In this document: one piece after another, positions 1 through 64,000 of the stretch
Position numbering within the stretch: position 1 is the first letter of the stretch
Layout: each line of letters begins with the position of its first letter
DNA from: Candidatus Aphodovivens avistercoris
GTDB taxonomy: Bacteria; Actinomycetota; Coriobacteriia; Coriobacteriales; Eggerthellaceae
Assembly: GCA_018710945.1 (NCBI GenBank)
Contig: DVIW01000004.1
Coordinates: 62,001 to 126,000, forward strand
Reading direction: 5' to 3'
DNA length: 64,000 bases
The notes under the pieces: model-generated
What the model was told of the DNA's origin: nothing
The model's database searches: none
Seen by the model: only the letters and a program-made list of their open reading frames with translations
Program-made: the position numbers and the translations under genes

Positions 1-282
1 CTCGCGCACGTTGCGCTTGCGCTGGCGGGCGTTGGCCGGCGTGGCGGCGCGCTCGTCGCGGTGGGCGTAGGCCTCACGCGCCGTGCGCGGACGGAACTGG
101 GAAGGCGTCCATTCGTGGACGGGAGCCTCGCCGTCAGCCAGCGCCGAAGCGGTCGGCACTGACGGCGCCGCCGAGGCGCTGGCGGCAGGGTCGCGTTTCG
201 CCGCGCCGCTGCGGGCAGAGAACGCCGCAGGGCGGCTACTTCGGCCACCTCCGTCGGCAGGGGATGTCGCTTGAGCGTTCAT
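1..282 (-). CDS. Hypothetical protein, N-terminal 94 codons only (runs off the window)
   Basis: The frame opens with ATG at 282 on the minus strand and stays open to the window edge, so the C-terminus is missing. The visible part is Ala/Ser/Pro-rich and probably disordered. It is followed by a basic stretch (HEWTPSQFRPRTAREAY, then several Arg/Lys). The start lies 4 bp after the stop of the PH-domain gene, which suggests the same operon. No good ribosome binding site is visible before this ATG, so the true start is uncertain. I do not recognise the family. Confidence 0.45.
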   Translation of the reverse strand, partial: MNAQATSPADGGGRSSRPAAFSARSGAAKRDPAASASAAPSVPTASALADGEAPVHEWTPSQFRPRTAREAYAHRDERAATPANARQRKRNVRE

Positions 283-286
283 ATGC

Positions 287-2365
287 TTATGATACCGCAT
301 TCCCACCGGGGCGCACCCACTCCAGCCAGGCGCGGGCATCATCTTCATACACGTCGACGAGGCGCACCGTGGTGCCGCCCGTGCCCGCCGCCGTGCGCAC
401 AGCGATGGTGGCCGTGCGGGCGCGGCGCTGGAAGGGGTTGGTCTTGGTGAAGCCGAACTGGATCTTGCGGCGGGGGAAGCTGACCGACTCGCGGGACAGG
501 CCGCCGTTGACCACCTTCATGAAGCGGCGGTTGTAGGAGAAGCCGCTGCCGCGCGCCCACAGCACCGCGCCTGCGACCTCCAGCGCGAAGATGACGGCGC
601 ACACCGCGTAGGCAGCGACGGCCCCCGTGTTGACGACGCCGAGCGCACCTTCCGCCTGGCCCAGGGAAACGTCGAACAGCTGCGCGATGGAACGCTCGCC
701 CATGAGGTTGAAGCCGATCTGCACAAGCGCCACGGCCACCGCCAGCCAAAAGCCCGCCCCTTGCAGGATGGCGCGCCGCACGATGGCGCGGCGCAGCGCC
801 ACCCGCGGCAGAGGCGTGGTCTGCTGCGGCATGTCGGCGAACTCGGGGACGAGGCCCGCCAAAATCTCCGGCACGCGGTCCACCTTCACGAAGGGATGGA
901 TGACGATGCCGGGATGCGCGGCGCCCTGGCCCTGCTCGCCCTGGGAGGCGTCGGCGGCGTCGATCTTGCCCAGCGACAGCTCGCAGTAGCCGATGAGGCG
1001 GCGGATGACGCTCTGCTTCACCGCCACCGACTGCACGCGGTCCACGTCCACGCCGCTGATGCGGTGCTGCAAAAGCCCGTGCTCCACCTCGATGCGGCTG
1101 CCGCGACGGCGCGCCTTGAACCCGCCGTACTGGATGCAGGTGCCCAGCACCGAAACGCCCCACATGACGGCCAGCACCAGCAGCACGGCGATGATGCCGA
1201 ACAGCACCAGGTTGCCGCCAAGCAGGCTGGTTCCCACCGACACCGCGGTGCCGGCGATGTCGTTCACGTTGCCGCCGAACAGCTCCAACGCGCCGCCCAC
1301 GGTCTGGAACACGGCAGCCAGCGCGCCCACCACGATGAGCACGAGGCCGGTGCTGTTGGACAGGCCGGTGAACACGAGCTCCTTGTTGGTGAGGCCGTAT
1401 TCGTAGGACGAGCGCCCCATGTCCACCGCGTCGCCGGCGAACACGCCGCGCAGGTCGTCCCACGCCTCGGCGCCGATGTCGAGCACGTTGCCGGGAACCG
1501 CCGCAGGCGCAGCGGGCGCGAACGCAGCCGGGGTCGCGCCGGGAGCGACCGGGGCGCCGAGCATTGCGGGCGCAACGGGCATGGCGGGAGCGCCAGGAAC
1601 CACCGGGGCCGCGCTCGGCTGCTGCGCAGCAGGAGCGCCGCCCAGCCCCAGGATGCGGCGCTTGCGCAGGTACAGCTCCATGCGCAGGCGCTCGGCCTGA
1701 TCTTTGCGCACGTAGGGGACGCGCACCGCCGTATGCGAGGCGCCGCCGGCGGTGTCGATGCTCACCGTGCACACACCGAAGACGCGCTGCAGCAGCGACG
1801 CCTGCTGGTCGACCGACTGCACGCGCTGGTAGGGCACGTGCACGCGCTTCTTGTTGAAGATGCCCGAATAGAAGCTGAATTCCTCGTCGCCGATCTCGTA
1901 CCACAGATGCCGGTACGACCACCACTGGTAGGCCAGGCACAGGCCCACCACCAGCGCGATGACGGCCAGCAGAACCAGCCCGGCGATGAGCACGCCGAAG
2001 CCTCTTCCCGAGCCGCCCTCCAAAAACAGCCCCGCCAACGACGAGAACGACGACACGGCCATGGCCGCCACGATGACGCCCGCCAGCTTGAGCGTGCCCA
2101 GCCAGATGTAGCTGTGGTGCACGCGATGGCGCTGCGGCTGCGCGGCGGGAACGGGCGCAGGAGCGGGCTGGAGCACAGGTGCGCCCGCCGGCGCAGGAGC
2201 GAACTGCTGCGGAGCCAGCATCGGTTGCGGCTGCGGCTGCGGGGCCGCGGCATATGTGGTCGGCTGCGGCTGCGGGGCCGGAACGGGCTGCGGGATCGGC
2301 TGCGCGCCTGCAGCGGGCTGCGGCGCCGGTTGGGGCGCGGCCTGGGACGAAATGCGCTCGTCCAT
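287..2365 (-). CDS. YdbT-like membrane protein with three bacterial PH (bPH2) domains
   Basis: The product is 692 aa. The first 100 residues are Pro/Gln/Ala-rich and low in complexity. Membrane segments and three bPH2-type beta domains follow in turn: around IFNKKRVHVPYQRVQSVDQ, around LLQHRISGVDVDRVQSVAVK, and near the C-terminus around SFPRRKIQFGFTKTNPFQ. The repeated (V/I)P-Q-R-V-Q-S-V strand is the family hallmark. Its start overlaps the stop of the YdbS-like gene by one base (TGATG), with AGGAGG upstream. The open frame extends further upstream, but that part only shadows the neighbouring gene. YdbS/YdbT pairs are common in Gram-positives. In Bacillus they have been linked to resistance to foreign antimicrobial peptides, and I do not assume that role here. 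Confidence 0.85.
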   Translation of the reverse strand: MDERISSQAAPQPAPQPAAGAQPIPQPVPAPQPQPTTYAAAPQPQPQPMLAPQQFAPAPAGAPVLQPAPAPVPAAQPQRHRVHHSYIWLGTLKLAGVIVAAMAVSSFSSLAGLFLEGGSGRGFGVLIAGLVLLAVIALVVGLCLAYQWWSYRHLWYEIGDEEFSFYSGIFNKKRVHVPYQRVQSVDQQASLLQRVFGVCTVSIDTAGGASHTAVRVPYVRKDQAERLRMELYLRKRRILGLGGAPAAQQPSAAPVVPGAPAMPVAPAMLGAPVAPGATPAAFAPAAPAAVPGNVLDIGAEAWDDLRGVFAGDAVDMGRSSYEYGLTNKELVFTGLSNSTGLVLIVVGALAAVFQTVGGALELFGGNVNDIAGTAVSVGTSLLGGNLVLFGIIAVLLVLAVMWGVSVLGTCIQYGGFKARRRGSRIEVEHGLLQHRISGVDVDRVQSVAVKQSVIRRLIGYCELSLGKIDAADASQGEQGQGAAHPGIVIHPFVKVDRVPEILAGLVPEFADMPQQTTPLPRVALRRAIVRRAILQGAGFWLAVAVALVQIGFNLMGERSIAQLFDVSLGQAEGALGVVNTGAVAAYAVCAVIFALEVAGAVLWARGSGFSYNRRFMKVVNGGLSRESVSFPRRKIQFGFTKTNPFQRRARTATIAVRTAAGTGGTTVRLVDVYEDDARAWLEWVRPGGNAVS

Positions 2366-2856
2366 CACACGTCCTCCTGGGCGATGCGGGCCAGCTCGGC
2401 CGCCTTGTCGCGCAGCTGGTCGGCCACCTCGGACGCCAGGCCGGGGATCTCGTGCTCGCCCGCCGCCGTGGCGACCGTGGCGCTGGCCAGGCCGAACGCG
2501 CGCTGGATGGGGCCCTGGCGCGTGTCGGTGTTCTGCACGCGGATGAACGGGATGATGAAGCGCTTGCGCCACACGATGCCGCGCGCGATGTCCAGATAAT
2601 CGTCGGAGAGCTGGTAGCGCCAGCGCGCGTAGCGGATGGGCGGCAGCACCGCCAGCCACACCACCAGGCACAGCGCCCACGCCACGCCGATGCAGGCCGT
2701 CACCGTCCACGCCCACCCCGCCGAGGGGTCGGTCAGCGCGATGATGGGAAACGCGATGCCCGCGCAGATGAACAGCAGGCAGATCCAGATGGCGTCGTTG
2801 ATGCGCCACACCGTCTTCACCCGCGGATCCAGCTGGTTCGCCGGCAGCTCTTTCAT
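2365..2856 (-). CDS. YdbS-like membrane protein with one bPH2 domain
   Basis: The product is 163 aa. Two membrane segments occupy residues 20-70 (IWICLLFICAGIAFPIIAL, then ACIGVAWALCLVVWLAVLP). One bPH2 domain follows with the signature FIIPFIRVQNTDTRQGPIQR. I chose ATG 2856 because AAGGGG precedes it. An upstream in-frame ATG at 2895 has no such site. The gene is translationally coupled to the larger YdbT-like gene (TGATG junction), as these two families usually are. Confidence 0.85.
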   Translation of the reverse strand: MKELPANQLDPRVKTVWRINDAIWICLLFICAGIAFPIIALTDPSAGWAWTVTACIGVAWALCLVVWLAVLPPIRYARWRYQLSDDYLDIARGIVWRKRFIIPFIRVQNTDTRQGPIQRAFGLASATVATAAGEHEIPGLASEVADQLRDKAAELARIAQEDV

Positions 2857-2978
2857 AAAGGCCCCTTCTTTCCGTTCGTCATTCCACTCCATCATACCAA
2901 AGCGGTCCGGCCCCGCCGTCCTCCCCCAGTCAACGGTTTCCCCACAGATCGCGCCCGCTTCCCGAAGAAAAACGCAAA

Positions 2979-3018
2979 GCGCCCCTCCGACCAGCGGAAA
3001 GCGCGGTCGGAGGGGCGC
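2979..3018 (-). terminator. Rho-independent terminator of the DUF4190-type gene
   Basis: A perfect 14-bp GC-rich inverted repeat (2979-2992 with 3005-3018) is followed on the minus strand by a T-rich tail (TTTGCGTTTTTC). It lies about 90 bp after the stop codon at 3109. Confidence 0.85.
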
Positions 3019-3108
3019 CAGGTCAGCGAGCGGCGCACCGCCCGCGTCAAATCTGCACCGTGAACGCCCCCCCCCCGGTCAGACCGGGAAGGGCGTGCTA
3101 GCTTCAGG

Positions 3109-4407
3109 CTAGGCCAGGCCGAACAGGTAGTCGATCTCGGTGTCCCACGAAGTCTGGTCGATCTCCCAGCCGCTGCCGTTGTTCACCAGGTCCACGGAGA
3201 AGTAGTTAGTGTCGCTCAACGGCGCCTCCTGGGCAGCCGCCATGAGCATCTCGCCCATCTTGGCCATGTCCTGCTCCTGGGTGGTGGAAGCGTACTCGTC
3301 CGAAGAGGTGTAGTCGGTGATCTTCGCATTCAACGTGTCCAGCACGCCCCACGCGTCGCGGCACGTCACATCGGCCGACACGAACCCGTCCGTGTCGCCC
3401 TCGTAGGCGCTCACCAGGCTGATCTCGTAGTCGAAGCCCTCCAGCACCGCGCGGGCGTAGGCGGCGGAGTCAACCCCGCAGTCGGCCATGGTGAAGCCGG
3501 TCTGCTCCTGGAACCCCTTGTCGGCCAGCGCGGCGATCTCGGCCACCGCCTCGTCGCTGGCACTCTTGTACTGGTCGAGGCGCGCGGTGAGCGCATCGAC
3601 GGCCTCCTGCTCATCAGCGGTGTAGTTGATGTCCGAATCCGACGTGGAGCCGGAGTCGTCACTGGTGGAAGGAGCCGGAGCGACGGTGCTCGTGGTGGTG
3701 TTCGTTTCCTCCATGATGGCGTTCACCGCCGCGCAGCTCACCGTAAGCGCCAGCACGAACATGATGACCGACAGGATGATGCCCGCCAGGCCGCAGATCC
3801 TGCCCGCCGTGACTTTGCCGCTCTTGCCCGACAGCTTGATGGCCTTCGACGCCATCACCAGGGCAACCACGCCCAGGATGATGCCGAACAGCGGCGCCCA
3901 GCACATCACGATGGCCAAGATGCCACACACCAGCGCCGCCGTGGCCTTGCCGTTGCTCTGCGGAGCGGGCGGCGGATAGGCGCCGGGCTGGCCGTAGTAG
4001 GGGCCGCCGACCGGGGCGCCGGGCTGCTGGGGCATCGGCTGGCCGGGCTGCTGCGGCTGGGCGGCCGCAGCGCCGGGCATCGGTTGGGCTGCCGCGGCGG
4101 GCTGGGCGGCCGGCTGCGCGAACGGGTCGGCGGGCTGCTGCGCCGGAGCGGGCTCAGCGGCCTGCGCCGTGAACGGGTCCGCGGCAGCAGGCTGCTGCAC
4201 CTGCGTGGCAAAGGGGTCCGCCGGCTGTTGCACCTGCGTGGCGAACGGATCCGCCGGCTGCTGCACCTGCGTGGCGAACGGATCGGCGGGCTGCTGGGCC
4301 TCGCCTGCCGGCTGCGCCGCCGGGGTGACGGAAGCGTTTTCCGGGGCCGCGCCCTCCGGCTGGCCTGTCCCCTCGCTTTCCGGATTGTTCAAACGACGAT
4401 CGTCCAT
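3109..4407 (-). CDS. DUF4190-type membrane protein with Gln/Pro/Ala-rich repeats
   Basis: The product is 432 aa. Residues 1-150 are disordered and hold three near-identical copies of QQPADPFATQV plus a Pro/Gln/Gly/Tyr-rich stretch. Two hydrophobic helices of the DUF4190 type follow (TAALVCGILAIVMCWAPLFG and GLAGIILSVIMFVLALTVSC). After an acidic Thr/Ser linker comes a roughly 170-residue extracytoplasmic domain like those of DUF5105 lipoproteins. The gene is monocistronic with its own terminator. Its design, a repeat-rich tail joined to a small membrane module, resembles the TM2 protein at 27292-28050. The function is unknown. Confidence 0.75.
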   Translation of the reverse strand: MDDRRLNNPESEGTGQPEGAAPENASVTPAAQPAGEAQQPADPFATQVQQPADPFATQVQQPADPFATQVQQPAAADPFTAQAAEPAPAQQPADPFAQPAAQPAAAAQPMPGAAAAQPQQPGQPMPQQPGAPVGGPYYGQPGAYPPPAPQSNGKATAALVCGILAIVMCWAPLFGIILGVVALVMASKAIKLSGKSGKVTAGRICGLAGIILSVIMFVLALTVSCAAVNAIMEETNTTTSTVAPAPSTSDDSGSTSDSDINYTADEQEAVDALTARLDQYKSASDEAVAEIAALADKGFQEQTGFTMADCGVDSAAYARAVLEGFDYEISLVSAYEGDTDGFVSADVTCRDAWGVLDTLNAKITDYTSSDEYASTTQEQDMAKMGEMLMAAAQEAPLSDTNYFSVDLVNNGSGWEIDQTSWDTEIDYLFGLA

Positions 4408-4533
4408 CAGTCCCCCTTACCTCGGGCAGCGCGCGACGCCGCGCCGTGCGCCGGCTTTCGTTTCGCAATGAGATCGGCAGGGCGCTGCAAGCCCTCCCCT
4501 GTGCCGAAATGCGGCGGTTGCCTTAAGTATACA

Positions 4534-4560
4534 CAAGGGCCCGCACATGGCGGGCCCTTG
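4534..4560 (-). terminator. Terminator of cydAB
   Basis: A perfect 11-bp stem (CAAGGGCCCGC, 4534-4544, with 4550-4560) and a 5-nt loop lie 22 bp after the cydB stop. Confidence 0.8.
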
Positions 4561-4582
4561 AGCGCAGCGTATTTGCGAGCTT

Positions 4583-5644
4583 TTACGCTTCGTTTACGAG
4601 CGACGGCGCATGACCGGCCGCATCTTCCTCGGAAATGCGCCCGCGGAAGGTGCGGTAGATGACCACGTGGTAGATCAGCACGAGCGGCAGGCCCACGCAG
4701 GTGATGCCGGTCATCCACATCAGCGACAGGTCGGTGGCCGAACCGTTCATCAGCGTGATGCTGGCGCCTGCGCTCTCCGGCGAGGCCACCACCAGGTTCG
4801 GGAACATCGAGGCCGCCAGCAGCCCCACCAGCATCACCGCAGCGGCGCACTGGGCCAGAAACGCGCCCTTGTCGCCGGAGGGCTTGCGGCCCAGCAGCAG
4901 CGAGGCGACCATCGCCGCCACGAACAGGATGGCGAACGTCCAGCGCAGCGCGCCCAGAGCCGGGTCCATGGCCGGCTGGATGCCGAAGTGGCCGTACAGC
5001 GACACCGCCGCGAACAGCACCAGCGCCACAATGCCCAGAGGCAGGCGGGCGGCAGCGGCGCGGGCGCGCAGCGACGAGCCCTCGGCGGCCTTCAGCGACA
5101 GCCACGCAGCGCCGGCAGCCAGGAACATCGCCAAGCCCAGAAGGCCGGTGAGCAGCGTGAACGGCGTCACGAGGCCCAGCAGCGGTACGCCGGCGTAGTC
5201 GCCGTTGGCGTCCATCGGAATGCCCGCGTAGACGTTGCCCACGGCCACGCCGAACAGCAGCGCCGGCAGAAGCGAGCCCAAAAAGAAGCACGCGTCCCAC
5301 GCCTTGCCCCACTTCGGGTCGTGCGCGCGGAACTCAAGCGACACCGCACGGACGATCAGCCCGAACAGCACCAGCATGATGGCCAGGTAGAAGCCGGAGA
5401 ACGTGGTGGCGTAGGCTTTCGGGAACGCCGCGAACAGCGCGCCGCCCGCCGTGAGCAGCCACACCTCGTTGCCGTCCCACACCGGCCCGATGCTGCGACG
5501 CACCACCGCGCGCTCTCGTTCGTTCTTCGCAAGGAAGGGGTACAGGATACCCGAGCCCAGATCGAAGCCGTCCAACACGAAGTAGCCGGCAATCAGGACG
5601 AAGATCAGGAAGAACCACAGCGCTTGGAAGATGGACATCTCCAT
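4583..5644 (-). CDS. cydB: Cytochrome bd ubiquinol/menaquinol oxidase subunit II
   Basis: The product is 353 aa, the usual CydB length, with about eight membrane segments. The N-terminus WFFLIFVLIAGYFVLDGFDLG is the conserved start of CydB, with the family GFDLG motif. CydB pairs with CydA in the cytoplasmic membrane to reduce O2 to water with quinol, with high O2 affinity and no proton pumping. The start lies 2 bp after the cydA stop, so the two genes are co-translated. The cydDC exporter genes needed for assembly are not in this window. Confidence 0.95.
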   Translation of the reverse strand: MEMSIFQALWFFLIFVLIAGYFVLDGFDLGSGILYPFLAKNERERAVVRRSIGPVWDGNEVWLLTAGGALFAAFPKAYATTFSGFYLAIMLVLFGLIVRAVSLEFRAHDPKWGKAWDACFFLGSLLPALLFGVAVGNVYAGIPMDANGDYAGVPLLGLVTPFTLLTGLLGLAMFLAAGAAWLSLKAAEGSSLRARAAAARLPLGIVALVLFAAVSLYGHFGIQPAMDPALGALRWTFAILFVAAMVASLLLGRKPSGDKGAFLAQCAAAVMLVGLLAASMFPNLVVASPESAGASITLMNGSATDLSLMWMTGITCVGLPLVLIYHVVIYRTFRGRISEEDAAGHAPSLVNEA

Positions 5645-5646
5645 GT

Positions 5647-7101
5647 TTACTCACCCGCTTTCGCAGCCGCGGCGCCGGCGACGGCCGCCGCGCCGGATGC
5701 CGCCTTCTCGTCCGCCGCAGGGGCGACGGCCTCGCCATCGTCGGGACCCTTCTTGATGAAGCGGGCGACGATGCGCACGTAGGCGACGAAGATGAACAGG
5801 TAGATGAGGGTGAACAGCACGATGGTGATGAGCACCTCCACCGGCGACACCGACTGCGAGATGGCGTCGCTGGTCAGCAGGCTCACGCCCTCGGGACCGG
5901 AGACGGAGGGGTACACCACCCACGGTTGGCGGCCGATCTCGGCCGTCACCCAGCCCGTCACAATGGCGACGAACGGGAACAGCGGGCTGATGAACAGCAG
6001 GCGCTGCAGCCAGCGCTTGTCCTTCAGCTTGCCGCCGCGCTGGAAGATGAGCGCCAGCACCACGGTGACCAGGATGAGGCCGAACATGATGACCATCAGG
6101 TGGTAGCTCTGGAACACCAGGTTGACGGGCAGGTCCTCCACCTCCATGCCGGCGAACTGGCCGCTTTCGGCAAGCTCGTTGAGGCCCGGGTACTCGGTGT
6201 CCCAGGTGCCGCTGGCAAGGAAGCTGGTGCCGCCGGGGATGGCGATGGGAGAGATGACCTCCTGGCTGGCCTCGTCCACCCAGCCGAACGCGTAGAGCGG
6301 CGGAACCTCGGAGTCGTACATGCCCTCCATCATGGCCAGCTTCGTAGGCTGCTCCTCAGACACCTCCACGGCCGACGAATGCGCGAACACCAACAGCACG
6401 CAGGTAGCCAGGATGCCCACCACGGAGCCGATCTTCACGGCGCGCAGGGCGAAGTCTTGATGGCGCTTCTTCAGCAAGTAGTAGCCGCCGATGGCCATGG
6501 CCACGAACGCGCCCATGACCAGAAGCGACGCCACGGTGTGCCCGTAGCGCGGCAGCGTGGAGGGGTTGAACGCCGCGGCGAAGAAGTCGGTGATGACGGC
6601 GCGGGTGCCGTCAGCCGCCAGCTCGGCGCCGGCAGGCGTCTGCATCCACGAGTTCGCGATGATGATCCACAGCGCGGAAAGGCACGAGCCGAACCACACC
6701 AGCCAGGCGCTTGCCAGGTAGAACTTGCGCCCCACACGGTTGCGCCCGAACAGCAGCACGCCCAAAAACACCGACTCCAAGAAGAACGCCAGAAGCGCCT
6801 CGGCCGCCAACGGCGCGCCGAAGATGTCGCCCACGAAGCGCGAGTAGTCGGCCCAGTTCGTGCCGAACGAGAATTCCATGGTGATGCCCGTGGCAACGCC
6901 CACGGCGAACGTCACGGTGAACAGCTTCACCCAAAACCTTGCCGCGGCGGCATCCTTGGGGGTGCCGGAGCGGAAGGCGCGCGTCTCGAAGATGGCCATC
7001 ACCAGGCCGATGCCAATCGAGAGCGGCACGAAGATGAAGTGGTAGACCGCGGTCAGCGTGAACTGGATGCGTCCCAGCAACACCGGATCAAGCCAATCCA
7101 T
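5647..7101 (-). CDS. cydA: Cytochrome bd ubiquinol/menaquinol oxidase subunit I
   Basis: The product is 484 aa. It begins with MDWLDPVLLGRIQFTLTAVY and carries the early conserved His (YHFIFVPLSIG). It also has the conserved acidic helix EALLAFFLESVFLG of the heme b595/d site and about nine membrane helices. The Q-loop is of the short type. The ATG at 7101 is preceded by AAGGAGGGG; the longer frame upstream is low in complexity. The C-terminal 25 residues are Ala/Gly/Asp-rich. It forms an operon with cydB and probably protects an anaerobe from traces of O2. Confidence 0.95.
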   Translation of the reverse strand: MDWLDPVLLGRIQFTLTAVYHFIFVPLSIGIGLVMAIFETRAFRSGTPKDAAAARFWVKLFTVTFAVGVATGITMEFSFGTNWADYSRFVGDIFGAPLAAEALLAFFLESVFLGVLLFGRNRVGRKFYLASAWLVWFGSCLSALWIIIANSWMQTPAGAELAADGTRAVITDFFAAAFNPSTLPRYGHTVASLLVMGAFVAMAIGGYYLLKKRHQDFALRAVKIGSVVGILATCVLLVFAHSSAVEVSEEQPTKLAMMEGMYDSEVPPLYAFGWVDEASQEVISPIAIPGGTSFLASGTWDTEYPGLNELAESGQFAGMEVEDLPVNLVFQSYHLMVIMFGLILVTVVLALIFQRGGKLKDKRWLQRLLFISPLFPFVAIVTGWVTAEIGRQPWVVYPSVSGPEGVSLLTSDAISQSVSPVEVLITIVLFTLIYLFIFVAYVRIVARFIKKGPDDGEAVAPAADEKAASGAAAVAGAAAAKAGE

Positions 7102-7235
7102 AGCTCCCCTCCTTCTTTGCCTGCCGCCGCGCCCTGCGCGCGACGGTTGCGGCTCCCCTTCTCCCAAAGCGTCGCCGCACAGCCCGCCTTAAATGGGACT
7201 GGTCTTGCGCCATTGTAGCACCCAACAGCGCACTG

Positions 7236-7285
7236 CGGGGCGTAAATGCTATTATTTTAGTTTCATTTTTAACGAGACGATGCTT
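7236..7285 (-). promoter_or_regulatory. AT-rich island upstream of cydA, likely promoter region
   Basis: The 213-bp gap between hypD and cydA contains one AT-rich block (minus strand: TTAAAAATGAAACTAAAATA) in otherwise GC-rich DNA. That is where the cydAB promoter should lie. I cannot assign exact -35 and -10 boxes. Confidence 0.35.
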
Positions 7286-7314
7286 TCCGGCGGCGCCCTC
7301 AGCGCATCCCTGCC

Positions 7315-8421
7315 TTAGTAGTAGCGGTAGTACGCGGCGCAGCTGCCCTCGCTGGACACCATGCACGGGCCCACAGGGTTCTCCGGCGTGCACACCGTGC
7401 GGAACAGCGGGCAGTCGCTTGGCGCCATGATGCCGCGCAGCACGTCGCCGCAGCGACAGCCCTTCGGCTCCTGCGTGAGCTCCACTTCGGGCTGGAAGCG
7501 GCGCAGAGCGTCGAATTCCGCGAACTCTTCGCGGAAGCGGTAGCCCGAACCGGGGATCTCGCCCAGGCCGCGCCACACCGCCGGGCAGGTTTCGAACACC
7601 TCGTCGATGGCGGCCAGCGCCACGGGGTTGCCCTCGGGCATCACGCCGCGCGCGTAGGCGATCTCGATCTCCGCGCGGCCCTCGTGCAGCTGCCGCATGA
7701 TCATCGCGATGCCCTGCAGCACGTCCACCGCCTCGAACCCGGTGATGACGCCCGGCACGCCGTATTTCTGCGCCAGGAAGCGGTACGGCTTAGCGCCGAT
7801 GATGGTGCTCACGTGGCCGGGCAGGATGAGCGCGTCCAGCTTCAGCTGCGGGTCGTTGACGATGGCCTCCAACGCATGGGGCATGTTCTTGTGGATGGCC
7901 ACCACGCTGAAGTTCTTCAGCCCCAGCGCGCGGGCGCGCTTCACGGCCATGGCGGAAAGCGGCGTGGTGGTTTCGAAGCCCACGCCCACGAACACGATCT
8001 GGCGGTCGGGGCGGCGCTGCGCCAGGGCCAGCGCGTCCAGCGGCGAGTAGACGATCTCCACGCTGGCGCCCGCCGCCTGCTCCTTCAGCAGGCTGGACGT
8101 GGAGCCGGGCACGCGCGTCATGTCGCCGAAGGTGGCGATGGTCACATCAGGGATGCGCGCGAGCGCGATGACGGCATCGATGTCGCGGTTCGAGGTGACG
8201 CACACCGGGCAGCCCGGGCCCGACGACAAGCGCACGCCCTCGGGCATGAGGGCGCGGATGCCGTTGCGCGCGATAGCCACCGTGTGGGTGCCGCACACCT
8301 CCATGAGCGTGACCCCGCCTTCGGGCGCCAGCTTGCGGATGGACTCGATGAGCCCGCGGGCGAGCGCGGGGTCTTTGAACGCGGCCAGCTCGGCTTCCAA
8401 CGCCGCAGGGTCGGCGCTCAT
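7315..8421 (-). CDS. hypD: Hydrogenase maturation factor HypD
   Basis: The product is 368 aa and full length. It carries the HypD signatures MEVCGTHT, SSGPGCPVC and GVGFETTTP, and the C-terminal Cys-rich Fe4S4 region (CRCGDVLRG, DCPLFRTVC, GPCMVSSEGSC). With HypC it holds the iron that receives CN- and CO ligands before insertion into the [NiFe]-hydrogenase large subunit. Its start overlaps the hypC stop by 4 bp. The gene order is hypF-hypC-hypD. hypE, which often follows, is replaced here by cydAB. Confidence 0.96.
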   Translation of the reverse strand: MSADPAALEAELAAFKDPALARGLIESIRKLAPEGGVTLMEVCGTHTVAIARNGIRALMPEGVRLSSGPGCPVCVTSNRDIDAVIALARIPDVTIATFGDMTRVPGSTSSLLKEQAAGASVEIVYSPLDALALAQRRPDRQIVFVGVGFETTTPLSAMAVKRARALGLKNFSVVAIHKNMPHALEAIVNDPQLKLDALILPGHVSTIIGAKPYRFLAQKYGVPGVITGFEAVDVLQGIAMIMRQLHEGRAEIEIAYARGVMPEGNPVALAAIDEVFETCPAVWRGLGEIPGSGYRFREEFAEFDALRRFQPEVELTQEPKGCRCGDVLRGIMAPSDCPLFRTVCTPENPVGPCMVSSEGSCAAYYRYY

Positions 8422-8687
8422 CGCAGCGCCTCCGCGGCAGCAGGCTGGGGCTGGGGCGCCTCGTCGCCCGCCAGCTCGGGGAACTCTTTGATGAGGTCGA
8501 TCGTCTCTTGCGCGTACTGCGCGTCCACCACCTCGATGGCGAATCCGGCGTGCACCAACACGAAGTCGCCCTCTTGGGCCTGCGGCGTCAGGTCAAGCGC
8601 GATGTCGCGCTTCACGCCCAGGATGTCGACCGTCGCCAGACGGTCCTCTTTCAGCTCGGTGATCTTGGCGGGAATGGCCAGGCACAT
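8418..8687 (-). CDS. hypC: Hydrogenase maturation chaperone HypC
   Basis: The product is 89 aa. It starts MCLAIPAKI, with the essential Cys2 that becomes the N-terminal ligand, and has the family core GDFVLVHAGFAIEVVD. HypC shuttles the Fe(CN)2CO unit from HypD to the hydrogenase large subunit. It overlaps hypD by 4 bp and follows hypF after a 63-bp gap. The last 20 residues (Pro/Gln/Ala-rich) are an unusual tail. Confidence 0.95.
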   Translation of the reverse strand: MCLAIPAKITELKEDRLATVDILGVKRDIALDLTPQAQEGDFVLVHAGFAIEVVDAQYAQETIDLIKEFPELAGDEAPQPQPAAAEALR

Positions 8688-8750
8688 GGCAAACGCTCCT
8701 TCTGCGCGCCCGCCGCCGCGGCCCTCCTGCGGGCTTCAGGCGAACGGGCT

Positions 8751-11264
8751 TTACGCGTCCTCGTTTCTCGCGGCACATGCTACCACAGCCTGGCCGTAGG
8801 AAACGCAGCCATCGTTGGGCGGCAGATCGCGGTTGACGGCCACCGTGAACCCCTCGGCCTCCAGCGCCGCCAGCACGTGCTCTGCAAGGTAGCGGTTCAT
8901 GAACACGCCGCCGGACAGCGCCACTATCTGGATGCCGTACAGCGCGCGGCACAGCTGGGCCGCATCGAGCATCACCTGGACGAACGCGTCATGGAAGCGC
9001 CGGGCTATGACGCCGGCGGGAACGCCGGCCGCCTTGTCGTCCAGCAGCGCCGTGAACGCCGGGGCCGCGTCCAGCAGCAGCACCGAGGTGTCCTGCGCCG
9101 TGCTTTCGGGCGTGGCGGTGTTCTTGACCACCTCGATGCGGTAGCGCGCAGCGGCGTCCGCATCGACCTCGGCAGCGGTGCCCGCGTCGGCGCTGCAGCC
9201 GAACGCGGGGTCGGTGATCGCCGCCTCCAGCAGGATGGCCGGCTCGCCCTCGTAGGCGGCCTGCGTGCAGATGCCCAGAAGCGCGCTGGCGGCGTCGAAC
9301 AGCCGGCCCGCCGACGAGGTGTAGGGCGTGTTCAAGCCGCGGTCGATCATGCGGTCGCACACCTGCGCCGCCTCGTCGCCCAGCGCAGCCAGGGCCTCGG
9401 CCGCGCCGGGATGCTCCAGCAGGTCGAACTCCCACAGCACGCCGTAAGCCATGCGCAGCGGGTGCTTGACCGCCGCCGCCCCGCCAGGCATGGGCACGTA
9501 GGCCAGGTTGGCAAAGCGCTCGAACGCCTGGCGGTTGGCCAGCAGCACCTCGCCGCCCCAGATGGCGCCGTCGGCCCCATAGCCCGTACCGTCGAAGGCG
9601 ATGCCGCACACAGCCTCGTCCAGGCTGTTCTCGCCCAGCACCGAGGCGATGTGCGCATGGTGGTGCTGCACCTCGACCAGCGGCAGCCCGTGCTTTTCCG
9701 CCTGCTCGCGCGCCCACTTCGCGGAAAGGTACTCGGGGTGCCGATCGCAGGCCAGCCGCACGGGGCGAAGCTGGAACAGCTTGGCGTAGCGCTGCTTCGC
9801 CTCAAGCCAGGCGTCAAACGCATCCGCGTTCTCCAAGTCGCCAACGTGCTGCGACACGAACGCCTCGGCTCCGCCGCCGCCCGCGCGCACAAGCGCGAAC
9901 GTGCTCTTCTGCTCAGGACCGACGGCCAAAAGGGCCGGAGCAAGACTGCCTTCCCCTTCGAGAGTTTCCGCAGCGGCGGCCGACCCGTCCGGCAGCGCCC
10001 CTCCTACCGAAAGCGGCGCCGGAGCGAAGCCCCGTGCGCGACGGATCATCTGCACGGCGTCGCCGACCGAGCCAGCGCGGATGACGCGCGCCACCGAGTC
10101 GTCGTAGCGCGCCAGGATGGGGCGGTCGTTGCCCAAAAACGCATCGGCCACCGCGCCCAGGCGCGCGTAGGCCTCGGCGTCGTCGGTGACGATGGGCTCG
10201 TCGTGGAGGTTGCCCGAGGTCATCACGAGCATGGACGGCAGCGCCGCCTCGGGCGCGCCCTCCGCGGCGCGCGCGGCGGCGAAGTCGTGCAGCAGCAGGT
10301 GCTGCACGGGCGTGCAGGGCAGCATCACGCCCAGCTCGGGCAGCCGGTCGGCCACGCCGGAGGCCAGCGGGACGCCGGGCTTCTTCCGCAGCAGCACGAT
10401 GGGGCGCTGCGGACCCTCCAGCAGGCGGCGCTCGGCGTCGTTCATCTCGCACACCTGCGCCGCGTCGTCGGCGGAGGCCATCATGACGGCGAACGCCTTG
10501 CCCTCGCGGCGCTTGCGAGCGCGCAGCCGCTCCACCGCCTGCGCGTTCGCCGCGTCGCAGACCAGGTGGAAGCCGCCGAGCCCCTTCACCGCCACGATGC
10601 CGCCCGCGCGCAGCAGCTGCACCGCGCGTGAGAAGAGGGCGTCGCTTTCCTCGCGGGTGCGGCCCCATTCCACGGCGTCCCCGTCCGCCTCCTTCCACGA
10701 AACGTGCGGCCCGCAGGAAAAGCACGCGTCGGGCTGGGCGTGGAAGCGGCGGTCGGCCGGGTCGGCGTACTCGGCTGCGCACTCCGGGCACATCGCGAAG
10801 CCCTTCATGGAGGTGGCGGGACGGTCGTAGGGCAGTGCGTCGATGATGGTGAAGCGCGGCCCGCAGTTGGTGCAGTTCACGAACGGGTAGCGGTAGCGCC
10901 TGTCGGCCGGATCGAACAGCTCGCGCAGGCAATCGTCGCAGGTGGCAAGATCGGGCGAGACAAGCGTCGTCTCCTTCTGCGCCGCGTCGTCGGAGAAGCG
11001 GATCTCGAAACCCTCGCAGCCTTCAAGCGGCACTTCCTTCATCTCGATCTCGCGCACCTGCGCGGCCGCCGGGGCGTTCTCCGACAGCTCGATGACGAAG
11101 GCGTCCAGAAGCTGCGGCTCGCCTTCCGCATGGATGCTCACGCCGTCCACCGCGTTCAGCACCCAGCCGCTTATCACGTTGCGCCGCGCCGCGCGGTACA
11201 CGAAGGGGCGGAAGCCCACCCCCTGCACCACGCCCGTCACATGGATGTCCAGCGCCTCGATCAT
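8751..11264 (-). CDS. hypF: Carbamoyltransferase HypF
   Basis: The product is 837 aa. The domain order is canonical. An acylphosphatase-like domain comes first (VTGVVQGVGFRPFVYRAA, about residues 8-25). Two zinc fingers with paired CxxC motifs follow (CDDCLRELF, CTNCGP, CPECAAEY, CFSCGP), then a YrdC-like domain (GGIVAVKGLGGFHLVCDA) and a Kae1-like domain with the metal-binding VEVQHHHAHIASV. HypF transfers the carbamoyl group that becomes cyanide to HypE. ATG 11264 has GGGGAGG upstream. hypE, hypA and hypB must lie elsewhere. Confidence 0.96.
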   Translation of the reverse strand: MIEALDIHVTGVVQGVGFRPFVYRAARRNVISGWVLNAVDGVSIHAEGEPQLLDAFVIELSENAPAAAQVREIEMKEVPLEGCEGFEIRFSDDAAQKETTLVSPDLATCDDCLRELFDPADRRYRYPFVNCTNCGPRFTIIDALPYDRPATSMKGFAMCPECAAEYADPADRRFHAQPDACFSCGPHVSWKEADGDAVEWGRTREESDALFSRAVQLLRAGGIVAVKGLGGFHLVCDAANAQAVERLRARKRREGKAFAVMMASADDAAQVCEMNDAERRLLEGPQRPIVLLRKKPGVPLASGVADRLPELGVMLPCTPVQHLLLHDFAAARAAEGAPEAALPSMLVMTSGNLHDEPIVTDDAEAYARLGAVADAFLGNDRPILARYDDSVARVIRAGSVGDAVQMIRRARGFAPAPLSVGGALPDGSAAAAETLEGEGSLAPALLAVGPEQKSTFALVRAGGGGAEAFVSQHVGDLENADAFDAWLEAKQRYAKLFQLRPVRLACDRHPEYLSAKWAREQAEKHGLPLVEVQHHHAHIASVLGENSLDEAVCGIAFDGTGYGADGAIWGGEVLLANRQAFERFANLAYVPMPGGAAAVKHPLRMAYGVLWEFDLLEHPGAAEALAALGDEAAQVCDRMIDRGLNTPYTSSAGRLFDAASALLGICTQAAYEGEPAILLEAAITDPAFGCSADAGTAAEVDADAAARYRIEVVKNTATPESTAQDTSVLLLDAAPAFTALLDDKAAGVPAGVIARRFHDAFVQVMLDAAQLCRALYGIQIVALSGGVFMNRYLAEHVLAALEAEGFTVAVNRDLPPNDGCVSYGQAVVACAARNEDA

Positions 11265-11333
11265 GCGCCTCCCCTTTCTTTCGACACGGCCGCCGGCCCT
11301 CGCCGGCCTTCGCCGTCCACACGCCGCCAGCCA

Positions 11334-11373
11334 GAAGGGCCCAGACACCGGAGGTTCGGCGCCTGGGCCCTTC
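11334..11373 (-). terminator. Terminator of pgi
   Basis: A perfect 11-bp stem (GAAGGGCCCAG, 11334-11344, with 11363-11373) starts 25 bp after the pgi stop and before hypF. It lacks a long T-run. Confidence 0.65.
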
Positions 11374-11397
11374 GCAGCGTCGAGCGGATGCGCGCCG

Positions 11398-13104
11398 TCA
11401 GGCGCGGGTTTCCAGCACCGAGTTGATGATCTCCGACAGCGCGCGGATGGTAACGCTGGAGTTGTCGGGCAGGTGCAGGTGCACGCAGCGGCGGCCGCGC
11501 GCCGCCAGCGTCAGCAGGTCGCCCTCCGCCTGGGCCTTCGCCAGCGTGCCGAGGCTTTCCGCCTCCTGGCCCAGCGGGATGTCCTTCAGCTCGTCGGCCG
11601 ACAGGATGAGGAACACGCCCGAGTTCGGCCCGCCCTTCTGCAGCTGGCCGGTGGAGTGCAGGTAGCGCGGCCCCACTTCCAAACACGACGCCACGCCGCG
11701 CTTGTCGGCCACGCCGTGGCGGATGGCCTCCAGCGCCTCGCGGCGCCCCTCGCCCGTGAACGGCAGAAACGCGTTCAGCGCAAAGTAGTCGCCCGGCTGG
11801 ATGCTGTTCATCAGGGCGCGCAGGGCGCTCAGGATGTCGGTGCAGTCTTTGAAGCACGGCGACAGGCGCACCTCGGCCTGGCCCATGTGCACGTCGCCGA
11901 AGAAGTCCTGCACGAAGTCGGGCTCGGGGTGGCCGTTGCGCAGGATGTCCAGCACGGCTTCCTTCGCCGACGCCACGTCGGGCTGGTCGAAGGGGCACAC
12001 CTTCATCAGGTAGCCGCACATCGCGATGGCGTACTCCCACATCACGAAGTGCTCCGGCAGCTCTTCCACCGAGTTGATGCGGTAGTTCGCGCGCGGAATG
12101 GCGGGGTCGATGTAGGACAGGCTCATCTCGAAGTTGTGGCGCTCGTCCCACAGGTCGTTCTTGGTCTGGTACATCACCACGGTGCGGTCGCCGGGGTCCT
12201 TCGTCAGCAGCAGCGAATCGATCTCGATGTTGGGCAGGATGCCCTGGCCGTGTTTGCCCAGGCTCTCGGCCACCAGCTGCTCGATCCACAGGCCCAGAAC
12301 GCGGCCGCGCTTCTGCGTGAGGAACGAGAACTTGTTGCGGCGCGCCAGGTAGTTATCGTAGAGGAACGCCGCCAGGCAGATGGCCGGGTTGTCGATGGCG
12401 TCCTCGCTGCAGGCGCGTTCGGCCTCGGCGCCGTGCGCGATGAACTCCTTCAGGTCGATGCCCACCAGCGCCGCTGGCACCAGGCCGAACACGGTGAGCG
12501 CCGAGAAGCGACCGCCGACAGACGGCTCGCCCAGAAACACCTTGCGCCAGCCCTCTTCGCGGGCCTGCCGCTCCAGGTCGGAACCGGGGTCGGTGATGGC
12601 AACCAAATGCTTGACGAATTCCTCTTCGGACATCTCCTCGGCAACGGCGTCGCGCACCGCGCGCAGCATCAGCCGCGGCTCGATGGTGCCGCCGCTCTTC
12701 GACGAGATGACGAACAGGGTGGTCTTCGGGTTGATCTCCGACAGCATGGCGCGCACGCGCACGGGAGAGTCGGAATCGATGGTGCGGAACTTGATGAGCG
12801 AGGAATCGGCCTTGTTGTACTTCGTGATGGTCATGGGCGCCTGGGTAGAGCCGCCCTGACCGATGAGCACGACCGTCTTGAGGCCCTGCGCGATGATCTC
12901 GTCCGCGAACTCCTGGATCTCTTCCAGCGGGTAGGGCGGATTGGACGCAAGGTCGGTCCACCCCATGTAGTGCTCGGCGCAGGCGCGCGCCTCGTCGGAG
13001 AAGTCGTACACGCTGGCATCCTTCGCATGGATGCGGCTGGCGATGCACTCCTTCACCAACGTCTTGGCCGAGGGGTAGAGCTTTTCCGTATCGTTGGTAA
13101 GCAT
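11398..13104 (-). CDS. pgi: Glucose-6-phosphate isomerase
   Basis: The product is 568 aa. It shows the sugar-isomerase folds with VVLIGQGGSTQAPM and the phosphate-binding FVISSKSGGTIEPRLM, plus the second SIS domain with FLTQKRGRVLGLWIEQLVAESLGKHG split across its helices. It interconverts glucose-6-phosphate and fructose-6-phosphate. I chose ATG 13104 with AGAAGG upstream. A GTG ten codons earlier is possible. The sequence resembles the PGI domain of transaldolase/PGI fusions more than the E. coli enzyme. It appears monocistronic. Confidence 0.88.
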   Translation of the reverse strand: MLTNDTEKLYPSAKTLVKECIASRIHAKDASVYDFSDEARACAEHYMGWTDLASNPPYPLEEIQEFADEIIAQGLKTVVLIGQGGSTQAPMTITKYNKADSSLIKFRTIDSDSPVRVRAMLSEINPKTTLFVISSKSGGTIEPRLMLRAVRDAVAEEMSEEEFVKHLVAITDPGSDLERQAREEGWRKVFLGEPSVGGRFSALTVFGLVPAALVGIDLKEFIAHGAEAERACSEDAIDNPAICLAAFLYDNYLARRNKFSFLTQKRGRVLGLWIEQLVAESLGKHGQGILPNIEIDSLLLTKDPGDRTVVMYQTKNDLWDERHNFEMSLSYIDPAIPRANYRINSVEELPEHFVMWEYAIAMCGYLMKVCPFDQPDVASAKEAVLDILRNGHPEPDFVQDFFGDVHMGQAEVRLSPCFKDCTDILSALRALMNSIQPGDYFALNAFLPFTGEGRREALEAIRHGVADKRGVASCLEVGPRYLHSTGQLQKGGPNSGVFLILSADELKDIPLGQEAESLGTLAKAQAEGDLLTLAARGRRCVHLHLPDNSSVTIRALSEIINSVLETRA

Positions 13105-13302
13105 GATGCCTTCTTTTGCCAAAGTAGGGGTCACGTAACGCCCATTTTAGCAAAGGCATGCAGAGGCCGCGCACGCGGCGCACGTATATGGCAATGTTGT
13201 GGACGGGCGCGGCGCCCAGCGGCGGGCGGCGCGCACGGCGAAAACGCAGGCGCGCAACAGGGGCCCGCGGGCGCTACCCGACGCGGTAGGCGAAAACGCG
13301 GG

Positions 13303-14016
13303 CTAAATGCCGAGCGCCTTCTTCAGGGCCGAAACGCGACGGCGCGACACGGGGATCTTGTCCTCCACACCGTTGAGCGTGAGCAACAGCGTGCCACCGG
13401 GAACCGATTCCACCTCGTCCACCATCGACAGGTTCACCAAATAGCCGCGGTGCACGCGGAAGAAGCCGTGGCCGTCCAGGCGCTTCTCCAGCTGGGCCAG
13501 ACTGACCGTGGAGAAGTAGCGGTCGGTGTCGGTCTGCAGGTAGGCGTAGTCGTCGCGCGCCATGACGAAGCGAATCTTGTCGATGCCGATGAGGATCTTC
13601 TTGCCGCCCTTCTCCACCGGGATGCGCTCGGACTTCTGAGCCTGCAGATGCAGCGACACGTGCTCGCGCACGCGGGTGATGGCCTGGGCCAGCCGCTCGC
13701 TTTCCACGGGCTTCACCAGGTAGTCGATGGCATGGACCTTGAAGGCGTCCAGCGCATACTCGCTGTAGGCGGTCACGAACACCACGGCGGGCGGGAACTT
13801 GAGGTGCTGCAGCGCGTCGGCCAGCTGAAGGCCGGTGGCCTCCGGCATGTTGATGTCCAGGAACATCACGTCGCAGGGATATTCCTTCAGCTTCTCGATG
13901 GCCTCACGCACGCTGGCCGCCTCGGCGACGACCTCCGTCTGGCCCAGCTCGTCAAGCAGGAACCGCAATTCAGAACGGGCAGGCGCCTCATCGTCGACGA
14001 TCATCGCTTTAAGCAC
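13303..14016 (-). CDS. LytTR-family response regulator, no partner kinase nearby
   Basis: The product is 237 aa. The receiver domain (residues 1-120) has the acidic pair DD at 8-9, the phosphoacceptor Asp54 in MFLDINMP, and the Lys in YLVKPVES. The LytTR DNA-binding domain fills residues 135-237 (FVMARDDYAYLQTD, FFRVHRGYLVNLSMV). Translation most likely starts at GTG 14016, seven bases after AAGGAGG. Longer frames lack such a site. LytTR regulators usually pair with a 5TM or 6TM histidine kinase, but none is adjacent. A good -10 box (TATAAT) lies 44 bp upstream. Confidence 0.9.
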   Translation of the reverse strand: MLKAMIVDDEAPARSELRFLLDELGQTEVVAEAASVREAIEKLKEYPCDVMFLDINMPEATGLQLADALQHLKFPPAVVFVTAYSEYALDAFKVHAIDYLVKPVESERLAQAITRVREHVSLHLQAQKSERIPVEKGGKKILIGIDKIRFVMARDDYAYLQTDTDRYFSTVSLAQLEKRLDGHGFFRVHRGYLVNLSMVDEVESVPGGTLLLTLNGVEDKIPVSRRRVSALKKALGI

Positions 14017-14059
14017 GGGAACCTCCTTGTGCCGAACCCCGTGGTACTGTAACGGTGCC

Positions 14060-14065
14060 ATTATA
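14060..14065 (-). promoter_or_regulatory. -10 box of the LytTR regulator gene
   Basis: A consensus TATAAT on the minus strand gives a leader of about 37 nt. No convincing -35 box is visible. Confidence 0.5.
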
Positions 14066-14300
14066 CGGCAAGGAGACGCGCGTGGAAGCACGCAGCGGCA
14101 ACTAGTTGCCGCGATTTAACCGAACGCGAACCGGCGATCGGTCGCCCTGCCGGGTCGAGCGGTCGGAATGGGACGGCGAGCGGCGAATCCACTGCATCGG
14201 CGGGGCTCGCCGCAGGAGCCGCGCTCCGCCCAGGCGGCACCCGGCCGAAGCTCCCCGGACGCCGCAAGCCGCCGCCCGAGTCGCGCCCCCTTAAACGCAA

Positions 14301-14329
14301 ACGGGAAGGAGCGCAACGCCCCTTCCCGT
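14301..14329 (-). terminator. Terminator of the PepV-like gene
   Basis: A 9-bp stem (ACGGGAAGG, 14301-14309, with 14321-14329) is followed on the minus strand by TTGCGTTTAAG, 27 bp after the stop. Confidence 0.65.
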
Positions 14330-14356
14330 CCGAAACCGCACCGCTGCGCAGTCAGC

Positions 14357-15775
14357 CTAGAACTCGATGCGCATCAGCTTCTCGAGCGTCAGCACGTAGA
14401 TGCGGAACGCATCCTTCAACAGCTGTTCGCCCACGCCCTCGTCGGGGCCGTGCATGCCGCCCACCCAAGCGGGGTTTTCCACCCACGACTTCTCGGGGCC
14501 GAAGCTGGCGGCATTGCTGAAGTGGCGCGCGTAGGTGCCGCCGCCCTCGGTGAACAGCTTCGCGTCCTCGCCGGTGGCCTCGTTGTAGGCGCGCAGCAGC
14601 GCCTGGATGACCGGCGACTCCGGATCCATGAGGAACGGCGGGTCGATGCGGCCTGCGCGGTAGGTGCAGCCGGCCTCCTGCGCGGCGGCGCTCACCTTCG
14701 CGGTGATCTCGTCGGCCGTGGTGGAGGTGGGGAAGCGGCTGTCGAGCGACTGGATGAAGCGCCCGCCTTCGGTGCGGATGGTGCCCGCCACCACGGTCAG
14801 CGCCCCGAAGTGCTCATCGGCGCAGGCCAGTCCCAGGCCGCTGCCGTCGGTATGCGCGATGAGGCGCTGGTCCAGCTCCAAAAACGCGCGCTCGGCATCG
14901 GTGCACAGGCCGTTTGCCAGCAGGTAGTCCACCACCACGCCGATAGCGTTGACGCCCGCCTCCGGCGTGGACGCGTGCGCGTTCTTGCCCGCGCCCTCGA
15001 TGCGCGCCAGGCCCTCGCCCGCCGCGCTCACCGTCACGCCCGCAGCCGCCGGCAGCGCCGCAGCGTCCGCGCGCACGATGGCATGCGCCTGGCCGGGCAC
15101 CGCGTTGGTGGCCACGCCGCCTTCAAACTCCATGATGCGGCCGTCGGGCTGCACCGGCGCCTCGATGAAGCCGTCGTAGAGGCCCTTCTCGCCGTAGCAC
15201 ACGGGGAATTCCGCATCGGGCGTGAACAGGAACAGCGGGTCGGCGAAGCGCTCGCGGTAGTATTCCACGTCGCCCATGCCCGTTTCCTCGTTGGCGCCGA
15301 ACAGAAAGCGCACCGTGTAGGGGAAGCGCTCGGCCCGGCCGGCATCCTGCAGGTCCTTCCAGAACTTCACGGCGTGCAGCGCCACGACGCTGGGGCCCTT
15401 GTCGTCGATGACACCGCGCCCGAGCAGGTAGCCGTCCTTGCGCGTGACCTGGTACGGCGGGAACGTCCAGCCCGGGCCGGCGAGCACCACGTCGATGTGG
15501 CCGATGATGCCGATCTGCCCGTCGGTTTCGCCCGGCAGCTCGGCGTAGCCCAGGTAGCCGTCCACGTCGTGCGTCTCGAAACCCATTTCCTGCGCCATGC
15601 CCAGCGCCGTGTCAAGCGCCTCGCGCGGGCCGGGGCCGAAGGGAGCGCCTGCGGCGGCCTTGCTCTTGTCCTCGACGCTTTCTATGCGCACCAGCGCGTC
15701 GATGTCGGCCACCATCTGGTCCCAATGGGCGTCCAGGTAGCCGTCGATAGCGCGGTTGATCTGGTCTTGCTCCAT
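14357..15775 (-). CDS. pepV: M20-family dipeptidase, PepV/Sapep type
   Basis: The product is 472 aa. It shows the metal-binding GHIDVVLAGPGWTFPPY, the bridging Asp in GRGVIDDKGPSVVALHAV, and the catalytic Glu pair in FLFGANEETGMGDVEYY. These are signatures of the Xaa-His dipeptidase PepV. A dimerisation lid domain and a C-terminal TEGGGTYARHF with the last His ligand follow. It is a cytosolic zinc enzyme that cleaves short peptides. ATG 15775 has AGGAGG upstream. It diverges from the DUF523 gene and has its own terminator. Confidence 0.9.
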   Translation of the reverse strand: MEQDQINRAIDGYLDAHWDQMVADIDALVRIESVEDKSKAAAGAPFGPGPREALDTALGMAQEMGFETHDVDGYLGYAELPGETDGQIGIIGHIDVVLAGPGWTFPPYQVTRKDGYLLGRGVIDDKGPSVVALHAVKFWKDLQDAGRAERFPYTVRFLFGANEETGMGDVEYYRERFADPLFLFTPDAEFPVCYGEKGLYDGFIEAPVQPDGRIMEFEGGVATNAVPGQAHAIVRADAAALPAAAGVTVSAAGEGLARIEGAGKNAHASTPEAGVNAIGVVVDYLLANGLCTDAERAFLELDQRLIAHTDGSGLGLACADEHFGALTVVAGTIRTEGGRFIQSLDSRFPTSTTADEITAKVSAAAQEAGCTYRAGRIDPPFLMDPESPVIQALLRAYNEATGEDAKLFTEGGGTYARHFSNAASFGPEKSWVENPAWVGGMHGPDEGVGEQLLKDAFRIYVLTLEKLMRIEF

Positions 15776-16008
15776 GCTCTGCCTCCTGTTCGGTCTCTTC
15801 GGTCGGTCGGGCGAAGCGCGGCGCGTCCGCCGGCGGCGCACCTTTGCGCGGAAGCGCACGGATGCGGACGAGCGGGGCCTGCCGCAGCGGCGTGCTGTCC
15901 GCAGCGCGCCCGGCCGGTTCTCGATTCGCACCATTATGCGCCAACCGGGTTAGAATTGCGGAGCGCGTCGGCACGCATCGCCAGAAAGCCACGAAGATCG
16001 GAGTGCCC

Positions 16009-16464
16009 GTGAACATCGCCGTGAGCGCCTGCCTGCTGGGCGAGGAATGCCGCTACGACGGCACCGCCCGCCCCTGTCCCGCCGTCCAAGCGCTGGCGGC
16101 GCAGCACGCGCTGGTGGCCGTCTGCCCCGAGGCGATGGGCGGACTGCCCACGCCGCGCCCGCCCCACGAGATCGTGCGCGATGGCGACGGCGAGCGCGTG
16201 GTCGATGCAACGGGCCGCGACGGCACGGAGCGCTTCCGCGAGGGTGCGCGCGTCGCGCTGTCGCTCGCGCAGGAGCACGCCTGCGAGCTGGCGGTTCTAA
16301 AGTCGAAGAGCCCCTCGTGCGGCAGCAGGCGCGTCTACGACGGCACGTTCAGCGGCACGCTGACGGAAGGCTGGGGCGTGGCAGCGCGGCTGTTCCGCGA
16401 CGCCGGCATCCGCGTGCTGGACGAAGACGCCCCTGAACTGGCCGCCCTGGCGGAAAAGGCGTAA
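16009..16464 (+). CDS. DUF523 family protein
   Basis: The product is 151 aa. It has the DUF523 signatures SACLLGEECRYDG near the start, CPEAMGGLPTPRPP, and LKSKSPSCGSRRVYDG. The invariant cysteines suggest a metal or cofactor site, but the function is unknown. Translation probably begins at GTG 16009 with GGAG 5 nt upstream. GTG 16003 is an alternative. It stands alone, divergent from the dipeptidase. Confidence 0.85.
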   Translation: MNIAVSACLLGEECRYDGTARPCPAVQALAAQHALVAVCPEAMGGLPTPRPPHEIVRDGDGERVVDATGRDGTERFREGARVALSLAQEHACELAVLKSKSPSCGSRRVYDGTFSGTLTEGWGVAARLFRDAGIRVLDEDAPELAALAEKA

Positions 16465-16560
16465 GGGGCTGCGGAGCGCATCGGCCCGAACACGGGGCCA
16501 GTTGCCAAAGCAAGGCCGACTGCCGAACCCAGCGCAAGCTCGGACGTTTTTTGCGAAGTG

Positions 16561-16614
16561 AAAATTAGGAGTGTTGCTCCTGATTTTGACCGTTTTTCAC
16601 GCGTATGGGATAAT
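16561..16614 (+). promoter_or_regulatory. Promoter of the DUF4143-type ATPase gene with an overlapping palindrome
   Basis: TTGACC (16586-16591), a 17-bp spacer and GATAAT (16609-16614) form a strong sigma-70-type promoter. An imperfect inverted repeat at 16561-16587 (AAAATTAGGAG, 5-nt loop, CTCCTGATTTT) abuts and overlaps the -35 box. It could be an operator or the terminator of the DUF523 gene. Confidence 0.75.
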
Positions 16615-16640
16615 ACCCCCAACTCGGATAGGGGGCATTC

Positions 16641-17849
16641 GTGTACATCAACCGCGAAATCGAAACCACCATTCAGGAAATGCTCAGGCAATTCAAAGTC
16701 GTGCTCGTCACGGGTGCTCGCCAAGTCGGCAAGACTACCGTCTTGGAGAATTGCCTGAAGGACACCTTCTCGTATGCGACTCTGGAGAACCCCATCGAGG
16801 CCGCCAATGCGGAAAACGACTCGCTGCTGTTTTTCGAAACACACAGCCTGCCGCTCATCATCGACGAGATCCAACGAGTGCCGTCCCTGTTTCAGACGAC
16901 GAAATTCATCGTCGATCAGTCGAGCGATCGCGGGCAGATGGTCCTCATCGGCTCGCAAACCTATCACCTCATGAAGGGGGTCAGCGAATCGCTCGCAGGC
17001 AGAATCGGGATCATCGAAATGTCCGGGCTTTCCACAAGAGAGCTCATCGGGAGCACTCGCAACAACGGCCCTTACATCCCTCACGCGGTCGGCGCAGTCG
17101 AACGGCCTGGAAGCTTCGATCTTTGGGAACGCATTCAGCGCGGCTCGATGCCCGAGCTTTGTGCAAGCGACATACCCTGGGATCGCTTCTGGACCAGCTA
17201 TACCCAAGCGTATCTCGAGCGGGATGTGCGCGACCTTATCAACCTGAAAAACGAGAGCAAGTTCTACGACTTCATGGTTGCCGCCGCTGCTTGCTCTGGC
17301 CAGCTTTTCAACGCCTCCGACATCGCCAACGCCATAAACGTCGACTACAAGACCGTGCAGTCGTGGCTCTCCATCCTGCAAGCAAGCGGAATCGTCCGCC
17401 TTCTGCGCCCGTTCTGGCCCAACATCGGCAAGAGCCTCACCAAAACGCCCAAGCTCTACTTCATGGACACGGGGCTCATCTGCCATCTCACCCGATGGAC
17501 CACCCCCGACCAACTGCGCAACGGAGCCGTGGCGGGCCATGTGTTCGAGACGTTCGTCGTATCCGAGGTGCTGAAGAGCTACATGAACGCCGGCGCCAAC
17601 CTGCGCGACGTATGGTTCTACCGAGACACGAAGAAGCGCGAGATAGACCTCGTGATCCAAGAGGGCCGCATCCTTCACCCCGTGGAGGTCAAAACCGCCG
17701 CCACGGTCAAGGCCGATGCAATCAAGAACTTTAAATGCCTGGAAAGCATGGAGGGTTACGAGGTCGGTTTCGGACACGTCATCTGCCAGACGCCAGAACC
17801 GTATTACGTGACGAGAAACGTCCAAGCGATCCCCGTTTGGACCATATAG
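16641..17849 (+). CDS. ATP-binding protein of the AAA_14/DUF4143 family
   Basis: The product is 402 aa. The Walker A motif is VTGARQVGKTT (residues 22-32), the Walker B motif is LPLIIDEIQRVPSL (about 70-84), and QMVLIGSQ follows. The C-terminal half is the DUF4143 domain, with a winged-helix-like segment (DIANAINVDYKTVQSWLSILQ) and the nuclease-like RDTKKREIDLVIQEGRILHPVEVKT. Such ATPases are widespread, often mobile and of uncertain role. Translation starts at GTG 16641 after GGGGG. Its G+C content and codon use are visibly lower than those of its neighbours, and it sits next to a tRNA gene. Both are consistent with acquisition by transfer. Confidence 0.88.
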   Translation: MYINREIETTIQEMLRQFKVVLVTGARQVGKTTVLENCLKDTFSYATLENPIEAANAENDSLLFFETHSLPLIIDEIQRVPSLFQTTKFIVDQSSDRGQMVLIGSQTYHLMKGVSESLAGRIGIIEMSGLSTRELIGSTRNNGPYIPHAVGAVERPGSFDLWERIQRGSMPELCASDIPWDRFWTSYTQAYLERDVRDLINLKNESKFYDFMVAAAACSGQLFNASDIANAINVDYKTVQSWLSILQASGIVRLLRPFWPNIGKSLTKTPKLYFMDTGLICHLTRWTTPDQLRNGAVAGHVFETFVVSEVLKSYMNAGANLRDVWFYRDTKKREIDLVIQEGRILHPVEVKTAATVKADAIKNFKCLESMEGYEVGFGHVICQTPEPYYVTRNVQAIPVWTI

Positions 17850-17925
17850 GAGAGACGCACAAGGCTGGAGATCCGCGCAGGCAGGAACGTCCCGCCCACC
17901 TCATGCCGCCATGGGCCGAGCGCGT

Positions 17926-17954
17926 TTGCCGATGGCTGGGGGTTCCGGTATAAT
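17926..17954 (+). promoter_or_regulatory. Promoter of tRNA-Leu(CAA)
   Basis: TTGCCG (17926-17931), a 17-bp spacer and TATAAT (17949-17954) lie 10 bp before the tRNA. Confidence 0.85.
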
Positions 17955-17964
17955 GAGGCGTCGC

Positions 17965-18048
17965 GCCCGAGTGACGGAATGGCAGACGTGGCGGTCTCAA
18001 AAACCGTTGTCGAAAGACGTGCGAGTTCGACTCTCGCCTCGGGCACCA
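17965..18048 (+). tRNA. tRNA-Leu, anticodon CAA
   Basis: The acceptor stem GCCCGAG pairs with CTCGGGC. The anticodon loop is CTCAAAA between GCGGT and ACCGT. A long variable arm and encoded CCA are present, as expected for a class II leucine tRNA. It has its own promoter and terminator. Confidence 0.95.
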
Positions 18049-18057
18049 CGAAAAACC

Positions 18058-18092
18058 GCGGGCCGCTGGATCACCCAGCGGCCCGCTTTCGT
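18058..18092 (+). terminator. Terminator of tRNA-Leu(CAA)
   Basis: A perfect 12-bp stem (GCGGGCCGCTGG, 18058-18069, with 18075-18086) is followed by TTTCGTTTT. Confidence 0.92.
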
Positions 18093-18159
18093 TTTGCGGA
18101 TTGACGCCACGTCCAAGAAGAGACTGCCTGAGTGCCGCCCCGCGCGGCTGCGACGTCGG

Positions 18160-19128
18160 CTACAGCGTCACTTCGTAGTCGGTCGTGTCGAAGGACGACT
18201 GGTAGTACGTCTGCATGAGGGAGGCGTCGTCGGGAAGGCTCCAGGTGAGCGTCACGTCGGGCGAATCCTTCACGGAATCGGGGATGGCAGCGTAGATGAT
18301 GGCCGAGCCCGACTGCTTGGCCTCCAGGCGATAGGCCCTCCCGAACAGCGTGCCGCCGTCCAGTTCGACGCTTCCCTGGTAATTGTTGCCGCCCACGACG
18401 AACTGCGCCTCGGTCGCATAGCCGATCACGGCGTAGTCGCTCGCATTGTTCGTGTAGCTGACGCGCGCGACCAGATAAGTGCTGTCGGGCTGGTCGGCAT
18501 AGTACGTGTAGTAGCCGGACGTGTCGGAGGGCAGAATGGAGTCCTGGTACGACAGCGAATCGATGGTGAAGGTGTAGTTGTCAGTGGAAACCTGCTCGCC
18601 CACGGCAACAGGCTGCGGCGCGAACGAAGCGGCATGGGCCACGATCTCGTCGTAGCGCGCCTCGTCGATGCGCTCGGCCGTCACCGGGCCGACGCCGATG
18701 CCCTCCGCGGTAAGAACCCCGTCCTCGAAGGTGACCGTGGCATCCTCGACGGCATCGGCGCTCAGAGAGACGATGGGGCCGTCGCCGGAAGCAACCTCCG
18801 ACTCGCTAGCCGGAACGTCCACCAGCACCGTCTCGCCATCGATCTCCCACGTGCCGTCGCGCTGGACGCTCGAATCCTGCATATAGGAGATCATGCTGAA
18901 CGTGCCGTCATCGTTGAACTGGTAGAGCACGTAGGCGCCCTTCTCGTTCATGTCGGCCATCGCCGTGCCGTTCGAATCGGTGACGTTCCAGGTGCCCACC
19001 ACCTCGTCTTGCGCGAGGGTGGGCGCGCTGCACGCGGCAAGCCCGAACGCGACCGCAAGCGCAGCCAAAGCGCCCACGAACGTCAGCGCGACGCGATGGG
19101 GACGAATGGAAACGGTTGGCTGTGTCAT
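18160..19128 (-). CDS. Lipoprotein with a lipocalin-like region and a DUF4352-like C-terminal domain
   Basis: The product is 322 aa. A signal peptide with a hydrophobic core (VALTFVGALAALAVAFGLAAC) ends in a lipobox with Cys33. A beta-rich region starting VVGTWNVTDSNG, typical of lipocalin-like repeats, follows. The C-terminal domain (YTFTIDSLSYQDSI, YLVARVSYTNNASDYAVIG) resembles DUF4352/telokin-like domains. It is anchored on the outer face of the membrane. It is the last gene of the minus-strand set that diverges from the kinase operon at 22124. ATG 19128 lies in a weak ribosome-binding context (AAAGGAACC). Confidence 0.75.
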   Translation of the reverse strand: MTQPTVSIRPHRVALTFVGALAALAVAFGLAACSAPTLAQDEVVGTWNVTDSNGTAMADMNEKGAYVLYQFNDDGTFSMISYMQDSSVQRDGTWEIDGETVLVDVPASESEVASGDGPIVSLSADAVEDATVTFEDGVLTAEGIGVGPVTAERIDEARYDEIVAHAASFAPQPVAVGEQVSTDNYTFTIDSLSYQDSILPSDTSGYYTYYADQPDSTYLVARVSYTNNASDYAVIGYATEAQFVVGGNNYQGSVELDGGTLFGRAYRLEAKQSGSAIIYAAIPDSVKDSPDVTLTWSLPDDASLMQTYYQSSFDTTDYEVTL

Positions 19129-19283
19129 GATGGTTCCTTTCTCGTTTAATCTGAACGGGTGAAACACCGGGTTCAAAACCACTGGCGAACATCGTGCCGG
19201 GGCCGGCAGAGGCGCAGCGGACCGGAACCCACTCTCACTTCCGCGCTTAAGCAGACCAGTTCAGCCTCCTATGCTTGCGCTAA

Positions 19284-20873
19284 CTAAAAGCTAACGGTTT
19301 CTTCCAACAGCGTTTTTCCTGTTGAATCGTCGACAACCTTTATCGTCGCGCTATGAGCCCCTCCATCAATCCGCTCACTGAAGCTGCACGCCAATTTCTG
19401 GCCAGGTTCGAAATACTTAAGCTGAACCGTTTGAACGTCATCGGAGGCGCTGCAAAACACCGAAAGCGTCCTCTCGTCCAAACCGCCGGGCATAATGCCG
19501 TTTACCGTGTAAAGGTATTCGAGATTGTTGTATTGCCTTATTGGCCGGTTTTTCAATTCCCCTGGCGTTGCGCTGAGCGAGTAAAGGTTTGCGAATAGTT
19601 CTGCCGAATCTTTGTACCCAGCATCTTTCAGCAGGATGAGATACTCGCAGGTGCTCTCATCCTCGTTATTGTTGTTCTGAAGCACGTAACCATACATCGC
19701 TTCGTTCAGAGCGTCCTGGGCGCCATCCACCCCTTTTTCTGCCAACGGGGTTAGCGAATCGACTGCCTTTTCGAAATCGCCAGACTCGACAAACGCCATT
19801 GCGCAATTGAAGACGCCTTCGTCATCCGAAAGCTCCTGGTACAACTCCAGCGCCTCGTCGTATGAACCCGATTCGTAAGATGTTTCCGCCCACTGCTTCT
19901 TGGCGTCCGTGACCATGCCTTCGTCATCAATAGATTCATACAAACGGATCGCCCCTTCGAAATCTCCGGAGCTGATGGCCGCGTCGGCCTCCATTCTTAT
20001 GATCTCGGGAATTTCGTCCGAAGCATCGTTTTCCTCAAGAAGGGAGATCGCCTCTTCGAATTGCCCATTGCTCGCCAATTTCTTCGCCTCGTTAACGACC
20101 GCCGAGGGAAGAAACACCGTGATAAAAAGCGCGATTGCAACAACGACAACGACCGCCACTGCGCCGGCGATGATGGCGATCTTCTTCAGCTTCGCGTTTT
20201 GCGCGGCCTTTTCCTCCGCCCGCTCCTTTTCCCGCGCGGCTCGCTCTGCCGCCATGCGTTCGAGCTCCTGCTCGTCCTCGAGGCCGCGCAGCTTCTCCAG
20301 AGACGCACCGCATGCACCGCAAAGCTCGGTTCCTTTGTTGGGCCACCCGCAAGGGCAAATCCAATATCCGTCTCCTTCGCGCAAAGCGTTTTCGGCATCA
20401 TCGGACGCCATCGAGCTGCTTGAGAGAAGTTGGACGCGCCGCTCCCCCAAGGCTGTCGCCGACAGCCCCAGCGGCAACGGCTCGGGCAAGGGGTTCGGAG
20501 CTTCGGACGATTCCCAATCGCCTTCGGCGGCACGCACGCTCAGCACCGCTCCTTCGGCATAGAGCGCATCGCCGTTTTCCAGGGCAAGCGGCGTTATCTG
20601 GTGGCTGCCACCAGGCGCCACGTCGGCGTCGAGCGGCTCCACGTCGAAGCTCTGGGTGCTTCCGTCGCGGTAAGCCACGGTGAGGCGCGCGTGGTAGGAG
20701 CCGATTTCGCCCGCCGTCAGATTGAGCAGCTTCGCCTGCAGAAACGCCTTGCCCGTCTCGATGCTGCGCGCTATCTGGATCGTCTCGAACAGCAAGGGGC
20801 ACCCCGGCTCCCACGTGATCGGATGGTCGCCGTCTTCGCGCTGGTGCGCGCGGAACACGATCTTGTACGACAT
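19284..20873 (-). CDS. Zinc-ribbon, single-pass membrane protein with TPR-like repeats
   Basis: The product is 529 aa. A beta-rich N-terminal domain (residues 1-125) is followed by a zinc ribbon with CPC and CGAC (YWICPCGWPNKGTELCGAC). A Glu/Arg/Ala-rich coiled segment and one membrane helix (IAIIAGAVAVVVVVAIALFI) come next. Outside lie TPR-like helices (NGQFEEAISLLEEN, SGDFEGAIRLYESI, SGSYDEALELYQEL, SGDFEKAVDSLTPL) and a C-terminal beta domain. The extracytoplasmic half is clearly lower in G+C than the N-terminal half, suggesting a composite origin. It lies 10 bp downstream of the next membrane-protein gene. Confidence 0.7.
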   Translation of the reverse strand: MSYKIVFRAHQREDGDHPITWEPGCPLLFETIQIARSIETGKAFLQAKLLNLTAGEIGSYHARLTVAYRDGSTQSFDVEPLDADVAPGGSHQITPLALENGDALYAEGAVLSVRAAEGDWESSEAPNPLPEPLPLGLSATALGERRVQLLSSSSMASDDAENALREGDGYWICPCGWPNKGTELCGACGASLEKLRGLEDEQELERMAAERAAREKERAEEKAAQNAKLKKIAIIAGAVAVVVVVAIALFITVFLPSAVVNEAKKLASNGQFEEAISLLEENDASDEIPEIIRMEADAAISSGDFEGAIRLYESIDDEGMVTDAKKQWAETSYESGSYDEALELYQELSDDEGVFNCAMAFVESGDFEKAVDSLTPLAEKGVDGAQDALNEAMYGYVLQNNNNEDESTCEYLILLKDAGYKDSAELFANLYSLSATPGELKNRPIRQYNNLEYLYTVNGIMPGGLDERTLSVFCSASDDVQTVQLKYFEPGQKLACSFSERIDGGAHSATIKVVDDSTGKTLLEETVSF

Positions 20874-20883
20874 CGAACCCCCT

Positions 20884-21519
20884 TTACCTCACCCAAAGCT
20901 CGTTTGAGCCGGAGCTGGTCAACGCCGGCGACATGGTGAGCGCGTCGCCCTCGACGGAAACGAAGATGGTCCGCCACGAGTCCCACGTGTTGAGATGCGC
21001 CTGGATGACGCCCGGCGCGATGACGCGGTAGTCCAGCTCGGCGATGTCCATCGTGTAGTTGCCGTAGAACGGCAGGTACGCCTCGGCGTCGTAGTCGATG
21101 CGGGTGTCATCGAAGTCGAGCGTGACCGTGATGCCATCGCTCATGCGGAGCCACGTCCCCCTCTGCAGCTCGCTGCTGGTGGAGACGACGCCTCCGAAGT
21201 AGACGGCCACCACGGCAACAAGAACGACCGCAGCCACAACGATGACGGATGCTTTCGGCTTGAGCTGGGCGCGAACCGCTTCGCCAAGCGACGCATCCCA
21301 TGCGTGCGACCCCGGCACAGGCCCGTTCGCGGCAGGGGCGCGCCACGAGGAAGCCCCCGGTGCCGGCGCGTTCGCAGCGGGCGGGTTCCAGCCGGGCGAT
21401 CCGGGGGCGGGCGCAGCGTGGCCGGACGGCGCCCAGTCGGCACGCGTCACGTCGCACGCGGCATCGCCCGGCGCCGGCCGCAGCGACGCAAAGCGCCCGA
21501 ATGCGCTGTTCTTCTCCAT
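20884..21519 (-). CDS. Single-pass membrane protein with a small C-terminal beta domain
   Basis: The product is 211 aa. A disordered Ala/Pro/Gly/Trp-rich cytoplasmic part (residues 1-95) precedes one membrane helix (ASVIVVAAVVLVAVVAVYFGG). An extracytoplasmic beta domain starting ELQRGTWLRMSDGITVTLDF follows. I do not recognise a named family. The G-x-W strand start resembles those in the lipoprotein at 18160 and the Ala/Ser-rich protein at 33856. It lies in an operon between the small membrane protein (10 bp upstream) and the TPR protein (10 bp downstream). Confidence 0.65.
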   Translation of the reverse strand: MEKNSAFGRFASLRPAPGDAACDVTRADWAPSGHAAPAPGSPGWNPPAANAPAPGASSWRAPAANGPVPGSHAWDASLGEAVRAQLKPKASVIVVAAVVLVAVVAVYFGGVVSTSSELQRGTWLRMSDGITVTLDFDDTRIDYDAEAYLPFYGNYTMDIAELDYRVIAPGVIQAHLNTWDSWRTIFVSVEGDALTMSPALTSSGSNELWVR

Positions 21520-21529
21520 GATCGTGCGC

Positions 21530-21787
21530 CTACAGCTCGGGAAGCTCTTCCGCTGCCGCAGCAGCCAAAGGAGCGTCATCCGCCGACCGCAGGCGGTTGT
21601 CGGGAAGCGCCGCCACGTAGAGCCCCACGACGATGGGCGTGGCGAAGATGCCGATGAACCACAGCAGCCCCTTGTTGTCCATCGAATAGCCCTTGGCCGC
21701 GCCCACCTTGATGAGCAGGTTGATGGCCATAAGCCACGCGGCGAGCACCACCACCATAATGACGAACAGAATGAAGAGCACCGCCAT
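21530..21787 (-). CDS. Small two-helix membrane protein
   Basis: The product is 85 aa. It has two hydrophobic helices (AVLFILFVIMVVVLAAWLMA and LLWFIGIFATPIVVGLYVAA) and an acidic, Ala-rich tail. GGAGGTTCGAC precedes the ATG. It is the first gene of the minus-strand operon and faces the kinase operon across the palindrome-containing promoter region. The function is unknown. Confidence 0.7.
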   Translation of the reverse strand: MAVLFILFVIMVVVLAAWLMAINLLIKVGAAKGYSMDNKGLLWFIGIFATPIVVGLYVAALPDNRLRSADDAPLAAAAAEELPEL

Positions 21788-22123
21788 GTCGAACCTCCAA
21801 CCTCTCTAAATGGAACCGTTCTTTCCTTCCGCGCCCGGACGCCCAAACCGCCCCGCGCGCTTCGGCGTCCGCTTCCTCGCGGGCGGCGGACCCCCCTTCC
21901 CGCTCGTCCTCAAAACGAGCGCCTTCCGTTTAAGTATCCCCGCGTTTTCGAAGAATCTGTTGCGCAACATTTCAGACGGGGGAAAGGGGCTGTTTCGTTC
22001 GAGAAACGCCCCCTGTCGCCGCCGGTGATTTGTTGCGCAACAACGCCTGAATATCCTGCCCTATAATGTTGGTCCACAGGCAAAATCCCAGCAGGGGCGT
22101 CCGCACGCAGGGAAAGGGGTGGC
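21788..22123. promoter_or_regulatory. Divergent promoter region with two identical TGTTGCGCAACA palindromes
   Basis: This 336-bp gap separates two divergent gene sets. It contains two perfect copies of the 12-bp palindrome TGTTGCGCAACA at 21958-21969 and 22031-22042, 73 bp apart start to start, which is about seven helical turns. A TATAAT at 22062-22067 probably serves the plus operon and lies 19 bp after the second palindrome. The stretch between the palindromes includes a GTTTCGTTCGAGAAAC inverted repeat. Confidence 0.7.
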
Positions 22124-23050
22124 ATGTCGCGCAAAGCACGCAGGGCGTTCGCGCGCTCGCTGGGCCGCGGGCCGTTTCGGCCCGAGCAGCTGGGCGTAGC
22201 GGCGTTCTCGGCCGCGTTCCTCGCTTTCGGCGCAACCGCGCTGGCGCTGACAGCCCCGCCGCTCATCCAACAGGAGATGCTCGCCCGGCACGCCGCCGTC
22301 GCCCCGCTGTTCGGCGGCGCGGCCCAGGCTGCTGAAGATGACGTGGACAGCGCTGATGCGCCGGGCGCGGCAGAGGCGGACGGGGCTTCCGTTGACGCTT
22401 CCGGCAACGCCGCGGGCGCGGACTCTGCCGGTGGCGGCGCGGTGCTGTTCCCCACCGTGGACTTCTCTTCCATCGAATCGCTTGTAGACGCCTCCTCGTC
22501 GGGCCAGGGCTCTTCTGGAGGCAGCGGCGCAGGCAACGGAGGGGGCTCCGGGTCCACGGGCGAAACGCCCGGCGCAGAAGGGGGCCAAAACGACGGCTCT
22601 GCAGGCATTTCCGAAGCGGACGAGCAGGCGTACCTGGCCTACCTGCGCCAGTGCTACGACGCCCTGCCCACCTACCAGCAGAGCATCGCGCAGGCCTACG
22701 CCGACTTCCCGACGCTGGCGCTCGAACCCTCGCGCGACGTCCGCAACCTCTACTGGGCGCAGGCGATCGACGTGCGCAACGCCGTGGACATCGCACTCAT
22801 GAGCATGGAAGAGAACCGCCTGCCCGACGCCTCGCGCTACTTCAACGACTACCTCAACATCAAGACGCTCTACGAGGACCTGTCGAACGCCGGGGCCATC
22901 CTCGCGCGCGCCTGGGCATCGAATCTGCAGTTCGACGATCCGGCTGCATACGAGTATTACTGGATGGGCCCCATCCGGGACAATTCGTCAGGCGGAAAGC
23001 TGACGTTTTTCGCCGACTACGAAGCGCGCTACCCGGGAGCGCGGCCATGA
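22124..23050 (+). CDS. Membrane-anchored protein of unknown function, first gene of a kinase/FHA operon
   Basis: The product is 308 aa. A basic start is followed by one membrane helix (LGVAAFSAAFLAFGATALAL), then an Ala/Gly/Ser/Glu-rich spacer to about residue 165. A helical C-terminal domain follows (EQAYLAYLRQCYDALPTYQ, RNLYWAQAIDVRNAVDIALM), probably outside the cell. I do not recognise it. The stop overlaps the kinase start (ATGA), so it is probably made together with the kinase and could be a sensor or substrate. Confidence 0.65.
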   Translation: MSRKARRAFARSLGRGPFRPEQLGVAAFSAAFLAFGATALALTAPPLIQQEMLARHAAVAPLFGGAAQAAEDDVDSADAPGAAEADGASVDASGNAAGADSAGGGAVLFPTVDFSSIESLVDASSSGQGSSGGSGAGNGGGSGSTGETPGAEGGQNDGSAGISEADEQAYLAYLRQCYDALPTYQQSIAQAYADFPTLALEPSRDVRNLYWAQAIDVRNAVDIALMSMEENRLPDASRYFNDYLNIKTLYEDLSNAGAILARAWASNLQFDDPAAYEYYWMGPIRDNSSGGKLTFFADYEARYPGARP

Positions 23051-24963
23051 GCGCGCCGGAGAGAAGCGACGCGGCCTTGGAGCCGCTCGTCGCGACGCCG
23101 GTCGCAAGCGAGGCGGACGCCGAAGGGCGCGGAAACGCGACGGCCCTTGGCGGCGCCGCGGGCTGCCGCGTGCTGCACCTTGACGGGTTCGAGCCCGCCG
23201 AGGCGCTTCCTCCTGCCGAGGCAGAAGCTTACGAGCGACGCTTCGTGACCCTGTTGCAGGAGCCGGGCGCGCCGCGCGTCGGCGGCTCGGCGTCCGTGCT
23301 GCGCGTGTCGAACCTGTGGGGCGAGACGTTCGCGCTCAAGGTCCTCAGCGACGCCCCGGCTGCCGGGGCCGCAAGCGCTGGCGAGCGCGCAGCCGAAGGA
23401 TCGGAGGCCGCCGAATCGCCCGAAGCGCAGCGCGCCGCGCGCGAAGAGGCCTTTCGCAGCGAGTACCGCCTTCAACGCGCCCTGTCGGGACTCAAGGGGT
23501 TCCCGCGCGTTTACGGCATCGGACGCATGGAGGGCTCTTGCGCGCTGGTGATGGAATGGGTGGAGGGCGTGAACCTGGAAAAGGCGGCGCGAGCGCTTTC
23601 CGTCGATGACGAGGGGCGCGTCTCGCCGCTGGTCACCGCCCGCATCGGCCGCGATCTGTTCGAGTTGGTGGCGCGCATGGAGCTTGCCCACGGCGGCATC
23701 GTCCACCGCGACGTCTCGACCGGCAACGTGATGGTGCGCACCGACCGCCTGGCCCTTGAAGAGCAGGTGGACGAAGGCGTTTACGACCTGTGCCTCATCG
23801 ACTTCGGCTCGGCCTTGGCGCTGGGCCCTGTCGACAACGCGCCGGCCCCGCACACCCGCCTTGCGGCGGGACGCGGCGCGACGCCCGATTTCGCCGCGCC
23901 CGAGCTGCTTGCCGGCGGCCCCGCGACGGCCGCCGCCGACGCCTACGCCGCAGCGGGCGTGGTGTGGCGCCTGGCCACCGGAAGCGCCCCTTTCGGTTCC
24001 GCGGCGACGGCCGACCCCGAAGAGCTGCAGCAGGCGAAAGAACGCGGCGAAGCGCCGACGTGGCGGACGGCCCACGATGCCGAGGATGTCGCCGGCGTGC
24101 TGCTGCGCGAATCCGAGGTGGCCGTGGCCGTGAAGCAGGCGGCGGCCGACCTGGCCCCCGCGCCCGCCCCGCACGAAGTCTCCGCCGCCCTGCGTAAGGC
24201 GGATGCGCAGCTGGGCAGCATCCTGCTGGCCTGCCTTGGCCCCGATCCCGCTGCACGCCCGGACGCGAAGCAGATGCGCGACGCGCTGGGGTCGTTCTCC
24301 TTCCACTACGCCGAGAACATCGGCCGCGCGCTGAGGGGCGAGCCTTCCGTTCCCCTGGTCCCAGGAACCTTGGCGGACGGCTACGGCGGCGCAGCCCAAC
24401 GGAAGCGCACGGTCGTGCGCGTGGCGGGCAAGGCACTCGGAGCGGCGCTGGGAGCCGTGGCCCTGGTCACTGCTGCCGTCCTGGCGGGAATGGCCGCGAC
24501 GCCGTTTCCCGGCCTGCCGCTCCCTGCCGGCACAGCGGCAGGGATAGCCGCCGCGGCGGCGATGGCGCTGCCGTTCGCCGGCGGAGCTGCCGTGCGCCTG
24601 CGGGCGCAGGGCGTCTTGGGGCTCGCGCGCGCCGCCACGGGCACGGCCCTCGGCGCAGCGGCGGCACTGGCCGCAGGCGCGGTCGCTGCTCCGCCCTCCG
24701 GGCTTGCGGAGGGCTTGGCGGCGGCGCTTCTGTCATCCGTCGCCGGCGCCTGGTGCTTCTTCGCCATGGACTTCGCCGCCCCCGCGCCTCACGCAGCGCA
24801 TCGCCCGACTGCGCACCGCCGCTCCCGCGCGCAGCGAAGCGGCGCAGGCCTCCCAAGCGCTGTCGCCTGCAACGCGGCGCTGCCGGAGCAGGCCGGTGCG
24901 CCAGTCCTCGAAGAACCGCGCGTCGCACCAGAGAAACGCCCTGAAGAAGGAGGTGCTTCATGA
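23047..24963 (+). CDS. Membrane protein kinase (Hanks type, divergent)
   Basis: The product is 638 aa. The kinase domain covers about residues 70-420. It has the ATP-binding Lys in TFALKVLS, the catalytic loop HRDVSTGNVMV (Asp222) and the DFG motif in CLIDFGSA. The usual Lys of the HRDxKxxN loop is Ser, so activity on Ser/Thr is plausible but not certain. No Gly-rich loop of normal form is visible. Several hydrophobic segments follow (residues about 465-580), then an Arg/Ala-rich tail. It overlaps the genes on both sides by 4 bp. Confidence 0.8.
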   Translation: MSAPERSDAALEPLVATPVASEADAEGRGNATALGGAAGCRVLHLDGFEPAEALPPAEAEAYERRFVTLLQEPGAPRVGGSASVLRVSNLWGETFALKVLSDAPAAGAASAGERAAEGSEAAESPEAQRAAREEAFRSEYRLQRALSGLKGFPRVYGIGRMEGSCALVMEWVEGVNLEKAARALSVDDEGRVSPLVTARIGRDLFELVARMELAHGGIVHRDVSTGNVMVRTDRLALEEQVDEGVYDLCLIDFGSALALGPVDNAPAPHTRLAAGRGATPDFAAPELLAGGPATAAADAYAAAGVVWRLATGSAPFGSAATADPEELQQAKERGEAPTWRTAHDAEDVAGVLLRESEVAVAVKQAAADLAPAPAPHEVSAALRKADAQLGSILLACLGPDPAARPDAKQMRDALGSFSFHYAENIGRALRGEPSVPLVPGTLADGYGGAAQRKRTVVRVAGKALGAALGAVALVTAAVLAGMAATPFPGLPLPAGTAAGIAAAAAMALPFAGGAAVRLRAQGVLGLARAATGTALGAAAALAAGAVAAPPSGLAEGLAAALLSSVAGAWCFFAMDFAAPAPHAAHRPTAHRRSRAQRSGAGLPSAVACNAALPEQAGAPVLEEPRVAPEKRPEEGGAS

Positions 24964-25937
24964 CGCCTTCCGACACCACGCCCTGCTCCGCCATGTTCGG
25001 CATCCTCAAGCGGCGCGGCGGCATCAGCTATAAAGAGCTCGCCGGCCTCATCTTAAGCGGCAAGCCTCTCTCCGACGGCCGCAGCCCGGTAAGCCGCGTG
25101 AACGACCGCACCTGGGTGTCGCGCTTCATCGTCCACGCGCCCGTTGGATCGCTGCAAGATCGCTACTTCTGCGACTTCGGCATCGGCGCGCTGCGCGTGG
25201 TGTCGCGGCTCAAGTCGAAGGAGGGCCGCGGCATGACGAGCGCCCAGGTGCTCGACCTGGTATGCGGGCGCGACGGGCTGCCCCTGCAGGACGCCCTGGC
25301 CGCGCACCGCCAGGACACGACGCTCTACCGCAACGTGCTCGACCGCCTGGGCGACAGCAGCCGCTTCGCCGCCGACGAGCGCGCCGAGGTGGCCATGGTG
25401 CTTTTCGTCGCCGCGGGCTGCACCGCCGACGTGCGGCGCGCCGTGAAGTACACGCTCGACTTCTCCCAGGCGGTCCAGGGCGGCCGCCTTGCCACGCCGC
25501 TCACAGCCTCGCCGCTTTCGGCGACCCTGGCCGAAGAGCGCGCAGCAAGCCGCGGCGCTCGCCCGCACCTGCAGCTCCTTCGCGTGACGGGCGGCTGCGT
25601 TTCGGGGGCGCCCTATTGGATCGCCCCTTCCGAGGAAGGGGCGGAGATAGGCGCCCTTGCCCTCTCGGAAGACGCCGTGACCGACGTGGGCCCGGGCGTT
25701 TCCGCCCACCACGCGCTCGTGCGCTGCGACGCGCAGGGCCGCTGGTTCGTCGAGGGGCTGGGATCGCGCAACGGCACGGCAGTGCGCAGCGGAGCCACGC
25801 GCGCGCTCACCGTGGTGGAGCCGCCGCGCGGCCAGGACGAGGGCTTCGAACGCGTTCCCGTGCGCCTGCGCTCGGGCGACGAGCTACTGCTGGCCGACGA
25901 CACCGCTTTCATCGTGCTGGAAGGCTTCCCTGCGTGA
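24960..25937 (+). CDS. FHA-domain protein
   Basis: The product is 325 aa. The N-terminal 190 residues are a region I do not recognise (FGILKRRGGISYKELAGLIL). The C-terminal part is a forkhead-associated fold: VSAHHALVRCDAQGRWFVEG, then GLGSRNGTAVRSG, which matches the S-x-x-H and N-G core that binds phosphothreonine. As a likely phospho-reader encoded right after a kinase (4-bp overlap), it is the natural downstream partner of that kinase. Confidence 0.82.
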   Translation: MTPSDTTPCSAMFGILKRRGGISYKELAGLILSGKPLSDGRSPVSRVNDRTWVSRFIVHAPVGSLQDRYFCDFGIGALRVVSRLKSKEGRGMTSAQVLDLVCGRDGLPLQDALAAHRQDTTLYRNVLDRLGDSSRFAADERAEVAMVLFVAAGCTADVRRAVKYTLDFSQAVQGGRLATPLTASPLSATLAEERAASRGARPHLQLLRVTGGCVSGAPYWIAPSEEGAEIGALALSEDAVTDVGPGVSAHHALVRCDAQGRWFVEGLGSRNGTAVRSGATRALTVVEPPRGQDEGFERVPVRLRSGDELLLADDTAFIVLEGFPA

Positions 25938-26014
25938 GTTTTCCTGCACGATCTTTTCCGCTCCGCAAGCTTCCCCACGGAAGCCCCCCCCCCGCAAGCT
26001 TTCCCGCATAAAAA

Positions 26015-26048
26015 ACCGGCCCGCAGCTCCTTCGAGCCGCGGGCCGGT
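26015..26048 (-). terminator. Terminator of the aldolase gene (possibly bidirectional)
   Basis: A 10-bp stem (ACCGGCCCGC, 26015-26024, with 26039-26048) is extended by GCTC/GAGC. It is followed by TTTTTTATG on the minus strand, between convergent genes. Confidence 0.9.
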
Positions 26049-26074
26049 CGAACCCTCTCCGGAAAACGGAAGCG

Positions 26075-27019
26075 CTACAGCGCGAACTCCTTCTCGCCGT
26101 TGAACACGGCCAGGGCGTCGGCCACGGAGTAGTCGGCCAGGGTGATGGCGCTGATGGCCTTGGTCAGGCGCACCGCCTCGTCCAGGCTGCGCTGGTGGAT
26201 GTTGCGGCCGGTGGCGTTGCCGCACGCGCCGCCCACGTGGATCTGCTCCCACAGCTGGGTGAGGAAGGTCTCGGCGTCAACCGTGGAGCCGCCCGCGCAC
26301 ACCAGGCCGGTGCGGCCGGCCGCCATGGAGGCGATCTTCAGCGCCTCGGCGGGAGTGCGGGTGTCCTCGCCAGCAGGCTTGGGCGGGTTCACCTTCACGA
26401 AGTCGGCACCCAGGCACAGCGCCACGCCCGCGGCGCCGGCGATGAGGTCGGGATCCTTCTCCGCCGTGACGGCCTTGCCGCGCGGGTAGATCCACAGCAC
26501 CACCAGCAGGCCGTTGGCATGGGCCTGCGCGATGAGCTCGCCCGCCTCGGCCATCATGGTGGCCTCGTACTCGCTGCCCAGGTAGATGGTGTAGCCCAGG
26601 CCCACGATGTTCACGCCGTTCGCCTTCATGGCCAGCACGGCCTCCAGGTCGTGCAGCTGCGGGGAGTACGGGTCCTCCTGGGCGGTCTTGACCAGGTTGG
26701 TCTTGGAGTTCATCTTCACCAGGTAGTTGATCTCCGGGTAGTCGGCCGCGTAGCGCGCGATCAGGCCGCGCTGGCCCGCCAGCACGCCGCAGATGCCCTG
26801 GCTGCCGATCTTGAACAGGTGCTCGGGCTCCGCGTCGGAGATGTCGATGCCCTCGCCGTAGAAGTCCTTGTTCAGGTGCTCGATCTTCTGGTCGCACGCG
26901 AACAGCATGAGACGGCCCGTGCCGCGCGTCGCCTTCAGGTAGTTCTGGATGTAGTCCTCGCGCGCCTCCGGCAGAACGTCGACGGGCACCTTGACGTCGT
27001 CATGGGTGATAGTGGGCAT
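26075..27019 (-). CDS. fbaB: Class I fructose-bisphosphate aldolase, DhnA/FbaB type
   Basis: The product is 314 aa. It has the DhnA-family start region GRLMLFACDQKIEHLNKDF and a TIM-barrel with LCLGADFVKVNPPKP, whose Lys is in the position expected for the Schiff base. GLVCAGGS and a phosphate-binding segment (GGACGNATGRNIHQR) follow. It cleaves fructose-1,6-bisphosphate in glycolysis and gluconeogenesis. ATG 27019 has GGAGGAG upstream. It is monocistronic with a strong terminator. Related DhnA-like enzymes such as LsrF act on other substrates, so the substrate is inferred. Confidence 0.85.
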   Translation of the reverse strand: MPTITHDDVKVPVDVLPEAREDYIQNYLKATRGTGRLMLFACDQKIEHLNKDFYGEGIDISDAEPEHLFKIGSQGICGVLAGQRGLIARYAADYPEINYLVKMNSKTNLVKTAQEDPYSPQLHDLEAVLAMKANGVNIVGLGYTIYLGSEYEATMMAEAGELIAQAHANGLLVVLWIYPRGKAVTAEKDPDLIAGAAGVALCLGADFVKVNPPKPAGEDTRTPAEALKIASMAAGRTGLVCAGGSTVDAETFLTQLWEQIHVGGACGNATGRNIHQRSLDEAVRLTKAISAITLADYSVADALAVFNGEKEFAL

Positions 27020-27291
27020 GTCTCCTCCATTCATCGGTCGAAACGCCGCGGGAAACCCGCGATGCGCCATGCATCCTTCATTCTACCAACGCCCGCACGG
27101 CCTGTGGAGCGCAGCGCGCGGAATACGGGCAACAAGCGGACGAGCGGGAAGAGGCGGAAGCGGGACGCGGGGCGCAGCGGGCGAAACGAGCGCGGAACGG
27201 CCAGGGCGGTCGGAGCGCGGTGCTCGAGGCAACGCGAGCTGGCTGGCGCAGCGGCCAGAGCGCAGGCCGGCGCAGCGGCGGGCGCCGCGCC
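27020..27291. other. Intergenic, no gene seen
   Basis: This is very GC-rich and purine-biased sequence between the aldolase start and the TM2 gene stop. I see no credible ORF, RNA or strong hairpin. Confidence 0.4.
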
Positions 27292-28050
27292 CTAGAACCA
27301 CTCCTTCTTCTGCGCGACGTACATCAGATCGAACGCGCTCTGGGATTTCGAAAGGTAGATGATGCCCTCCACCAGCGAGATGACCCACATCACGATGCTC
27401 GCGATGCCGATGGTCAGCAGGCTGCCCAGAATGGTGATCGCCAGCATGACGAACCCCGCCGTGTTGTACCCCAGGTAGAACTTGTGCACGCCGAACACCC
27501 CGAGGAACAGGGCCAGCAGGCCCGCCGCCACGTGGTCCTTCGTGACGACCGGCTGGCGCGCGTAGGACGGGGGCGTGAAAGGCTGCTGGGCGTAGGGCTG
27601 CTGCGCATACGGCGGTTGGGCTTGGCCGTAGGGCTGCTGCCCGTAGGGCGGTTGGGCCTGGCCGTAGGCTTGCTGGCCGAACGGCCGCTGCGCCTGGCCA
27701 TAGGGCTGCTGGCCATACGGCGGCACCGCACCAGCCGGCTGGCCGTAAGGAGCCTGGGCAGGGCCCGCCTGCCCGAATGGCGGCTGACCAGCGGACACCT
27801 GAGCAGCGCTTCCCTGCCCGAATGGCGGCTGGCCGTAGAACGGCTGCCCGGCACCCGGCGCGCCAAAGGGCGGCTGACCGGCGGCGTGCGCCCCGAACGG
27901 AGGCTGGCCCGGTTGCGGGACCTGCTGGTCAAAGGAAGGCTGCTGACCAGTCGGAGGAGGAAACGAACCCGCGCCCCCCGCTGCGGCAGCGGGCTGTTCC
28001 GCACCCGGCTGCGGCGTCTCGTTCTGCGAAGCGTCAGTGCGCGGCTCCAT
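27292..28050 (-). CDS. TM2-domain protein with a Gln/Pro/Tyr-rich repeat tail
   Basis: The product is 252 aa. Residues 1-165 are built from short repeats such as [14 protein letters not shown] and [10 protein letters not shown], which are likely disordered and phase-separation-prone. The C-terminal TM2 domain has two membrane helices joined by the classic motif [17 protein letters not shown], starting [23 protein letters not shown] 28050 has GGGAGGAAG upstream. The function of bacterial TM2 proteins is largely unknown. Confidence 0.85.
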
Positions 28051-28174
28051 GGGCTTCCTCCCTCCGTTGCATCTTTCCGTTGCTTCTTGCCCTGCCAGGC
28101 GGCGGCCCGCCCGAAACGGCGCGTCCTCCGCTGCGGCCCCCTGCCAGATGGAACGGCCGTGCGGATCCGGCGCG

Positions 28175-29047
28175 CTACTCTTCGCGCTTCCCTGCGCCGT
28201 CGTCCTTTTCCCCGCCGTGACGAGCCGAGAACAGGCCCATGATGCGGTCGCGCAGCAGCACGCCCGCGATGGCGATGACGGCGGCCACCGCGAAGATGAT
28301 CGCGCTTTCCACAATGCGCCCGTCCGCCAGACCGTCGGCAGCGTAGGTGGTCACCAGGATGCCGGGGATGCGCCCCACGTTCGACAGCACCAGGAAGGTG
28401 CGCATGTTCATGTCAGTAAGGGGCACCAGGTAGGTGAACACGTCCTTGGGCAGGCCGGGGATGAGGAACAGGATGAACACCGTGATGTTCAGCTTGCCCG
28501 ACGCCTCGAACGCGCGGAACTTCTCCAGGTACTTCGTGGGCACCATCTTCTGCACGAACGGCGCGCCGAGGCGCTTCACCACCAGGTAGACGAACGCGCT
28601 GGACAGCACGCAGCCGGCCAGGATGACCAACGCACCCACCCACGGGCCGTACAGCAGGCCGGCCGCCATTTGGGTGACCTCGCCGGGAATGAACGCCACC
28701 ACGATCTGCAGGAACTGGAGCCCCAGCAGGATGAGGAAGCCCACCGGGCCCGCCGCGCGCACGTCGGCGATGACGCGATCGATGCCGCCCGGCTCGAACA
28801 GCTCGTGGAAATAGGGCCACAAAAGGAAGCACACCAGCGCCATGATGAGCAGGAACGCGATCAGGCCGACGAACTTGACCACGTCGCCCATCTCCATGCG
28901 GTGCCCGCGCGGCGCCACTTCCTGGTGCATCTTCTGCTTGGCGCGCTCGTTCAGACCGTGGGCGCGCTCCGACACATGCGACGAGCCGCGCGTGCCGGAG
29001 CCACGCCCCGTCGCCGCGCTTTCCTGTCGGGCTCGTTTCTCAAGCAT
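28175..29047 (-). CDS. TVP38/TMEM64-family (VTT/DedA-like) membrane protein
   Basis: The product is 290 aa. A charged N-terminal 50 residues precede about six hydrophobic segments. The family core is [20 protein letters not shown] and later [17 protein letters not shown], typical of VTT domains related to phospholipid scramblases and flippases of the DedA superfamily. GGAAG precedes the start. It is probably co-transcribed with the PRC-barrel gene upstream (63 bp). Confidence 0.87.
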
Positions 29048-29110
29048 GTGCGTCGCTTCCTTTCCTGCGAGGCGCGCCCTCCGCGGTTGCAGCGGCAGAG
29101 GGCGACGGCG

Positions 29111-30034
29111 CTATTCGTCGCCGTGGCGCGCCTTGTCGTACTCTTCCTTGAACGCTGCGAACATGTTCTTCCGGGAGACGGGCTTGGAAGACGCTACCGG
29201 AGCGGTGCCCTTCTGGGCGGAGGGGGCCGCCTTCGCCTTCGGGCCGCGCGCCTTGTCATACTCCTCTTTGAACTCCACGAAGGCGTCCTTGGTCTCGGTG
29301 ATGCGCTTGCCCGTGGCCTTGGCGCCCTTGTTCACCGCTTCGCCGGCCGTCTTCGCCGCCTTGCTGACGGCGGGCTTGACGGTGCGGTTCACCTTGTCGG
29401 CGGCGATGGCGGTGGCCCTGCCGGCCTTCTCGGCCACGCTGCCCTCGGCGGCCAGGTCAAGCGCCTCGTCGGCCACCAGCACGGCGCCGCGCACCACTTG
29501 GCCGTCGTCCTGCTCGGCCTCGGCTCCCTCCGGTGCGGCCAGAACCGCGCCGATGCCGCGGCGGAAGCCCCGCACCAGCGACGACGGGATCAGGCGCGTG
29601 CCCAGAAGCGTGTTCGCGGTGGCGCCCGCATCCGCCTTCACCCGGGCGATGGCGCCCGTTTCCCGGTCGAACTCCACGGTGCCCACCGTGCCCAGCACCT
29701 CGCCCGACTCGGTGATGAGGGGCAGCCCCTCCCACAGCACGCAGGAATCCCAGTCGATGCCGAGCGCCTTGCAGGCGCCCTTGTCGCAGGCGTCGGGGGC
29801 GTTGCGCACCACGATGCGCCCGTCCACGATGTCGTAGCCGTTCACGGAGACGAACAGGTCTTTGCGGCGGAACATCCACAGCAGGTCGGGGCGCTTCACG
29901 ATGAAGCCCACCACGCGGCGCTCGCGCGGATGGAACACGAAGCGGCGCACCTTGCCGATGTGTTTGGTGCCCTTCTTGCCGCCCAACACGCGCACGCCGC
30001 GCAGCGCGTCGGTTGTGATCAGGTTCTCAGACAT
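29111..30034 (-). CDS. PRC-barrel domain protein with an Ala/Lys-rich helical tail
   Basis: The product is 307 aa. Residues 1-160 look like two PRC-barrel-like beta units (LGGKKGTKHIGKVRRFVFHP, and later TESGEVLGTVGTVEFDRETG). The rest is Ala/Lys/Glu-rich and helical. It ends with two copies of the same nonapeptide FKEEYDKAR, 41 residues apart (VEFKEEYDKARG and AAFKEEYDKARH). ATG 30034 follows a weak site. It sits between a YtxH-like gene and a TVP38 gene, suggesting a role at the envelope. The precise function is unknown. Confidence 0.65.
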   Translation of the reverse strand: MSENLITTDALRGVRVLGGKKGTKHIGKVRRFVFHPRERRVVGFIVKRPDLLWMFRRKDLFVSVNGYDIVDGRIVVRNAPDACDKGACKALGIDWDSCVLWEGLPLITESGEVLGTVGTVEFDRETGAIARVKADAGATANTLLGTRLIPSSLVRGFRRGIGAVLAAPEGAEAEQDDGQVVRGAVLVADEALDLAAEGSVAEKAGRATAIAADKVNRTVKPAVSKAAKTAGEAVNKGAKATGKRITETKDAFVEFKEEYDKARGPKAKAAPSAQKGTAPVASSKPVSRKNMFAAFKEEYDKARHGDE

Positions 30035-30077
30035 GGGTTGCAACGTCTCTCGTCTCAACGGCGCGCGGGGTGCCGCC

Positions 30078-30126
30078 AGCGCGCCCGTTGGGCGCGCTCC
30101 GCCCGGCGGGCCATGGCGGCCTGCCG
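30078..30126 (-). terminator. Hairpin(s) downstream of the YtxH-like gene
   Basis: AGCGCGCCC-GTT-GGGCGCGCT (30078-30098) is a perfect 9-bp hairpin. A second imperfect GC-rich hairpin follows at about 30102-30126. There is no T-run, so this may be a processing or attenuating structure rather than a full terminator. Confidence 0.45.
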
Positions 30127-30151
30127 GGTTGCGCCGTTTCCGTTCTGGCAG

Positions 30152-30664
30152 CTAGTCGCGCGGATCCTCGGCCGCAGCCTGAGCCGCAACCTGCTCGGCG
30201 GGAACCGCCTCGGCCACGGGCTCCACGGGCTCGGCGGGCTCTGCCGCGTCCTCGGCGTTGCGCGCCACCTGGGCGGCGATGCGCTGGCGGGCGGCCTCGA
30301 TCTTCTCGCGCAGCTGGTCGTTCTTGTCCACGATGGCGGGCTTCACCACGCCGGCGGCCTCCTGCACGCGCGCCTGCGCCTGGCCGTACAGCTCCTGACC
30401 GCGGGCGGCGACGTTCTGGGCCATCGACTGGCCGCGAGTGGCCACGTCCTGCGCCACCACCTGGCCGCGGGCGACGGCCGTCTGGTACGCCTGCTGGGCG
30501 CCGGCCTGAGCCTGGGCGCCGAACTGCTGGGCGTCGCCCCACGCGGCACCCATGCGCTCGGAAACCATCGCGCGCGTCTCAACGCCGGCACGCGGGGCGT
30601 ACAGCAGCGCCACGGCAGCGCCCACCAGACCACCGACGACGAAAGCTCCCAGTTTATTGCTCAT
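30152..30664 (-). CDS. YtxH-like protein
   Basis: The product is 170 aa. One N-terminal membrane helix has the YtxH signature (GAFVVGGLVGAAVALLYAPRAG). A long Ala/Gln/Arg-rich amphipathic helix with heptad-like repeats follows, then an acidic Ala/Glu/Pro tail. ATG 30664 has GGAGG upstream. A TATAAT lies at 30716-30721. YtxH proteins are small stress-associated membrane proteins of unknown mechanism. It is probably the first gene of a run with the PRC-barrel and TVP38 genes. Confidence 0.75.
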   Translation of the reverse strand: MSNKLGAFVVGGLVGAAVALLYAPRAGVETRAMVSERMGAAWGDAQQFGAQAQAGAQQAYQTAVARGQVVAQDVATRGQSMAQNVAARGQELYGQAQARVQEAAGVVKPAIVDKNDQLREKIEAARQRIAAQVARNAEDAAEPAEPVEPVAEAVPAEQVAAQAAAEDPRD

Positions 30665-30952
30665 TTCAGCCTCCATTCCGGGCGCTTTCCCTGCCGCGCC
30701 CATCGTCATGCCCCCATTATAGATGCGCGCTTTCCACCCCCGCCCGAAAACACGAGCGCCCCACTAATCGGTTGCCTTTTCGTTGCCGGAATGCAGTCTT
30801 GCATGGAGCGGGTGGAGGATGGGGAAACATCAGCGAGCGGGTGGGAGTTGTGGCGAGATTCCTTTTGCTCCGGATAGGAAAAGCCCGGAAAGTACATGAG
30901 GGCCGCAGCAAGATCCTGTCTACCCCAGGTCAAATGCCAGTCAGCGAGACGC

Positions 30953-31043
30953 CTCCTGGTGCCGGAGATTCGTGGGATCGCCGGGGCGCCGCGTACTTCG
31001 GTACGCAAGCCCCGGGGATCGCGCGAAGATCCGGTGCCAGGAG
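30953..31043. repeat. Large inverted-repeat element with a C(UUCG)G-capped stem
   Basis: The outer stem pairs 30953-30966 with 31030-31043 (14 bp, two G-U pairs). The middle stem pairs 30976-30987 with 31009-31020 (one mismatch). The inner stem GCGTAC (30991-30996) pairs with 31001-31006 around TTCG. The C(UUCG)G tetraloop arises on the plus-strand transcript. It may be a structured RNA or a REP-like palindromic element. Confidence 0.6.
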
Positions 31044-31061
31044 GAGTCGCAGCGTCGAGCA

Positions 31062-31088
31062 GTTGCGGCGTTCGTAAAACGCCGCAAC
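31062..31088 (-). terminator. Hairpin just after ddl
   Basis: A perfect 11-bp stem (GTTGCGGCGTT, 31062-31072, with 31078-31088) and a 5-nt loop start 6 bp beyond the ddl stop. It lacks a T-run. Confidence 0.6.
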
Positions 31089-31094
31089 CAAACA

Positions 31095-32102
31095 TTACCA
31101 GACGGGGGGATGCTGCAGGGCGGCGTGCACCAGCTCGTCCATCACCTTGGCTATGGAGAGGCCGGCGCCCTTGCAGGCGGCGGGGAACATGGAGTACTCG
31201 GTCATGCCGGGCGACACGTCCATTTCCAGCACGCGGACCTGCGCGCCGTCCCAGATGAGGTCGACGCGGCCCATGTCGCGCACGTTGTAGGCGCGGTACA
31301 CCTCAAGCGCCGCGCGCTCGATTTCCGCGCGGATGGCCTGGGCGTCGGCGGGGTCGTTCGACAGCGACTCAGGGCGCACGGGGCAGTGAAAATCCACCGC
31401 GCCGGCCGTCATGCGGGCCGCGGTGTCGTAGAGCCCCTGGCGCGGGACGATCTCCACCGGCGGCAGCGCGTAGGCGTCCCAGCCCGTGCCCAGGATGGAC
31501 ACGCCCATCTCCACGCCTTCAATCCACTGCTCGATGACCACGGCGCCGTCGTAGGACAGCGCGTCCAGCACCGCTTCGCCCAGATCCTCCACGCAATCGA
31601 CCCGGTGCACGCCCATGGCCGAGCCGCCGTGCGCCGGCTTCACCGCCACGGGGTAGCCGCCGATCACGCGGTCCTTCACCATGTCCAGCGCCGTGGCGGC
31701 GCCCATGCTCTTGAACGCGTCGCGCGCGATGTAGAGGCCCTGCGGCCACGACGCCACCGGCTCCTCGCCCGTGATGTTGCGGTAGGCAGCCAGCTCGTAG
31801 TGGAGCGAGTCTTTGTTCCACGCGCGCTGGCACACCGACGCGGACGAGCCCACGAAGGGGATGTCGAGGAACTCCAGCAAGCTTTGCAGCGTGCCGTCCT
31901 CGCCGTGCTTGCCGTGCACCGCGATGTAGCACACGTCGGGGCGCTCGCTGCGCAGCGTGGGCACCAGGTCCTTGGTGGTGTCCAGCGGCACCACCTTGTG
32001 GCCCGCCTCCTCCAGCGCGTCGCACACCTGCTTGCCGCTCTTCAGCGAGAATTCGCGCTCGAACGAGCTCCCGCCCATCAGCACTGCAACTTTCAATCCC
32101 AT
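31095..32102 (-). CDS. ddl: D-alanine--D-alanine ligase
   Basis: The product is 335 aa. It has ATP-grasp architecture: N-terminal VAVLMGGSSFEREFSLKSG, then YIAVHGKHGEDGTLQSLLE, central YPVAVKPAHGGSAMGV, and the C-terminal metal-binding EMDVSPGMTEYSMFP, which replaces the more usual E-x-N-T-x-P-G-M. The canonical metal-ligand Asn position is Asp here, still a possible ligand. It makes D-Ala-D-Ala for peptidoglycan. It lies 16 bp after the aminotransferase gene and is the last gene of the serS operon. Confidence 0.92.
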   Translation of the reverse strand: MGLKVAVLMGGSSFEREFSLKSGKQVCDALEEAGHKVVPLDTTKDLVPTLRSERPDVCYIAVHGKHGEDGTLQSLLEFLDIPFVGSSASVCQRAWNKDSLHYELAAYRNITGEEPVASWPQGLYIARDAFKSMGAATALDMVKDRVIGGYPVAVKPAHGGSAMGVHRVDCVEDLGEAVLDALSYDGAVVIEQWIEGVEMGVSILGTGWDAYALPPVEIVPRQGLYDTAARMTAGAVDFHCPVRPESLSNDPADAQAIRAEIERAALEVYRAYNVRDMGRVDLIWDGAQVRVLEMDVSPGMTEYSMFPAACKGAGLSIAKVMDELVHAALQHPPVW

Positions 32103-32118
32103 GGTAGTCCCTCCGTTG

Positions 32119-33405
32119 CTATTCGGATTCTCGTTTGGGAGCGTTTTCCCCGATGGCGCCCGCCTCGATGAAGGCGCGGTAGAGCTCCAGCCGGTCCTCG
32201 ATGACGCCTGCCAGGCGGCGGATGGCCTCTTCGATGTTCTCAGGCGACTCGTAGCTGAAGTTGATGCGCATGCAGTTCTTCCCCTTCGTTCCGCCGGGGA
32301 AGAACGAGTCGCCCGGCACGTAGGTCACGCCCGCTTCCAGCGCCTCGGCCAGCATCGAGCCGGTGTCCACGTACTCCGGCAGCGTCACCCACACGAAGAA
32401 GCCGCCCTCGGGGTGCGTCCACGACGCCTCGGGCGGGAAGTGCTCTTCCAACGCCGCCAGCATGGCGTCGCGGCGGATGCGGTAGGTTTTCACGAACTTC
32501 TGCAGCGTGCGCTGCCAGGGCGTGTCGGTGAAGTAGTGCTCCACGACGATCTGGTCGAACGAGCTGCCGCACAGATCGGAGCCCTGCTTCACCAGGTTGA
32601 TCTTGCCGATGATGGAGCGCGGTGCCACCACCCAGCCGCAGCGCAGGCCGGGGGCGAAGATCTTCGAGATGGTGCCCAGGTAGATGACGCGATCGTCCTG
32701 CGCCTTCAGGGGAATCTGGTGCCCGCCCTCGTAGCGCAGGCGGCCGTAGGGGTCGTCCTCCACCACCAGGAAGTCGTACTCGTGCGACAGCTCCAGCAGG
32801 CGCTTGCGGCGCTCCTGCGTCATGGTGACGCCGCCGGGATTCTGGAAGTTCGGGATGGTGTAGCAGAACTTCAGGCGCGGGTTGCCCTTACCGATGCGCT
32901 TCAGCTCTTCCTCCAGCAGGTCCATACGCATGCCCTGGTCGTCGAAGGGGATGGCGCGCACGTCCGGCTCGTAGGTGGAGAACGCCTGCAGCGCGGTCAG
33001 GTAGGTGGGGCCTTCCACCAGGATGATGTCACCGGGGTCGATGAACACCTTCCCCAGCAGGTCAAGCGCCTCCTGGGCGCCGCTGGTGATGAGCACCTGG
33101 TCGGGCTTGCAGCGCACGCCGATGTCGCGCATCAGCTCGCAGAACACGCTCTTCGTCTCGACGCGGCCGTCGGTGGTGCCGTACTGCAGCGCCTGGGCGC
33201 GATGGTCCTCCACCGTGGCGCGGACCGCCTTGCGGATGGCCGTGACCGGAAGCAGCGACACGTCGGGCATGCCGCCGGACAGCGAGATGATGTCGGGGCG
33301 CACCGCCGCCGAGAACAGGTCGCGCACGGGAGACGAGCGCATCTTCTCAATGCGCCGTGCGTGTTTATCGTCCGTTTTGTCGAATGTGAGATGGGCGGAC
33401 GTCAT
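32119..33405 (-). CDS. PLP-dependent aminotransferase, class I/II (LysN/MocR-catalytic type)
   Basis: The product is 428 aa. The fold-type I aminotransferase has the PLP lysine in YLGTISKIFAPGLRCGW, the cofactor-binding Asp in VVEDDPYGRLRYEG, the Asn-containing IPNFQNPGGVTMT, and the carboxylate-binding Arg near MRINFSYES. It resembles 2-aminoadipate or aromatic aminotransferases. There is no GntR-type HTH, so it is not a MocR regulator. The start overlaps the preceding gene by 41 bp, with AGGGGG upstream. A later start at 33342 is possible. The substrate is unknown; co-transcription with ddl suggests amino-acid supply. Confidence 0.85.
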   Translation of the reverse strand: MTSAHLTFDKTDDKHARRIEKMRSSPVRDLFSAAVRPDIISLSGGMPDVSLLPVTAIRKAVRATVEDHRAQALQYGTTDGRVETKSVFCELMRDIGVRCKPDQVLITSGAQEALDLLGKVFIDPGDIILVEGPTYLTALQAFSTYEPDVRAIPFDDQGMRMDLLEEELKRIGKGNPRLKFCYTIPNFQNPGGVTMTQERRKRLLELSHEYDFLVVEDDPYGRLRYEGGHQIPLKAQDDRVIYLGTISKIFAPGLRCGWVVAPRSIIGKINLVKQGSDLCGSSFDQIVVEHYFTDTPWQRTLQKFVKTYRIRRDAMLAALEEHFPPEASWTHPEGGFFVWVTLPEYVDTGSMLAEALEAGVTYVPGDSFFPGGTKGKNCMRINFSYESPENIEEAIRRLAGVIEDRLELYRAFIEAGAIGENAPKRESE

Positions 33406-33859
33406 CCTGAACCCCCTCTTCCTCGGTTGGAATATCCCGTAAGCCTACCACGCAATCGGAAAGAAACCGCGTCGCGTCGCGAAAAGCCCGCAAGGCAGCC
33501 AAATCGTCGGTAAAGCTCACCTGGACGCGCGCCGTTCCCGCCGCTTCGTCCACCCAGTCGGTGGTGCCCGCATACACGGCAGCATCATGCGGCGCGGCGC
33601 GCGTCTGCAGGTCGATGACGAGGTGCTCAAGCGCATGGGGAAGCGGTGTGCGGTCCATCACGTCGCCAAAGCAGGGCCCCACCTCGTTCACACAGGCGTG
33701 ACGGGGAAGGTCGGGGAAGGCCTCGCGCAGACGCGCTGCAAGCTTGGGCGTGGTGAAGCGGGGGGCGTCGGGCGCGAGCCGCACGACGCAGGACAGGCGG
33801 CCCGCCCCCACCTCGATGCGCTCTAGGAACAGCGCGGGCTCGCCGGACGGCACGGTCAC
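33365..33859 (-). CDS. Stand-alone protein like the N-terminal domain of cyanophycin synthetase
   Basis: The product is 164 aa. The core HACVNEVGPCFGDVMDRTPLPHALEHLVIDLQ (read around residues 54-85) recalls the LEH-x-x-x-x-LQ region of the cyanophycin synthetase N-terminal domain. The ATP-grasp and Mur-ligase domains are absent. The RVQVSFTDDLAALRAFRDAT segment is the second half of that fold. Its start overlaps the Ala/Ser-rich gene (ATGA), and its end overlaps the aminotransferase gene. The resemblance is from memory of the family and is not certain. Confidence 0.5.
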   Translation of the reverse strand: MTVPSGEPALFLERIEVGAGRLSCVVRLAPDAPRFTTPKLAARLREAFPDLPRHACVNEVGPCFGDVMDRTPLPHALEHLVIDLQTRAAPHDAAVYAGTTDWVDEAAGTARVQVSFTDDLAALRAFRDATRFLSDCVVGLRDIPTEEEGVQDDVRPSHIRQNGR

Positions 33860-35277
33860 AGCAGGTCACCGGGCGAAATCGCGTTCGATCCCACGTCGCC
33901 GGTGCCGCCCGAGCCGCCGGATGCGGAAAGGGCGTCCTCGGCGCGCTGGGCGTTCTCTTCCTTTTGGGCCTCGTCAGCGTCGGAGCTGCCAGCGGCGTCG
34001 GAACCGGAGGACGCGCCGGCGCCGTCCGCCGAGCCATCAGCTGACGCATCGGAGCCGGAGCCGCCATCCGCGCCGTCGGCGGAAGCGCCGCCCGAGGCAT
34101 CGGCGGAAACGCCAGCGTCGCCCGGCCCCTCTTCACCTGCGGCGCCTTCGCCGTCCTGCGCCGCGCCGACACGGACGAGGACCAGCGACCCCTCGCCGAA
34201 CGACGGCGTGGAGACGGGCTGGCCGCTTATCGCGCCGGCGAGGCAGCCCCACGCCCAGGCGATGTCGTCAAGCGCGGTGCCGAAAGCGTCGAACGAGCCG
34301 TCCTGGATGGCAAGCTGGTTGCGGTCGGCCGAGAAGCGGTAGCGCGCCTGGCCGGACAGGTCCCCGAACGAGAGGAAGAGCGTCTTGGCGCCAGCGTCGA
34401 TCGCGTAGTCGTAGGCTTCCGCGTCGGTGAGGTGGATGGACGACCCGTCGATGAGGATAACGGTGTCGCTCCCCTCGGCGACCCACTCGCCCTGAAGGTC
34501 CGCGGCGTCGTCGAAGCGCAGCCAGCGGTCCCACGAGAACACCGCCGCAGCAGCCACGGCAAGCGCCACCGAGCACGCGACGATCCACAGCGCGATGCGC
34601 GCCTTTCCCGCACGCTTCCCGCCACGCGCCGCCGACGAGCGCCGCCGCGCGCGCTCCGTTGCGCCGGAGGAGCGGGAGGCGTCGTCCTCCTGGGAAGCGC
34701 GGGAAGGGTCGCTAGACGACGGGGTTGCGCTCGAAACGCGGGAAGCGTCGGCAGACGATGAAGCCGCGCCAGATGCCGAGGCCGCCGTAGGCGCCGAAGC
34801 CACGTCGGAGGCCGAAGCGGCTGCAGGCTCGCCAGATGCCGGAACCGCCACAGACGCAGCCGCATCGGACGCCGAGGTCGCACCAGGAGCGGAAGCCGTG
34901 CCAGACGCGGAGGCCGCACCGGGCGCCGGACTTGCCGCAGACGCGCGGACCCCTTTGCCGGAAACGCCGCCAGACGCCGCACCCGCGACGGCGGCATCGC
35001 CCGGCACCGCACCCCCGCCGGCCGAAACAGTGCTCTTGCCCACCTGACCCGCCGAAAGCACGCCGGAGCCAGAAGCGGAGCCGCTTCCCGAGGCGGCGGA
35101 CGCAGCGCCGGCAAGAGTCGCACCGCCAGCAGAGACGGCGGAATCCCCGTCGCCCTTCCCGACACGAGCCGCCCCCTGGGGGGACGAGCCCGCCGCCGAA
35201 AGCACGCCGGATTCCGCCGCGCGCTGCGACAGGGGCGTCCTCGCCTTCTTGGGCGCTGGTCTACGCTTCGGCGCCAA
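33856..35277 (-). CDS. Ala/Ser-rich single-pass membrane protein
   Basis: The product is about 473 aa. Residues 1-225 are almost entirely Ala/Ser/Gly/Pro. A basic stretch and one membrane helix ([20 protein letters not shown]) follow. An extracytoplasmic domain of about 110 residues starts [19 protein letters not shown], and an Asp/Ala/Ser/Gly-rich tail ends the protein. The start is probably TTG 35277 (GAGG upstream) or TTG 35286, inside the last codons of serS. It overlaps its neighbours at both ends, which indicates tight operon coupling. The function is unknown. Confidence 0.65.
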
Positions 35278-36553
35278 TGACCTCAACGCCGCCCATATAC
35301 GGCACCAGCACGTCGGGCACGCGGATGGTGCCGTCGGGCTGCTGGAAGTTCTCCATAATGGCCGCCATGGTGCGGCCCGCAGGCAGGCCGCTGCCGTTCA
35401 GCGTGTGCAGGAAGCGCGATCCCTTGAAGTTCTCGGGGTCGCGGTACTTGATGCTCGCACGGCGCGCCTGGAAATCGCCGCAGTTCGAGCACGACGAGAT
35501 CTCCTTGTAGTCATTGTAGCTGGGCAGCCACACCTCGATGTCGTAGGTCTGCCGCGCGGAAAAGCCCAGATCGCCCGTGCACAGCGCGATGACGCGGTAG
35601 GGCAGGCCCAGCTGCTGCAGCAGGTACTCGGCCTCGGCGGTCATGGACTCCAGCTCTTCGTCGGACTGCTCCGGCGTGGCGAACTTCACCATCTCCACCT
35701 TGTCGAACTCGTGCTGGCGGATGATGCCGCGCGTGTCGCGGCCTGCGCTGCCGGCCTCTTCGCGGAAGCACGGGGTGAACGCGGTGTAGCGCAGCGGCAG
35801 GTCGGCGGCGTCCAGCACCTCGCCGGCGTGCAGGTTGGTCAGCGTCACCTCGGCCGTGGGAATGAGGAACATGTCGCCGCTCACGTGATAGGCGTCGTCC
35901 TCGAACTTGGGCAGCTGGCCCGTGCCGAACATGGTCTGGCGCTTCACCACCACCGGCGGCCACCATTCCTTGAAGCCGCGGGAGGCGTGCGTGTCCACGA
36001 AGAAGTTGATGAGCGCGCGCTCCAAGCGAGCGCCCATGCCGGCCAGCACGGTGAAGCGGCTGCCCGACAGCTTGTTGCCGCGCTCGAAGTCGAGGATGCC
36101 CAGATCGGTGCCAAGGTCCCAGTGCGGCTTGGCCTCGAAGCCCTCAGCCGCGAAATCGCGCGGGACACCCCAGCGGCGCAGCTCCGGGTTCTCCGTCTCG
36201 TCCTTGCCGACGGGGGTTTTCTCGCCGGGAAGGTTGGGAGTGTGGGCCAGGAGGTCGTTCAGCTGGGCCTCCACCTCGTCACGGCGGGCGTCGAGCGTGG
36301 CTATCTGATCGTTGATGGCGCGCACGCGCTCCTTGGCGGCCTCGGCCTCGTCCTTCTTGCCCTCGGCCATCATCTTGCCGATGGACTTCGACGCCGTGTT
36401 GCGCTCCTGCTGCAGCGCCTCCACTTCCACGATGGCCGCACGGCGCGCCTCGTCAAGCTCGGAGAAGCGCGCGGAATCCCAAGAGGCGTTGCGATTCTTC
36501 ATCGCCTGGGCCACTTCCTCCTGATGTTCGCGGACATAACGGATGTCTAGCAT
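35261..36553 (-). CDS. serS: Seryl-tRNA synthetase
   Basis: The product is 430 aa, the normal length. The N-terminal tRNA-binding coiled coil (residues 1-110, starting [20 protein letters not shown]) is followed by the class II core. Motif 2 reads [19 protein letters not shown] and motif 3 is near the C-terminus ([20 protein letters not shown]). It charges tRNA-Ser; two of its substrates are encoded here (GCT and TGA anticodons). ATG 36553 has AAGGAG upstream; the long upstream open frame is a shadow. It leads a five-gene operon. Confidence 0.96.
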
Positions 36554-36881
36554 GATCGCGCTCCTTCGACGTCTTATCGGTGCCGCCCTTGCGGCGGATG
36601 GGTTGTCAGTATAGCGCAGCAGGACAAACGTTCTTCCGCCTCCGCCGCATTCCGCACGCCATCGCCACGCGCCCGCCGGGGGACGGCCACCCCTCGCAGG
36701 CACAGGCATGCCGGCCGTCATCCCGCACCCCGCCCAACGCATCGCCCGGCATGTCGCATCGCCCTGCGCGCCATCCGGCACGCTGTCGCCGCGCCGCCGT
36801 GCGCGCCACAACGCGCCCGCCGGGGACCCGCCGGGGGGGGGGACGGCTGCCCACCTTTGCGCTTGCGCAGCGAACTTCTCT
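36554..36881. other. 328-bp gap upstream of serS
   Basis: A minus-strand TATACT (36608-36613) probably serves serS, with a small GC-rich hairpin in the leader. The rest is extremely GC-rich, holds two imperfect copies of CGCGCCCGCCGGGG and a run of exactly ten G (36833-36842). No gene is seen. Confidence 0.45.
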
Positions 36882-37295
36882 CTATCCCAGCGCCCGCAAA
36901 GCCGCCAGCGCATCGTCGGGCCCCAGGGCCGGCACCGGGGCGTGCTTGACAAGCCGCTCGTCGTTGGTGACCAGGTAGGCGGCACCCGACCGCTGCGCCG
37001 CCGCAATGACCAGGTTGCCCTCGAAGTCCTCGTGCACGCTGCGGTACTTGCAGGCCAGCCACATGTCCGCCTGATCGGCGCCCACCGCCACCGCCTCTTC
37101 GCGCAAGTGGTTCACCATGCCCCAAGCGATCTCGGCCACTGCCGCCGCGTCTTCCTCTGCAAGCTCCCCCTTCTCCTGCCGCACCGCGCGCCTGAGCGAG
37201 GCGCACACAAGGTAGAAAAGATCTTTCGCGCATCCTGTCGTGTAAATTTGTTTTATTTCATTCGTTACGAAAGAAAACCCGGCAAACCCTCCCAC
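36882..37295 (-). pseudogene. PIN-domain protein lacking the N-terminal catalytic strand
   Basis: The product is 137 aa from GTG 37295. The second half matches the C-terminal part of PIN nucleases: [20 protein letters not shown], then [12 protein letters not shown], where D-F-E and T-N-D supply acidic residues. CAKDLFYLVCASLRRA matches the middle helix. The first strand with the invariant Asp (usually L-x-D-T-N) is missing. Just where it should lie, the DNA becomes AT-rich. In the same frame, a stop and 36 nt separate it from the gene upstream. This looks like a truncated toxin-like nuclease, though an unusual start cannot be excluded. Confidence 0.55.
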
Positions 37296-37331
37296 CTCGC
37301 CAACAGCGCAACGAAACGCCCGATCGAACGC

Positions 37332-37592
37332 TTAATCGGTGGCACTGGAGACGCCGCACTCCCCCTTCTCCGAGGATCCCTCAACGCGCCCCTCTTCGCC
37401 AGAGCCTTCCGCATCGGAATCCGCCCGCGCGAGGGCACGACGCGCCTCTTCGGCTCGGATGCACGCCTCGGTGCACAGAAGGCGCTCGGCGGCGCGCAGC
37501 TCGGCCTCCGACGCGCACGGGGCAAGCATGCAATCGGCGGCTCGGCGGAATTCCTTCAGGGCCTCGAAGTGCTCCGGAGTCAAGTTAAGCAT
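37332..37592 (-). CDS. Small acidic protein of unknown function
   Basis: The product is 86 aa. An Ala/Glu-rich helical region (LTPEHFEALKEFRRAADCML) has three cysteines and is followed by a Ser/Glu/Gly-rich tail. ATG 37592 has AGGAG upstream. It is divergent from the XRE regulator gene (74-bp gap) and directly precedes the PIN remnant in the same frame. The position would suit an antitoxin, but I see no antitoxin motif. Confidence 0.55.
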   Translation of the reverse strand: MLNLTPEHFEALKEFRRAADCMLAPCASEAELRAAERLLCTEACIRAEEARRALARADSDAEGSGEEGRVEGSSEKGECGVSSATD

Positions 37593-37666
37593 TTTCTCTC
37601 CTAATGCGTCGGAGTGTACGACTGAAGCCGTACGGGAAAAGCGCAAGTGTCAATAGGGTGGCGTTC

Positions 37667-37882
37667 ATGGAGTTCACCGCTCAGAACGTCGGCTCGAGGA
37701 TCCGCACCCTCCGATTGGAGAGGGGCATTTCGCTGCGCACGTTCGCCTTGATGGTCAACCTGGACAAAAGCCATCTTTCGCGTATCGAGCGGGGCGAGGT
37801 CGATTTGAAGGTGAATTCTCTGGGCAAGATCATTTCAGGGCTGGGCATGTCGCCTGAAGAGTTCTTCGCGTGGCGGGGCTGA
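37667..37882 (+). CDS. XRE-family HTH regulator
   Basis: The product is 71 aa, essentially one Cro/C1-type HTH domain: VGSRIRTLRLERGISLRTFA, then VNLDKSHLSRIERGEVDLKV. ATG 37667 has AGGGTGG upstream; the longer frame lacks a better start. It is divergent from the small acidic protein gene, whose promoter it may control. Confidence 0.85.
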   Translation: MEFTAQNVGSRIRTLRLERGISLRTFALMVNLDKSHLSRIERGEVDLKVNSLGKIISGLGMSPEEFFAWRG

Positions 37883-37988
37883 CGCCGAACGGCGACCCCG
37901 AAAAGCCGCAGGGCGCGCCGCCCGTTCCGCCAAGAGCGTCCGCAACGCCCGCACTCCCGCGAACCCGCCGCGCATCCGATGCGCGCCA

Positions 37989-38894
37989 TCAGAACCGCCC
38001 CTGCTCCCGCTTCGCCACCTGCGCCAAGCAGGCGTACAGCGCTTCGGCATTGGCGGCGCATTCCTCCCGATAGACCAGGTAGAGCGGCAGCGTGAACCGC
38101 TCGTCAACATGGAACGGTAGCACCGCCGCGTCGGAGAGCCCCTCCTCCGCCCCGCTGCCGCGCGCCACCAGCACGATGCCCCCGTCGCGCAGGAACCCGT
38201 CGCGCTCGTCCAGGGATGCGCCGATCCACGAGATCCGCGGCTTCACGCCCGCCGCAACGCAACGCTCGGTGAGCAGGGACAACGCGCAGCGTCCATCCAA
38301 CGGCCGGGCGACGCGCTGCCCGTCGAGGTCGGTCAGGCGCAGCCACCTCTTGCCCGCCAAAGGATGCTGGCGCGCCATCGCGGCGCAAGGACGCACCCGC
38401 GTCACCCTGCGGCAGACGACGCCCGTCCGATGCACCTTCCCCAGCACGACAGCCGCGTCCAGCATGCCGTTCTCCACCGCCGACGCGCATGATTCGTTCG
38501 ACAGCTGGAGAAGCGAGAGGTGCAACGCGGGGTTGTCGCGCAAGAACGGCGCAAGGTCGTCGGCGCAGATGAGCCTCCCGCGATGCGGCGCCTCCGTCAG
38601 CGCGAGCCGCAGGCTTCCCGACGCCTTGCGGCGCATCGCGTAGCCGCTGACGAAGGCTGCAAGGTCGTCCAGGCCGTCGCGAAGCTCTTCGGCTTGCTCG
38701 TCGAGCGCGCGGGCGAACTCCGTCGGCGCCATGGCCCGGCCCGTTCTCTCGAACAGCGGAAGGCCCAACTCCCGCTCAAGGCCGATCAGCGCCTTCGACA
38801 CCGCCTGGGGCGTGACGTACAGGACGCGCGCGGCGGCCGCATAACTGCCTTCGGCGATGACCGCATGGAGGTAGTTCAACTGGGCCAGCTGCAC
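37989..38894 (-). CDS. LysR-family transcriptional regulator
   Basis: The product is 301 aa. The winged HTH at the N-terminus reads LNYLHAVIAEGSYAAAARVL, then TPQAVSKALIGLERELGLPL, followed by a linker helix and a substrate-binding domain (PHRGRLICADDLAPFLRDNP). It is divergent from the radical SAM gene, and the intergenic region carries a LysR-like palindrome, so that gene is its likely target. GGAGCGGG precedes the start. Confidence 0.92.
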   Translation of the reverse strand: MQLAQLNYLHAVIAEGSYAAAARVLYVTPQAVSKALIGLERELGLPLFERTGRAMAPTEFARALDEQAEELRDGLDDLAAFVSGYAMRRKASGSLRLALTEAPHRGRLICADDLAPFLRDNPALHLSLLQLSNESCASAVENGMLDAAVVLGKVHRTGVVCRRVTRVRPCAAMARQHPLAGKRWLRLTDLDGQRVARPLDGRCALSLLTERCVAAGVKPRISWIGASLDERDGFLRDGGIVLVARGSGAEEGLSDAAVLPFHVDERFTLPLYLVYREECAANAEALYACLAQVAKREQGRF

Positions 38895-38912
38895 GGCGCC
38901 CGCTCCTTTCTC

Positions 38913-38956
38913 GAATCAATGTTTATCGGTGACGAATCAATGATAATCGTTGATTC
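38913..38956. promoter_or_regulatory. Probable LysR operator
   Basis: GAATCAATGATAATCGTTGATTC (38934-38956) reads as GAATCAA, nine bases, TTGATTC, a T-N11-A-type palindrome. A direct copy of GAATCAATG lies 21 bp away (38913-38921), two helical turns on the side of the lysR gene. This is the usual layout of an autoregulated LysR site. Confidence 0.65.
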
Positions 38957-39049
38957 CCTACGGGAAAACACGGCGGACCCGTGAAAGTACCCCTCCAATC
39001 GGTCCAAAAACCTGAGCGCATATCCCACGTTTTTTCGCAAGGGGAAAAT

Positions 39050-39086
39050 GACAACTTGCGGTTGTTGATGGCAACCGCAAGTTGTC
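39050..39086 (+). promoter_or_regulatory. 15-bp perfect hairpin in the leader of the radical SAM gene
   Basis: GACAACTTGCGGTTG (39050-39064) pairs perfectly with 39072-39086 around a 7-nt loop, 68 bp before the chosen start codon. There is no T-run, so it may be an operator, an mRNA stabiliser or part of an attenuator. Confidence 0.6.
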
Positions 39087-39154
39087 GATCAAAGGCTTGC
39101 GAAGCCCGTACCATTGCTCTATTGGAGGAGCGAAATCGGGCGAAGGAGGCGTGG

Positions 39155-40381
39155 ATGCGGTTCGGAACTTCCGTAGAGCTGTTCTCCGTGCGCGGCGTGC
39201 CGATGGCGGGCAACGCGGAGACGGGATGCGTCGTAGGGCTCACCCCTTCGGGCGCTGCGCTGTGCCGCCTCATTGCCGAGGGCAACATCGCCGAAGACCA
39301 AGCCCGCTCCGCCGAGCCAGATCTGATCGAAGCGCTTGCAACGCGCGGGTTCTTCGAGGATCCGCACAGCGGACCGCGCCTCTCTTCGGCCTATCTGCAC
39401 GTCACGCAACGCTGCAACCTGGACTGCGCGGGATGCTACTCGCTCGATGCGCAGCGCAACCGCACTCCCGACCCCTCGTTCGAACAGGTGCGCTTCGCCA
39501 TCGACGGTCTGGCAAAATGCGGCGTGCGGAAGCTGGCCATCTCGGGCGGCGAGCCCTTCTTGCGCGACGACCTTCCCGACATCGTGCGCTACGCTGCAAG
39601 CGACGCAGGCATCGCGCAGGTAACGGTGCTCACCAACGGAACCTGCGTGTCGGCTGCGGCGGCGCACGCCCTGGCGCCGCACGTTGCCGCGGTGTCGGTG
39701 TCGCTGGACGGCTGCTCCCCCGACGATCCGGCCCCCATCCGCCGCGCCCAGCGCTTCGACACGATCATGGAAGCGGTCAGCACGCTGCAGGAGGCGGGCA
39801 TCCCCACGAGCCTGCTGCCCACCATCCACGCGCGCAACGTGGGCGACATTCCGCGCTACCGCGATCTGGCAGCCAGGCTTGGCGCAGGACTGAGCTTCAG
39901 TCTTCTGTCGTGCCCGGCAGGCGACGCCGATCTGGCCGACCTGCGGCCCACGGACGAAAGCCTGCACGAGCTGGCGCGCACCCTGCGCGAAAGCAACATT
40001 GCGCTGCACGACGCGCCCATAGGCGCCGGGCTGACGTACCGGCGCAGCTGCGAAGCGGGAACGCGCTTGGTGAGCATCGCCGCCGATGGATCGGTCTACC
40101 CTTGCCACCTGCTGCACGGGGCGCCTTTCTTCATGGGCAACGCGTTCGAGGAGCCTCTTCCCGCCATCGTGGAACGCCGAGCCGGGCTTCCTTCTGAAAC
40201 GCTCGACCCGCGCGGTTTCGAGGAATGCGGCGACTGCACGTACCGCCCCTTCTGCGGGGGCGGCTGCCGAGCCCGCGCCATCAACGAGGGACGCGGCGCA
40301 ACCGCCCCCGACCCCTACTGCACATTGATGCGGACACACTACGCCGCATTGATGGATGACCTGTTGGAAAAGATCGGTTAG
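39155..40381 (+). CDS. Radical SAM/SPASM peptide-maturase-like enzyme
   Basis: The product is 408 aa. Residues 1-75 form a small N-terminal region of the size of a PqqD-like peptide-recognition domain (ETGCVVGLTPSGAALCRLIA). The radical SAM core has CNLDCAGC (Cys87, 91, 94) and SGGEPFL (GGE at 131-133). The C-terminal SPASM domain is rich in cysteines: SCEAG, VYPCHLL, ECGDCTYRPFCGGGC (Cys358, 361, 367, 371) and YCTLM (Cys389). SPASM enzymes with such N-termini modify ribosomal peptides or make cofactors. ATG 39155 has AAGGAGG upstream; an in-frame ATG at 39068 inside the hairpin is less likely. The 28-codon ORF 9 bp downstream is the candidate substrate. Confidence 0.88.
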   Translation: MRFGTSVELFSVRGVPMAGNAETGCVVGLTPSGAALCRLIAEGNIAEDQARSAEPDLIEALATRGFFEDPHSGPRLSSAYLHVTQRCNLDCAGCYSLDAQRNRTPDPSFEQVRFAIDGLAKCGVRKLAISGGEPFLRDDLPDIVRYAASDAGIAQVTVLTNGTCVSAAAAHALAPHVAAVSVSLDGCSPDDPAPIRRAQRFDTIMEAVSTLQEAGIPTSLLPTIHARNVGDIPRYRDLAARLGAGLSFSLLSCPAGDADLADLRPTDESLHELARTLRESNIALHDAPIGAGLTYRRSCEAGTRLVSIAADGSVYPCHLLHGAPFFMGNAFEEPLPAIVERRAGLPSETLDPRGFEECGDCTYRPFCGGGCRARAINEGRGATAPDPYCTLMRTHYAALMDDLLEKIG

Positions 40382-40390
40382 GAGGACATC

Positions 40391-40477
40391 ATGTTGTTCG
40401 TCAGCGAAATGGAGCCGAGAGGGGCTTGCCTTGATGTAGGAATTCCAAATGGAATCTGTATCTCGATCGGAATATAG
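40391..40477 (+). CDS. Candidate RiPP precursor peptide, 28 aa with two cysteines
   Basis: The ORF starts 9 bp after the radical SAM stop. The stop codon overlaps the ribosome binding site (TAGGAGGACATC then ATG), so translation is probably coupled. The product has a short acidic N-terminal part (MLFVSEMEPR) and a small-residue, Ile-rich C-terminal part containing Cys13 and Cys23. It ends in GIPNGICISIGI. This is too short for most gene callers. Small size, strong Shine-Dalgarno, position and cysteines fit a precursor of a thioether-type (sactipeptide or ranthipeptide-like) product. Proof of expression or modification is lacking. Confidence 0.6.
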   Translation: MLFVSEMEPRGACLDVGIPNGICISIGI

Positions 40478-40546
40478 GCAGGTAGACCAACGGAAATGCG
40501 CTAAAGTTGGGCAAAGACGAAGCATCTGCGATAGATTGGTCAACTC

Positions 40547-41089
40547 ATGGAAGACGCAATTTCCATAAAAGAGATTGAGGCTTCCAAAGCCAAACTCAAG
40601 CAAATCGGATCAACGCTTCGCTTCCTTTTTCTCGTCCTGGCCGTCCTTGCCTTTATGGCTTGGTTGACGATCATTGCGTCAATCATATCGGCAGCGATTA
40701 AAGGGGTCGGAGGCTCAGGGGTAGACGATGGGCTGCGGGCAGGATTGGCCTCGCTCGTCATGCTGGTTCTCGCTCTTGCATTCCTCATTTTGTCGGGAAT
40801 GTTCGCAGACATCGCAAAGGGACGTTCACCTTTTGTGCCTAAGCAAGCAAAACGATTAAGGTTCGTCGCACTGTGCCTCTTTGTTCTCTTTTTGCTTGAC
40901 GTAGTGATTCCAGAAGGAACGAGTGTCATCAGATCTGGGCAATACGCTGACTTGCACGTAAGCGATGCCGACGAAACGATGATCGGGTTCAATCCGCTCA
41001 TCCTGTCCTGCTCGATATTCTTCTTCGCGCTTTCGTTCGTGTTCAAGTACGGCTCGCTGCTGCAGAGCCTTTCCGACGACACCGTGTAG
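40547..41089 (+). CDS. DUF2975-type membrane protein
   Basis: The product is 180 aa with four membrane helices (LRFLFLVLAVLAFMAWLTI, LASLVMLVLALAFLILSGMF, FVALCLFVLFLLDVV, ILSCSIFFFALSFVFKYG). The segment IAKGRSPFVPKQAKRLRFVA is typical of DUF2975 proteins. These are usually encoded with a small XRE regulator, as here (15 bp downstream). G+C is well below that of the surroundings. Its place after a possible bioactive peptide gene makes self-protection or signalling a reasonable but untested idea. The ribosome binding site is weak. Confidence 0.78.
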   Translation: MEDAISIKEIEASKAKLKQIGSTLRFLFLVLAVLAFMAWLTIIASIISAAIKGVGGSGVDDGLRAGLASLVMLVLALAFLILSGMFADIAKGRSPFVPKQAKRLRFVALCLFVLFLLDVVIPEGTSVIRSGQYADLHVSDADETMIGFNPLILSCSIFFFALSFVFKYGSLLQSLSDDTV

Positions 41090-41104
41090 GGAAGGCTCTG
41101 CAGC

Positions 41105-41329
41105 ATGGCAATCGTCATCAACCTGGACAAACTGCTGGTGGACAGGAAGCTGTCGTCCATCGAGCTGGCAGAACGCATCGATCTGTCGGAGAACAACCTT
41201 TCGCGCATCAAGACGGGACGCATCAAAGCCATGCGCTTCTCCACCTTGAACGCCCTCTGCCGCGAACTCGGCTGCAAGCCGGGGGACATCCTCGACTACA
41301 TCCCCGACGAAGAGCCCGAAGCGGAATAG
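41105..41329 (+). CDS. XRE-family HTH regulator paired with the DUF2975 protein (YozG-like)
   Basis: The product is 74 aa: MAIVINLDKLLVDRKLSSIE, then LAERIDLSENNLSRIKTGRI and LCRELGCKPGDILDYIPDEE. This is the compact Cro-like regulator type that accompanies DUF2975 genes. It lies 15 bp after that gene and is probably co-transcribed. Confidence 0.9.
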   Translation: MAIVINLDKLLVDRKLSSIELAERIDLSENNLSRIKTGRIKAMRFSTLNALCRELGCKPGDILDYIPDEEPEAE

Positions 41330-41693
41330 CCGACCATCCCAGGACCCGCCTGCCGCTTGCCCCGCAACCCCTTCCGCAGCGGGTCCTTGCCGCTCGCCCG
41401 CGGCCCTTTCAGCCCTTGCGGCACCGTTCTCGCCGCCTCCCCTTCCGTCGCGGCCACCGCGCCGTCTGCGGCACCGCTCTCGCCGTTGCGCCCGCGGCTC
41501 TTTCGACCTACACCGCCCCGCCGCTGCAGGCACCACCCCTGCTGCGCTTCTCGCCCTTTCCGCCGTCCTCTGCGCAGCCGCTCTTCGTTCGTTGATTCCT
41601 TGTATTCGCCGGGTTGGGGCGCGGGTGCAGTATACTTCCCGTTGCGCGCATGGCGCGCCCCGTCCGGCACCACCGATGAGAGCGAAGGGAACC
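41330..41693. other. 364-bp gap, pyrimidine-rich, no gene
   Basis: The gap contains imperfect direct repeats (TGCGGCACCG(T/C)TCTCGCCG near 41417 and 41470) and a TATACT at 41631-41636 that may serve the next gene. No RNA or protein gene is recognisable. Confidence 0.4.
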
Positions 41694-41894
41694 ATGGACT
41701 TCGAGCAGCTATACCATTTCCTTTTCCAAACGTTCCCCGGCATCGGCTGTTTGGTGGGCGGCGGCATCGTCATCTGCCTGATCGCCTGCATCATCATGGA
41801 GCGCCGCACGCGCAAGATGTTCGTCGACCGCCCGAAAGGCGAGGACGACTGGTCGCTGTTCGATGACGACGAGGACGAAGACGCCGGCAAGTAG
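41694..41894 (+). CDS. Small single-pass membrane protein
   Basis: The product is 66 aa: an N-terminal MDFEQLYHFLFQTFPGIG, one membrane helix (CLVGGGIVICLIACIIME), then a short basic stretch and a very acidic tail (DDDEDEDAGK). AAGGGA precedes ATG 41694. It is upstream of, but 150 bp away from, the pyridoxamine kinase gene. The family is unknown. Confidence 0.65.
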   Translation: MDFEQLYHFLFQTFPGIGCLVGGGIVICLIACIIMERRTRKMFVDRPKGEDDWSLFDDDEDEDAGK

Positions 41895-42044
41895 CCCGTT
41901 CCGCCATCCGCAAAGCGCGCGTTTGCCGCACGCGTAACACGCCGGCAACACCGCGCGCCCATACTCAGATCGCAAAGGCGCGCCCACGCGTGGCGCGCCT
42001 TCCGTTATGCGTGGCGCCAAAAAGACGCCGGGAAGGAAGCAGCC

Positions 42045-42929
42045 ATGACCGAAGCCACCGCGAAACTCTACACGCGCGAGGGCGCCTACATCCCCCGCAT
42101 CGCCGCCGTGCACGACCTGTGCGGCTACGGCAAATGCTCGCTGGGCGTCGCCATCCCCGTGCTGTCGGCGGCCGGCTGCGATGTGTGCCCCGTGCCCACT
42201 GGGCTGTTCTCCAGCCACACCGCGTTCCCTGGCTGGTACATGCACGACACCACCGCCATCCTGCCCGACTACCTGAACGCCTGGAAGGGCATCAACATCG
42301 ACATCGACGCGGTGTACTCGGGTTTTCTGGGCGCACCCGAGCAGGTGGACATCATCCGCGGCATCTACGAGACGTACCCGCACGCGCTGCGCGTGGTCGA
42401 CCCCGTGATGGCCGACTACGGCAAGGTGTACCCCACCTACACCCCCGAGCTGTGCGACGCGATGGCGCAGCTTGCCGCCGATGCCGACATCCTCACCCCC
42501 AACCTCACCGAAGCCGCCATCATCCTGGGCGAGCCCATCGGCGACGCATGGGGCGGCGCGGACATCAGCGAGGCCGAGGCGGGCCGTTTGGTGGAGGCTC
42601 TTCTGGCAAAGGGCGCGAAGAACGTGGTGCTGAAGGGCATCCGACGCGCGGGCGAGAACGTCATCCGCAACTACGTGGGCGGCGCCGACTGCAACCTGAC
42701 CGAAGTGCACAACGAGTATCTGCCCTACTTGCTGCACGGCACGGGCGATTTGTACTGCTCGGCGCTGATGGCAGCCGTCATGTGCGAGCGCAGCCTGGCC
42801 GATGCCGCCACCTTCGCGGGAGACCTGGTGCACGACGCCATGATCGTCAGCGCGAAGCAGCCGCACTTCCAGGAGCGCGGCGTCAGCTTCGAGCTTCTGC
42901 TGGGGAAGGTGTGCGACCTGCTGGGCTAA
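42045..42929 (+). CDS. pdxY: Pyridoxamine/pyridoxal kinase
   Basis: The product is 294 aa in the ribokinase fold. Signatures are VHDLCGYGKCSLGVAIPVLS at the start, DPVMADYGKVYPTY, TPNLTEAAIILGEP, and the anion-hole/catalytic GTGDLYCSALMAAV. It phosphorylates B6 vitamers to give PLP or PMP, the cofactor of the aminotransferase in this window. The symbol is tentative: it could equally be called pdxK. It is convergent with the kinase gene at 43032 and shares a terminator with it. Confidence 0.85.
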   Translation: MTEATAKLYTREGAYIPRIAAVHDLCGYGKCSLGVAIPVLSAAGCDVCPVPTGLFSSHTAFPGWYMHDTTAILPDYLNAWKGINIDIDAVYSGFLGAPEQVDIIRGIYETYPHALRVVDPVMADYGKVYPTYTPELCDAMAQLAADADILTPNLTEAAIILGEPIGDAWGGADISEAEAGRLVEALLAKGAKNVVLKGIRRAGENVIRNYVGGADCNLTEVHNEYLPYLLHGTGDLYCSALMAAVMCERSLADAATFAGDLVHDAMIVSAKQPHFQERGVSFELLLGKVCDLLG

Positions 42930-42964
42930 CCGCGCCGCAGCCGGCAAACCGAACGGAAGGCCCT

Positions 42965-43002
42965 CGCGCCCCTTGCCGCTCGCGAAAGCGGCAGGGGGCG
43001 CG
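42965..43002. terminator. Bidirectional terminator between pdxY and the kinase gene
   Basis: A 16-bp stem (42965-42980 with 42987-43002) has one T-G pair and a 6-nt loop, and is followed by TTCGTTTC on the plus strand. Confidence 0.85.
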
Positions 43003-43031
43003 TTCGTTTCAAGCAAACGTCGGAAAGCGCG

Positions 43032-44918
43032 CTAGCGGCGGGCGGAGGCTTCGTCGGGCAAGCCACCATCGGCCTCATCGGCTTCCAGCACCAGCCCAAC
43101 GCCCGCAACCGCCGCGCACGCCAGAAGCGCGGCGAACGCCTGGGCGGACGGAGCCGCCGTCGCGCCGCCCGAGGCGATCCACGCCGTGGCGCAGGCCGCC
43201 GCGATGAGGACAGCCGTGGAAACCGCAAGGCCCGCCAAAGCGAAGGCGCGCGTTCGGCGTAGGCGGAACAGCGCGAACGCCGCCGCCGCCACGAGCCACC
43301 CCGCCGCCATGCACCAGGTTTCCGGAAGCAGCAGCAAGCCCCCCAACGCCGCCTGCACGTCGCGCCCCGCGAAATGCCAGAACGACAGGCCATCCCAGCC
43401 CAGAAGGTTCCCCGATCCGAACGAGGCGAGCACCAGCCCGACCGCCAGCGAAAACGCCGTCGTCGCCAGCGCGCGCACCGGCCGCAGCACGCCGCCGGCC
43501 GCCAGCGGCGCCAGCGCGTTCGCCCCGACGGCTCCGGCAAGCGGCACGGCGAAGGCGACGTTGGCCGCCGCGGCGCCGCCCCGCCCCGCGAACCACCACC
43601 ATGCCGCCGCAGCTGCCGCAAGGGCAAGACCCACCGCCGGGGCGCCTTGCGCCACCAACGCAACGGCCAGAGCCAGGTAGGATGCCAACGCGCCGACAGC
43701 GGGCACGGCTGCGCTCAGCGCCGCTGCAACCGCCACCACGCCCCAGAACAGGGGGTTGTCCACGCCCGCCACGCTGGGAACGTTCGCCGCGCCCAGCGCC
43801 GCAACCGCCGCCGATCCCACAGCCGCCATCGCGCGGCCCGCCACCGTGCGCGCCAGCGGGCCCACGCGCTGCGCCAGGGGAATCCGCTCGCGCGGCTCCG
43901 GCGCGACAGCCGGCTCGTCCTCTGCCTCGGGCTGCGCGTCGTTCACCAGCGCCGCCAGCTGGCGGCGCCCGCGCTTCGCGCTGCCCAAAAACTTCTCCAT
44001 CTCCTCTGCGAAATCGGACACGGTCTCGTAGCGCTCGTCGCGGTCGGGGTCGAGCGCGTAGAACAGCACGTCGTCCACCTGGGCATCCAGGCCGTCCCAG
44101 CACAGCGAGGGCAGCACCAGCTCGGCGTCTTCCACCGCGCGCTCGGCCGCAGGGAGCGTCTCGGCCAGAAACGGGTTGCCGCCCGTCAGCATCTCGTAGG
44201 CGACCGACGCCAGTGCCCACTCGTCGCAGCGCGCGTCCAGATCTTCGCCCCGCATCTGCTCCAGGGGCATGTAGCCGATGGTTCCACCGCCCGCCGCGCC
44301 GAAACCCGAGGCGTCCGCCAGCTTCGCCAGGCCGAAGTCGGTCACCTTCACCTGGCCCTTGCCGTCTATCAGGATATTGTCGGGCTTGATGTCCAGATGC
44401 AGCACGCGGTTCTCGTGCGCCACCTCCAACGCGTGTGCCACGTCGGAGAACACGGCGGCCACGATGTCGAGCGTGAGGGCGTCGCCGTGCTCGTCGAGCA
44501 GCTGGGTGAGTGTGAGGCCCTCCACATATTCCATGATGAGGTAGGCGGTGCGCCCCTGCACCTCGAAGTCGTACACCGCTACGATGGTGGAATCGGTGAG
44601 CAGGGCAGCCGTGCGCGCCTCGTCAAGCCCCGGCACGTGCGCGAGCGCCGACGGGGGGATGAAGCCGTCGCGGCCCTCCAGCACGGCCGTCGCATCGGGG
44701 TCGGTGCCGCCAAGCGACACCGTAGCCTGCGCGTCGAAGGGCGCGTCTGCGGAAGGCGCAGCCAGCCGCGCGGCGTCAAGCTCGTCCAGCTCGATGCACT
44801 TGATGGCCACTTTGCGCTGTATGCGTGTGTCCCATGCCACCTGGACCGTGCCGAAGCCGCCCGCTCCCGCTTCGGAGAGGGGCCGGTACCGGTTGAGTAT
44901 GAGACGAGTGCGCGCCAT
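43032..44918 (-). CDS. Ser/Thr protein kinase with multiple C-terminal membrane helices
   Basis: The product is 628 aa. The Hanks-type kinase has a Gly-rich loop SEAGAGGFGTV, Lys40 in KVAIKCIEL, the catalytic loop VLHLDIKPDNILI (HLD in place of HRD, so a non-RD kinase) and VTDFGLAKL. The C-terminal 250 residues are Ala-rich, with about seven membrane segments and no PASTA repeats. The start is ATG 44918, only 7 nt after a perfect TATAAT, so the mRNA is probably leaderless. An ATG at 44927 would lie inside the -10 box. Confidence 0.88.
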   Translation of the reverse strand: MARTRLILNRYRPLSEAGAGGFGTVQVAWDTRIQRKVAIKCIELDELDAARLAAPSADAPFDAQATVSLGGTDPDATAVLEGRDGFIPPSALAHVPGLDEARTAALLTDSTIVAVYDFEVQGRTAYLIMEYVEGLTLTQLLDEHGDALTLDIVAAVFSDVAHALEVAHENRVLHLDIKPDNILIDGKGQVKVTDFGLAKLADASGFGAAGGGTIGYMPLEQMRGEDLDARCDEWALASVAYEMLTGGNPFLAETLPAAERAVEDAELVLPSLCWDGLDAQVDDVLFYALDPDRDERYETVSDFAEEMEKFLGSAKRGRRQLAALVNDAQPEAEDEPAVAPEPRERIPLAQRVGPLARTVAGRAMAAVGSAAVAALGAANVPSVAGVDNPLFWGVVAVAAALSAAVPAVGALASYLALAVALVAQGAPAVGLALAAAAAAWWWFAGRGGAAAANVAFAVPLAGAVGANALAPLAAGGVLRPVRALATTAFSLAVGLVLASFGSGNLLGWDGLSFWHFAGRDVQAALGGLLLLPETWCMAAGWLVAAAAFALFRLRRTRAFALAGLAVSTAVLIAAACATAWIASGGATAAPSAQAFAALLACAAVAGVGLVLEADEADGGLPDEASARR

Positions 44919-44925
44919 GGGCGCC

Positions 44926-44931
44926 ATTATA
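44926..44931 (-). promoter_or_regulatory. -10 box placing transcription start at the kinase ATG
   Basis: TATAAT on the minus strand with 7 nt to ATG 44918. No Shine-Dalgarno fits between them, so a leaderless mRNA is predicted. Confidence 0.6.
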
Positions 44932-45065
44932 TCGAAGGAGCACAGGGGGCGCGTCGGCGCCCGCCCACCGCTGCGGGAACCGCTTCCGCACGCAACGTGG
45001 GACGGAGGGCAGAACCTCCTGCGAGCACGACCGCGCGCCACCGCCACATCTCCACAAGCGGAGTC

Positions 45066-45094
45066 TTGCGCAGGGAGGCCGTTTTCGATATACT
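45066..45094 (+). promoter_or_regulatory. Promoter of tRNA-Thr(CGT)
   Basis: TTGCGC (45066-45071), a 17-bp spacer and TATACT (45089-45094). Confidence 0.85.
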
Positions 45095-45123
45095 GCGTGC
45101 TTGCGCTTCGCATGAAGCCGTGC

Positions 45124-45199
45124 GCCAACGTGGCTCAGTTGGTAGAGCAGCTCACTCGTAATGAGCAGGTCACCGGTTCGAGTCCGGTCGTTGGCTCCA
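45124..45199 (+). tRNA. tRNA-Thr, anticodon CGT
   Basis: The acceptor stem is GCCAACG with CGTTGGC. The anticodon stem-loop is GCTCA-CTCGTAA-TGAGC. The TTCGAGT T-loop and encoded CCA are present. Confidence 0.95.
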
Positions 45200-45209
45200 C
45201 GAAACGCCA

Positions 45210-45240
45210 GGCCATCGGGTTCTCGCCCGATGGCCTTTTT
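45210..45240 (+). terminator. Terminator of tRNA-Thr(CGT)
   Basis: A perfect 10-bp stem (GGCCATCGGG, 45210-45219, with 45226-45235) is followed by TTTTT. Confidence 0.95.
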
Positions 45241-45354
45241 CGTCTCCGCTGTCAGGCGGCGCGCCGGCGCGACCCCGCCCGCAAGTGCAAGCCGCTCCGC
45301 CCCACGCAAGCGCGCCTCGCCCGCCGCACTCGGCCCGCGCAGCGGCATCCGCCC

Positions 45355-45831
45355 CTAGTCGGCCACCTTCACCACCATCACGGGGATGTCGGCCTCGCGC
45401 AGCACGTAGTTGCTCACGCTGCCCAGCATGCCGCGCAGCGCGCCCAGCCCGCGCGAGCCCATCACGATCAGGTCGCAGCCGTTCCCCTCGGCATACGCGA
45501 CGATCTGCGCGCCCGGCGACGCCTCTTCCAGAAACTCAATGACCACCTTGTTCAGCAGGCTGCTCAGAATCGTGTCGATCTGCCGGTGCAGTGCGGCGTC
45601 GGCCTCTTCCACCGCCTGCTCGTGCAGCTGCTTCAACCGCGCCGAGGAAAGCTGGCCGGCGGTGCTGGGCTTGGAGTCCAGAATCTTCGCCATGCGCGCC
45701 TCCACGTCGATGATCTGCACGATGTGCAGCACCATCCCGGGATCCTCGCGGGCGAACTTGGCAGCCTCCTCCAACGCCGCGCGCGCCGAGGGCGAGCCGT
45801 CGTAGGGAACCATGATGTTGTCGTAGAGCAT
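45355..45831 (-). CDS. Universal stress protein (UspA family)
   Basis: The product is 158 aa. MLYDNIMVPYDGSPSARAAL at the start and the ATP-binding motif DLIVMGSRGLGALRGMLGS near the end define an ATP-binding Usp. ATG 45831 has AAGGGGG upstream. A TATAAT at 45895-45900 is a likely -10 box. It is a single gene with a soluble product. Confidence 0.93.
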   Translation of the reverse strand: MLYDNIMVPYDGSPSARAALEEAAKFAREDPGMVLHIVQIIDVEARMAKILDSKPSTAGQLSSARLKQLHEQAVEEADAALHRQIDTILSSLLNKVVIEFLEEASPGAQIVAYAEGNGCDLIVMGSRGLGALRGMLGSVSNYVLREADIPVMVVKVAD

Positions 45832-46065
45832 GCCGAAACCCCCTTCCCCGCGCGTCCGTCGGCACACGGAGCGCGATCGTTTCCTCTGAAGGCCATTATA
45901 CGGTGCGCAGCCGCCCTGCGGCAGGCCGGCGTTACGTGACGATTGGGTATAGAATGCCCGCACGCACGCGCATTTGTGGCAAGATGGCGGGGAGAATGCA
46001 CGCGCACGGCCACCCGCCCCGACACCCCTGCCGGACGGGTGTTCCCAACGACAGCAGGAGGGGCG

Positions 46066-47139
46066 ATGGGCTTCCTTTCAAGGTTCGAAGGCAAGATGGA
46101 AGACACGGTGGAAGGCGCCGCCGACCGCATGGCGAGCGCGCCCCTCTCCCCAGTGCAGATCGCCAAGAAAGCCGAGAAGCAGATGCGCCGCGAGAAGATG
46201 GTGGGCGCGGGCAAGCAGTACGCCCCCACCCTCTACACCATCCTGGTGAACCCCGACGACGACGAGCGCCTGTTCGGCTACTACCCCACCCTGGCCGGCG
46301 AGACGGAAACCTACCTTTCCGCGAAGGCCGCCGAGCAGGGCCTGGTGATGGACGGCCAGCCGCTGGTGCGCTTCATCGTGGATGACGATCTGAAGCACGG
46401 GAAGTTCGACGTGATAGCCGAGGCCGTGGCGGCGCCCATCGTGGCGCAGCTGCGCGCCGAGGAGATGCAGCGCTACGGCCTGGCCCCCGAGCCGGCCCCG
46501 CGTCGCGGCGCCGGTCGCCCCCGCGCGGGCGTGCCCAACCAGCGCGCCGCAGCGGCCCGACCCGTCTACCCCGCCGACAACGGCTACGCCGACTCCTATG
46601 ACGACGGCTACGGCGACGGTTACGACAGCGAGTTCGCCGGCGACTTCGACGCCGGCTACGATGACGGCTACGACGCCCCCGCGCCGCGCGCCCGCGCGGC
46701 CGCAGCCGGCGCAGGCGTCGCCGCAGGGGCCGCTGCCGCAGCCGCGGGCGCAGCGGCAGCCGGCGCCGCCGCGCAGCCGCGCGTGGCGAACACCGTCGCC
46801 TTCGCCGGCGGCGGGCAGCCCGGCCCCGCCCAGCAGCGCGCCGCCCAGGCGAGCCGCGCATTCCTGGTGGACACCGCCGTCAACCGCGCCCATGCCCTGG
46901 GCGCCGCGCGACTGACGGTCGGGCGCGAGTCGGGCAACGACATCGTGGTGCCCGACATCAACGCAAGCCGCTCGCACGCCGAGCTCTCCTGCGACCAGCA
47001 GGGCATCTGGCACATCACTGACCTGGGATCCACCAACGGCACACTGGTGAACGGCTTCGAGGTGGCGTCCCAGCCGCTTGAGGAAGGCGACCGCATCACC
47101 ATCGGCACCACGAACTTCCTGTTCACCTACCGCGGGTAA
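46066..47139 (+). CDS. fhaA: FhaA-like protein: DUF3662 plus FHA domain
   Basis: The product is 357 aa. An N-terminal DUF3662 domain (residues 1-125, starting GFLSRFEGKMEDTVEGAADR) is followed by a Tyr/Gly/Asp-rich repeat region (DDGYGDGYD), an Ala-rich linker, and a C-terminal FHA domain (LTVGRESGNDIVVPDINASR, SHAEL, LGSTNGTLVNG). In mycobacteria FhaA is a substrate of and adaptor for PknB in cell-wall control. AGGAGG precedes ATG 46066. It is the first gene of a locus ordered as in other actinobacteria. Confidence 0.9.
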   Translation: MGFLSRFEGKMEDTVEGAADRMASAPLSPVQIAKKAEKQMRREKMVGAGKQYAPTLYTILVNPDDDERLFGYYPTLAGETETYLSAKAAEQGLVMDGQPLVRFIVDDDLKHGKFDVIAEAVAAPIVAQLRAEEMQRYGLAPEPAPRRGAGRPRAGVPNQRAAAARPVYPADNGYADSYDDGYGDGYDSEFAGDFDAGYDDGYDAPAPRARAAAAGAGVAAGAAAAAAGAAAAGAAAQPRVANTVAFAGGGQPGPAQQRAAQASRAFLVDTAVNRAHALGAARLTVGRESGNDIVVPDINASRSHAELSCDQQGIWHITDLGSTNGTLVNGFEVASQPLEEGDRITIGTTNFLFTYRG

Positions 47140-47151
47140 GGTGCACGGCGC

Positions 47152-47565
47152 ATGATCGACATCGCGTTGCTGATAGGGCGCCTGCTGTTCGTGGCGCTTT
47201 TGTACCTGTTCCTGTTCGCCATCATGAAGACGGGCATCGGCCTGGTGCGCGGACAGCGCAAGAGCGAGCGCACGTGGAGCATCTCGGTCGAGCGCGGTCC
47301 GAAGGAGCTGCGCGGCGTGTCCATCGTCGTGCGCGGCCCGGTGATCGTGGGCCGCAGCCCCGGCGCCGACATCGTAATCGGCGCGGGCTACGTGTCGGCC
47401 CGCCATGCGCGCTTCACGCTGATGGGGCAGAACCTGTTCGTGGAGGACCTCGGTTCCACGAACGGCACGCTGGTGAACGGACGCGCCATCGCGGCGCCCA
47501 CCGCGCTGCGCACGGGAGACACCGTGACCATCGGCGACGTGGCTATTCGGGCTAGGTACTCCTGA
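47152..47565 (+). CDS. fhaB: FhaB/FipA-like membrane-anchored FHA protein
   Basis: The product is 137 aa. One N-terminal membrane helix (ALLIGRLLFVALLYLFLFAI) is followed by an FHA domain (VIVGRSPGADIVIGAGYVSA, RHARF, DLGSTNGTLVNG). In actinobacteria FhaB links Ser/Thr kinases to division proteins. It lies 12 bp after fhaA, and its stop overlaps the phosphatase start (TGATG). Confidence 0.9.
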   Translation: MIDIALLIGRLLFVALLYLFLFAIMKTGIGLVRGQRKSERTWSISVERGPKELRGVSIVVRGPVIVGRSPGADIVIGAGYVSARHARFTLMGQNLFVEDLGSTNGTLVNGRAIAAPTALRTGDTVTIGDVAIRARYS

Positions 47566-48860
47566 TGGCCCGCGAGAAACGCTCCTACCGCTCCACCGAG
47601 CGCACCCGCCGCGGCGCCGTAACGACGTTCGGCAGCCGCACCGACGTGGGCTGCGTGCGCGACCACAACGAGGACAGCCTGGTGGTGGCGCCCCCGCTGT
47701 TCGCCGTGGCGGACGGCATGGGAGGGCACGCCGCCGGCGAGGTGGCCTCCGAGATAGCCGCCACGGTGCTTTCCGAGCACGCGCCCGAGCACGCCGACGC
47801 CGAAGCGCTGGGCACCGCCGTGGAGGAAGCTAACCTGGCCATCCTGGACGCCGCCGAGCAGGGCAAGGGCCGCGCCGGCATGGGAACCACCTGCACCGCC
47901 GCCGTCCTGGAGGGCGAGCGGCTGGTCATCGCCCAGGTGGGCGACTCGCGCGCCTACCTTCTGCACCACGGCAAGCTGCAGCAGCTCACGCGCGACCACA
48001 GCCTGGTGGAGATGATGGTGGAAGCCGGCCAGCTTACGCCCGAGGAAGCGCGCGTACATCCGCGGCGCTCGGTGATAACCCGCGCGCTGGGCACCGACCC
48101 CTCCACCCGCCCCGACCTCTACGAGCTTGACGTGGAGACGGGCGATCGGCTGCTCTTGTGCTCCGATGGCCTTTCCGGCATGGTGGAGGACGCCGACATC
48201 GAAGCGGTGATGAACCGCGCCGCCGACCCGCAGCGCTGCGCGTCGCAGCTGGTGAACGAGGCCATCGCCGCCGGCGGGCACGACAACATCACCGTGGTGG
48301 TGGCCGACGTGACGGGCAAACGCGAGGCCCAGCGCAAGAAGGTGGCGCTGAAGACGAAGGTGACCGTGGCAGCCGTGCTGGTGCTCTTCGCGGCCCTGGT
48401 CGCCGGCGCGCTGTGGGCTGCGAACGCTTACGTGCACCATTCCGCCTACCTGGCCGAAGAGGACGGCTGCGTGGCGGTGTACAAGGGATTGCCCGAGCAG
48501 TTCCTCTTCTTCTCGTACTCCGAGCTGGACGAGCAGACCGACATCCCCGTGGACGAGCTGTCGCCGGGCGTGGCCGACCGCATCCGCGAGGGCCTGCGCG
48601 TCGACGACGTGGAAGCCGCCCGGGCGTTGGTGGAGGAATACCGCTCGCAGCTCGAGGGCGACGCGGGCGCGGGCACCGATGCGGATGCGGATGCCGCTGC
48701 AGACGAAAGCGCTGACGAAGCCGCGTCCGCCCGCGATGCCGACGACGAAGCGGCCGACGGCGCCGACGCGGGCGCGCGCACGGGCAACGGCGCTGCGTCA
48801 CATTCCGGCTCCAACGCGCTCACCCCGCAGGACGTGGCGCGAGGGGGCGAGGGCGCATGA
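47565..48860 (+). CDS. pstP: PP2C-type Ser/Thr phosphatase
   Basis: The product is 431 aa. The PP2C domain (residues 20-255) has the metal-site motifs DVGCVRDHNEDS, VADGMGGHAAGE, GDSRAYL, CSDGLSGM and GGHDNITVVVAD. One membrane helix (VTVAAVLVLFAALVAGALWA), an extracytoplasmic region of about 90 residues and an Asp/Ala-rich tail follow. It opposes the kinase encoded two genes downstream. It overlaps fhaB by 1 base and the SEDS-PBP gene by 4. Confidence 0.93.
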   Translation: MAREKRSYRSTERTRRGAVTTFGSRTDVGCVRDHNEDSLVVAPPLFAVADGMGGHAAGEVASEIAATVLSEHAPEHADAEALGTAVEEANLAILDAAEQGKGRAGMGTTCTAAVLEGERLVIAQVGDSRAYLLHHGKLQQLTRDHSLVEMMVEAGQLTPEEARVHPRRSVITRALGTDPSTRPDLYELDVETGDRLLLCSDGLSGMVEDADIEAVMNRAADPQRCASQLVNEAIAAGGHDNITVVVADVTGKREAQRKKVALKTKVTVAAVLVLFAALVAGALWAANAYVHHSAYLAEEDGCVAVYKGLPEQFLFFSYSELDEQTDIPVDELSPGVADRIREGLRVDDVEAARALVEEYRSQLEGDAGAGTDADADAAADESADEAASARDADDEAADGADAGARTGNGAASHSGSNALTPQDVARGGEGA

Positions 48861-51619
48861 CGCGTCGCAACCTGGAACTCGTGCTGCTGTGCATCGCCGC
48901 ACCGCTGGTCATCCTCATGTTCGCCATGCTGGTGGCGAACCAGGGACAGCCCCTGAACGTGAACACCCTCGGCGTGCCCATCGGCATCTTCGCCGCCTTC
49001 GTGTTCGCGCACATCGCCGTGCGCCGCCTGGCGCCAGGCGCCGACCCCGCCATCCTGCCGCTGACCTTCGCGCTGTCGGGCATCGGCATCGCCTTCGTCA
49101 CGCGCCTGCGGCCCGAGCTTGCCGTGGGCCAGCTGATGTGGCTGTTTTTGGGCGTGGCGTTCATGGTGGTGGTCCTGCTGTTCGTCCGCAACCTGGACAA
49201 GCTGGCGCGCTACAAGTACACGCTCATGCTGGTGGGCATCGCGCTTCTGGTGTCGCCGCTGCTCCCGTTCATCGGCCAGGAGATCTACGGCAGCCGCATC
49301 TGGCTGTTCATCGGCCCGTTCTCGTTCCAGCCGGGCGAGATCGCCAAGATAGCCATCGTGCTGTTCCTGGCTGGCTACCTGGCGGCCAACCGCGAGATGC
49401 TGTCGGTGTTCACCTGGCGCGTGGGCCCGCTGAACCTGCCCGACATCCGCACGCTGCTGCCCCTTCTGGTGATGTGGCTCATCTCGCTAGGCATCGTCGC
49501 GTTCGAGAAGGACCTGGGCAGCGCCCTGGTGTTCTTCTTCGTGTTCCTGGTGATGATCTACGTCGCCACGGGGAAGAAGACCTACGTCATCGTAGGCGTG
49601 GCGCTGATGGCGGCGGGTGCCGTGGGGCTGTACTTCGTGTTCGACCACGTGCAGGTGCGCGTGGCAACGTGGCTCGACCCCTTCGCCGATGCCCAGAACA
49701 CCGGCTACCAGCTGGTGCAGACCCTTTACTCGCTGGCCGACGGCGGCATGTTCGGCGTGGGCATCGGGCGCGGGCTGGCAGAGCAGATTCCCGTGGTGGA
49801 AAGCGACTTCATCTTCGCGGCCATCGGTGAAGAGACGGGGCTTCTGGGCGCGGCCGGGCTGCTGCTCCTGTACCTGTGCTTCGCCATCCGCGGCATGGTG
49901 ACGGCGGCGCGCGCGAAAAGCGACGTGAGCTCGTTCACCGCCGTGGGCCTGACGGCCATCATCATCCTGCAAGCGTTCATCATCGTGGGCGGCGTGACGA
50001 AGCTCATCCCGCTGACCGGCCTGACCTTGCCTTTCGTAAGCCAGGGCGGCTCGTCGCTTCTGGCCAGCTTCATATCGGTGGCCCTGCTTCTGCGCGCCGG
50101 CGACGAGGGCACCGGCGTGAGTGAGGAAATGAAATCGGGCACCGCCATGCTGCATGCGGGCAACGTGCTGGGGCGCGTGTCGCTGGGGCACCGCCTGACC
50201 GTGGCGATGGTGGGCTTTTCCATCCTGTTCGCTCTGCTGGTGGCGAACCTCACGCTCATCATGGTGGTGCAGGCCGAGGCGTACCAGAGCATGCCCGGCA
50301 ACAACCACACCATGGCGAAGGAGGCCGACACCGAGCGCGGCTCCATATCCACTTACGACGGCGTGGTGCTGGCCGAGAGCCAGCAGACCGAGGACGGCAC
50401 CTACGAGCGCGTCTACCCCGCCGGCGACCTGGCCAGCCACGTGGTGGGCTACTATTCCGAGCGCTTCGGCGCCAGCGGCATCGAGGCCAGCGAGAACGAG
50501 ACGCTGAAGGGCCAGCAGAACTTCGCCAGCTGGACCGACGTGATAAACGACGCGGCGGGCATCGAAACGCCGGGCAACGACGTGAAGCTGACGCTGAACT
50601 CCACCATCCAGCAGGCGGCGCAGGACGCCCTTGCCGGGCAGACCGGCGCCTGCGTGGTGATGGACCCCTCGACGGGCGCCGTGCTGGCCATGGCCTCGTC
50701 GCCCACTTACGACGCCGGCAGCATCGAGGACCTGCTTGCACAGGCGTCCGACGGCTCGGAGGCTTCCAGCGAGCTGTTCAACCGCGCGACGCAGGGCCTC
50801 TACGCGCCCGGCTCCACGTTCAAGATCGTCTCGCTGGCGGCGGCGCTGGAAAACGGCATCGCCGACGAGGACGACGTGTTCTCGTCCCCCGGCGTGATGG
50901 AGATCGGCAACGCCGAGGTGACGAACTTCGGCGACGAAAGCTACGGCAACATCACGCTGCGCCAGGCCACCGCCTACTCGTCCAACACCGTGTTCGGCCA
51001 GCTGGGCACCAGGATCGGCTCCGAGCTGCTGGTGCAAGTGGCCGAGAAGTTCGGGTTCGGCCAAGACCTGGACTTCGAGCTGCCGGTGGCCACCTCGCTC
51101 ATGCCCGACCCGGACGAGATGACCGAATGGGAAACCGCCTGGGCCGCCGCCGGCGAGCCGGTGGGCGAGCACGAGAGCCCCGCCGGACCGCAGGCCAGCG
51201 TGCTTGAGATGGCCATGGTGGGCTGCGCCATCGCCAACCAGGGCACCATCATGCAGCCCTACCTGGTGGACAGCGTTTACAACGCCAACGGCGAGCGCAG
51301 CTACCAGGCGCAGCCGAGCACCTACCTGCAGGCCGTCAGCGCCGAGACCGCCAACCGCGTGAAGGACGTGCTGAAAGACGTCGTGAACTCCGGCACGGGC
51401 ACCGCCGCCGCGGTGTCGGGCGTGCAGGTGGCCGGCAAGACGGGCACCGCCGAGACGGGCGACGGCGACAACGGCTGGTTCGTGGGCATGGCGGACGCGA
51501 ACTCCGACACGCCCAGCGTGGTGGTGGCCATCGTGCTGGAGGATTCGTCATCCACGCTGGCGTCCAGCAAGGCGGCCGGCGTGCTGTCGGCGGCCCTGTC
51601 GGTGCGCGGCGGCGTGTAG
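48857..51619 (+). CDS. Fused SEDS glycosyltransferase (RodA/FtsW) and class B penicillin-binding protein
   Basis: The product is 920 aa. Residues 1-430 are a complete SEDS polytopic domain (GSRIWLFIGPFSFQPGEIAK, AFEKDLGSALVFFFVFLVMI, FIFAAIGEETGLLGA, LPFVSQGGSSLLASF). A further membrane helix (TVAMVGFSILFALLVANLTL) leads into a PbpA-like transpeptidase with all catalytic motifs: S653-T-F-K656, S708-S-N710 and K861-T-G863. In most actinobacteria rodA and pbpA are adjacent separate genes. Here one open frame runs through with no stop between the domains. It would polymerise and cross-link peptidoglycan in one polypeptide. It is part of the fhaA-fhaB-pstP operon. Confidence 0.95.
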   Translation: MTRRNLELVLLCIAAPLVILMFAMLVANQGQPLNVNTLGVPIGIFAAFVFAHIAVRRLAPGADPAILPLTFALSGIGIAFVTRLRPELAVGQLMWLFLGVAFMVVVLLFVRNLDKLARYKYTLMLVGIALLVSPLLPFIGQEIYGSRIWLFIGPFSFQPGEIAKIAIVLFLAGYLAANREMLSVFTWRVGPLNLPDIRTLLPLLVMWLISLGIVAFEKDLGSALVFFFVFLVMIYVATGKKTYVIVGVALMAAGAVGLYFVFDHVQVRVATWLDPFADAQNTGYQLVQTLYSLADGGMFGVGIGRGLAEQIPVVESDFIFAAIGEETGLLGAAGLLLLYLCFAIRGMVTAARAKSDVSSFTAVGLTAIIILQAFIIVGGVTKLIPLTGLTLPFVSQGGSSLLASFISVALLLRAGDEGTGVSEEMKSGTAMLHAGNVLGRVSLGHRLTVAMVGFSILFALLVANLTLIMVVQAEAYQSMPGNNHTMAKEADTERGSISTYDGVVLAESQQTEDGTYERVYPAGDLASHVVGYYSERFGASGIEASENETLKGQQNFASWTDVINDAAGIETPGNDVKLTLNSTIQQAAQDALAGQTGACVVMDPSTGAVLAMASSPTYDAGSIEDLLAQASDGSEASSELFNRATQGLYAPGSTFKIVSLAAALENGIADEDDVFSSPGVMEIGNAEVTNFGDESYGNITLRQATAYSSNTVFGQLGTRIGSELLVQVAEKFGFGQDLDFELPVATSLMPDPDEMTEWETAWAAAGEPVGEHESPAGPQASVLEMAMVGCAIANQGTIMQPYLVDSVYNANGERSYQAQPSTYLQAVSAETANRVKDVLKDVVNSGTGTAAAVSGVQVAGKTGTAETGDGDNGWFVGMADANSDTPSVVVAIVLEDSSSTLASSKAAGVLSAALSVRGGV

Positions 51620-51890
51620 GCGCGGCGCGGCGGGCGGAGGCCGGCCGGCGGACGGGTGGCGCGGCGGCGGGCAAAAGCCGGTCGGCAGGCGAGACGGCGG
51701 CGGCCGGCGAAGGGGAAACGACGGACGCGGAAGGGCCGCGAAAGGCGGCGGACCATTCGGCGAACGGCGGAGGATTATATGATGAAAGCGGCTCTGCACC
51801 TGCAGGGCCGGGGCGAATAGGGTATGCTTGTGGACTGGATTGGTTTCCGCATATCCGAATCGCATGAACATAGCCTAGAGGAGCAGAAAC
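51620..51890. other. Gap before pknB, no gene
   Basis: This is 271 bp of GC-rich sequence with repeated GGCGG/GGCCGGC tracts, then a less GC-rich end (GATTATATGATGAAAG near 51773). A separate pknB promoter may lie here, but I cannot place one firmly. Confidence 0.35.
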
Positions 51891-53891
51891 GTGACCGGAA
51901 GCATGATAGGCAGGGTCTTCAACAATCGGTACCAGATAACCGAGTGCATCGGCGTGGGCGGCATGGCGGAGGTGTACCGCGCACAGGACAACGTGCTGGG
52001 ACGCGTCGTCGCCGTGAAGGTCATGCTGCCGCAGTACGCTGCCGACGAGAGCTTCACCAAGCGCTTCCGCCAGGAGGCCGCCTCCGCAGCGAACCTGCAG
52101 AGCCCCTACATCGTGAACGTGTACGACTGGGGTCAGGACGAGGGCACCTACTACATCGTGATGGAGTTCGTGCGCGGCAGCGACCTGAAGACCGCCATCA
52201 ACGAGCGCGGCGCCATCAACCAGCGCAAGGTGGCCGAGATCGGCTCGCAGGTGTGCCAGGCGCTGTCGGTGGCGCACAAGCAGGACATCATCCACCGCGA
52301 CGTGAAGCCGCAGAACATCATGGTGCAGCCTGACGGCAACGTGAAGGTGATGGACTTCGGCATCGCGCGCGCGAAGAACTCCACGGCCGACAAGACCGGC
52401 TCGGTGCTGGGCACGGCGCACTACATCTCGCCCGAGCAGGCGCAGGGCAAAGACCTCACCGCCGCCAGCGACATCTACTCGCTGGGCGTGGTGCTGTATG
52501 AGGCTGCCACGGGCAAACTCCCCTTCGACGGGCCGGACGCCGTGAGCGTGGCTATGAAGCAGGTGAGCGAGCAGCCCCTGCCGCCGCACGAGGTGAAGCC
52601 CGACATCGATCCCAACCTTGAGGCCATCATCATGAAGGCCATGGCGAAGAACCCCGCTGAGCGCTTCGCCACTGCGCAGGACATGCGCTACGTGCTGAAC
52701 GACTTTTTGGCCGGCCGTCCGGTGAACCTGGGCGGCTTCACCAGCGCGCAGACCGCCGTCATGGGCGGCGTGGGCATGGGTGCCGCCCCTACCGCGGTGA
52801 TCGGCTCCGCGGGCGCGATGGGCGCCGCGGGCGCCATGGGCGGTGCCGGCAGCACGTCGGTGATGCCCGCTTCCGGCGTCGGCATGGGCGGCGCGCGCAG
52901 CAGCAACGGCGCAAGCCACTACCGCTCTTCCGATGGCGGCAAGCAGGGGCCGAACAAGAAGGTCATCGGCATCGTGGTGGCCATCGTGGCCGTGATCGCC
53001 ATCGCGGGCCTTGCCGCGTTCTTCGCCCTGGGCGGCTCCGGCACGGGCAACCCCGTTCCGAACGTGACGGGCAAGACGCTTGACGAGGCCACTCAGCTGC
53101 TTGAGGACGCCGGGTTCCAGGTGGGCAACGTCAGCCAGCGCTCCGACGACAAGGTGGAAGAGGGCAAGGTGGCAAGCCAGGACCCCGCCGCCGGCACCAA
53201 GCGGGAAGAGGGCACTCGCGTGAACCTGGTCGTTTCCAGCGGAAGCTCGTCGGTGAGCGTGCCGGACGTGACGAACATGACCGCCGACCAGGCGCGCAGC
53301 GAGCTTGAGAAGCTGGGCTTCAAGGTGCAGGCGGGCACGGCCGAGTACAGCGACGACGTGGACAAGGATCGCGTGGCGCGCACCGATCCGGCCGCCGGAA
53401 CGTCGCTGCCCAAGGGCACCGTGGTGACCTACTACCTGTCGCTGGGCGCCGAGGGCACCGAGGTACCCAACGTGGTGGGCTCCATGGAAGGCGCTGCCAC
53501 CACAACGCTGTCCAATGCCGGGTTCAACGTGACGACCGAGCGCGTGTACGACGACACCGCCGCAAAGGGCACCGTGCTCAGCCAGACGCCGGGCGCCGGC
53601 GAGAAGCTGAAGGACGGCGGCACCGTGCACCTGGTGATCAGCGACGGCCCCGACCCGGCCACGCAGGAGCCCGAGCAGGTGGGCATCCCCAACCTGGTGG
53701 GCTGGCGCGTGTCCGATGCGAAGTACCAGCTTGAGAGCCTGGGCTTCCAGGTGTACGTGGCAGGTGGCGCGTCCGACGGCGATTACGTGACCAGCACGTC
53801 CCCGTCTGGCGCGGCGGACGAAGGCTCCACCATCACCATCTACGCCGAGAGCGCTTCGACCGGCGGCGACGGCGAAGCTGTGGAAGAGTAG
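51891..53891 (+). CDS. pknB: Ser/Thr protein kinase PknB with four PASTA domains
   Basis: The product is 666 aa. The kinase domain has IGVGGMAEVYRAQ, Lys43 in VAVKVM, HRDVKPQNIMV (Asp137), VMDFGIARAK and GTAHYISPEQAQG. A Gly/Ala/Met-rich juxtamembrane region and one membrane helix (VIGIVVAIVAVIAIAGLAAF) follow. Outside are four PASTA repeats that sense muropeptides or lipid II. Translation starts at GTG 51891 after GAGGAG; ATG 51903 is an alternative. Unlike in mycobacteria, no pknA precedes it. Confidence 0.95.
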   Translation: MTGSMIGRVFNNRYQITECIGVGGMAEVYRAQDNVLGRVVAVKVMLPQYAADESFTKRFRQEAASAANLQSPYIVNVYDWGQDEGTYYIVMEFVRGSDLKTAINERGAINQRKVAEIGSQVCQALSVAHKQDIIHRDVKPQNIMVQPDGNVKVMDFGIARAKNSTADKTGSVLGTAHYISPEQAQGKDLTAASDIYSLGVVLYEAATGKLPFDGPDAVSVAMKQVSEQPLPPHEVKPDIDPNLEAIIMKAMAKNPAERFATAQDMRYVLNDFLAGRPVNLGGFTSAQTAVMGGVGMGAAPTAVIGSAGAMGAAGAMGGAGSTSVMPASGVGMGGARSSNGASHYRSSDGGKQGPNKKVIGIVVAIVAVIAIAGLAAFFALGGSGTGNPVPNVTGKTLDEATQLLEDAGFQVGNVSQRSDDKVEEGKVASQDPAAGTKREEGTRVNLVVSSGSSSVSVPDVTNMTADQARSELEKLGFKVQAGTAEYSDDVDKDRVARTDPAAGTSLPKGTVVTYYLSLGAEGTEVPNVVGSMEGAATTTLSNAGFNVTTERVYDDTAAKGTVLSQTPGAGEKLKDGGTVHLVISDGPDPATQEPEQVGIPNLVGWRVSDAKYQLESLGFQVYVAGGASDGDYVTSTSPSGAADEGSTITIYAESASTGGDGEAVEE

Positions 53892-53922
53892 CGAAACCGT
53901 CAGCTTCGGGCCATGCGACCTG

Positions 53923-53967
53923 CGAGGGGCGCGCCGATGCGCATTTCGCGCGGAGGCGCGCCCCTCG
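53923..53967. terminator. GC-rich hairpin between pknB and tRNA-Arg
   Basis: A perfect 13-bp stem (CGAGGGGCGCGCC, 53923-53935, with 53955-53967) lies right before the TACAAT box (53971-53976) of the tRNA. It probably terminates pknB, though no T-run follows. Confidence 0.6.
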
Positions 53968-53985
53968 TGCTACAATACACGGCAC

Positions 53986-54061
53986 GCCTCCGTAGCTCAG
54001 GGGACAGAGCACCGCTCTCCTAAAGCGGGTGCCGCGCGTTCGAATCGCGCCGGGGGCACCA
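53986..54061 (+). tRNA. tRNA-Arg, anticodon CCT
   Basis: The acceptor stem is GCCTCCG with CGGGGGC (one T-G pair). The anticodon stem-loop is CCGCT-CTCCTAA-AGCGG. The TTCGAAT T-loop and encoded CCA are present. Confidence 0.95.
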
Positions 54062-54071
54062 CTTAAAATAC

Positions 54072-54113
54072 CAGGTCATCGTGCGTTTTCGCCCGGTGGC
54101 CTTTTCGGTTTTC
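54072..54113 (+). terminator. Terminator of tRNA-Arg(CCT)
   Basis: GGTCATCG pairs with CGGTGGCC (two G-T pairs) and is followed by TTTTCGGTTTT. Confidence 0.6.
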
Positions 54114-54154
54114 AGCAAGGAACGTTGCGCCACGGCTCCTGAGAATCCATGCTC

Positions 54155-54171
54155 AGCTAAGCTAGGTAGCT
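54155..54171 (+). promoter_or_regulatory. Probable operator of the antitoxin gene
   Basis: AGCTAAGCTAGGTAGCT contains two direct AGCTA units and the inverted TAGCT (palindrome AGCTA-GG-TAGCT at 54160-54171), 22 bp before the start codon. This suits autorepression by a Phd-type protein. Confidence 0.5.
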
Positions 54172-54193
54172 AGATTTAGCAAGGTGATGCCGC

Positions 54194-54469
54194 ATGATCC
54201 AGGTGAGCATGTTCGAAGCGAAAACGGAGCTCTCGAAGCCAGCGAAGCTCCTCGAATCCGGGCAGGAGGACGTCGTCTACATCGTGCGGAACAACTCCCC
54301 CGTGGCTCAGATGACCCTCATCGACCCGTCCCGCAAAACCAAGCGCATCGGTGCCGCTGAAGGACGGTTCACCATCCCTGACAACTTCGACGCCTGGGAT
54401 GATGAGATTGAAGAGCTGTTCGACGCGCGCATCGGCGAATACGACACCCCCTGCGTACTGAAGGTGTGA
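54194..54469 (+). CDS. Phd/YefM-type antitoxin without an adjacent toxin
   Basis: The product is 91 aa. The N-terminal DNA-binding fold reads IQVSMFEAKTELSKPAKLLE, then VVYIVRNNSPVAQMTLID, which is classic Phd/YefM. The acidic C-terminal tail (FDAWDDEIEELFDARIGEYD) would wrap a toxin. AAGGTGAT precedes ATG 54194. No Doc, YoeB or PIN gene follows. The next gene is on the other strand after a long inverted repeat. Confidence 0.85.
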   Translation: MIQVSMFEAKTELSKPAKLLESGQEDVVYIVRNNSPVAQMTLIDPSRKTKRIGAAEGRFTIPDNFDAWDDEIEELFDARIGEYDTPCVLKV

Positions 54470-54503
54470 CACGGTAGGCTTTTCTTCACCGTGCGCCGGA
54501 CGA

Positions 54504-54545
54504 GGCGTTTGCCGACAGGCGAAATCCCGCCTGTCGGCAAACGCC
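54504..54545. terminator. 18-bp perfect inverted repeat between convergent genes
   Basis: GGCGTTTGCCGACAGGCG (54504-54521) pairs perfectly with 54528-54545 around AAATCC. It abuts the stop codon of the flavoprotein gene. It probably stops transcription from both sides, although no T-run is present on either. Confidence 0.65.
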
Positions 54546-55886
54546 CTACCCGCGGCAGCCTTCTTCGATACGCAGGGTCAGCATGGCGCCGATGTCGTAG
54601 GCGGTGCCGCCGGGTTCGTCTTTGTCGGCGACCACGTTGAAGCCGACGAGGCGCTTCTCGGACGCGCCGCCCTTCGTTTCGTAGAGGCGCACGACCGTCA
54701 TCTCGTCGGTTTCTTCCGTCTCCACCACGCAGCCAGGGACCTCGCGCGGATCCACGAGACCCGCCGAGATGAACAGCGTGCCGTTCACCGCGATGGTGTT
54801 CGTCATGATGGCGCCGCGGTAGGCGTCGGCCTGCGCGGGCTCACCACCCGCCAGCTCGGCGGCCATGGCGCGGCCGGCGCACTGACCCTGCAGCGCGGCC
54901 GTCTTCCAGATGCCGAGCACGCGCTTCTCGCCCGTGACGAGCTCAGTGGCCTGCGCGCAGTCGCCCGCCGCGAACACGTGCGACGCGCTCGTGCGCATGA
55001 AGTCGTCCACCACGATGGCGCGGTCGACCGCGATGCCGCTCCCCTCAAGCAGCGACAGATCGGAGCGCACGCCGTGCGCCACGACGATCTCGTCGAAGCG
55101 TTCCACGTCACCGCCTGAGAACGCCACCTCGAGGCGGCTGCCCTCCGCGTCGGCACCGTCGAGCACACGCACGCCGGCGATATGCTGCCCGAAGCGCATC
55201 TGCACGCCCTTCGCCGCCAGGCCGCGCTCGAAGCGCTCGGCTGCGGCGGGCAGCGCGCTGAAGTCGAGGATGTGGTCGTTCACGCCCACGAGCGACACCG
55301 CGCAGCCGCAGTTCAGCGCCGCTTCCATGCTCTTGAGCGCGATCATCGACGCGCCGCTCACGAGCACACGCTTGCAGGCCGCGCTCTCGAACGCCGCTTT
55401 CATGCGCGCCGCGTCGTCCATCGTGCGCAGCACGAGCGGCTCGTAGCCGCAGTCCTGCGGGAAGCCCGCCGTCGTCGGGCGCGCGCCCACCGCCACGAGG
55501 CACACGTCGTAGGCGTATTCCGCGCCCGCCTCCGTGCCGACGCGCTGCGCCGCTGCGTCGATCTTCGCCACGCGCGCGTTCGGCACCATCTCGACGTTCA
55601 GCTCGGCCAGCGCCTCGGCGCTCCACGGGAAGCACTGCTCGTAGGTCTTCTCACCGCCCGCGTAGTACGAGGTGAGGATGGGGCTGTACGGCAGAATGTC
55701 GGTGTCGGAGAACGCGCGAATCACGCCCGCGTACCCCGCGCCGCGCAGCGCGATGGCCGCATTCACGCCCGCCGTGCCCCAGCCGACGATGGCGGCAACC
55801 TGCTCGGCGCCCGCCGCACTCTCGCTCGTCGCGCCCTGGCCCGCCACCTGCGCGTCCGCCGCGTTCTGCATCTTCTCTTCGCTCAT
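54546..55886 (-). CDS. FAD/NAD(P)-dependent oxidoreductase
   Basis: The product is 446 aa. It follows the pyridine nucleotide-disulfide oxidoreductase plan. The FAD-binding glycine motif is VGWGTAGVNAAIALRGAGYA (second position Trp), and the NAD-binding segment is VLVSGASMIALKSMEAALNC, which is less canonical. The second FAD motif is ASHVFAAGDCAQA. No redox CxxxxC pair is seen, so it is closer to NADH-dependent ferredoxin or nitrite reductase flavoproteins. ATG 55886 follows an AGGAAGG that overlaps the stop of the Fe-S gene. The two products probably act together. Confidence 0.8.
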   Translation of the reverse strand: MSEEKMQNAADAQVAGQGATSESAAGAEQVAAIVGWGTAGVNAAIALRGAGYAGVIRAFSDTDILPYSPILTSYYAGGEKTYEQCFPWSAEALAELNVEMVPNARVAKIDAAAQRVGTEAGAEYAYDVCLVAVGARPTTAGFPQDCGYEPLVLRTMDDAARMKAAFESAACKRVLVSGASMIALKSMEAALNCGCAVSLVGVNDHILDFSALPAAAERFERGLAAKGVQMRFGQHIAGVRVLDGADAEGSRLEVAFSGGDVERFDEIVVAHGVRSDLSLLEGSGIAVDRAIVVDDFMRTSASHVFAAGDCAQATELVTGEKRVLGIWKTAALQGQCAGRAMAAELAGGEPAQADAYRGAIMTNTIAVNGTLFISAGLVDPREVPGCVVETEETDEMTVVRLYETKGGASEKRLVGFNVVADKDEPGGTAYDIGAMLTLRIEEGCRG

Positions 55887-55898
55887 CACGCCGCCTTC

Positions 55899-57167
55899 CT
55901 ACGCGAACACCTGGGCCAGCCACGGGCCGTACTCGCCCGACCACATGCCGCCCAGCTGGGCGAAGGTCTTGTCCCAGTCGAACTGGCTGTCGAACAACAG
56001 CTCGCAGTAGTGCTTGTTCGTCACGGCGCGCGGCGCCTCCATCAGGCGATACGCGTAGGTGTACGTGCAGGTGGGGCACATCGACACCACCGTGGAGCCG
56101 TCGGGCGCGAAGCTCAGCTTGCCGTCGGCCTGCTCGGCCTGGCGGGCGGGGTCGAACGCGCTCACCGCGCCGCCCGCGCCGCAGCAGCCACGGTAGATGA
56201 CGACCTCGCGCGCAGGCGCAGCGGCATCGGTGCCGGCGTCGGCACCGTCGGCCGCGCCCTCGCCCGCGTCCGCACTGCCAGCCAGCCCCAGCACCGCGCG
56301 CACCTCGTCCACGTACGAGCCGTCGCGGTCCTGGCACGACTTCGACAGGCAGATCGTCCCCTCGGGCAGCGGATGCTTCGGTGCAAAGCCGCGCTCCGCC
56401 AGCCAGCCGGCCAAAAGCTCCACCTTGACGTTCAGCCCCCGTGCCGCAAGCGCCTTGCGCATGTCGTTCGCACAGCCGGGGCACACGCACACGAGCTCGC
56501 GCGCACCCGCCGCCGCCAGCTCGTCGGCGTTGCGGTCGCACAGCGCCTCGGCGCGGTCGAAGAAGCCCGCGCTCTTGAGCGACGAGCCGCAGCAGCTGTC
56601 GATCATGGTCGCGCGGCCATCGGCAAGGCGGTCCACCTCGTCGAAGATCTCGCGGCACAGCTCGGGCCCGTAGGCGGCAAGCGAGCATCCGGGGAAGAAC
56701 GCCGTGGTCAAGCCCGTCTCCACCTCGTGGCCCTCGTAGGCTTTATGGCGCACCAGGTCCACGTACCCGATGCCGTGGATGGCGCGGTACGCCGTGAAGA
56801 TGTCCCATTCCTGGTCGACGAGCACGCTCGACCACGCCTCGCGCGGGATGAGCCCGAGGTTCTGGAAGTCGACGCGCGCACGGTAGATGAGATCGCACAC
56901 GTCGTTGTGCGCGAAGCACGTGTTCTTGCACGACGTGCAGAAGAAGCAGCCGCGCACCGCCTGCACAAGCTGCCCGTTGGTGGCGATGGCGTACGCCAGC
57001 TCTTCCTTCGTGGACGATGCGCGCTGCGCGTCGAGCAGCGCCTTCGCAATGTCGCCGAGTGACATGCCCGCCGCTGTCAGCGACTCGCACGCTCCCGTGC
57101 AGTGCCCGCACTGCGTGCACGTGCCCGCAAAACGCCAGTAGGCGTCGGAGCCCTCCAGCAAAGCCAT
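55899..57167 (-). CDS. Fe-S protein of the HdrD/GlpC type
   Basis: The product is 422 aa. There are two [4Fe-4S] ferredoxin-type motifs (Cys17, 20, 23, 27 and Cys74, 77, 80, 84). Two CCG-type cysteine-rich domains follow (FFPGCSLAAYG with SCCGSSLKSAG, and CLSKSCQDRDG with YRGCCGAGGAV), which in heterodisulfide reductases bind a non-cubane cluster. An Ala/Asp/Gly-rich insert lies between the halves. ATG 57167 has AAGGAGGGG upstream. With the flavoprotein 12 bp downstream it forms a soluble electron-transfer pair of unknown substrate. Confidence 0.85.
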   Translation of the reverse strand: MALLEGSDAYWRFAGTCTQCGHCTGACESLTAAGMSLGDIAKALLDAQRASSTKEELAYAIATNGQLVQAVRGCFFCTSCKNTCFAHNDVCDLIYRARVDFQNLGLIPREAWSSVLVDQEWDIFTAYRAIHGIGYVDLVRHKAYEGHEVETGLTTAFFPGCSLAAYGPELCREIFDEVDRLADGRATMIDSCCGSSLKSAGFFDRAEALCDRNADELAAAGARELVCVCPGCANDMRKALAARGLNVKVELLAGWLAERGFAPKHPLPEGTICLSKSCQDRDGSYVDEVRAVLGLAGSADAGEGAADGADAGTDAAAPAREVVIYRGCCGAGGAVSAFDPARQAEQADGKLSFAPDGSTVVSMCPTCTYTYAYRLMEAPRAVTNKHYCELLFDSQFDWDKTFAQLGGMWSGEYGPWLAQVFA

Positions 57168-57288
57168 TGATTCCGTCCCCTCCTTGTTTGCGCAGCGGCG
57201 CGCCGCGCGCCCGTGATCGTTCGGCATTCTCGGCCCCGCCGCCCTGACCACCTCTCCCCCGAAGAGGGCGGCGTCGGCAGACGCGACC

Positions 57289-57801
57289 CTAGTCGGCCAG
57301 CGCGTCGGCCACCTTGCGCGCCGCAGCCGTGATGGACAGGTCGTCCACGTCCACCACCACGTCGGCGTACTGCTCGTACAGCGGCTTGCGCTCGTCGAAC
57401 AGCTCGCGCAGGCTCATCCCGATGCCGCCCTTCAGCACCACGCCGCGTTCCTGCAGGTCGGACAGCCGGTTGACCAGCTGGTCGTAAGAGATCTTCAGAT
57501 ACACCACGCGCCCGATCTCCGCCAGGTGCCGCATGGCCTCGTCGGAGTACACCGCGCTGCCACCCGTGGCGATGACGGTATGGTCGGCCTCGATGTCGCG
57601 CAGGATCTCGTTCTCCACCCGGATGAAGCCCTCCGGTCCGCACGCGTCGATGAGCTTCTGCAGCGTCTTATCGCACTGCTGCTGGATAACCAGGTCGGCG
57701 TCGAGGAAGCGATAGTTCATGATCTTCGCCAAAACGATGCCCAACGTCGATTTGCCCGCTCCCGGCATGCCGATGAGGATGATGTTGTCGCCGTTCGCCA
57801 T
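57289..57801 (-). CDS. aroK: Shikimate kinase
   Basis: The product is 170 aa. It has the P-loop IILIGMPGAGKSTLG, the shikimate-binding DADLVIQQQCDKTLQKLI, the GG motif VIATGGSAVYSDEA and the lid region around FDERKPLYEQYADVVVD. It phosphorylates shikimate in aromatic amino-acid synthesis. The other aro genes are not adjacent. Confidence 0.93.
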   Translation of the reverse strand: MANGDNIILIGMPGAGKSTLGIVLAKIMNYRFLDADLVIQQQCDKTLQKLIDACGPEGFIRVENEILRDIEADHTVIATGGSAVYSDEAMRHLAEIGRVVYLKISYDQLVNRLSDLQERGVVLKGGIGMSLRELFDERKPLYEQYADVVVDVDDLSITAAARKVADALAD

Positions 57802-57854
57802 TGCGAACCCCTTTCAGTCGCTTCAGTCGCCCGTTCCCGCCCGGGAAGTATACT

Positions 57855-59891
57855 CTATCGCGCTCCGCCACCGGACGAGAAGCCTCCGCCCCCGCCGATG
57901 GAGAACCCTCCACCGCCACCGCCGATGCCCGAGAACCCGGAACCTGCCGGCGTTGCGGAAAGCGCCGCCTGCGCGCTGCGCATCGTCTCGTCAAGCGACG
58001 CCTGGAACAGCCCGCCTGCCGGCGCGCCGGCAGCATGGCCCGTCGAAGCCGCGTACCAGTACCACCAGGGCAGCAGGGTGTATCCCGAGCCCATCGTCAC
58101 CTCGTCCCCGAACAGCTGCGGCATGGTCACCTTCAGCTCGTCCACCACCTTGTCGGCGATGCCGAACAGGTAGGCGTACACCATGAACGCGCCCCACACC
58201 TTCACGTCGGTGGGCGGCCGCTCGTCCAGGGTGGAGAAGTCGCGCAGCCAGTTGCGCAGCGCCTTGCACTTCGCGCACAGCTCGTTGCCCTCCACGCTGC
58301 GGCGCGACGTGTGGTTGCCCAGCAGCGCCAGCGCTACGACCGTGGGAATGGCGAAGATGACCGGGAACAGGTTGCCCGCCCAGATCCACGCCAGAACCGC
58401 CGCCACTGCCAGCACCACCGCCAGAGCGATGACGCGGAACTGCCACTTGCTTCCCTCGTATTCAAAGAAGGCGCGCTTGTTCACCTGCGCCGACAGCATT
58501 CCCTGCCAGCCGTCCAGCGCATCTTTGAACTCCTGCGGATGCGCGGCGCCGTAGGCCGACAGCTCGTCGAAGCGCACGGCGTCGCGACCCTCGGCCACCA
58601 CATCGAACAGGATGCGCAACGCCTCGCGGTCGAGCGGATGGCTGGCCGCCTGCTCGGCGCCGGGCAGGCGCGTGAGTACGTAGCCCTCCGCGGCGGAGCC
58701 GTCCTCGGCAGCGGGCGCCCGGTCGATGCGCAGGCCCCCCGTGCACGACAGGTGCATCAGCGTGGCGGTGAAGTCGTCGCTGCTCGCGTGATCCCAGCGC
58801 CACAGCCGGCCGATCTCGGCCGGATGCACCGACGGGCTGGGCACGTCGCGCCAGTAGTCGTCTTTGAACGTCGGCACGTGCTCTTTTCCGTAGCGGAAGT
58901 AGGCCCACAGCCCCACCGCCAGCGCGGCGACGCACACCAGCGCCGCAGCGATGATGAACGCCAGCGACGCGACGCGGGCAGCATTCGCCGAGTCGGCCCA
59001 CGCCTGCTCTTCGGCCAGCGCGTCCTCCAGATGCTTCTCGGTGCGGTGCGTCTGCTCCGTGCCGCTGGGCAGGTTGGTCAGCCAGCTTTCGGGGAACACC
59101 ACGCGCGCTTCCGCGTAATCGCCCGCTTCGACGTTTGGCACGGTGTAGGTGACGCTGCCGTCCCCATTCACCTCCACGGCGCCGTCAAGAGGCCCGTGCC
59201 CCCACGCGCGCACGGTGACGCCCGGCTCCACCGTAGCGCCCGACGGCACCGGCAGCGCCAGCGTCAGCGTGACATTGCTGGAATCCGCGCCCCACTGCTC
59301 GCCGACGAACTTCCAGTACACTTCCCCCACGTCGGCATACGCCTGCACGCCGTTCTTCACCGTGTAGTCCAGCTCGACCAGAAGGCGCTTTTCGGAACCG
59401 TCGAAGAACACGTACACGGTATCCTTCGCCACGTCCACCGAGTACGCATCGTGCTCTGGCCCGCCCTCGTCGCGCCACGACAGCACGAATGGCGCGCGCT
59501 CGAGGGTCTCAGGCTCGCCCACCGGCTCGCCCGCCTCGTCAACCGGCACCATGCGCGCTGCGTTGACCTGCAGCTCGGCGCCGTCGGGCAAATCGCCGAA
59601 CGTCCACCACACGGCGGAGAAGTCGCCGTCGAACGAGAACGTGCGCTGCTCGACAACGTGCAGCGAGCCGTCGGTTTCCGCCTGGGCGGTTATGTCCACC
59701 TTGGGCATGGTGTAGGAGTCGGCGTGCGCGGTGCCGGACGGCATGGCGAAGGTCGCGCAGACGGCCGCCAGCACGGCGCAGACTGCGAGCGCGAACGCGC
59801 GGAACGCAAGGCGGCGGGGCTGCGGGAACGGGCGCGCCAGGGCGGCGCCCGGCATGCGTCGATTCTGCGAAGCGCTTCGGTTTTGCTCCAT
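57855..59891 (-). CDS. DUF2207-family membrane protein
   Basis: The product is 678 aa. A signal-like hydrophobic segment (RAFALAVCAVLAAVCATFAM) is followed by the DUF2207 extracytoplasmic beta domain (QAETDGSLHVVEQRTFSFDG, DYTVKNGVQAYADVGEVYWK). There are three further membrane helices, a cytoplasmic region, and a Gly/Ser-rich C-terminal end (FSGIGGGGGGFSIGG) usual for the family. ATG 59891 suits AAGGAG better than ATG 59894. It is monocistronic and the function is unknown. Confidence 0.9.
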   Translation of the reverse strand: MEQNRSASQNRRMPGAALARPFPQPRRLAFRAFALAVCAVLAAVCATFAMPSGTAHADSYTMPKVDITAQAETDGSLHVVEQRTFSFDGDFSAVWWTFGDLPDGAELQVNAARMVPVDEAGEPVGEPETLERAPFVLSWRDEGGPEHDAYSVDVAKDTVYVFFDGSEKRLLVELDYTVKNGVQAYADVGEVYWKFVGEQWGADSSNVTLTLALPVPSGATVEPGVTVRAWGHGPLDGAVEVNGDGSVTYTVPNVEAGDYAEARVVFPESWLTNLPSGTEQTHRTEKHLEDALAEEQAWADSANAARVASLAFIIAAALVCVAALAVGLWAYFRYGKEHVPTFKDDYWRDVPSPSVHPAEIGRLWRWDHASSDDFTATLMHLSCTGGLRIDRAPAAEDGSAAEGYVLTRLPGAEQAASHPLDREALRILFDVVAEGRDAVRFDELSAYGAAHPQEFKDALDGWQGMLSAQVNKRAFFEYEGSKWQFRVIALAVVLAVAAVLAWIWAGNLFPVIFAIPTVVALALLGNHTSRRSVEGNELCAKCKALRNWLRDFSTLDERPPTDVKVWGAFMVYAYLFGIADKVVDELKVTMPQLFGDEVTMGSGYTLLPWWYWYAASTGHAAGAPAGGLFQASLDETMRSAQAALSATPAGSGFSGIGGGGGGFSIGGGGGFSSGGGAR

Positions 59892-59952
59892 CATGCTCCT
59901 TGCAAGTTCCGGAGGGTCACGGTATCATTGCTAACCGCACCAATTATAGTAC

Positions 59953-60043
59953 GGAGAAGTGACCGAGAGGCCGAAGGTGCTCGCCTGCTAAGTGAGTATA
60001 CCCCACAAGGGTATCCGGGGTTCGAATCCCCGCTTCTCCGCCA
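59953..60043 (+). tRNA. tRNA-Ser, anticodon GCT
   Basis: The acceptor stem is GGAGAAG with CTTCTCC. The anticodon loop is CTGCTAA. A long variable arm, TTCGAAT and encoded CCA are present. TATAGT at 59945-59950 appears unusually close to the 5' end. Confidence 0.95.
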
Positions 60044-60053
60044 CGCTTGCTGA

Positions 60054-60084
60054 ACGGACTTGGCACGACGCCAGGTCCGTTTTT
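60054..60084 (+). terminator. Terminator of tRNA-Ser(GCT)
   Basis: An 11-bp stem (ACGGACTTGGC, 60054-60064, with 60070-60080, one G-T pair) is followed by TTTT. Confidence 0.88.
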
Positions 60085-60171
60085 CGTTTCGCCCCCAAGG
60101 GGTTCGGAACGGCGAGGAGGCGAGGGGGAACGCGAAGAGGGGCGGCGATGGCACGCGGCGGTCGAGACAAC

Positions 60172-60195
60172 AAAAAACCCGGCCGAGGCCGGGTT
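60172..60195 (-). terminator. Terminator of tRNA-Leu(CAG)
   Basis: The stem AACCCGGC (60176-60183) with GCCGGGTT (60188-60195) is followed by TTTTTTG on the minus strand. Confidence 0.88.
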
Positions 60196-60207
60196 CCGAG
60201 TTTCAGA

Positions 60208-60294
60208 TGGTGCGGGCGAGAGGACTTGAACCTCCATGGGGTTGCCCCCATACGGACCTGAACCGTACGCGTCTGCCAATTCCGCCACGCCCGC
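60208..60294 (-). tRNA. tRNA-Leu, anticodon CAG
   Basis: On the minus strand the acceptor stem is GCGGGCG with CGCCCGC. The anticodon stem-loop is TACGG-TTCAGGT-CCGTA. A long variable arm and encoded CCA are present. It is convergent with tRNA-Ser(GCT). Confidence 0.95.
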
Positions 60295-60531
60295 ATATCC
60301 GTTCGCTTCTTGCGAAGCGATTAGACATAATATCCCAGCACCGTCTCCTTTGCAAGGGGTAATTTTCGCGAACACGCAAGTTTTTTCGCGCGCCCCGCTT
60401 CCCCGCCGTAACAAGGCCCTTCGGAGCTTCGTACGGGTTACTAGTCGATGAACACCGCCGGCGCGAACGCGTTTCACCTTCGGCAAGCGCTATGATGGGC
60501 TTTCCACTTTTCCGCAGAAGGGGGACCGCCC

Positions 60532-61878
60532 ATGGCCGCTGAAAAGAACTTCAAACTGTACGAGAACTTCCGCGCCGTAAACTCCATCGACCCGAAGCTT
60601 TACGAGGAGTACGACGTGAAGCGCGGCCTGCGCAACGCCGACGGGACGGGCGTGGTGGCCGGCCTCACCGGCGTCGCCAACGTGCACGGCTACGTGATCT
60701 CGGACAACGAGAAGATGGCCGATGCCGGCTCGCTGCGCTTCCGCGGCTACGAGATCGGCGACCTTTTGGACGTGGACGACCGCGAACGCCGCTTCAACTT
60801 CGAGGAAGTGGCCTACCTCCTGCTGATGGGTGACCTGCCCACCCAAGAGCAGCTGGACTGCTTCATTGCCACGCTCGATGCGCACCGCGAGCTGCCCGAC
60901 GGCTTCACCGCTTCGTCCATCATGCGCGCCACGCCGCACGACATCATGAACGCCCTGGCGCGCTCCGTCCTGCTGCTGTACTCCTACGACGAGCACGCCG
61001 AGGACCGCGACCCCGAGCACGAGATAACCACCGCCGTCTCGCTGATCTCGCGCCTGCCGCGCATCATGGTGTTGGCCTACCACGCCGCTCGCGCGCAGTT
61101 CGCCAACGGCTCCATGATCATGCACCGCTTCATCCCCGGCCAGTCCACCGCCGAGACCATCCTGTCGATGCTGCGCCCCGACCGGCAGTTCACGCAGGAA
61201 GAGGCGCGCATGCTCGACATCATGCTGTGCCTGCACGCCGAGCACGGCGGCGGCAACAACTCCACGTTCACCACGCGCGTGCTGACCTCGGCCGACACCG
61301 ACGCGTACTCCACCTACGCAGCTGCCATCGGCTCGCTGAAGGGCCGCAAGCACGGCGGCGCCAACCACCAGGTGCGCGCCATGCAAAAAGAGGTCAAAGA
61401 GAACGTGCAGGACTGGGAAAACGACGACGAGGTGGCCGACTACCTGGGCAAGATCGTCCGCAAGGAAGCCTACGACGGCTCCGGGTTGGTGTACGGCATG
61501 GGGCACGCGGTCTACACGGTGTCGGACCCGCGCGCCGTCATCCTGAAGCGCTTCGCCCGCCGGCTGGCCGAGGGAACGGAGTTCGAGCCCGAATTCCATC
61601 TGCTTGAATCCATCGAGCGCTTGGCCCCGGAGGTCATCCTGCGCGAGAAGGGCACGAAGAAGGACATGTGCGCCAACGTGGACATGTACTCCGGCTTCGT
61701 CTACACGATGCTGCGCATCCCCGAAGAGCTGTTCACGCCCCTGTTCGCCTGCGGACGCATGCCGGGTTGGGCGGCGCATCGCTTCGAAGAGCTGGTCAGC
61801 GGCAAGCGCATCATTCGCCCCGCGTACAAGACCATTCGGAAGGGGTCGCGCCCGTACCGCCCTATCGCCGAGCGCTAG
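60532..61878 (+). CDS. gltA: Citrate synthase
   Basis: The product is 448 aa. The catalytic histidines lie in LCLHAEHGGGNNSTF (substrate His), SLKGRKHGGANHQV and YGMGHAVYTVSDPRA, and an aspartate follows downstream, as in the type II-like enzymes of Gram-positives. It condenses oxaloacetate and acetyl-CoA, the entry to the glutamate-forming arm of the TCA cycle. AAGGGGGA precedes ATG 60532. It is monocistronic with a strong terminator. Confidence 0.92.
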   Translation: MAAEKNFKLYENFRAVNSIDPKLYEEYDVKRGLRNADGTGVVAGLTGVANVHGYVISDNEKMADAGSLRFRGYEIGDLLDVDDRERRFNFEEVAYLLLMGDLPTQEQLDCFIATLDAHRELPDGFTASSIMRATPHDIMNALARSVLLLYSYDEHAEDRDPEHEITTAVSLISRLPRIMVLAYHAARAQFANGSMIMHRFIPGQSTAETILSMLRPDRQFTQEEARMLDIMLCLHAEHGGGNNSTFTTRVLTSADTDAYSTYAAAIGSLKGRKHGGANHQVRAMQKEVKENVQDWENDDEVADYLGKIVRKEAYDGSGLVYGMGHAVYTVSDPRAVILKRFARRLAEGTEFEPEFHLLESIERLAPEVILREKGTKKDMCANVDMYSGFVYTMLRIPEELFTPLFACGRMPGWAAHRFEELVSGKRIIRPAYKTIRKGSRPYRPIAER

Positions 61879-61882
61879 CCGA

Positions 61883-61946
61883 GCGCGGCCGGCGGAACTG
61901 CCGAGCCGGCCGCCGAGAGCCGGCCGCGCGCTATCGACATTTTTTG
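61883..61946 (+). terminator. Terminator of gltA
   Basis: A perfect 11-bp stem (GCGCGGCCGGC, 61883-61893, with 61919-61929) encloses a second small GC hairpin and is followed by TTTTTT at 61941-61945. Confidence 0.75.
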
Positions 61947-62041
61947 CCCCCTGGGGAACGTTTCGCTTGCAAAGCAGGCGGCGGGACGGGGTACAATTGG
62001 CGGCAACGAGAGAACGGACGCGGAAACGCGAGGAGATCGCC

Positions 62042-62284
62042 ATGGTTGACATCAGCAAGCTTCCGAAGGGCCGCACCGCCATCAGGGAGCTGACGGAAGA
62101 GGACTTCGACGGGTTCGACCTTGCCGACATCAAGTGCCGCTCGTGCAGCGGATACGGCAACTGCGGCTTCAAATCCTACGGCTTGTACCAGGGCAAGGCC
62201 GTTTCCATCTGCAACCAGCGCAAATACCAGCTGCAGTGCGAGCGCGACGGCGTTCCCTTCGACCCCAGCGACCTGTTCAAGTAG
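62042..62284 (+). CDS. Small Cys-rich protein, probable metal binder
   Basis: The product is 80 aa. Five cysteines (32, 35, 41, 57, 66) in CRSCSGYGNCGFKSYG, ICNQ and QCERDG suggest a zinc or Fe-S site. The rest is charged and without membrane segments. GAGGAGAT precedes ATG 62042, and TACAAT at 61992-61997 is a likely -10 box. It is a single gene between gltA and tRNA-Ser. I do not recognise the family. Confidence 0.7.
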   Translation: MVDISKLPKGRTAIRELTEEDFDGFDLADIKCRSCSGYGNCGFKSYGLYQGKAVSICNQRKYQLQCERDGVPFDPSDLFK

Positions 62285-62313
62285 GGAACCCGCACTCATC
62301 CCCAAAACGAAAA

Positions 62314-62338
62314 CAGGCTCGGCGCGGTGCCGAGCCTG
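62314..62338 (-). terminator. Terminator of tRNA-Ser(TGA)
   Basis: A perfect 10-bp stem (CAGGCTCGGC, 62314-62323, with 62329-62338) is followed by TTTTCGTTTT on the minus strand. It also ends the Cys-rich gene from the other side. Confidence 0.88.
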
Positions 62339-62349
62339 CGGCTCTTTTC

Positions 62350-62437
62350 TGGCGGAGGCGGTAGGATTCGAACCCACGGAACCTTGCGGCTCAACAGTTT
62401 TCAAGACTGCCGCCTTCGACCACTCGGCCACGCCTCC
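62350..62437 (-). tRNA. tRNA-Ser, anticodon TGA
   Basis: On the minus strand the acceptor stem is GGAGGCG with CGCCTCC. The anticodon stem-loop is GCAGT-CTTGAAA-ACTGT. A long variable arm, TTCGAAT and encoded CCA are present. Confidence 0.95.
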
Positions 62438-62520
62438 GTGCTGGCTGCGGTCCGCGCGCCGGGCAAGTAACGCCTGCGTGGCGATTGCCTCCGCGCGGAA
62501 AACGCCGCATCAGAATACCA

Positions 62521-62526
62521 TATAAT
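62521..62526 (+). promoter_or_regulatory. -10 box predicting a leaderless tadA mRNA
   Basis: TATAAT ends 7 nt before ATG 62534 (spacer ACGCACC), leaving no room for a Shine-Dalgarno site. Confidence 0.6.
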
Positions 62527-62533
62527 ACGCACC

Positions 62534-63022
62534 ATGACCGACGAAGACTACATGCGCATGGCGCTCGACGAGGCGCGGCGAGCAGCAAGCCTCGACGAGG
62601 TTCCCATCGGGGCGGTGGTGGTGTACCACCCCATCGACCCGGCCACGCGCCGCCCGCTGCAGGAGCCGCGCGTCATCGCGCGCGCCTGCAACCTGCGCGA
62701 GACGACGCGCGATCCGTCCGCGCACGCCGAGTTCCTGGCGATGCGCCAGGCGGCGCGCGAGCTGGATGCCTGGCGGCTGACCGGCTGCACCGTCTACGTG
62801 ACGCTGGAGCCGTGCGTCATGTGCGCGGGGCTGATGCACCAGGCGCGCATCGACCGGTGCGTCTACGGCGCGTCGGACCAGAAGGCCGGCGCGGTGGGCA
62901 CGCTGTACGCGGTAAACGCCGACGAGCGCCTGAACCACATGTTCGAGGCGACGCCGGGCGTTTTGGAAGAGGAATGCGCTGCGCTTTTGCGCAGCTTTTT
63001 CAAGGCCAAGAGGAAGCGATGA
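62534..63022 (+). CDS. tadA: tRNA-specific adenosine deaminase
   Basis: The product is 162 aa. The zinc-deaminase motifs are SAHAEFLAM (His ligand and catalytic Glu) and TLEPCVMCAGLM (two Cys ligands). GASDQKAGAVGTLY and a C-terminal helix follow, as in TadA. It converts A34 to inosine in tRNA-Arg(ACG). A 10-residue insert (HPIDPATRRP) lies between the second and third strands. The ATG is placed 7 nt after a perfect -10 box, so the message is probably leaderless. It overlaps the ispE start. Confidence 0.93.
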   Translation: MTDEDYMRMALDEARRAASLDEVPIGAVVVYHPIDPATRRPLQEPRVIARACNLRETTRDPSAHAEFLAMRQAARELDAWRLTGCTVYVTLEPCVMCAGLMHQARIDRCVYGASDQKAGAVGTLYAVNADERLNHMFEATPGVLEEECAALLRSFFKAKRKR

Positions 63023-64000
63023 TGGAACACGACGAGCAGCACCTTTCAGAAAACGCCACCGCGACGGCCGGCGCGGCCGAAGCCGCAGCGGCCACTGAAT
63101 CCGCATCCGAGGCCGCGCGCCCCGTTGCAGCGCGCGGCGCGAAGGTGGACATGGTAGGCGAGGCCCGCAACGCGCAGATGGCCGACAGCCGGCTGGAGCC
63201 GGGCGAGATCCGCCTGATCGCCCCGGCGAAGGTGAACCTGTACCTGGAGATCGGCGACAAGCGCGCCGACGGCTACCACGATGCCGTCACGGTCATGCAC
63301 GCCCTCATGCTGCACGACGCGGTGCGGATGAAGCGCGAGCCGTCGGACGGCGACGGCCTGTCCGTGGACGTGCGCTGCGTGCCGCGCGAGGGGCTTGCGC
63401 CGCTGGACGTTCCCCCCGAGGACAACATCGCTGCAAAGGCCGTGCGCACGCTGGCGCAGATCATCGGCCGCAACGAGCACGAGGCGCTGCGCGTCATCAT
63501 CGAGAAGCACATTCCCGCCGAAGCCGGCTTAGGCGGCGGCTCGTCGGACGCGGCGGCGGCCCTGGTGGGCGCGGCGCAGCTGTGGGGCCTCGATCCTGAC
63601 GACCCGCGCATCGAGGAAGCCGCCCGCCAGCTGGGCGCCGACGTGGCTTTCTTCCTGCATGGCGGCTGCGCCTGCCTCACCGGCGTGGGCGACAAGCTGC
63701 ACCACCGCTTGACGCCCCTGTCCGGTTCGGTGGCGCTCATCAAGCCGGAGGGCGGCGTTTCCACCAAGGAGGCGTACCGCGCCTTCGACGAATGCCCCCA
63801 GACCATCGACGCCGCAGACCGCGCGCGCGTGCTGGAGGCCGCCGACGCGTCCCTGGTGCCGCTGCGCAACAACCTGGTGTGCGCGTCCGAGCTGCTGCTT
63901 CCCGCGCTCGCCGAGGTGCGCGCCTGGGTCCAGAGCCAGCCCGAAGGGGTGGCAGACGCCCTCATGTCGGGCAGCGGGTCGGCCGTATTCGTGGTGTGCG
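63019..64000 (+). CDS. ispE: 4-diphosphocytidyl-2-C-methyl-D-erythritol kinase, C-terminus outside window
   Basis: At least 327 aa are visible. After an Ala/Glu-rich N-terminal extension of about 68 residues the GHMP kinase starts (IRLIAPAKVNLYLEIGDKRA, DGYHD). The ATP-binding loop is EAGLGGGSSDAAAALVGA, and the third motif begins near the edge (LMSGSGSAVFVV). It phosphorylates CDP-methylerythritol in the non-mevalonate isoprenoid pathway. The start overlaps tadA (ATGATGG). An internal start closer to the core, for example the Met before ADSRLEPGEI, is possible. Confidence 0.93.
   Translation, partial: MMEHDEQHLSENATATAGAAEAAAATESASEAARPVAARGAKVDMVGEARNAQMADSRLEPGEIRLIAPAKVNLYLEIGDKRADGYHDAVTVMHALMLHDAVRMKREPSDGDGLSVDVRCVPREGLAPLDVPPEDNIAAKAVRTLAQIIGRNEHEALRVIIEKHIPAEAGLGGGSSDAAAALVGAAQLWGLDPDDPRIEEAARQLGADVAFFLHGGCACLTGVGDKLHHRLTPLSGSVALIKPEGGVSTKEAYRAFDECPQTIDAADRARVLEAADASLVPLRNNLVCASELLLPALAEVRAWVQSQPEGVADALMSGSGSAVFVVC

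Follow-up and report, generated by a model that had tools for sequence, protein, structure and literature searches.

A radical SAM/SPASM enzyme gene and the gene of a 28-residue peptide directly downstream of it form a conserved precursor–maturase pair in a window (the whole stretch of DNA that was analysed) of 64,000 nucleotides from Candidatus Aphodovivens avistercoris. The pairing, the operon it belongs to and the fold class of the enzyme are shown by the data presented below. The pair likely represents a new RiPP family centred on the Coriobacteriales, whose products are probably cyclised by thioether bonds; the modification itself is inferred, without mass, NMR or expression data. Because the bond type is untested, we class the pair as a new radical-SAM RiPP family and assign it neither to the sactipeptides nor to the ranthipeptides. 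The open-access literature which was searched contains no paper describing this enzyme–peptide pair, and its open-access scope makes the absence weak evidence. The sole mention of an Eggerthella RiPP in that literature concerns long Nif11-type precursors. The peptide resembles none of the sixteen motif names given to streptococcal RaS-RiPPs (PMC13361665).

The maturase and its coupled peptide

The maturase (408 aa) is encoded at positions 39155..40381 of the forward strand and scores above the cut-offs of both Pfam Radical_SAM and SPASM. It contains the CxxxCxxC motif (C87-C91-C94), a GGE motif and the complete seven-Cys SPASM pattern (C299, C317, C358, C361, C367, C371 and C389); all three radical SAM and all seven SPASM cysteines are invariant across the 72 orthologues. 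ATG 39155 is supported as the start by the orthologues, which open with MRF or MKF at the equivalent position, and an upstream-extended ORF of 466 aa was rejected on the same basis. No NCBIfam model reaches its own cut-off with this enzyme. The best scores are those of the mycofactocin maturase (TIGR03962: 112 bits, cut-off 265), NirJ2 and heme b synthase; the models of PqqE (TIGR02109: 75 bits, cut-off 381), the sactipeptide maturase StsB (96 bits, cut-off 625) and PapB (75.8 bits, cut-off 340) are likewise not met.

The AlphaFold model of the maturase has a mean pLDDT of 92.1 and a pTM of 0.91. In the structural ranking (Foldseek, VIA-align) CteB is the top solved structure (5why, 5wgg; Z 27.2), and the next neighbours include anSME, ChlB, SuiB, SkfB and PqqE. 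The alignment to CteB (5why_A) runs through model residues 5-405, with an rmsd of 7.5 over 373 residues. The closest solved neighbours of the enzyme are thus RiPP maturases, together with anSME. Residues 7-63 of this pLDDT>90 model are arranged as β-β-β-α-α-α (strands: 7-12, 15-20, 26-28; helices: 31-41, 47-53, 55-63). The β3-α3 order is the topology of PqqD/RRE domains. A fused RRE-like domain (about residues 5-65) at the N-terminus is supported by this topology and by the alignment through to CteB; the domain was not searched alone.

The peptide ORF (40391..40477, forward strand) is translated as MLFVSEMEPRGACLDVGIPNGICISIGI, with Cys13 and Cys23, and consists of a 12-residue N-terminal part and a core with two C-x3-G motifs. 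Nine nucleotides separate the enzyme stop TAG (40379-40381) from the peptide ATG at 40391. The ribosome-binding site AGGAGG (40380..40385, forward strand) overlaps that stop, the stop and the Shine-Dalgarno sequence both falling within TAGGAGG, and most orthologues share a AAAGGAGGTG-type site before the peptide. Ten peptides compared with the NCBIfam 20.0 precursor models gave no relevant match at E values up to 10, and neither NCBIfam nor Pfam has a family describing the peptide. ORFs for precursors of 21-29 residues are easily missed by gene callers, and no tested library model matches this one.

Most of this bears on an earlier, sequence-only reading of the window. It had described a 408-aa enzyme followed 9 bp on by a 28-codon ORF whose AGGAGG overlaps the enzyme stop, which held exactly; the motifs it had named (CxxxCxxC, GGE, a Cys-rich SPASM domain, and Cys13 and Cys23 of the peptide) held as well. 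The PqqD-like N-terminus it had invoked is supported by the high-confidence β3-α3 model and the full-length structural match to CteB. It had seen no match to sactipeptide, streptide, mycofactocin or SCIFF sequences, and no NCBIfam precursor model matches the peptide; we also agree that the ORF is short enough for annotation to miss.

Conservation and sequence pattern of the peptide

Conservation was assessed at 72 orthologous enzyme loci of the Coriobacteriales, and a matching peptide ORF lies beside the enzyme at 67 of them. The automatic scan, which accepted only ORFs that open with M[LIV]F and have a Cys with a Gly after it, found the peptide at 64 loci; direct reading of the remaining sequences added three, namely L088 (MLFHSDLDDFDVPSHSRCQHIGFGGVCVNVGY..., overlapping the enzyme stop and with a long tail), and L115 and L116 (GTG start, MQFICIPQDIVPCVQLGFGDAPCLIIGA). 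At the other five loci the peptide copy is frameshifted (L126), the peptide region is cut by contig ends (L083, L111) or the peptide is truly absent (L070 and L075, the only two such loci when the sequences were read). Where the gene order is the usual one, the peptide ATG lies -31 to +26 nt from the enzyme stop, with one exception. Seven loci have a permuted order (peptide, DUF2975-like, HTH, enzyme) in which peptide and cassette remain together; five of these seven peptides carry a C-terminal tail.

Selection was measured on 83 locus pairs chosen on enzyme identity (>=70%) only. The pooled pN is 0.24 and the pooled pS 0.68 (pN/pS 0.35). In distant pairs pS is near saturation, yet close pairs agree (pN and pS: L054/L058, 0.03 and 0.61; L060/L071, 0.05 and 0.60). 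The peptide is under purifying selection at the protein level, and its recurrence beside 67 of 72 enzymes, together with these values, is more than chance. The sequence-only reading had inferred a precursor–maturase pair and had named two outcomes that would refute it: orthologues without a conserved peptide, and a lack of protein-level selection on the ORF. Neither was met; the pair is supported by conservation, and the cyclic or thioether product it had also proposed stays inferred.

Concerning the taxonomic distribution, the enzyme is matched in 67 of the 398 Coriobacteriia genomes sampled, and all listed matches have E values of 8e-77 or better despite a limit of 1e-40: the family of orthologues has a sharp boundary. 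Among 396 genomes sampled from the phylum the enzyme is confined to the Coriobacteriales, except for one match at 1e-31.

The 65 scanned peptides comprise 42 with two cysteines and 23 of a single-Cys group, and their start MLF is near-invariant. All 42 two-Cys peptides follow the pattern C-x2-[IVL]-G...C-x3-G, with the cysteines 8-10 residues apart; the first Cys is residue 13 in 37 of them, and in 29 a single residue follows the last Gly. The single-Cys form (for example MLFEIEGRGGFCFTIAGITIGW) is shorter and belongs to one enzyme clade; one switch on the enzyme tree is enough to account for the two forms. All 23 peptides of this group have their last Cys at the eleventh residue from the C-terminal end (the Cys being counted); a hydrophobic residue stands at +3, and the Gly at +9 is the last residue but one. 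The most constant positions are +3 (Ile or Val) around Cys1 and +4 (Gly) around Cys2. No one ring rule fits all peptides, because the +3 residue of Cys2 is variable (among others I, V, P, L, F, H) and many single-Cys peptides have a residue other than Gly at +4. Within the single-Cys clade, the peptide of L118 and L122 (MLFESMNCACCLHIGRFHIGY) has three cysteines close together, the extra ones before the last; it may bear a different modification.

A first rival explanation bears on the chemistry: the system would be a RiPP system with a modification other than a thioether, for example C-C bond formation, epimerisation, or oxidation of the invariant Cys or of the terminal Ile-Gly-aromatic part. 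SPASM enzymes also form C-C or ether bonds or act as dehydrogenases (PMC8326336); in addition, the CteB-like fold leaves the chemistry unfixed, the second Cys is missing in 23 of the 65 peptides, and the C-terminus [IV]-G-[FIVY] is conserved. Against this, none of the 65 scanned peptides lacks Cys1, although a Cys with a following Gly was a condition of the scan, and the Cys of the single-Cys group lies at a fixed distance from the C-terminus, as expected of a thioether donor. We regard non-thioether chemistry as unlikely and retain the thioether reading.

Operon neighbours and relatives beyond the Coriobacteriales

The usual cassette is led by the peptide, followed by a DUF2975-like membrane protein and an HTH_26 regulator (66-67 of 72 loci). 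In the window the DUF2975-like protein (180 aa) is encoded at 40547..41089 of the forward strand, and our own HMM finds it at 66 of 72 loci. Pfam DUF2975 matches several orthologues at E values of 4e-6 to 1e-2, one of them above the cut-off, and gives no match in the source genome at E 1e-3; the window protein is recognised only via its orthologues. The HTH_26 (Cro/C1-type) regulator (74 aa; 41105..41329, forward strand; Pfam HTH_26, E 1.8e-22) is present at 67 of 72 loci. Both L070 and L075 lack the DUF2975-like gene as well as the peptide and keep the HTH gene. At L090 there are two tandem MLF peptides, and an ABC ATPase, a permease and a CPBP (Rce1-like) protease replace the DUF2975/HTH cassette downstream of the enzyme. 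The joint absence at L070 and L075 and the replacement at L090 suggest that the DUF2975-like protein serves the peptide. No dedicated protease or exporter is seen in the usual Coriobacteriales operon.

Upstream of the enzyme, a divergent LysR-type regulator (37989..38894, reverse strand; Pfam HTH_1 and LysR_substrate) is found at 23 of 72 loci; with roughly one orthologous locus in three having it, it is accessory. An imperfect palindrome lies by its start (38913-38956). A perfect 15-bp inverted repeat, GACAACTTGCGGTTG/CAACCGCAAGTTGTC (39050..39086, no strand assigned; RNA fold z-score -5.5), might be an operator or an mRNA hairpin; a conserved element of either kind was rejected, the palindrome having no counterpart in most orthologues. 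The scan for sigma-70 promoters and terminators found none.

Profile searches of Clostridia and wider Bacillota genomes gave three full-length relatives (L160, L176 and L177; E 1e-102 to 5e-109); these labels rest on the lineage of the centre locus L049 (Lachnospiraceae). The peptide of L160 is MLFRSKKALAPGCISVGPFGVCISYGKNW, and L176 has a single-Cys relative. Beside its one maturase L177 carries three different tandem peptides with the same C-x2-I-G...C-x3-G core (for example MLIVKSNKRKAGCIYIGAPLIGCKTIGSDIRGIRI), 200-630 nt upstream of the radical SAM match. At each of the three loci there are genes of an ABC exporter and a CPBP protease, to which L160 adds a histidine kinase; no DUF2975/HTH cassette was seen in them. 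A diverged relative is found on a Streptococcus salivarius plasmid (L155, NZ_CP018188.1, 604-8837), where the radical SAM gene is split by ISSag10; its cluster contains a small Cys peptide with GCVSVGALVSVSIG, a CPBP protease, ABC genes and a LytTR gene. A lnu(C) resistance gene is predicted beside the insertion. By analogy, the contexts of the Bacillota relatives and of L155 resemble bacteriocin-type clusters. A separate Bacillota SPASM family (L178-L183; E about 1e-75 to the profile) has no such peptide within 3 kb at the six loci read; several of these carry CPBP and ABC genes. A phage origin was rejected, as IMG/VR matches reach only 20-36% identity, and so was a plasmid origin, plasmids having yielded only the diverged, IS-interrupted S. 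salivarius gene.

The genomic context bears on two further rivals. The short ORF could be a regulatory leader (attenuator or uORF) of the DUF2975-HTH genes and not a substrate of the enzyme, and in either gene order the DUF2975-like gene does follow it immediately. This is all but excluded by the conservation at the amino-acid level with fixed Cys/Gly spacing, by conservation in Bacillota where the enzyme is present and no DUF2975/HTH cassette is seen, and by the three peptide copies at L177 and two at L090. Alternatively, the peptide could be the precursor of an intracellular small redox cofactor or signal, like PQQ or mycofactocin, to which HTH_26 and DUF2975 respond. The top NCBIfam score is that of the mycofactocin maturase model (112 bits, below its cut-off of 265), the precursor and PqqA are of similarly small size, and the usual operon has no exporter. 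No PQQ or mycofactocin companion genes were recognised beside the loci, however, and the relatives bear ABC exporters and CPBP proteases. MftA ends in Val-Tyr and PqqA has a Glu/Tyr pair; the core has neither. The cofactor reading is very unlikely, and a precursor–maturase pair for a modified peptide remains preferred. The sequence-only reading had overlooked the two cassette genes that follow the peptide (DUF2975-like and HTH_26). It had likewise missed the clade of single-Cys variants, and the Bacillota relatives whose neighbours are ABC and CPBP genes.

Proposed product and comparison with known systems

Leader binding, thioether bond type, ring positions, processing, export and a function as bacteriocin or signal are all inferred. 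The N-terminal dozen residues (MLF...) would probably bind the RRE-like domain, and the maturase would most likely link the sulfur of each Cys to the conserved Ile/Val at +3 or the Gly at +4, a distance of 3-4 residues towards the C-terminus. The product would have small, un-nested thioether rings, as in streptosactin, and single-Cys members would have one ring. Removal of the leader would give a short hydrophobic cyclic peptide acting at or across the membrane. The DUF2975-like protein would be its partner there, for immunity or sensing, and regulation of the operon would fall to the HTH_26 protein. The C-x3-G motifs are compatible with a bond from Cys sulfur to an α-carbon, which was not observed; any bond to Gly could only be an α-thioether because Gly has no β-carbon. 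The acceptor residue is undecided by the sequences, and a nested ring arrangement is also conceivable. In the window peptide the candidate acceptors are Gly17 and Gly27 (+4) or Val16 and Ile26 (+3), and nested rings would join Cys13 to Gly27 and Cys23 to Gly17. Co-modelling of enzyme and peptide, which the sequence-only reading had proposed, left the peptide unplaced: in a fused AlphaFold chain (from L080, with Gly in place of the stop and the native 45-aa linker) the enzyme is modelled well and the peptide has pLDDT under 50 except at residues 458-463.

A bolder, tentative reading takes the DUF2975-like and HTH_26 proteins as a receptor/regulator or immunity pair for a cyclic peptide made by a radical SAM enzyme, and the single-Cys members (C-x8-G, penultimate Gly) as having a macrocycle of another kind, possibly of ten residues, that enzymes of this one family also make. 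If true, this would place the widespread DUF2975/HTH_26 gene pairs in a functional context for the first time. The uncharacterised DUF2975 family in any case gains a concrete partner. As carriers include Eggerthella (E. sinensis DSM 16107, locus L037, has the peptide MLFYSEAEPRTICPVIGWGDICIAPGF), the peptide may be a common product of gut bacteria from which few natural products are known, perhaps a local antibiotic or signal. The precursor is short enough for whole synthesis, which makes substrate, ring positions and the switch between one and two cysteines directly testable.

Mycofactocin (MftA/MftC) and PQQ (PqqA/PqqE) share with the new system a very short precursor and a related SPASM maturase. 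They differ in usually having a separate RRE protein (MftB, PqqD) where the new maturase has a fused RRE-like domain, and the new system has no recognised cofactor pathway genes and a different core. The Skf operon consists of SkfA, SkfB and SkfC with an ABC transporter. The Bacillota relatives share with it the combination of a precursor, a radical SAM enzyme, a CPBP protease and an ABC transporter, and SkfB is a structural neighbour; the precursor sequence is unrelated, and the Coriobacteriales operon has DUF2975/HTH_26 instead. The ranthipeptides CteA/CteB (SCIFF) and freyrasin (PapA/PapB) resemble it in Cys thioethers made by a SPASM enzyme, CteB, with its N-terminal RRE, being the closest structure; freyrasin is a precedent for Cys-Asp β-thioethers (PMC8172795, PMC8326336). 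Unlike SCIFF and PapA, the new peptides have no six-Cys precursor, C-x3-D repeats or Asp acceptors; they have one or two core cysteines, and the +4 residue of the two-Cys group is Gly. Streptosactin (GggA/GggB), a type II sactipeptide of the streptococcal GGG RaS-RiPPs, belongs to another enzyme family (the StsB model gives 96 bits, cut-off 625) and has Rgg/SHP regulation and a dedicated protease, whereas the Coriobacteriales system has DUF2975-like and HTH_26 proteins and no GGG-type core. Its un-nested sactionine rings (Cys25-Ser28 and Cys31-Gly34) are a precedent for small un-nested α-thioethers from Cys to a downstream (+3) residue, one of them to Gly (PMC8172795). The two systems are alike in a short two-Cys precursor with a SPASM enzyme, and in an un-nested motif with the acceptor (in the new peptides, the putative one) a few residues C-terminal of each Cys and Gly among the acceptors.
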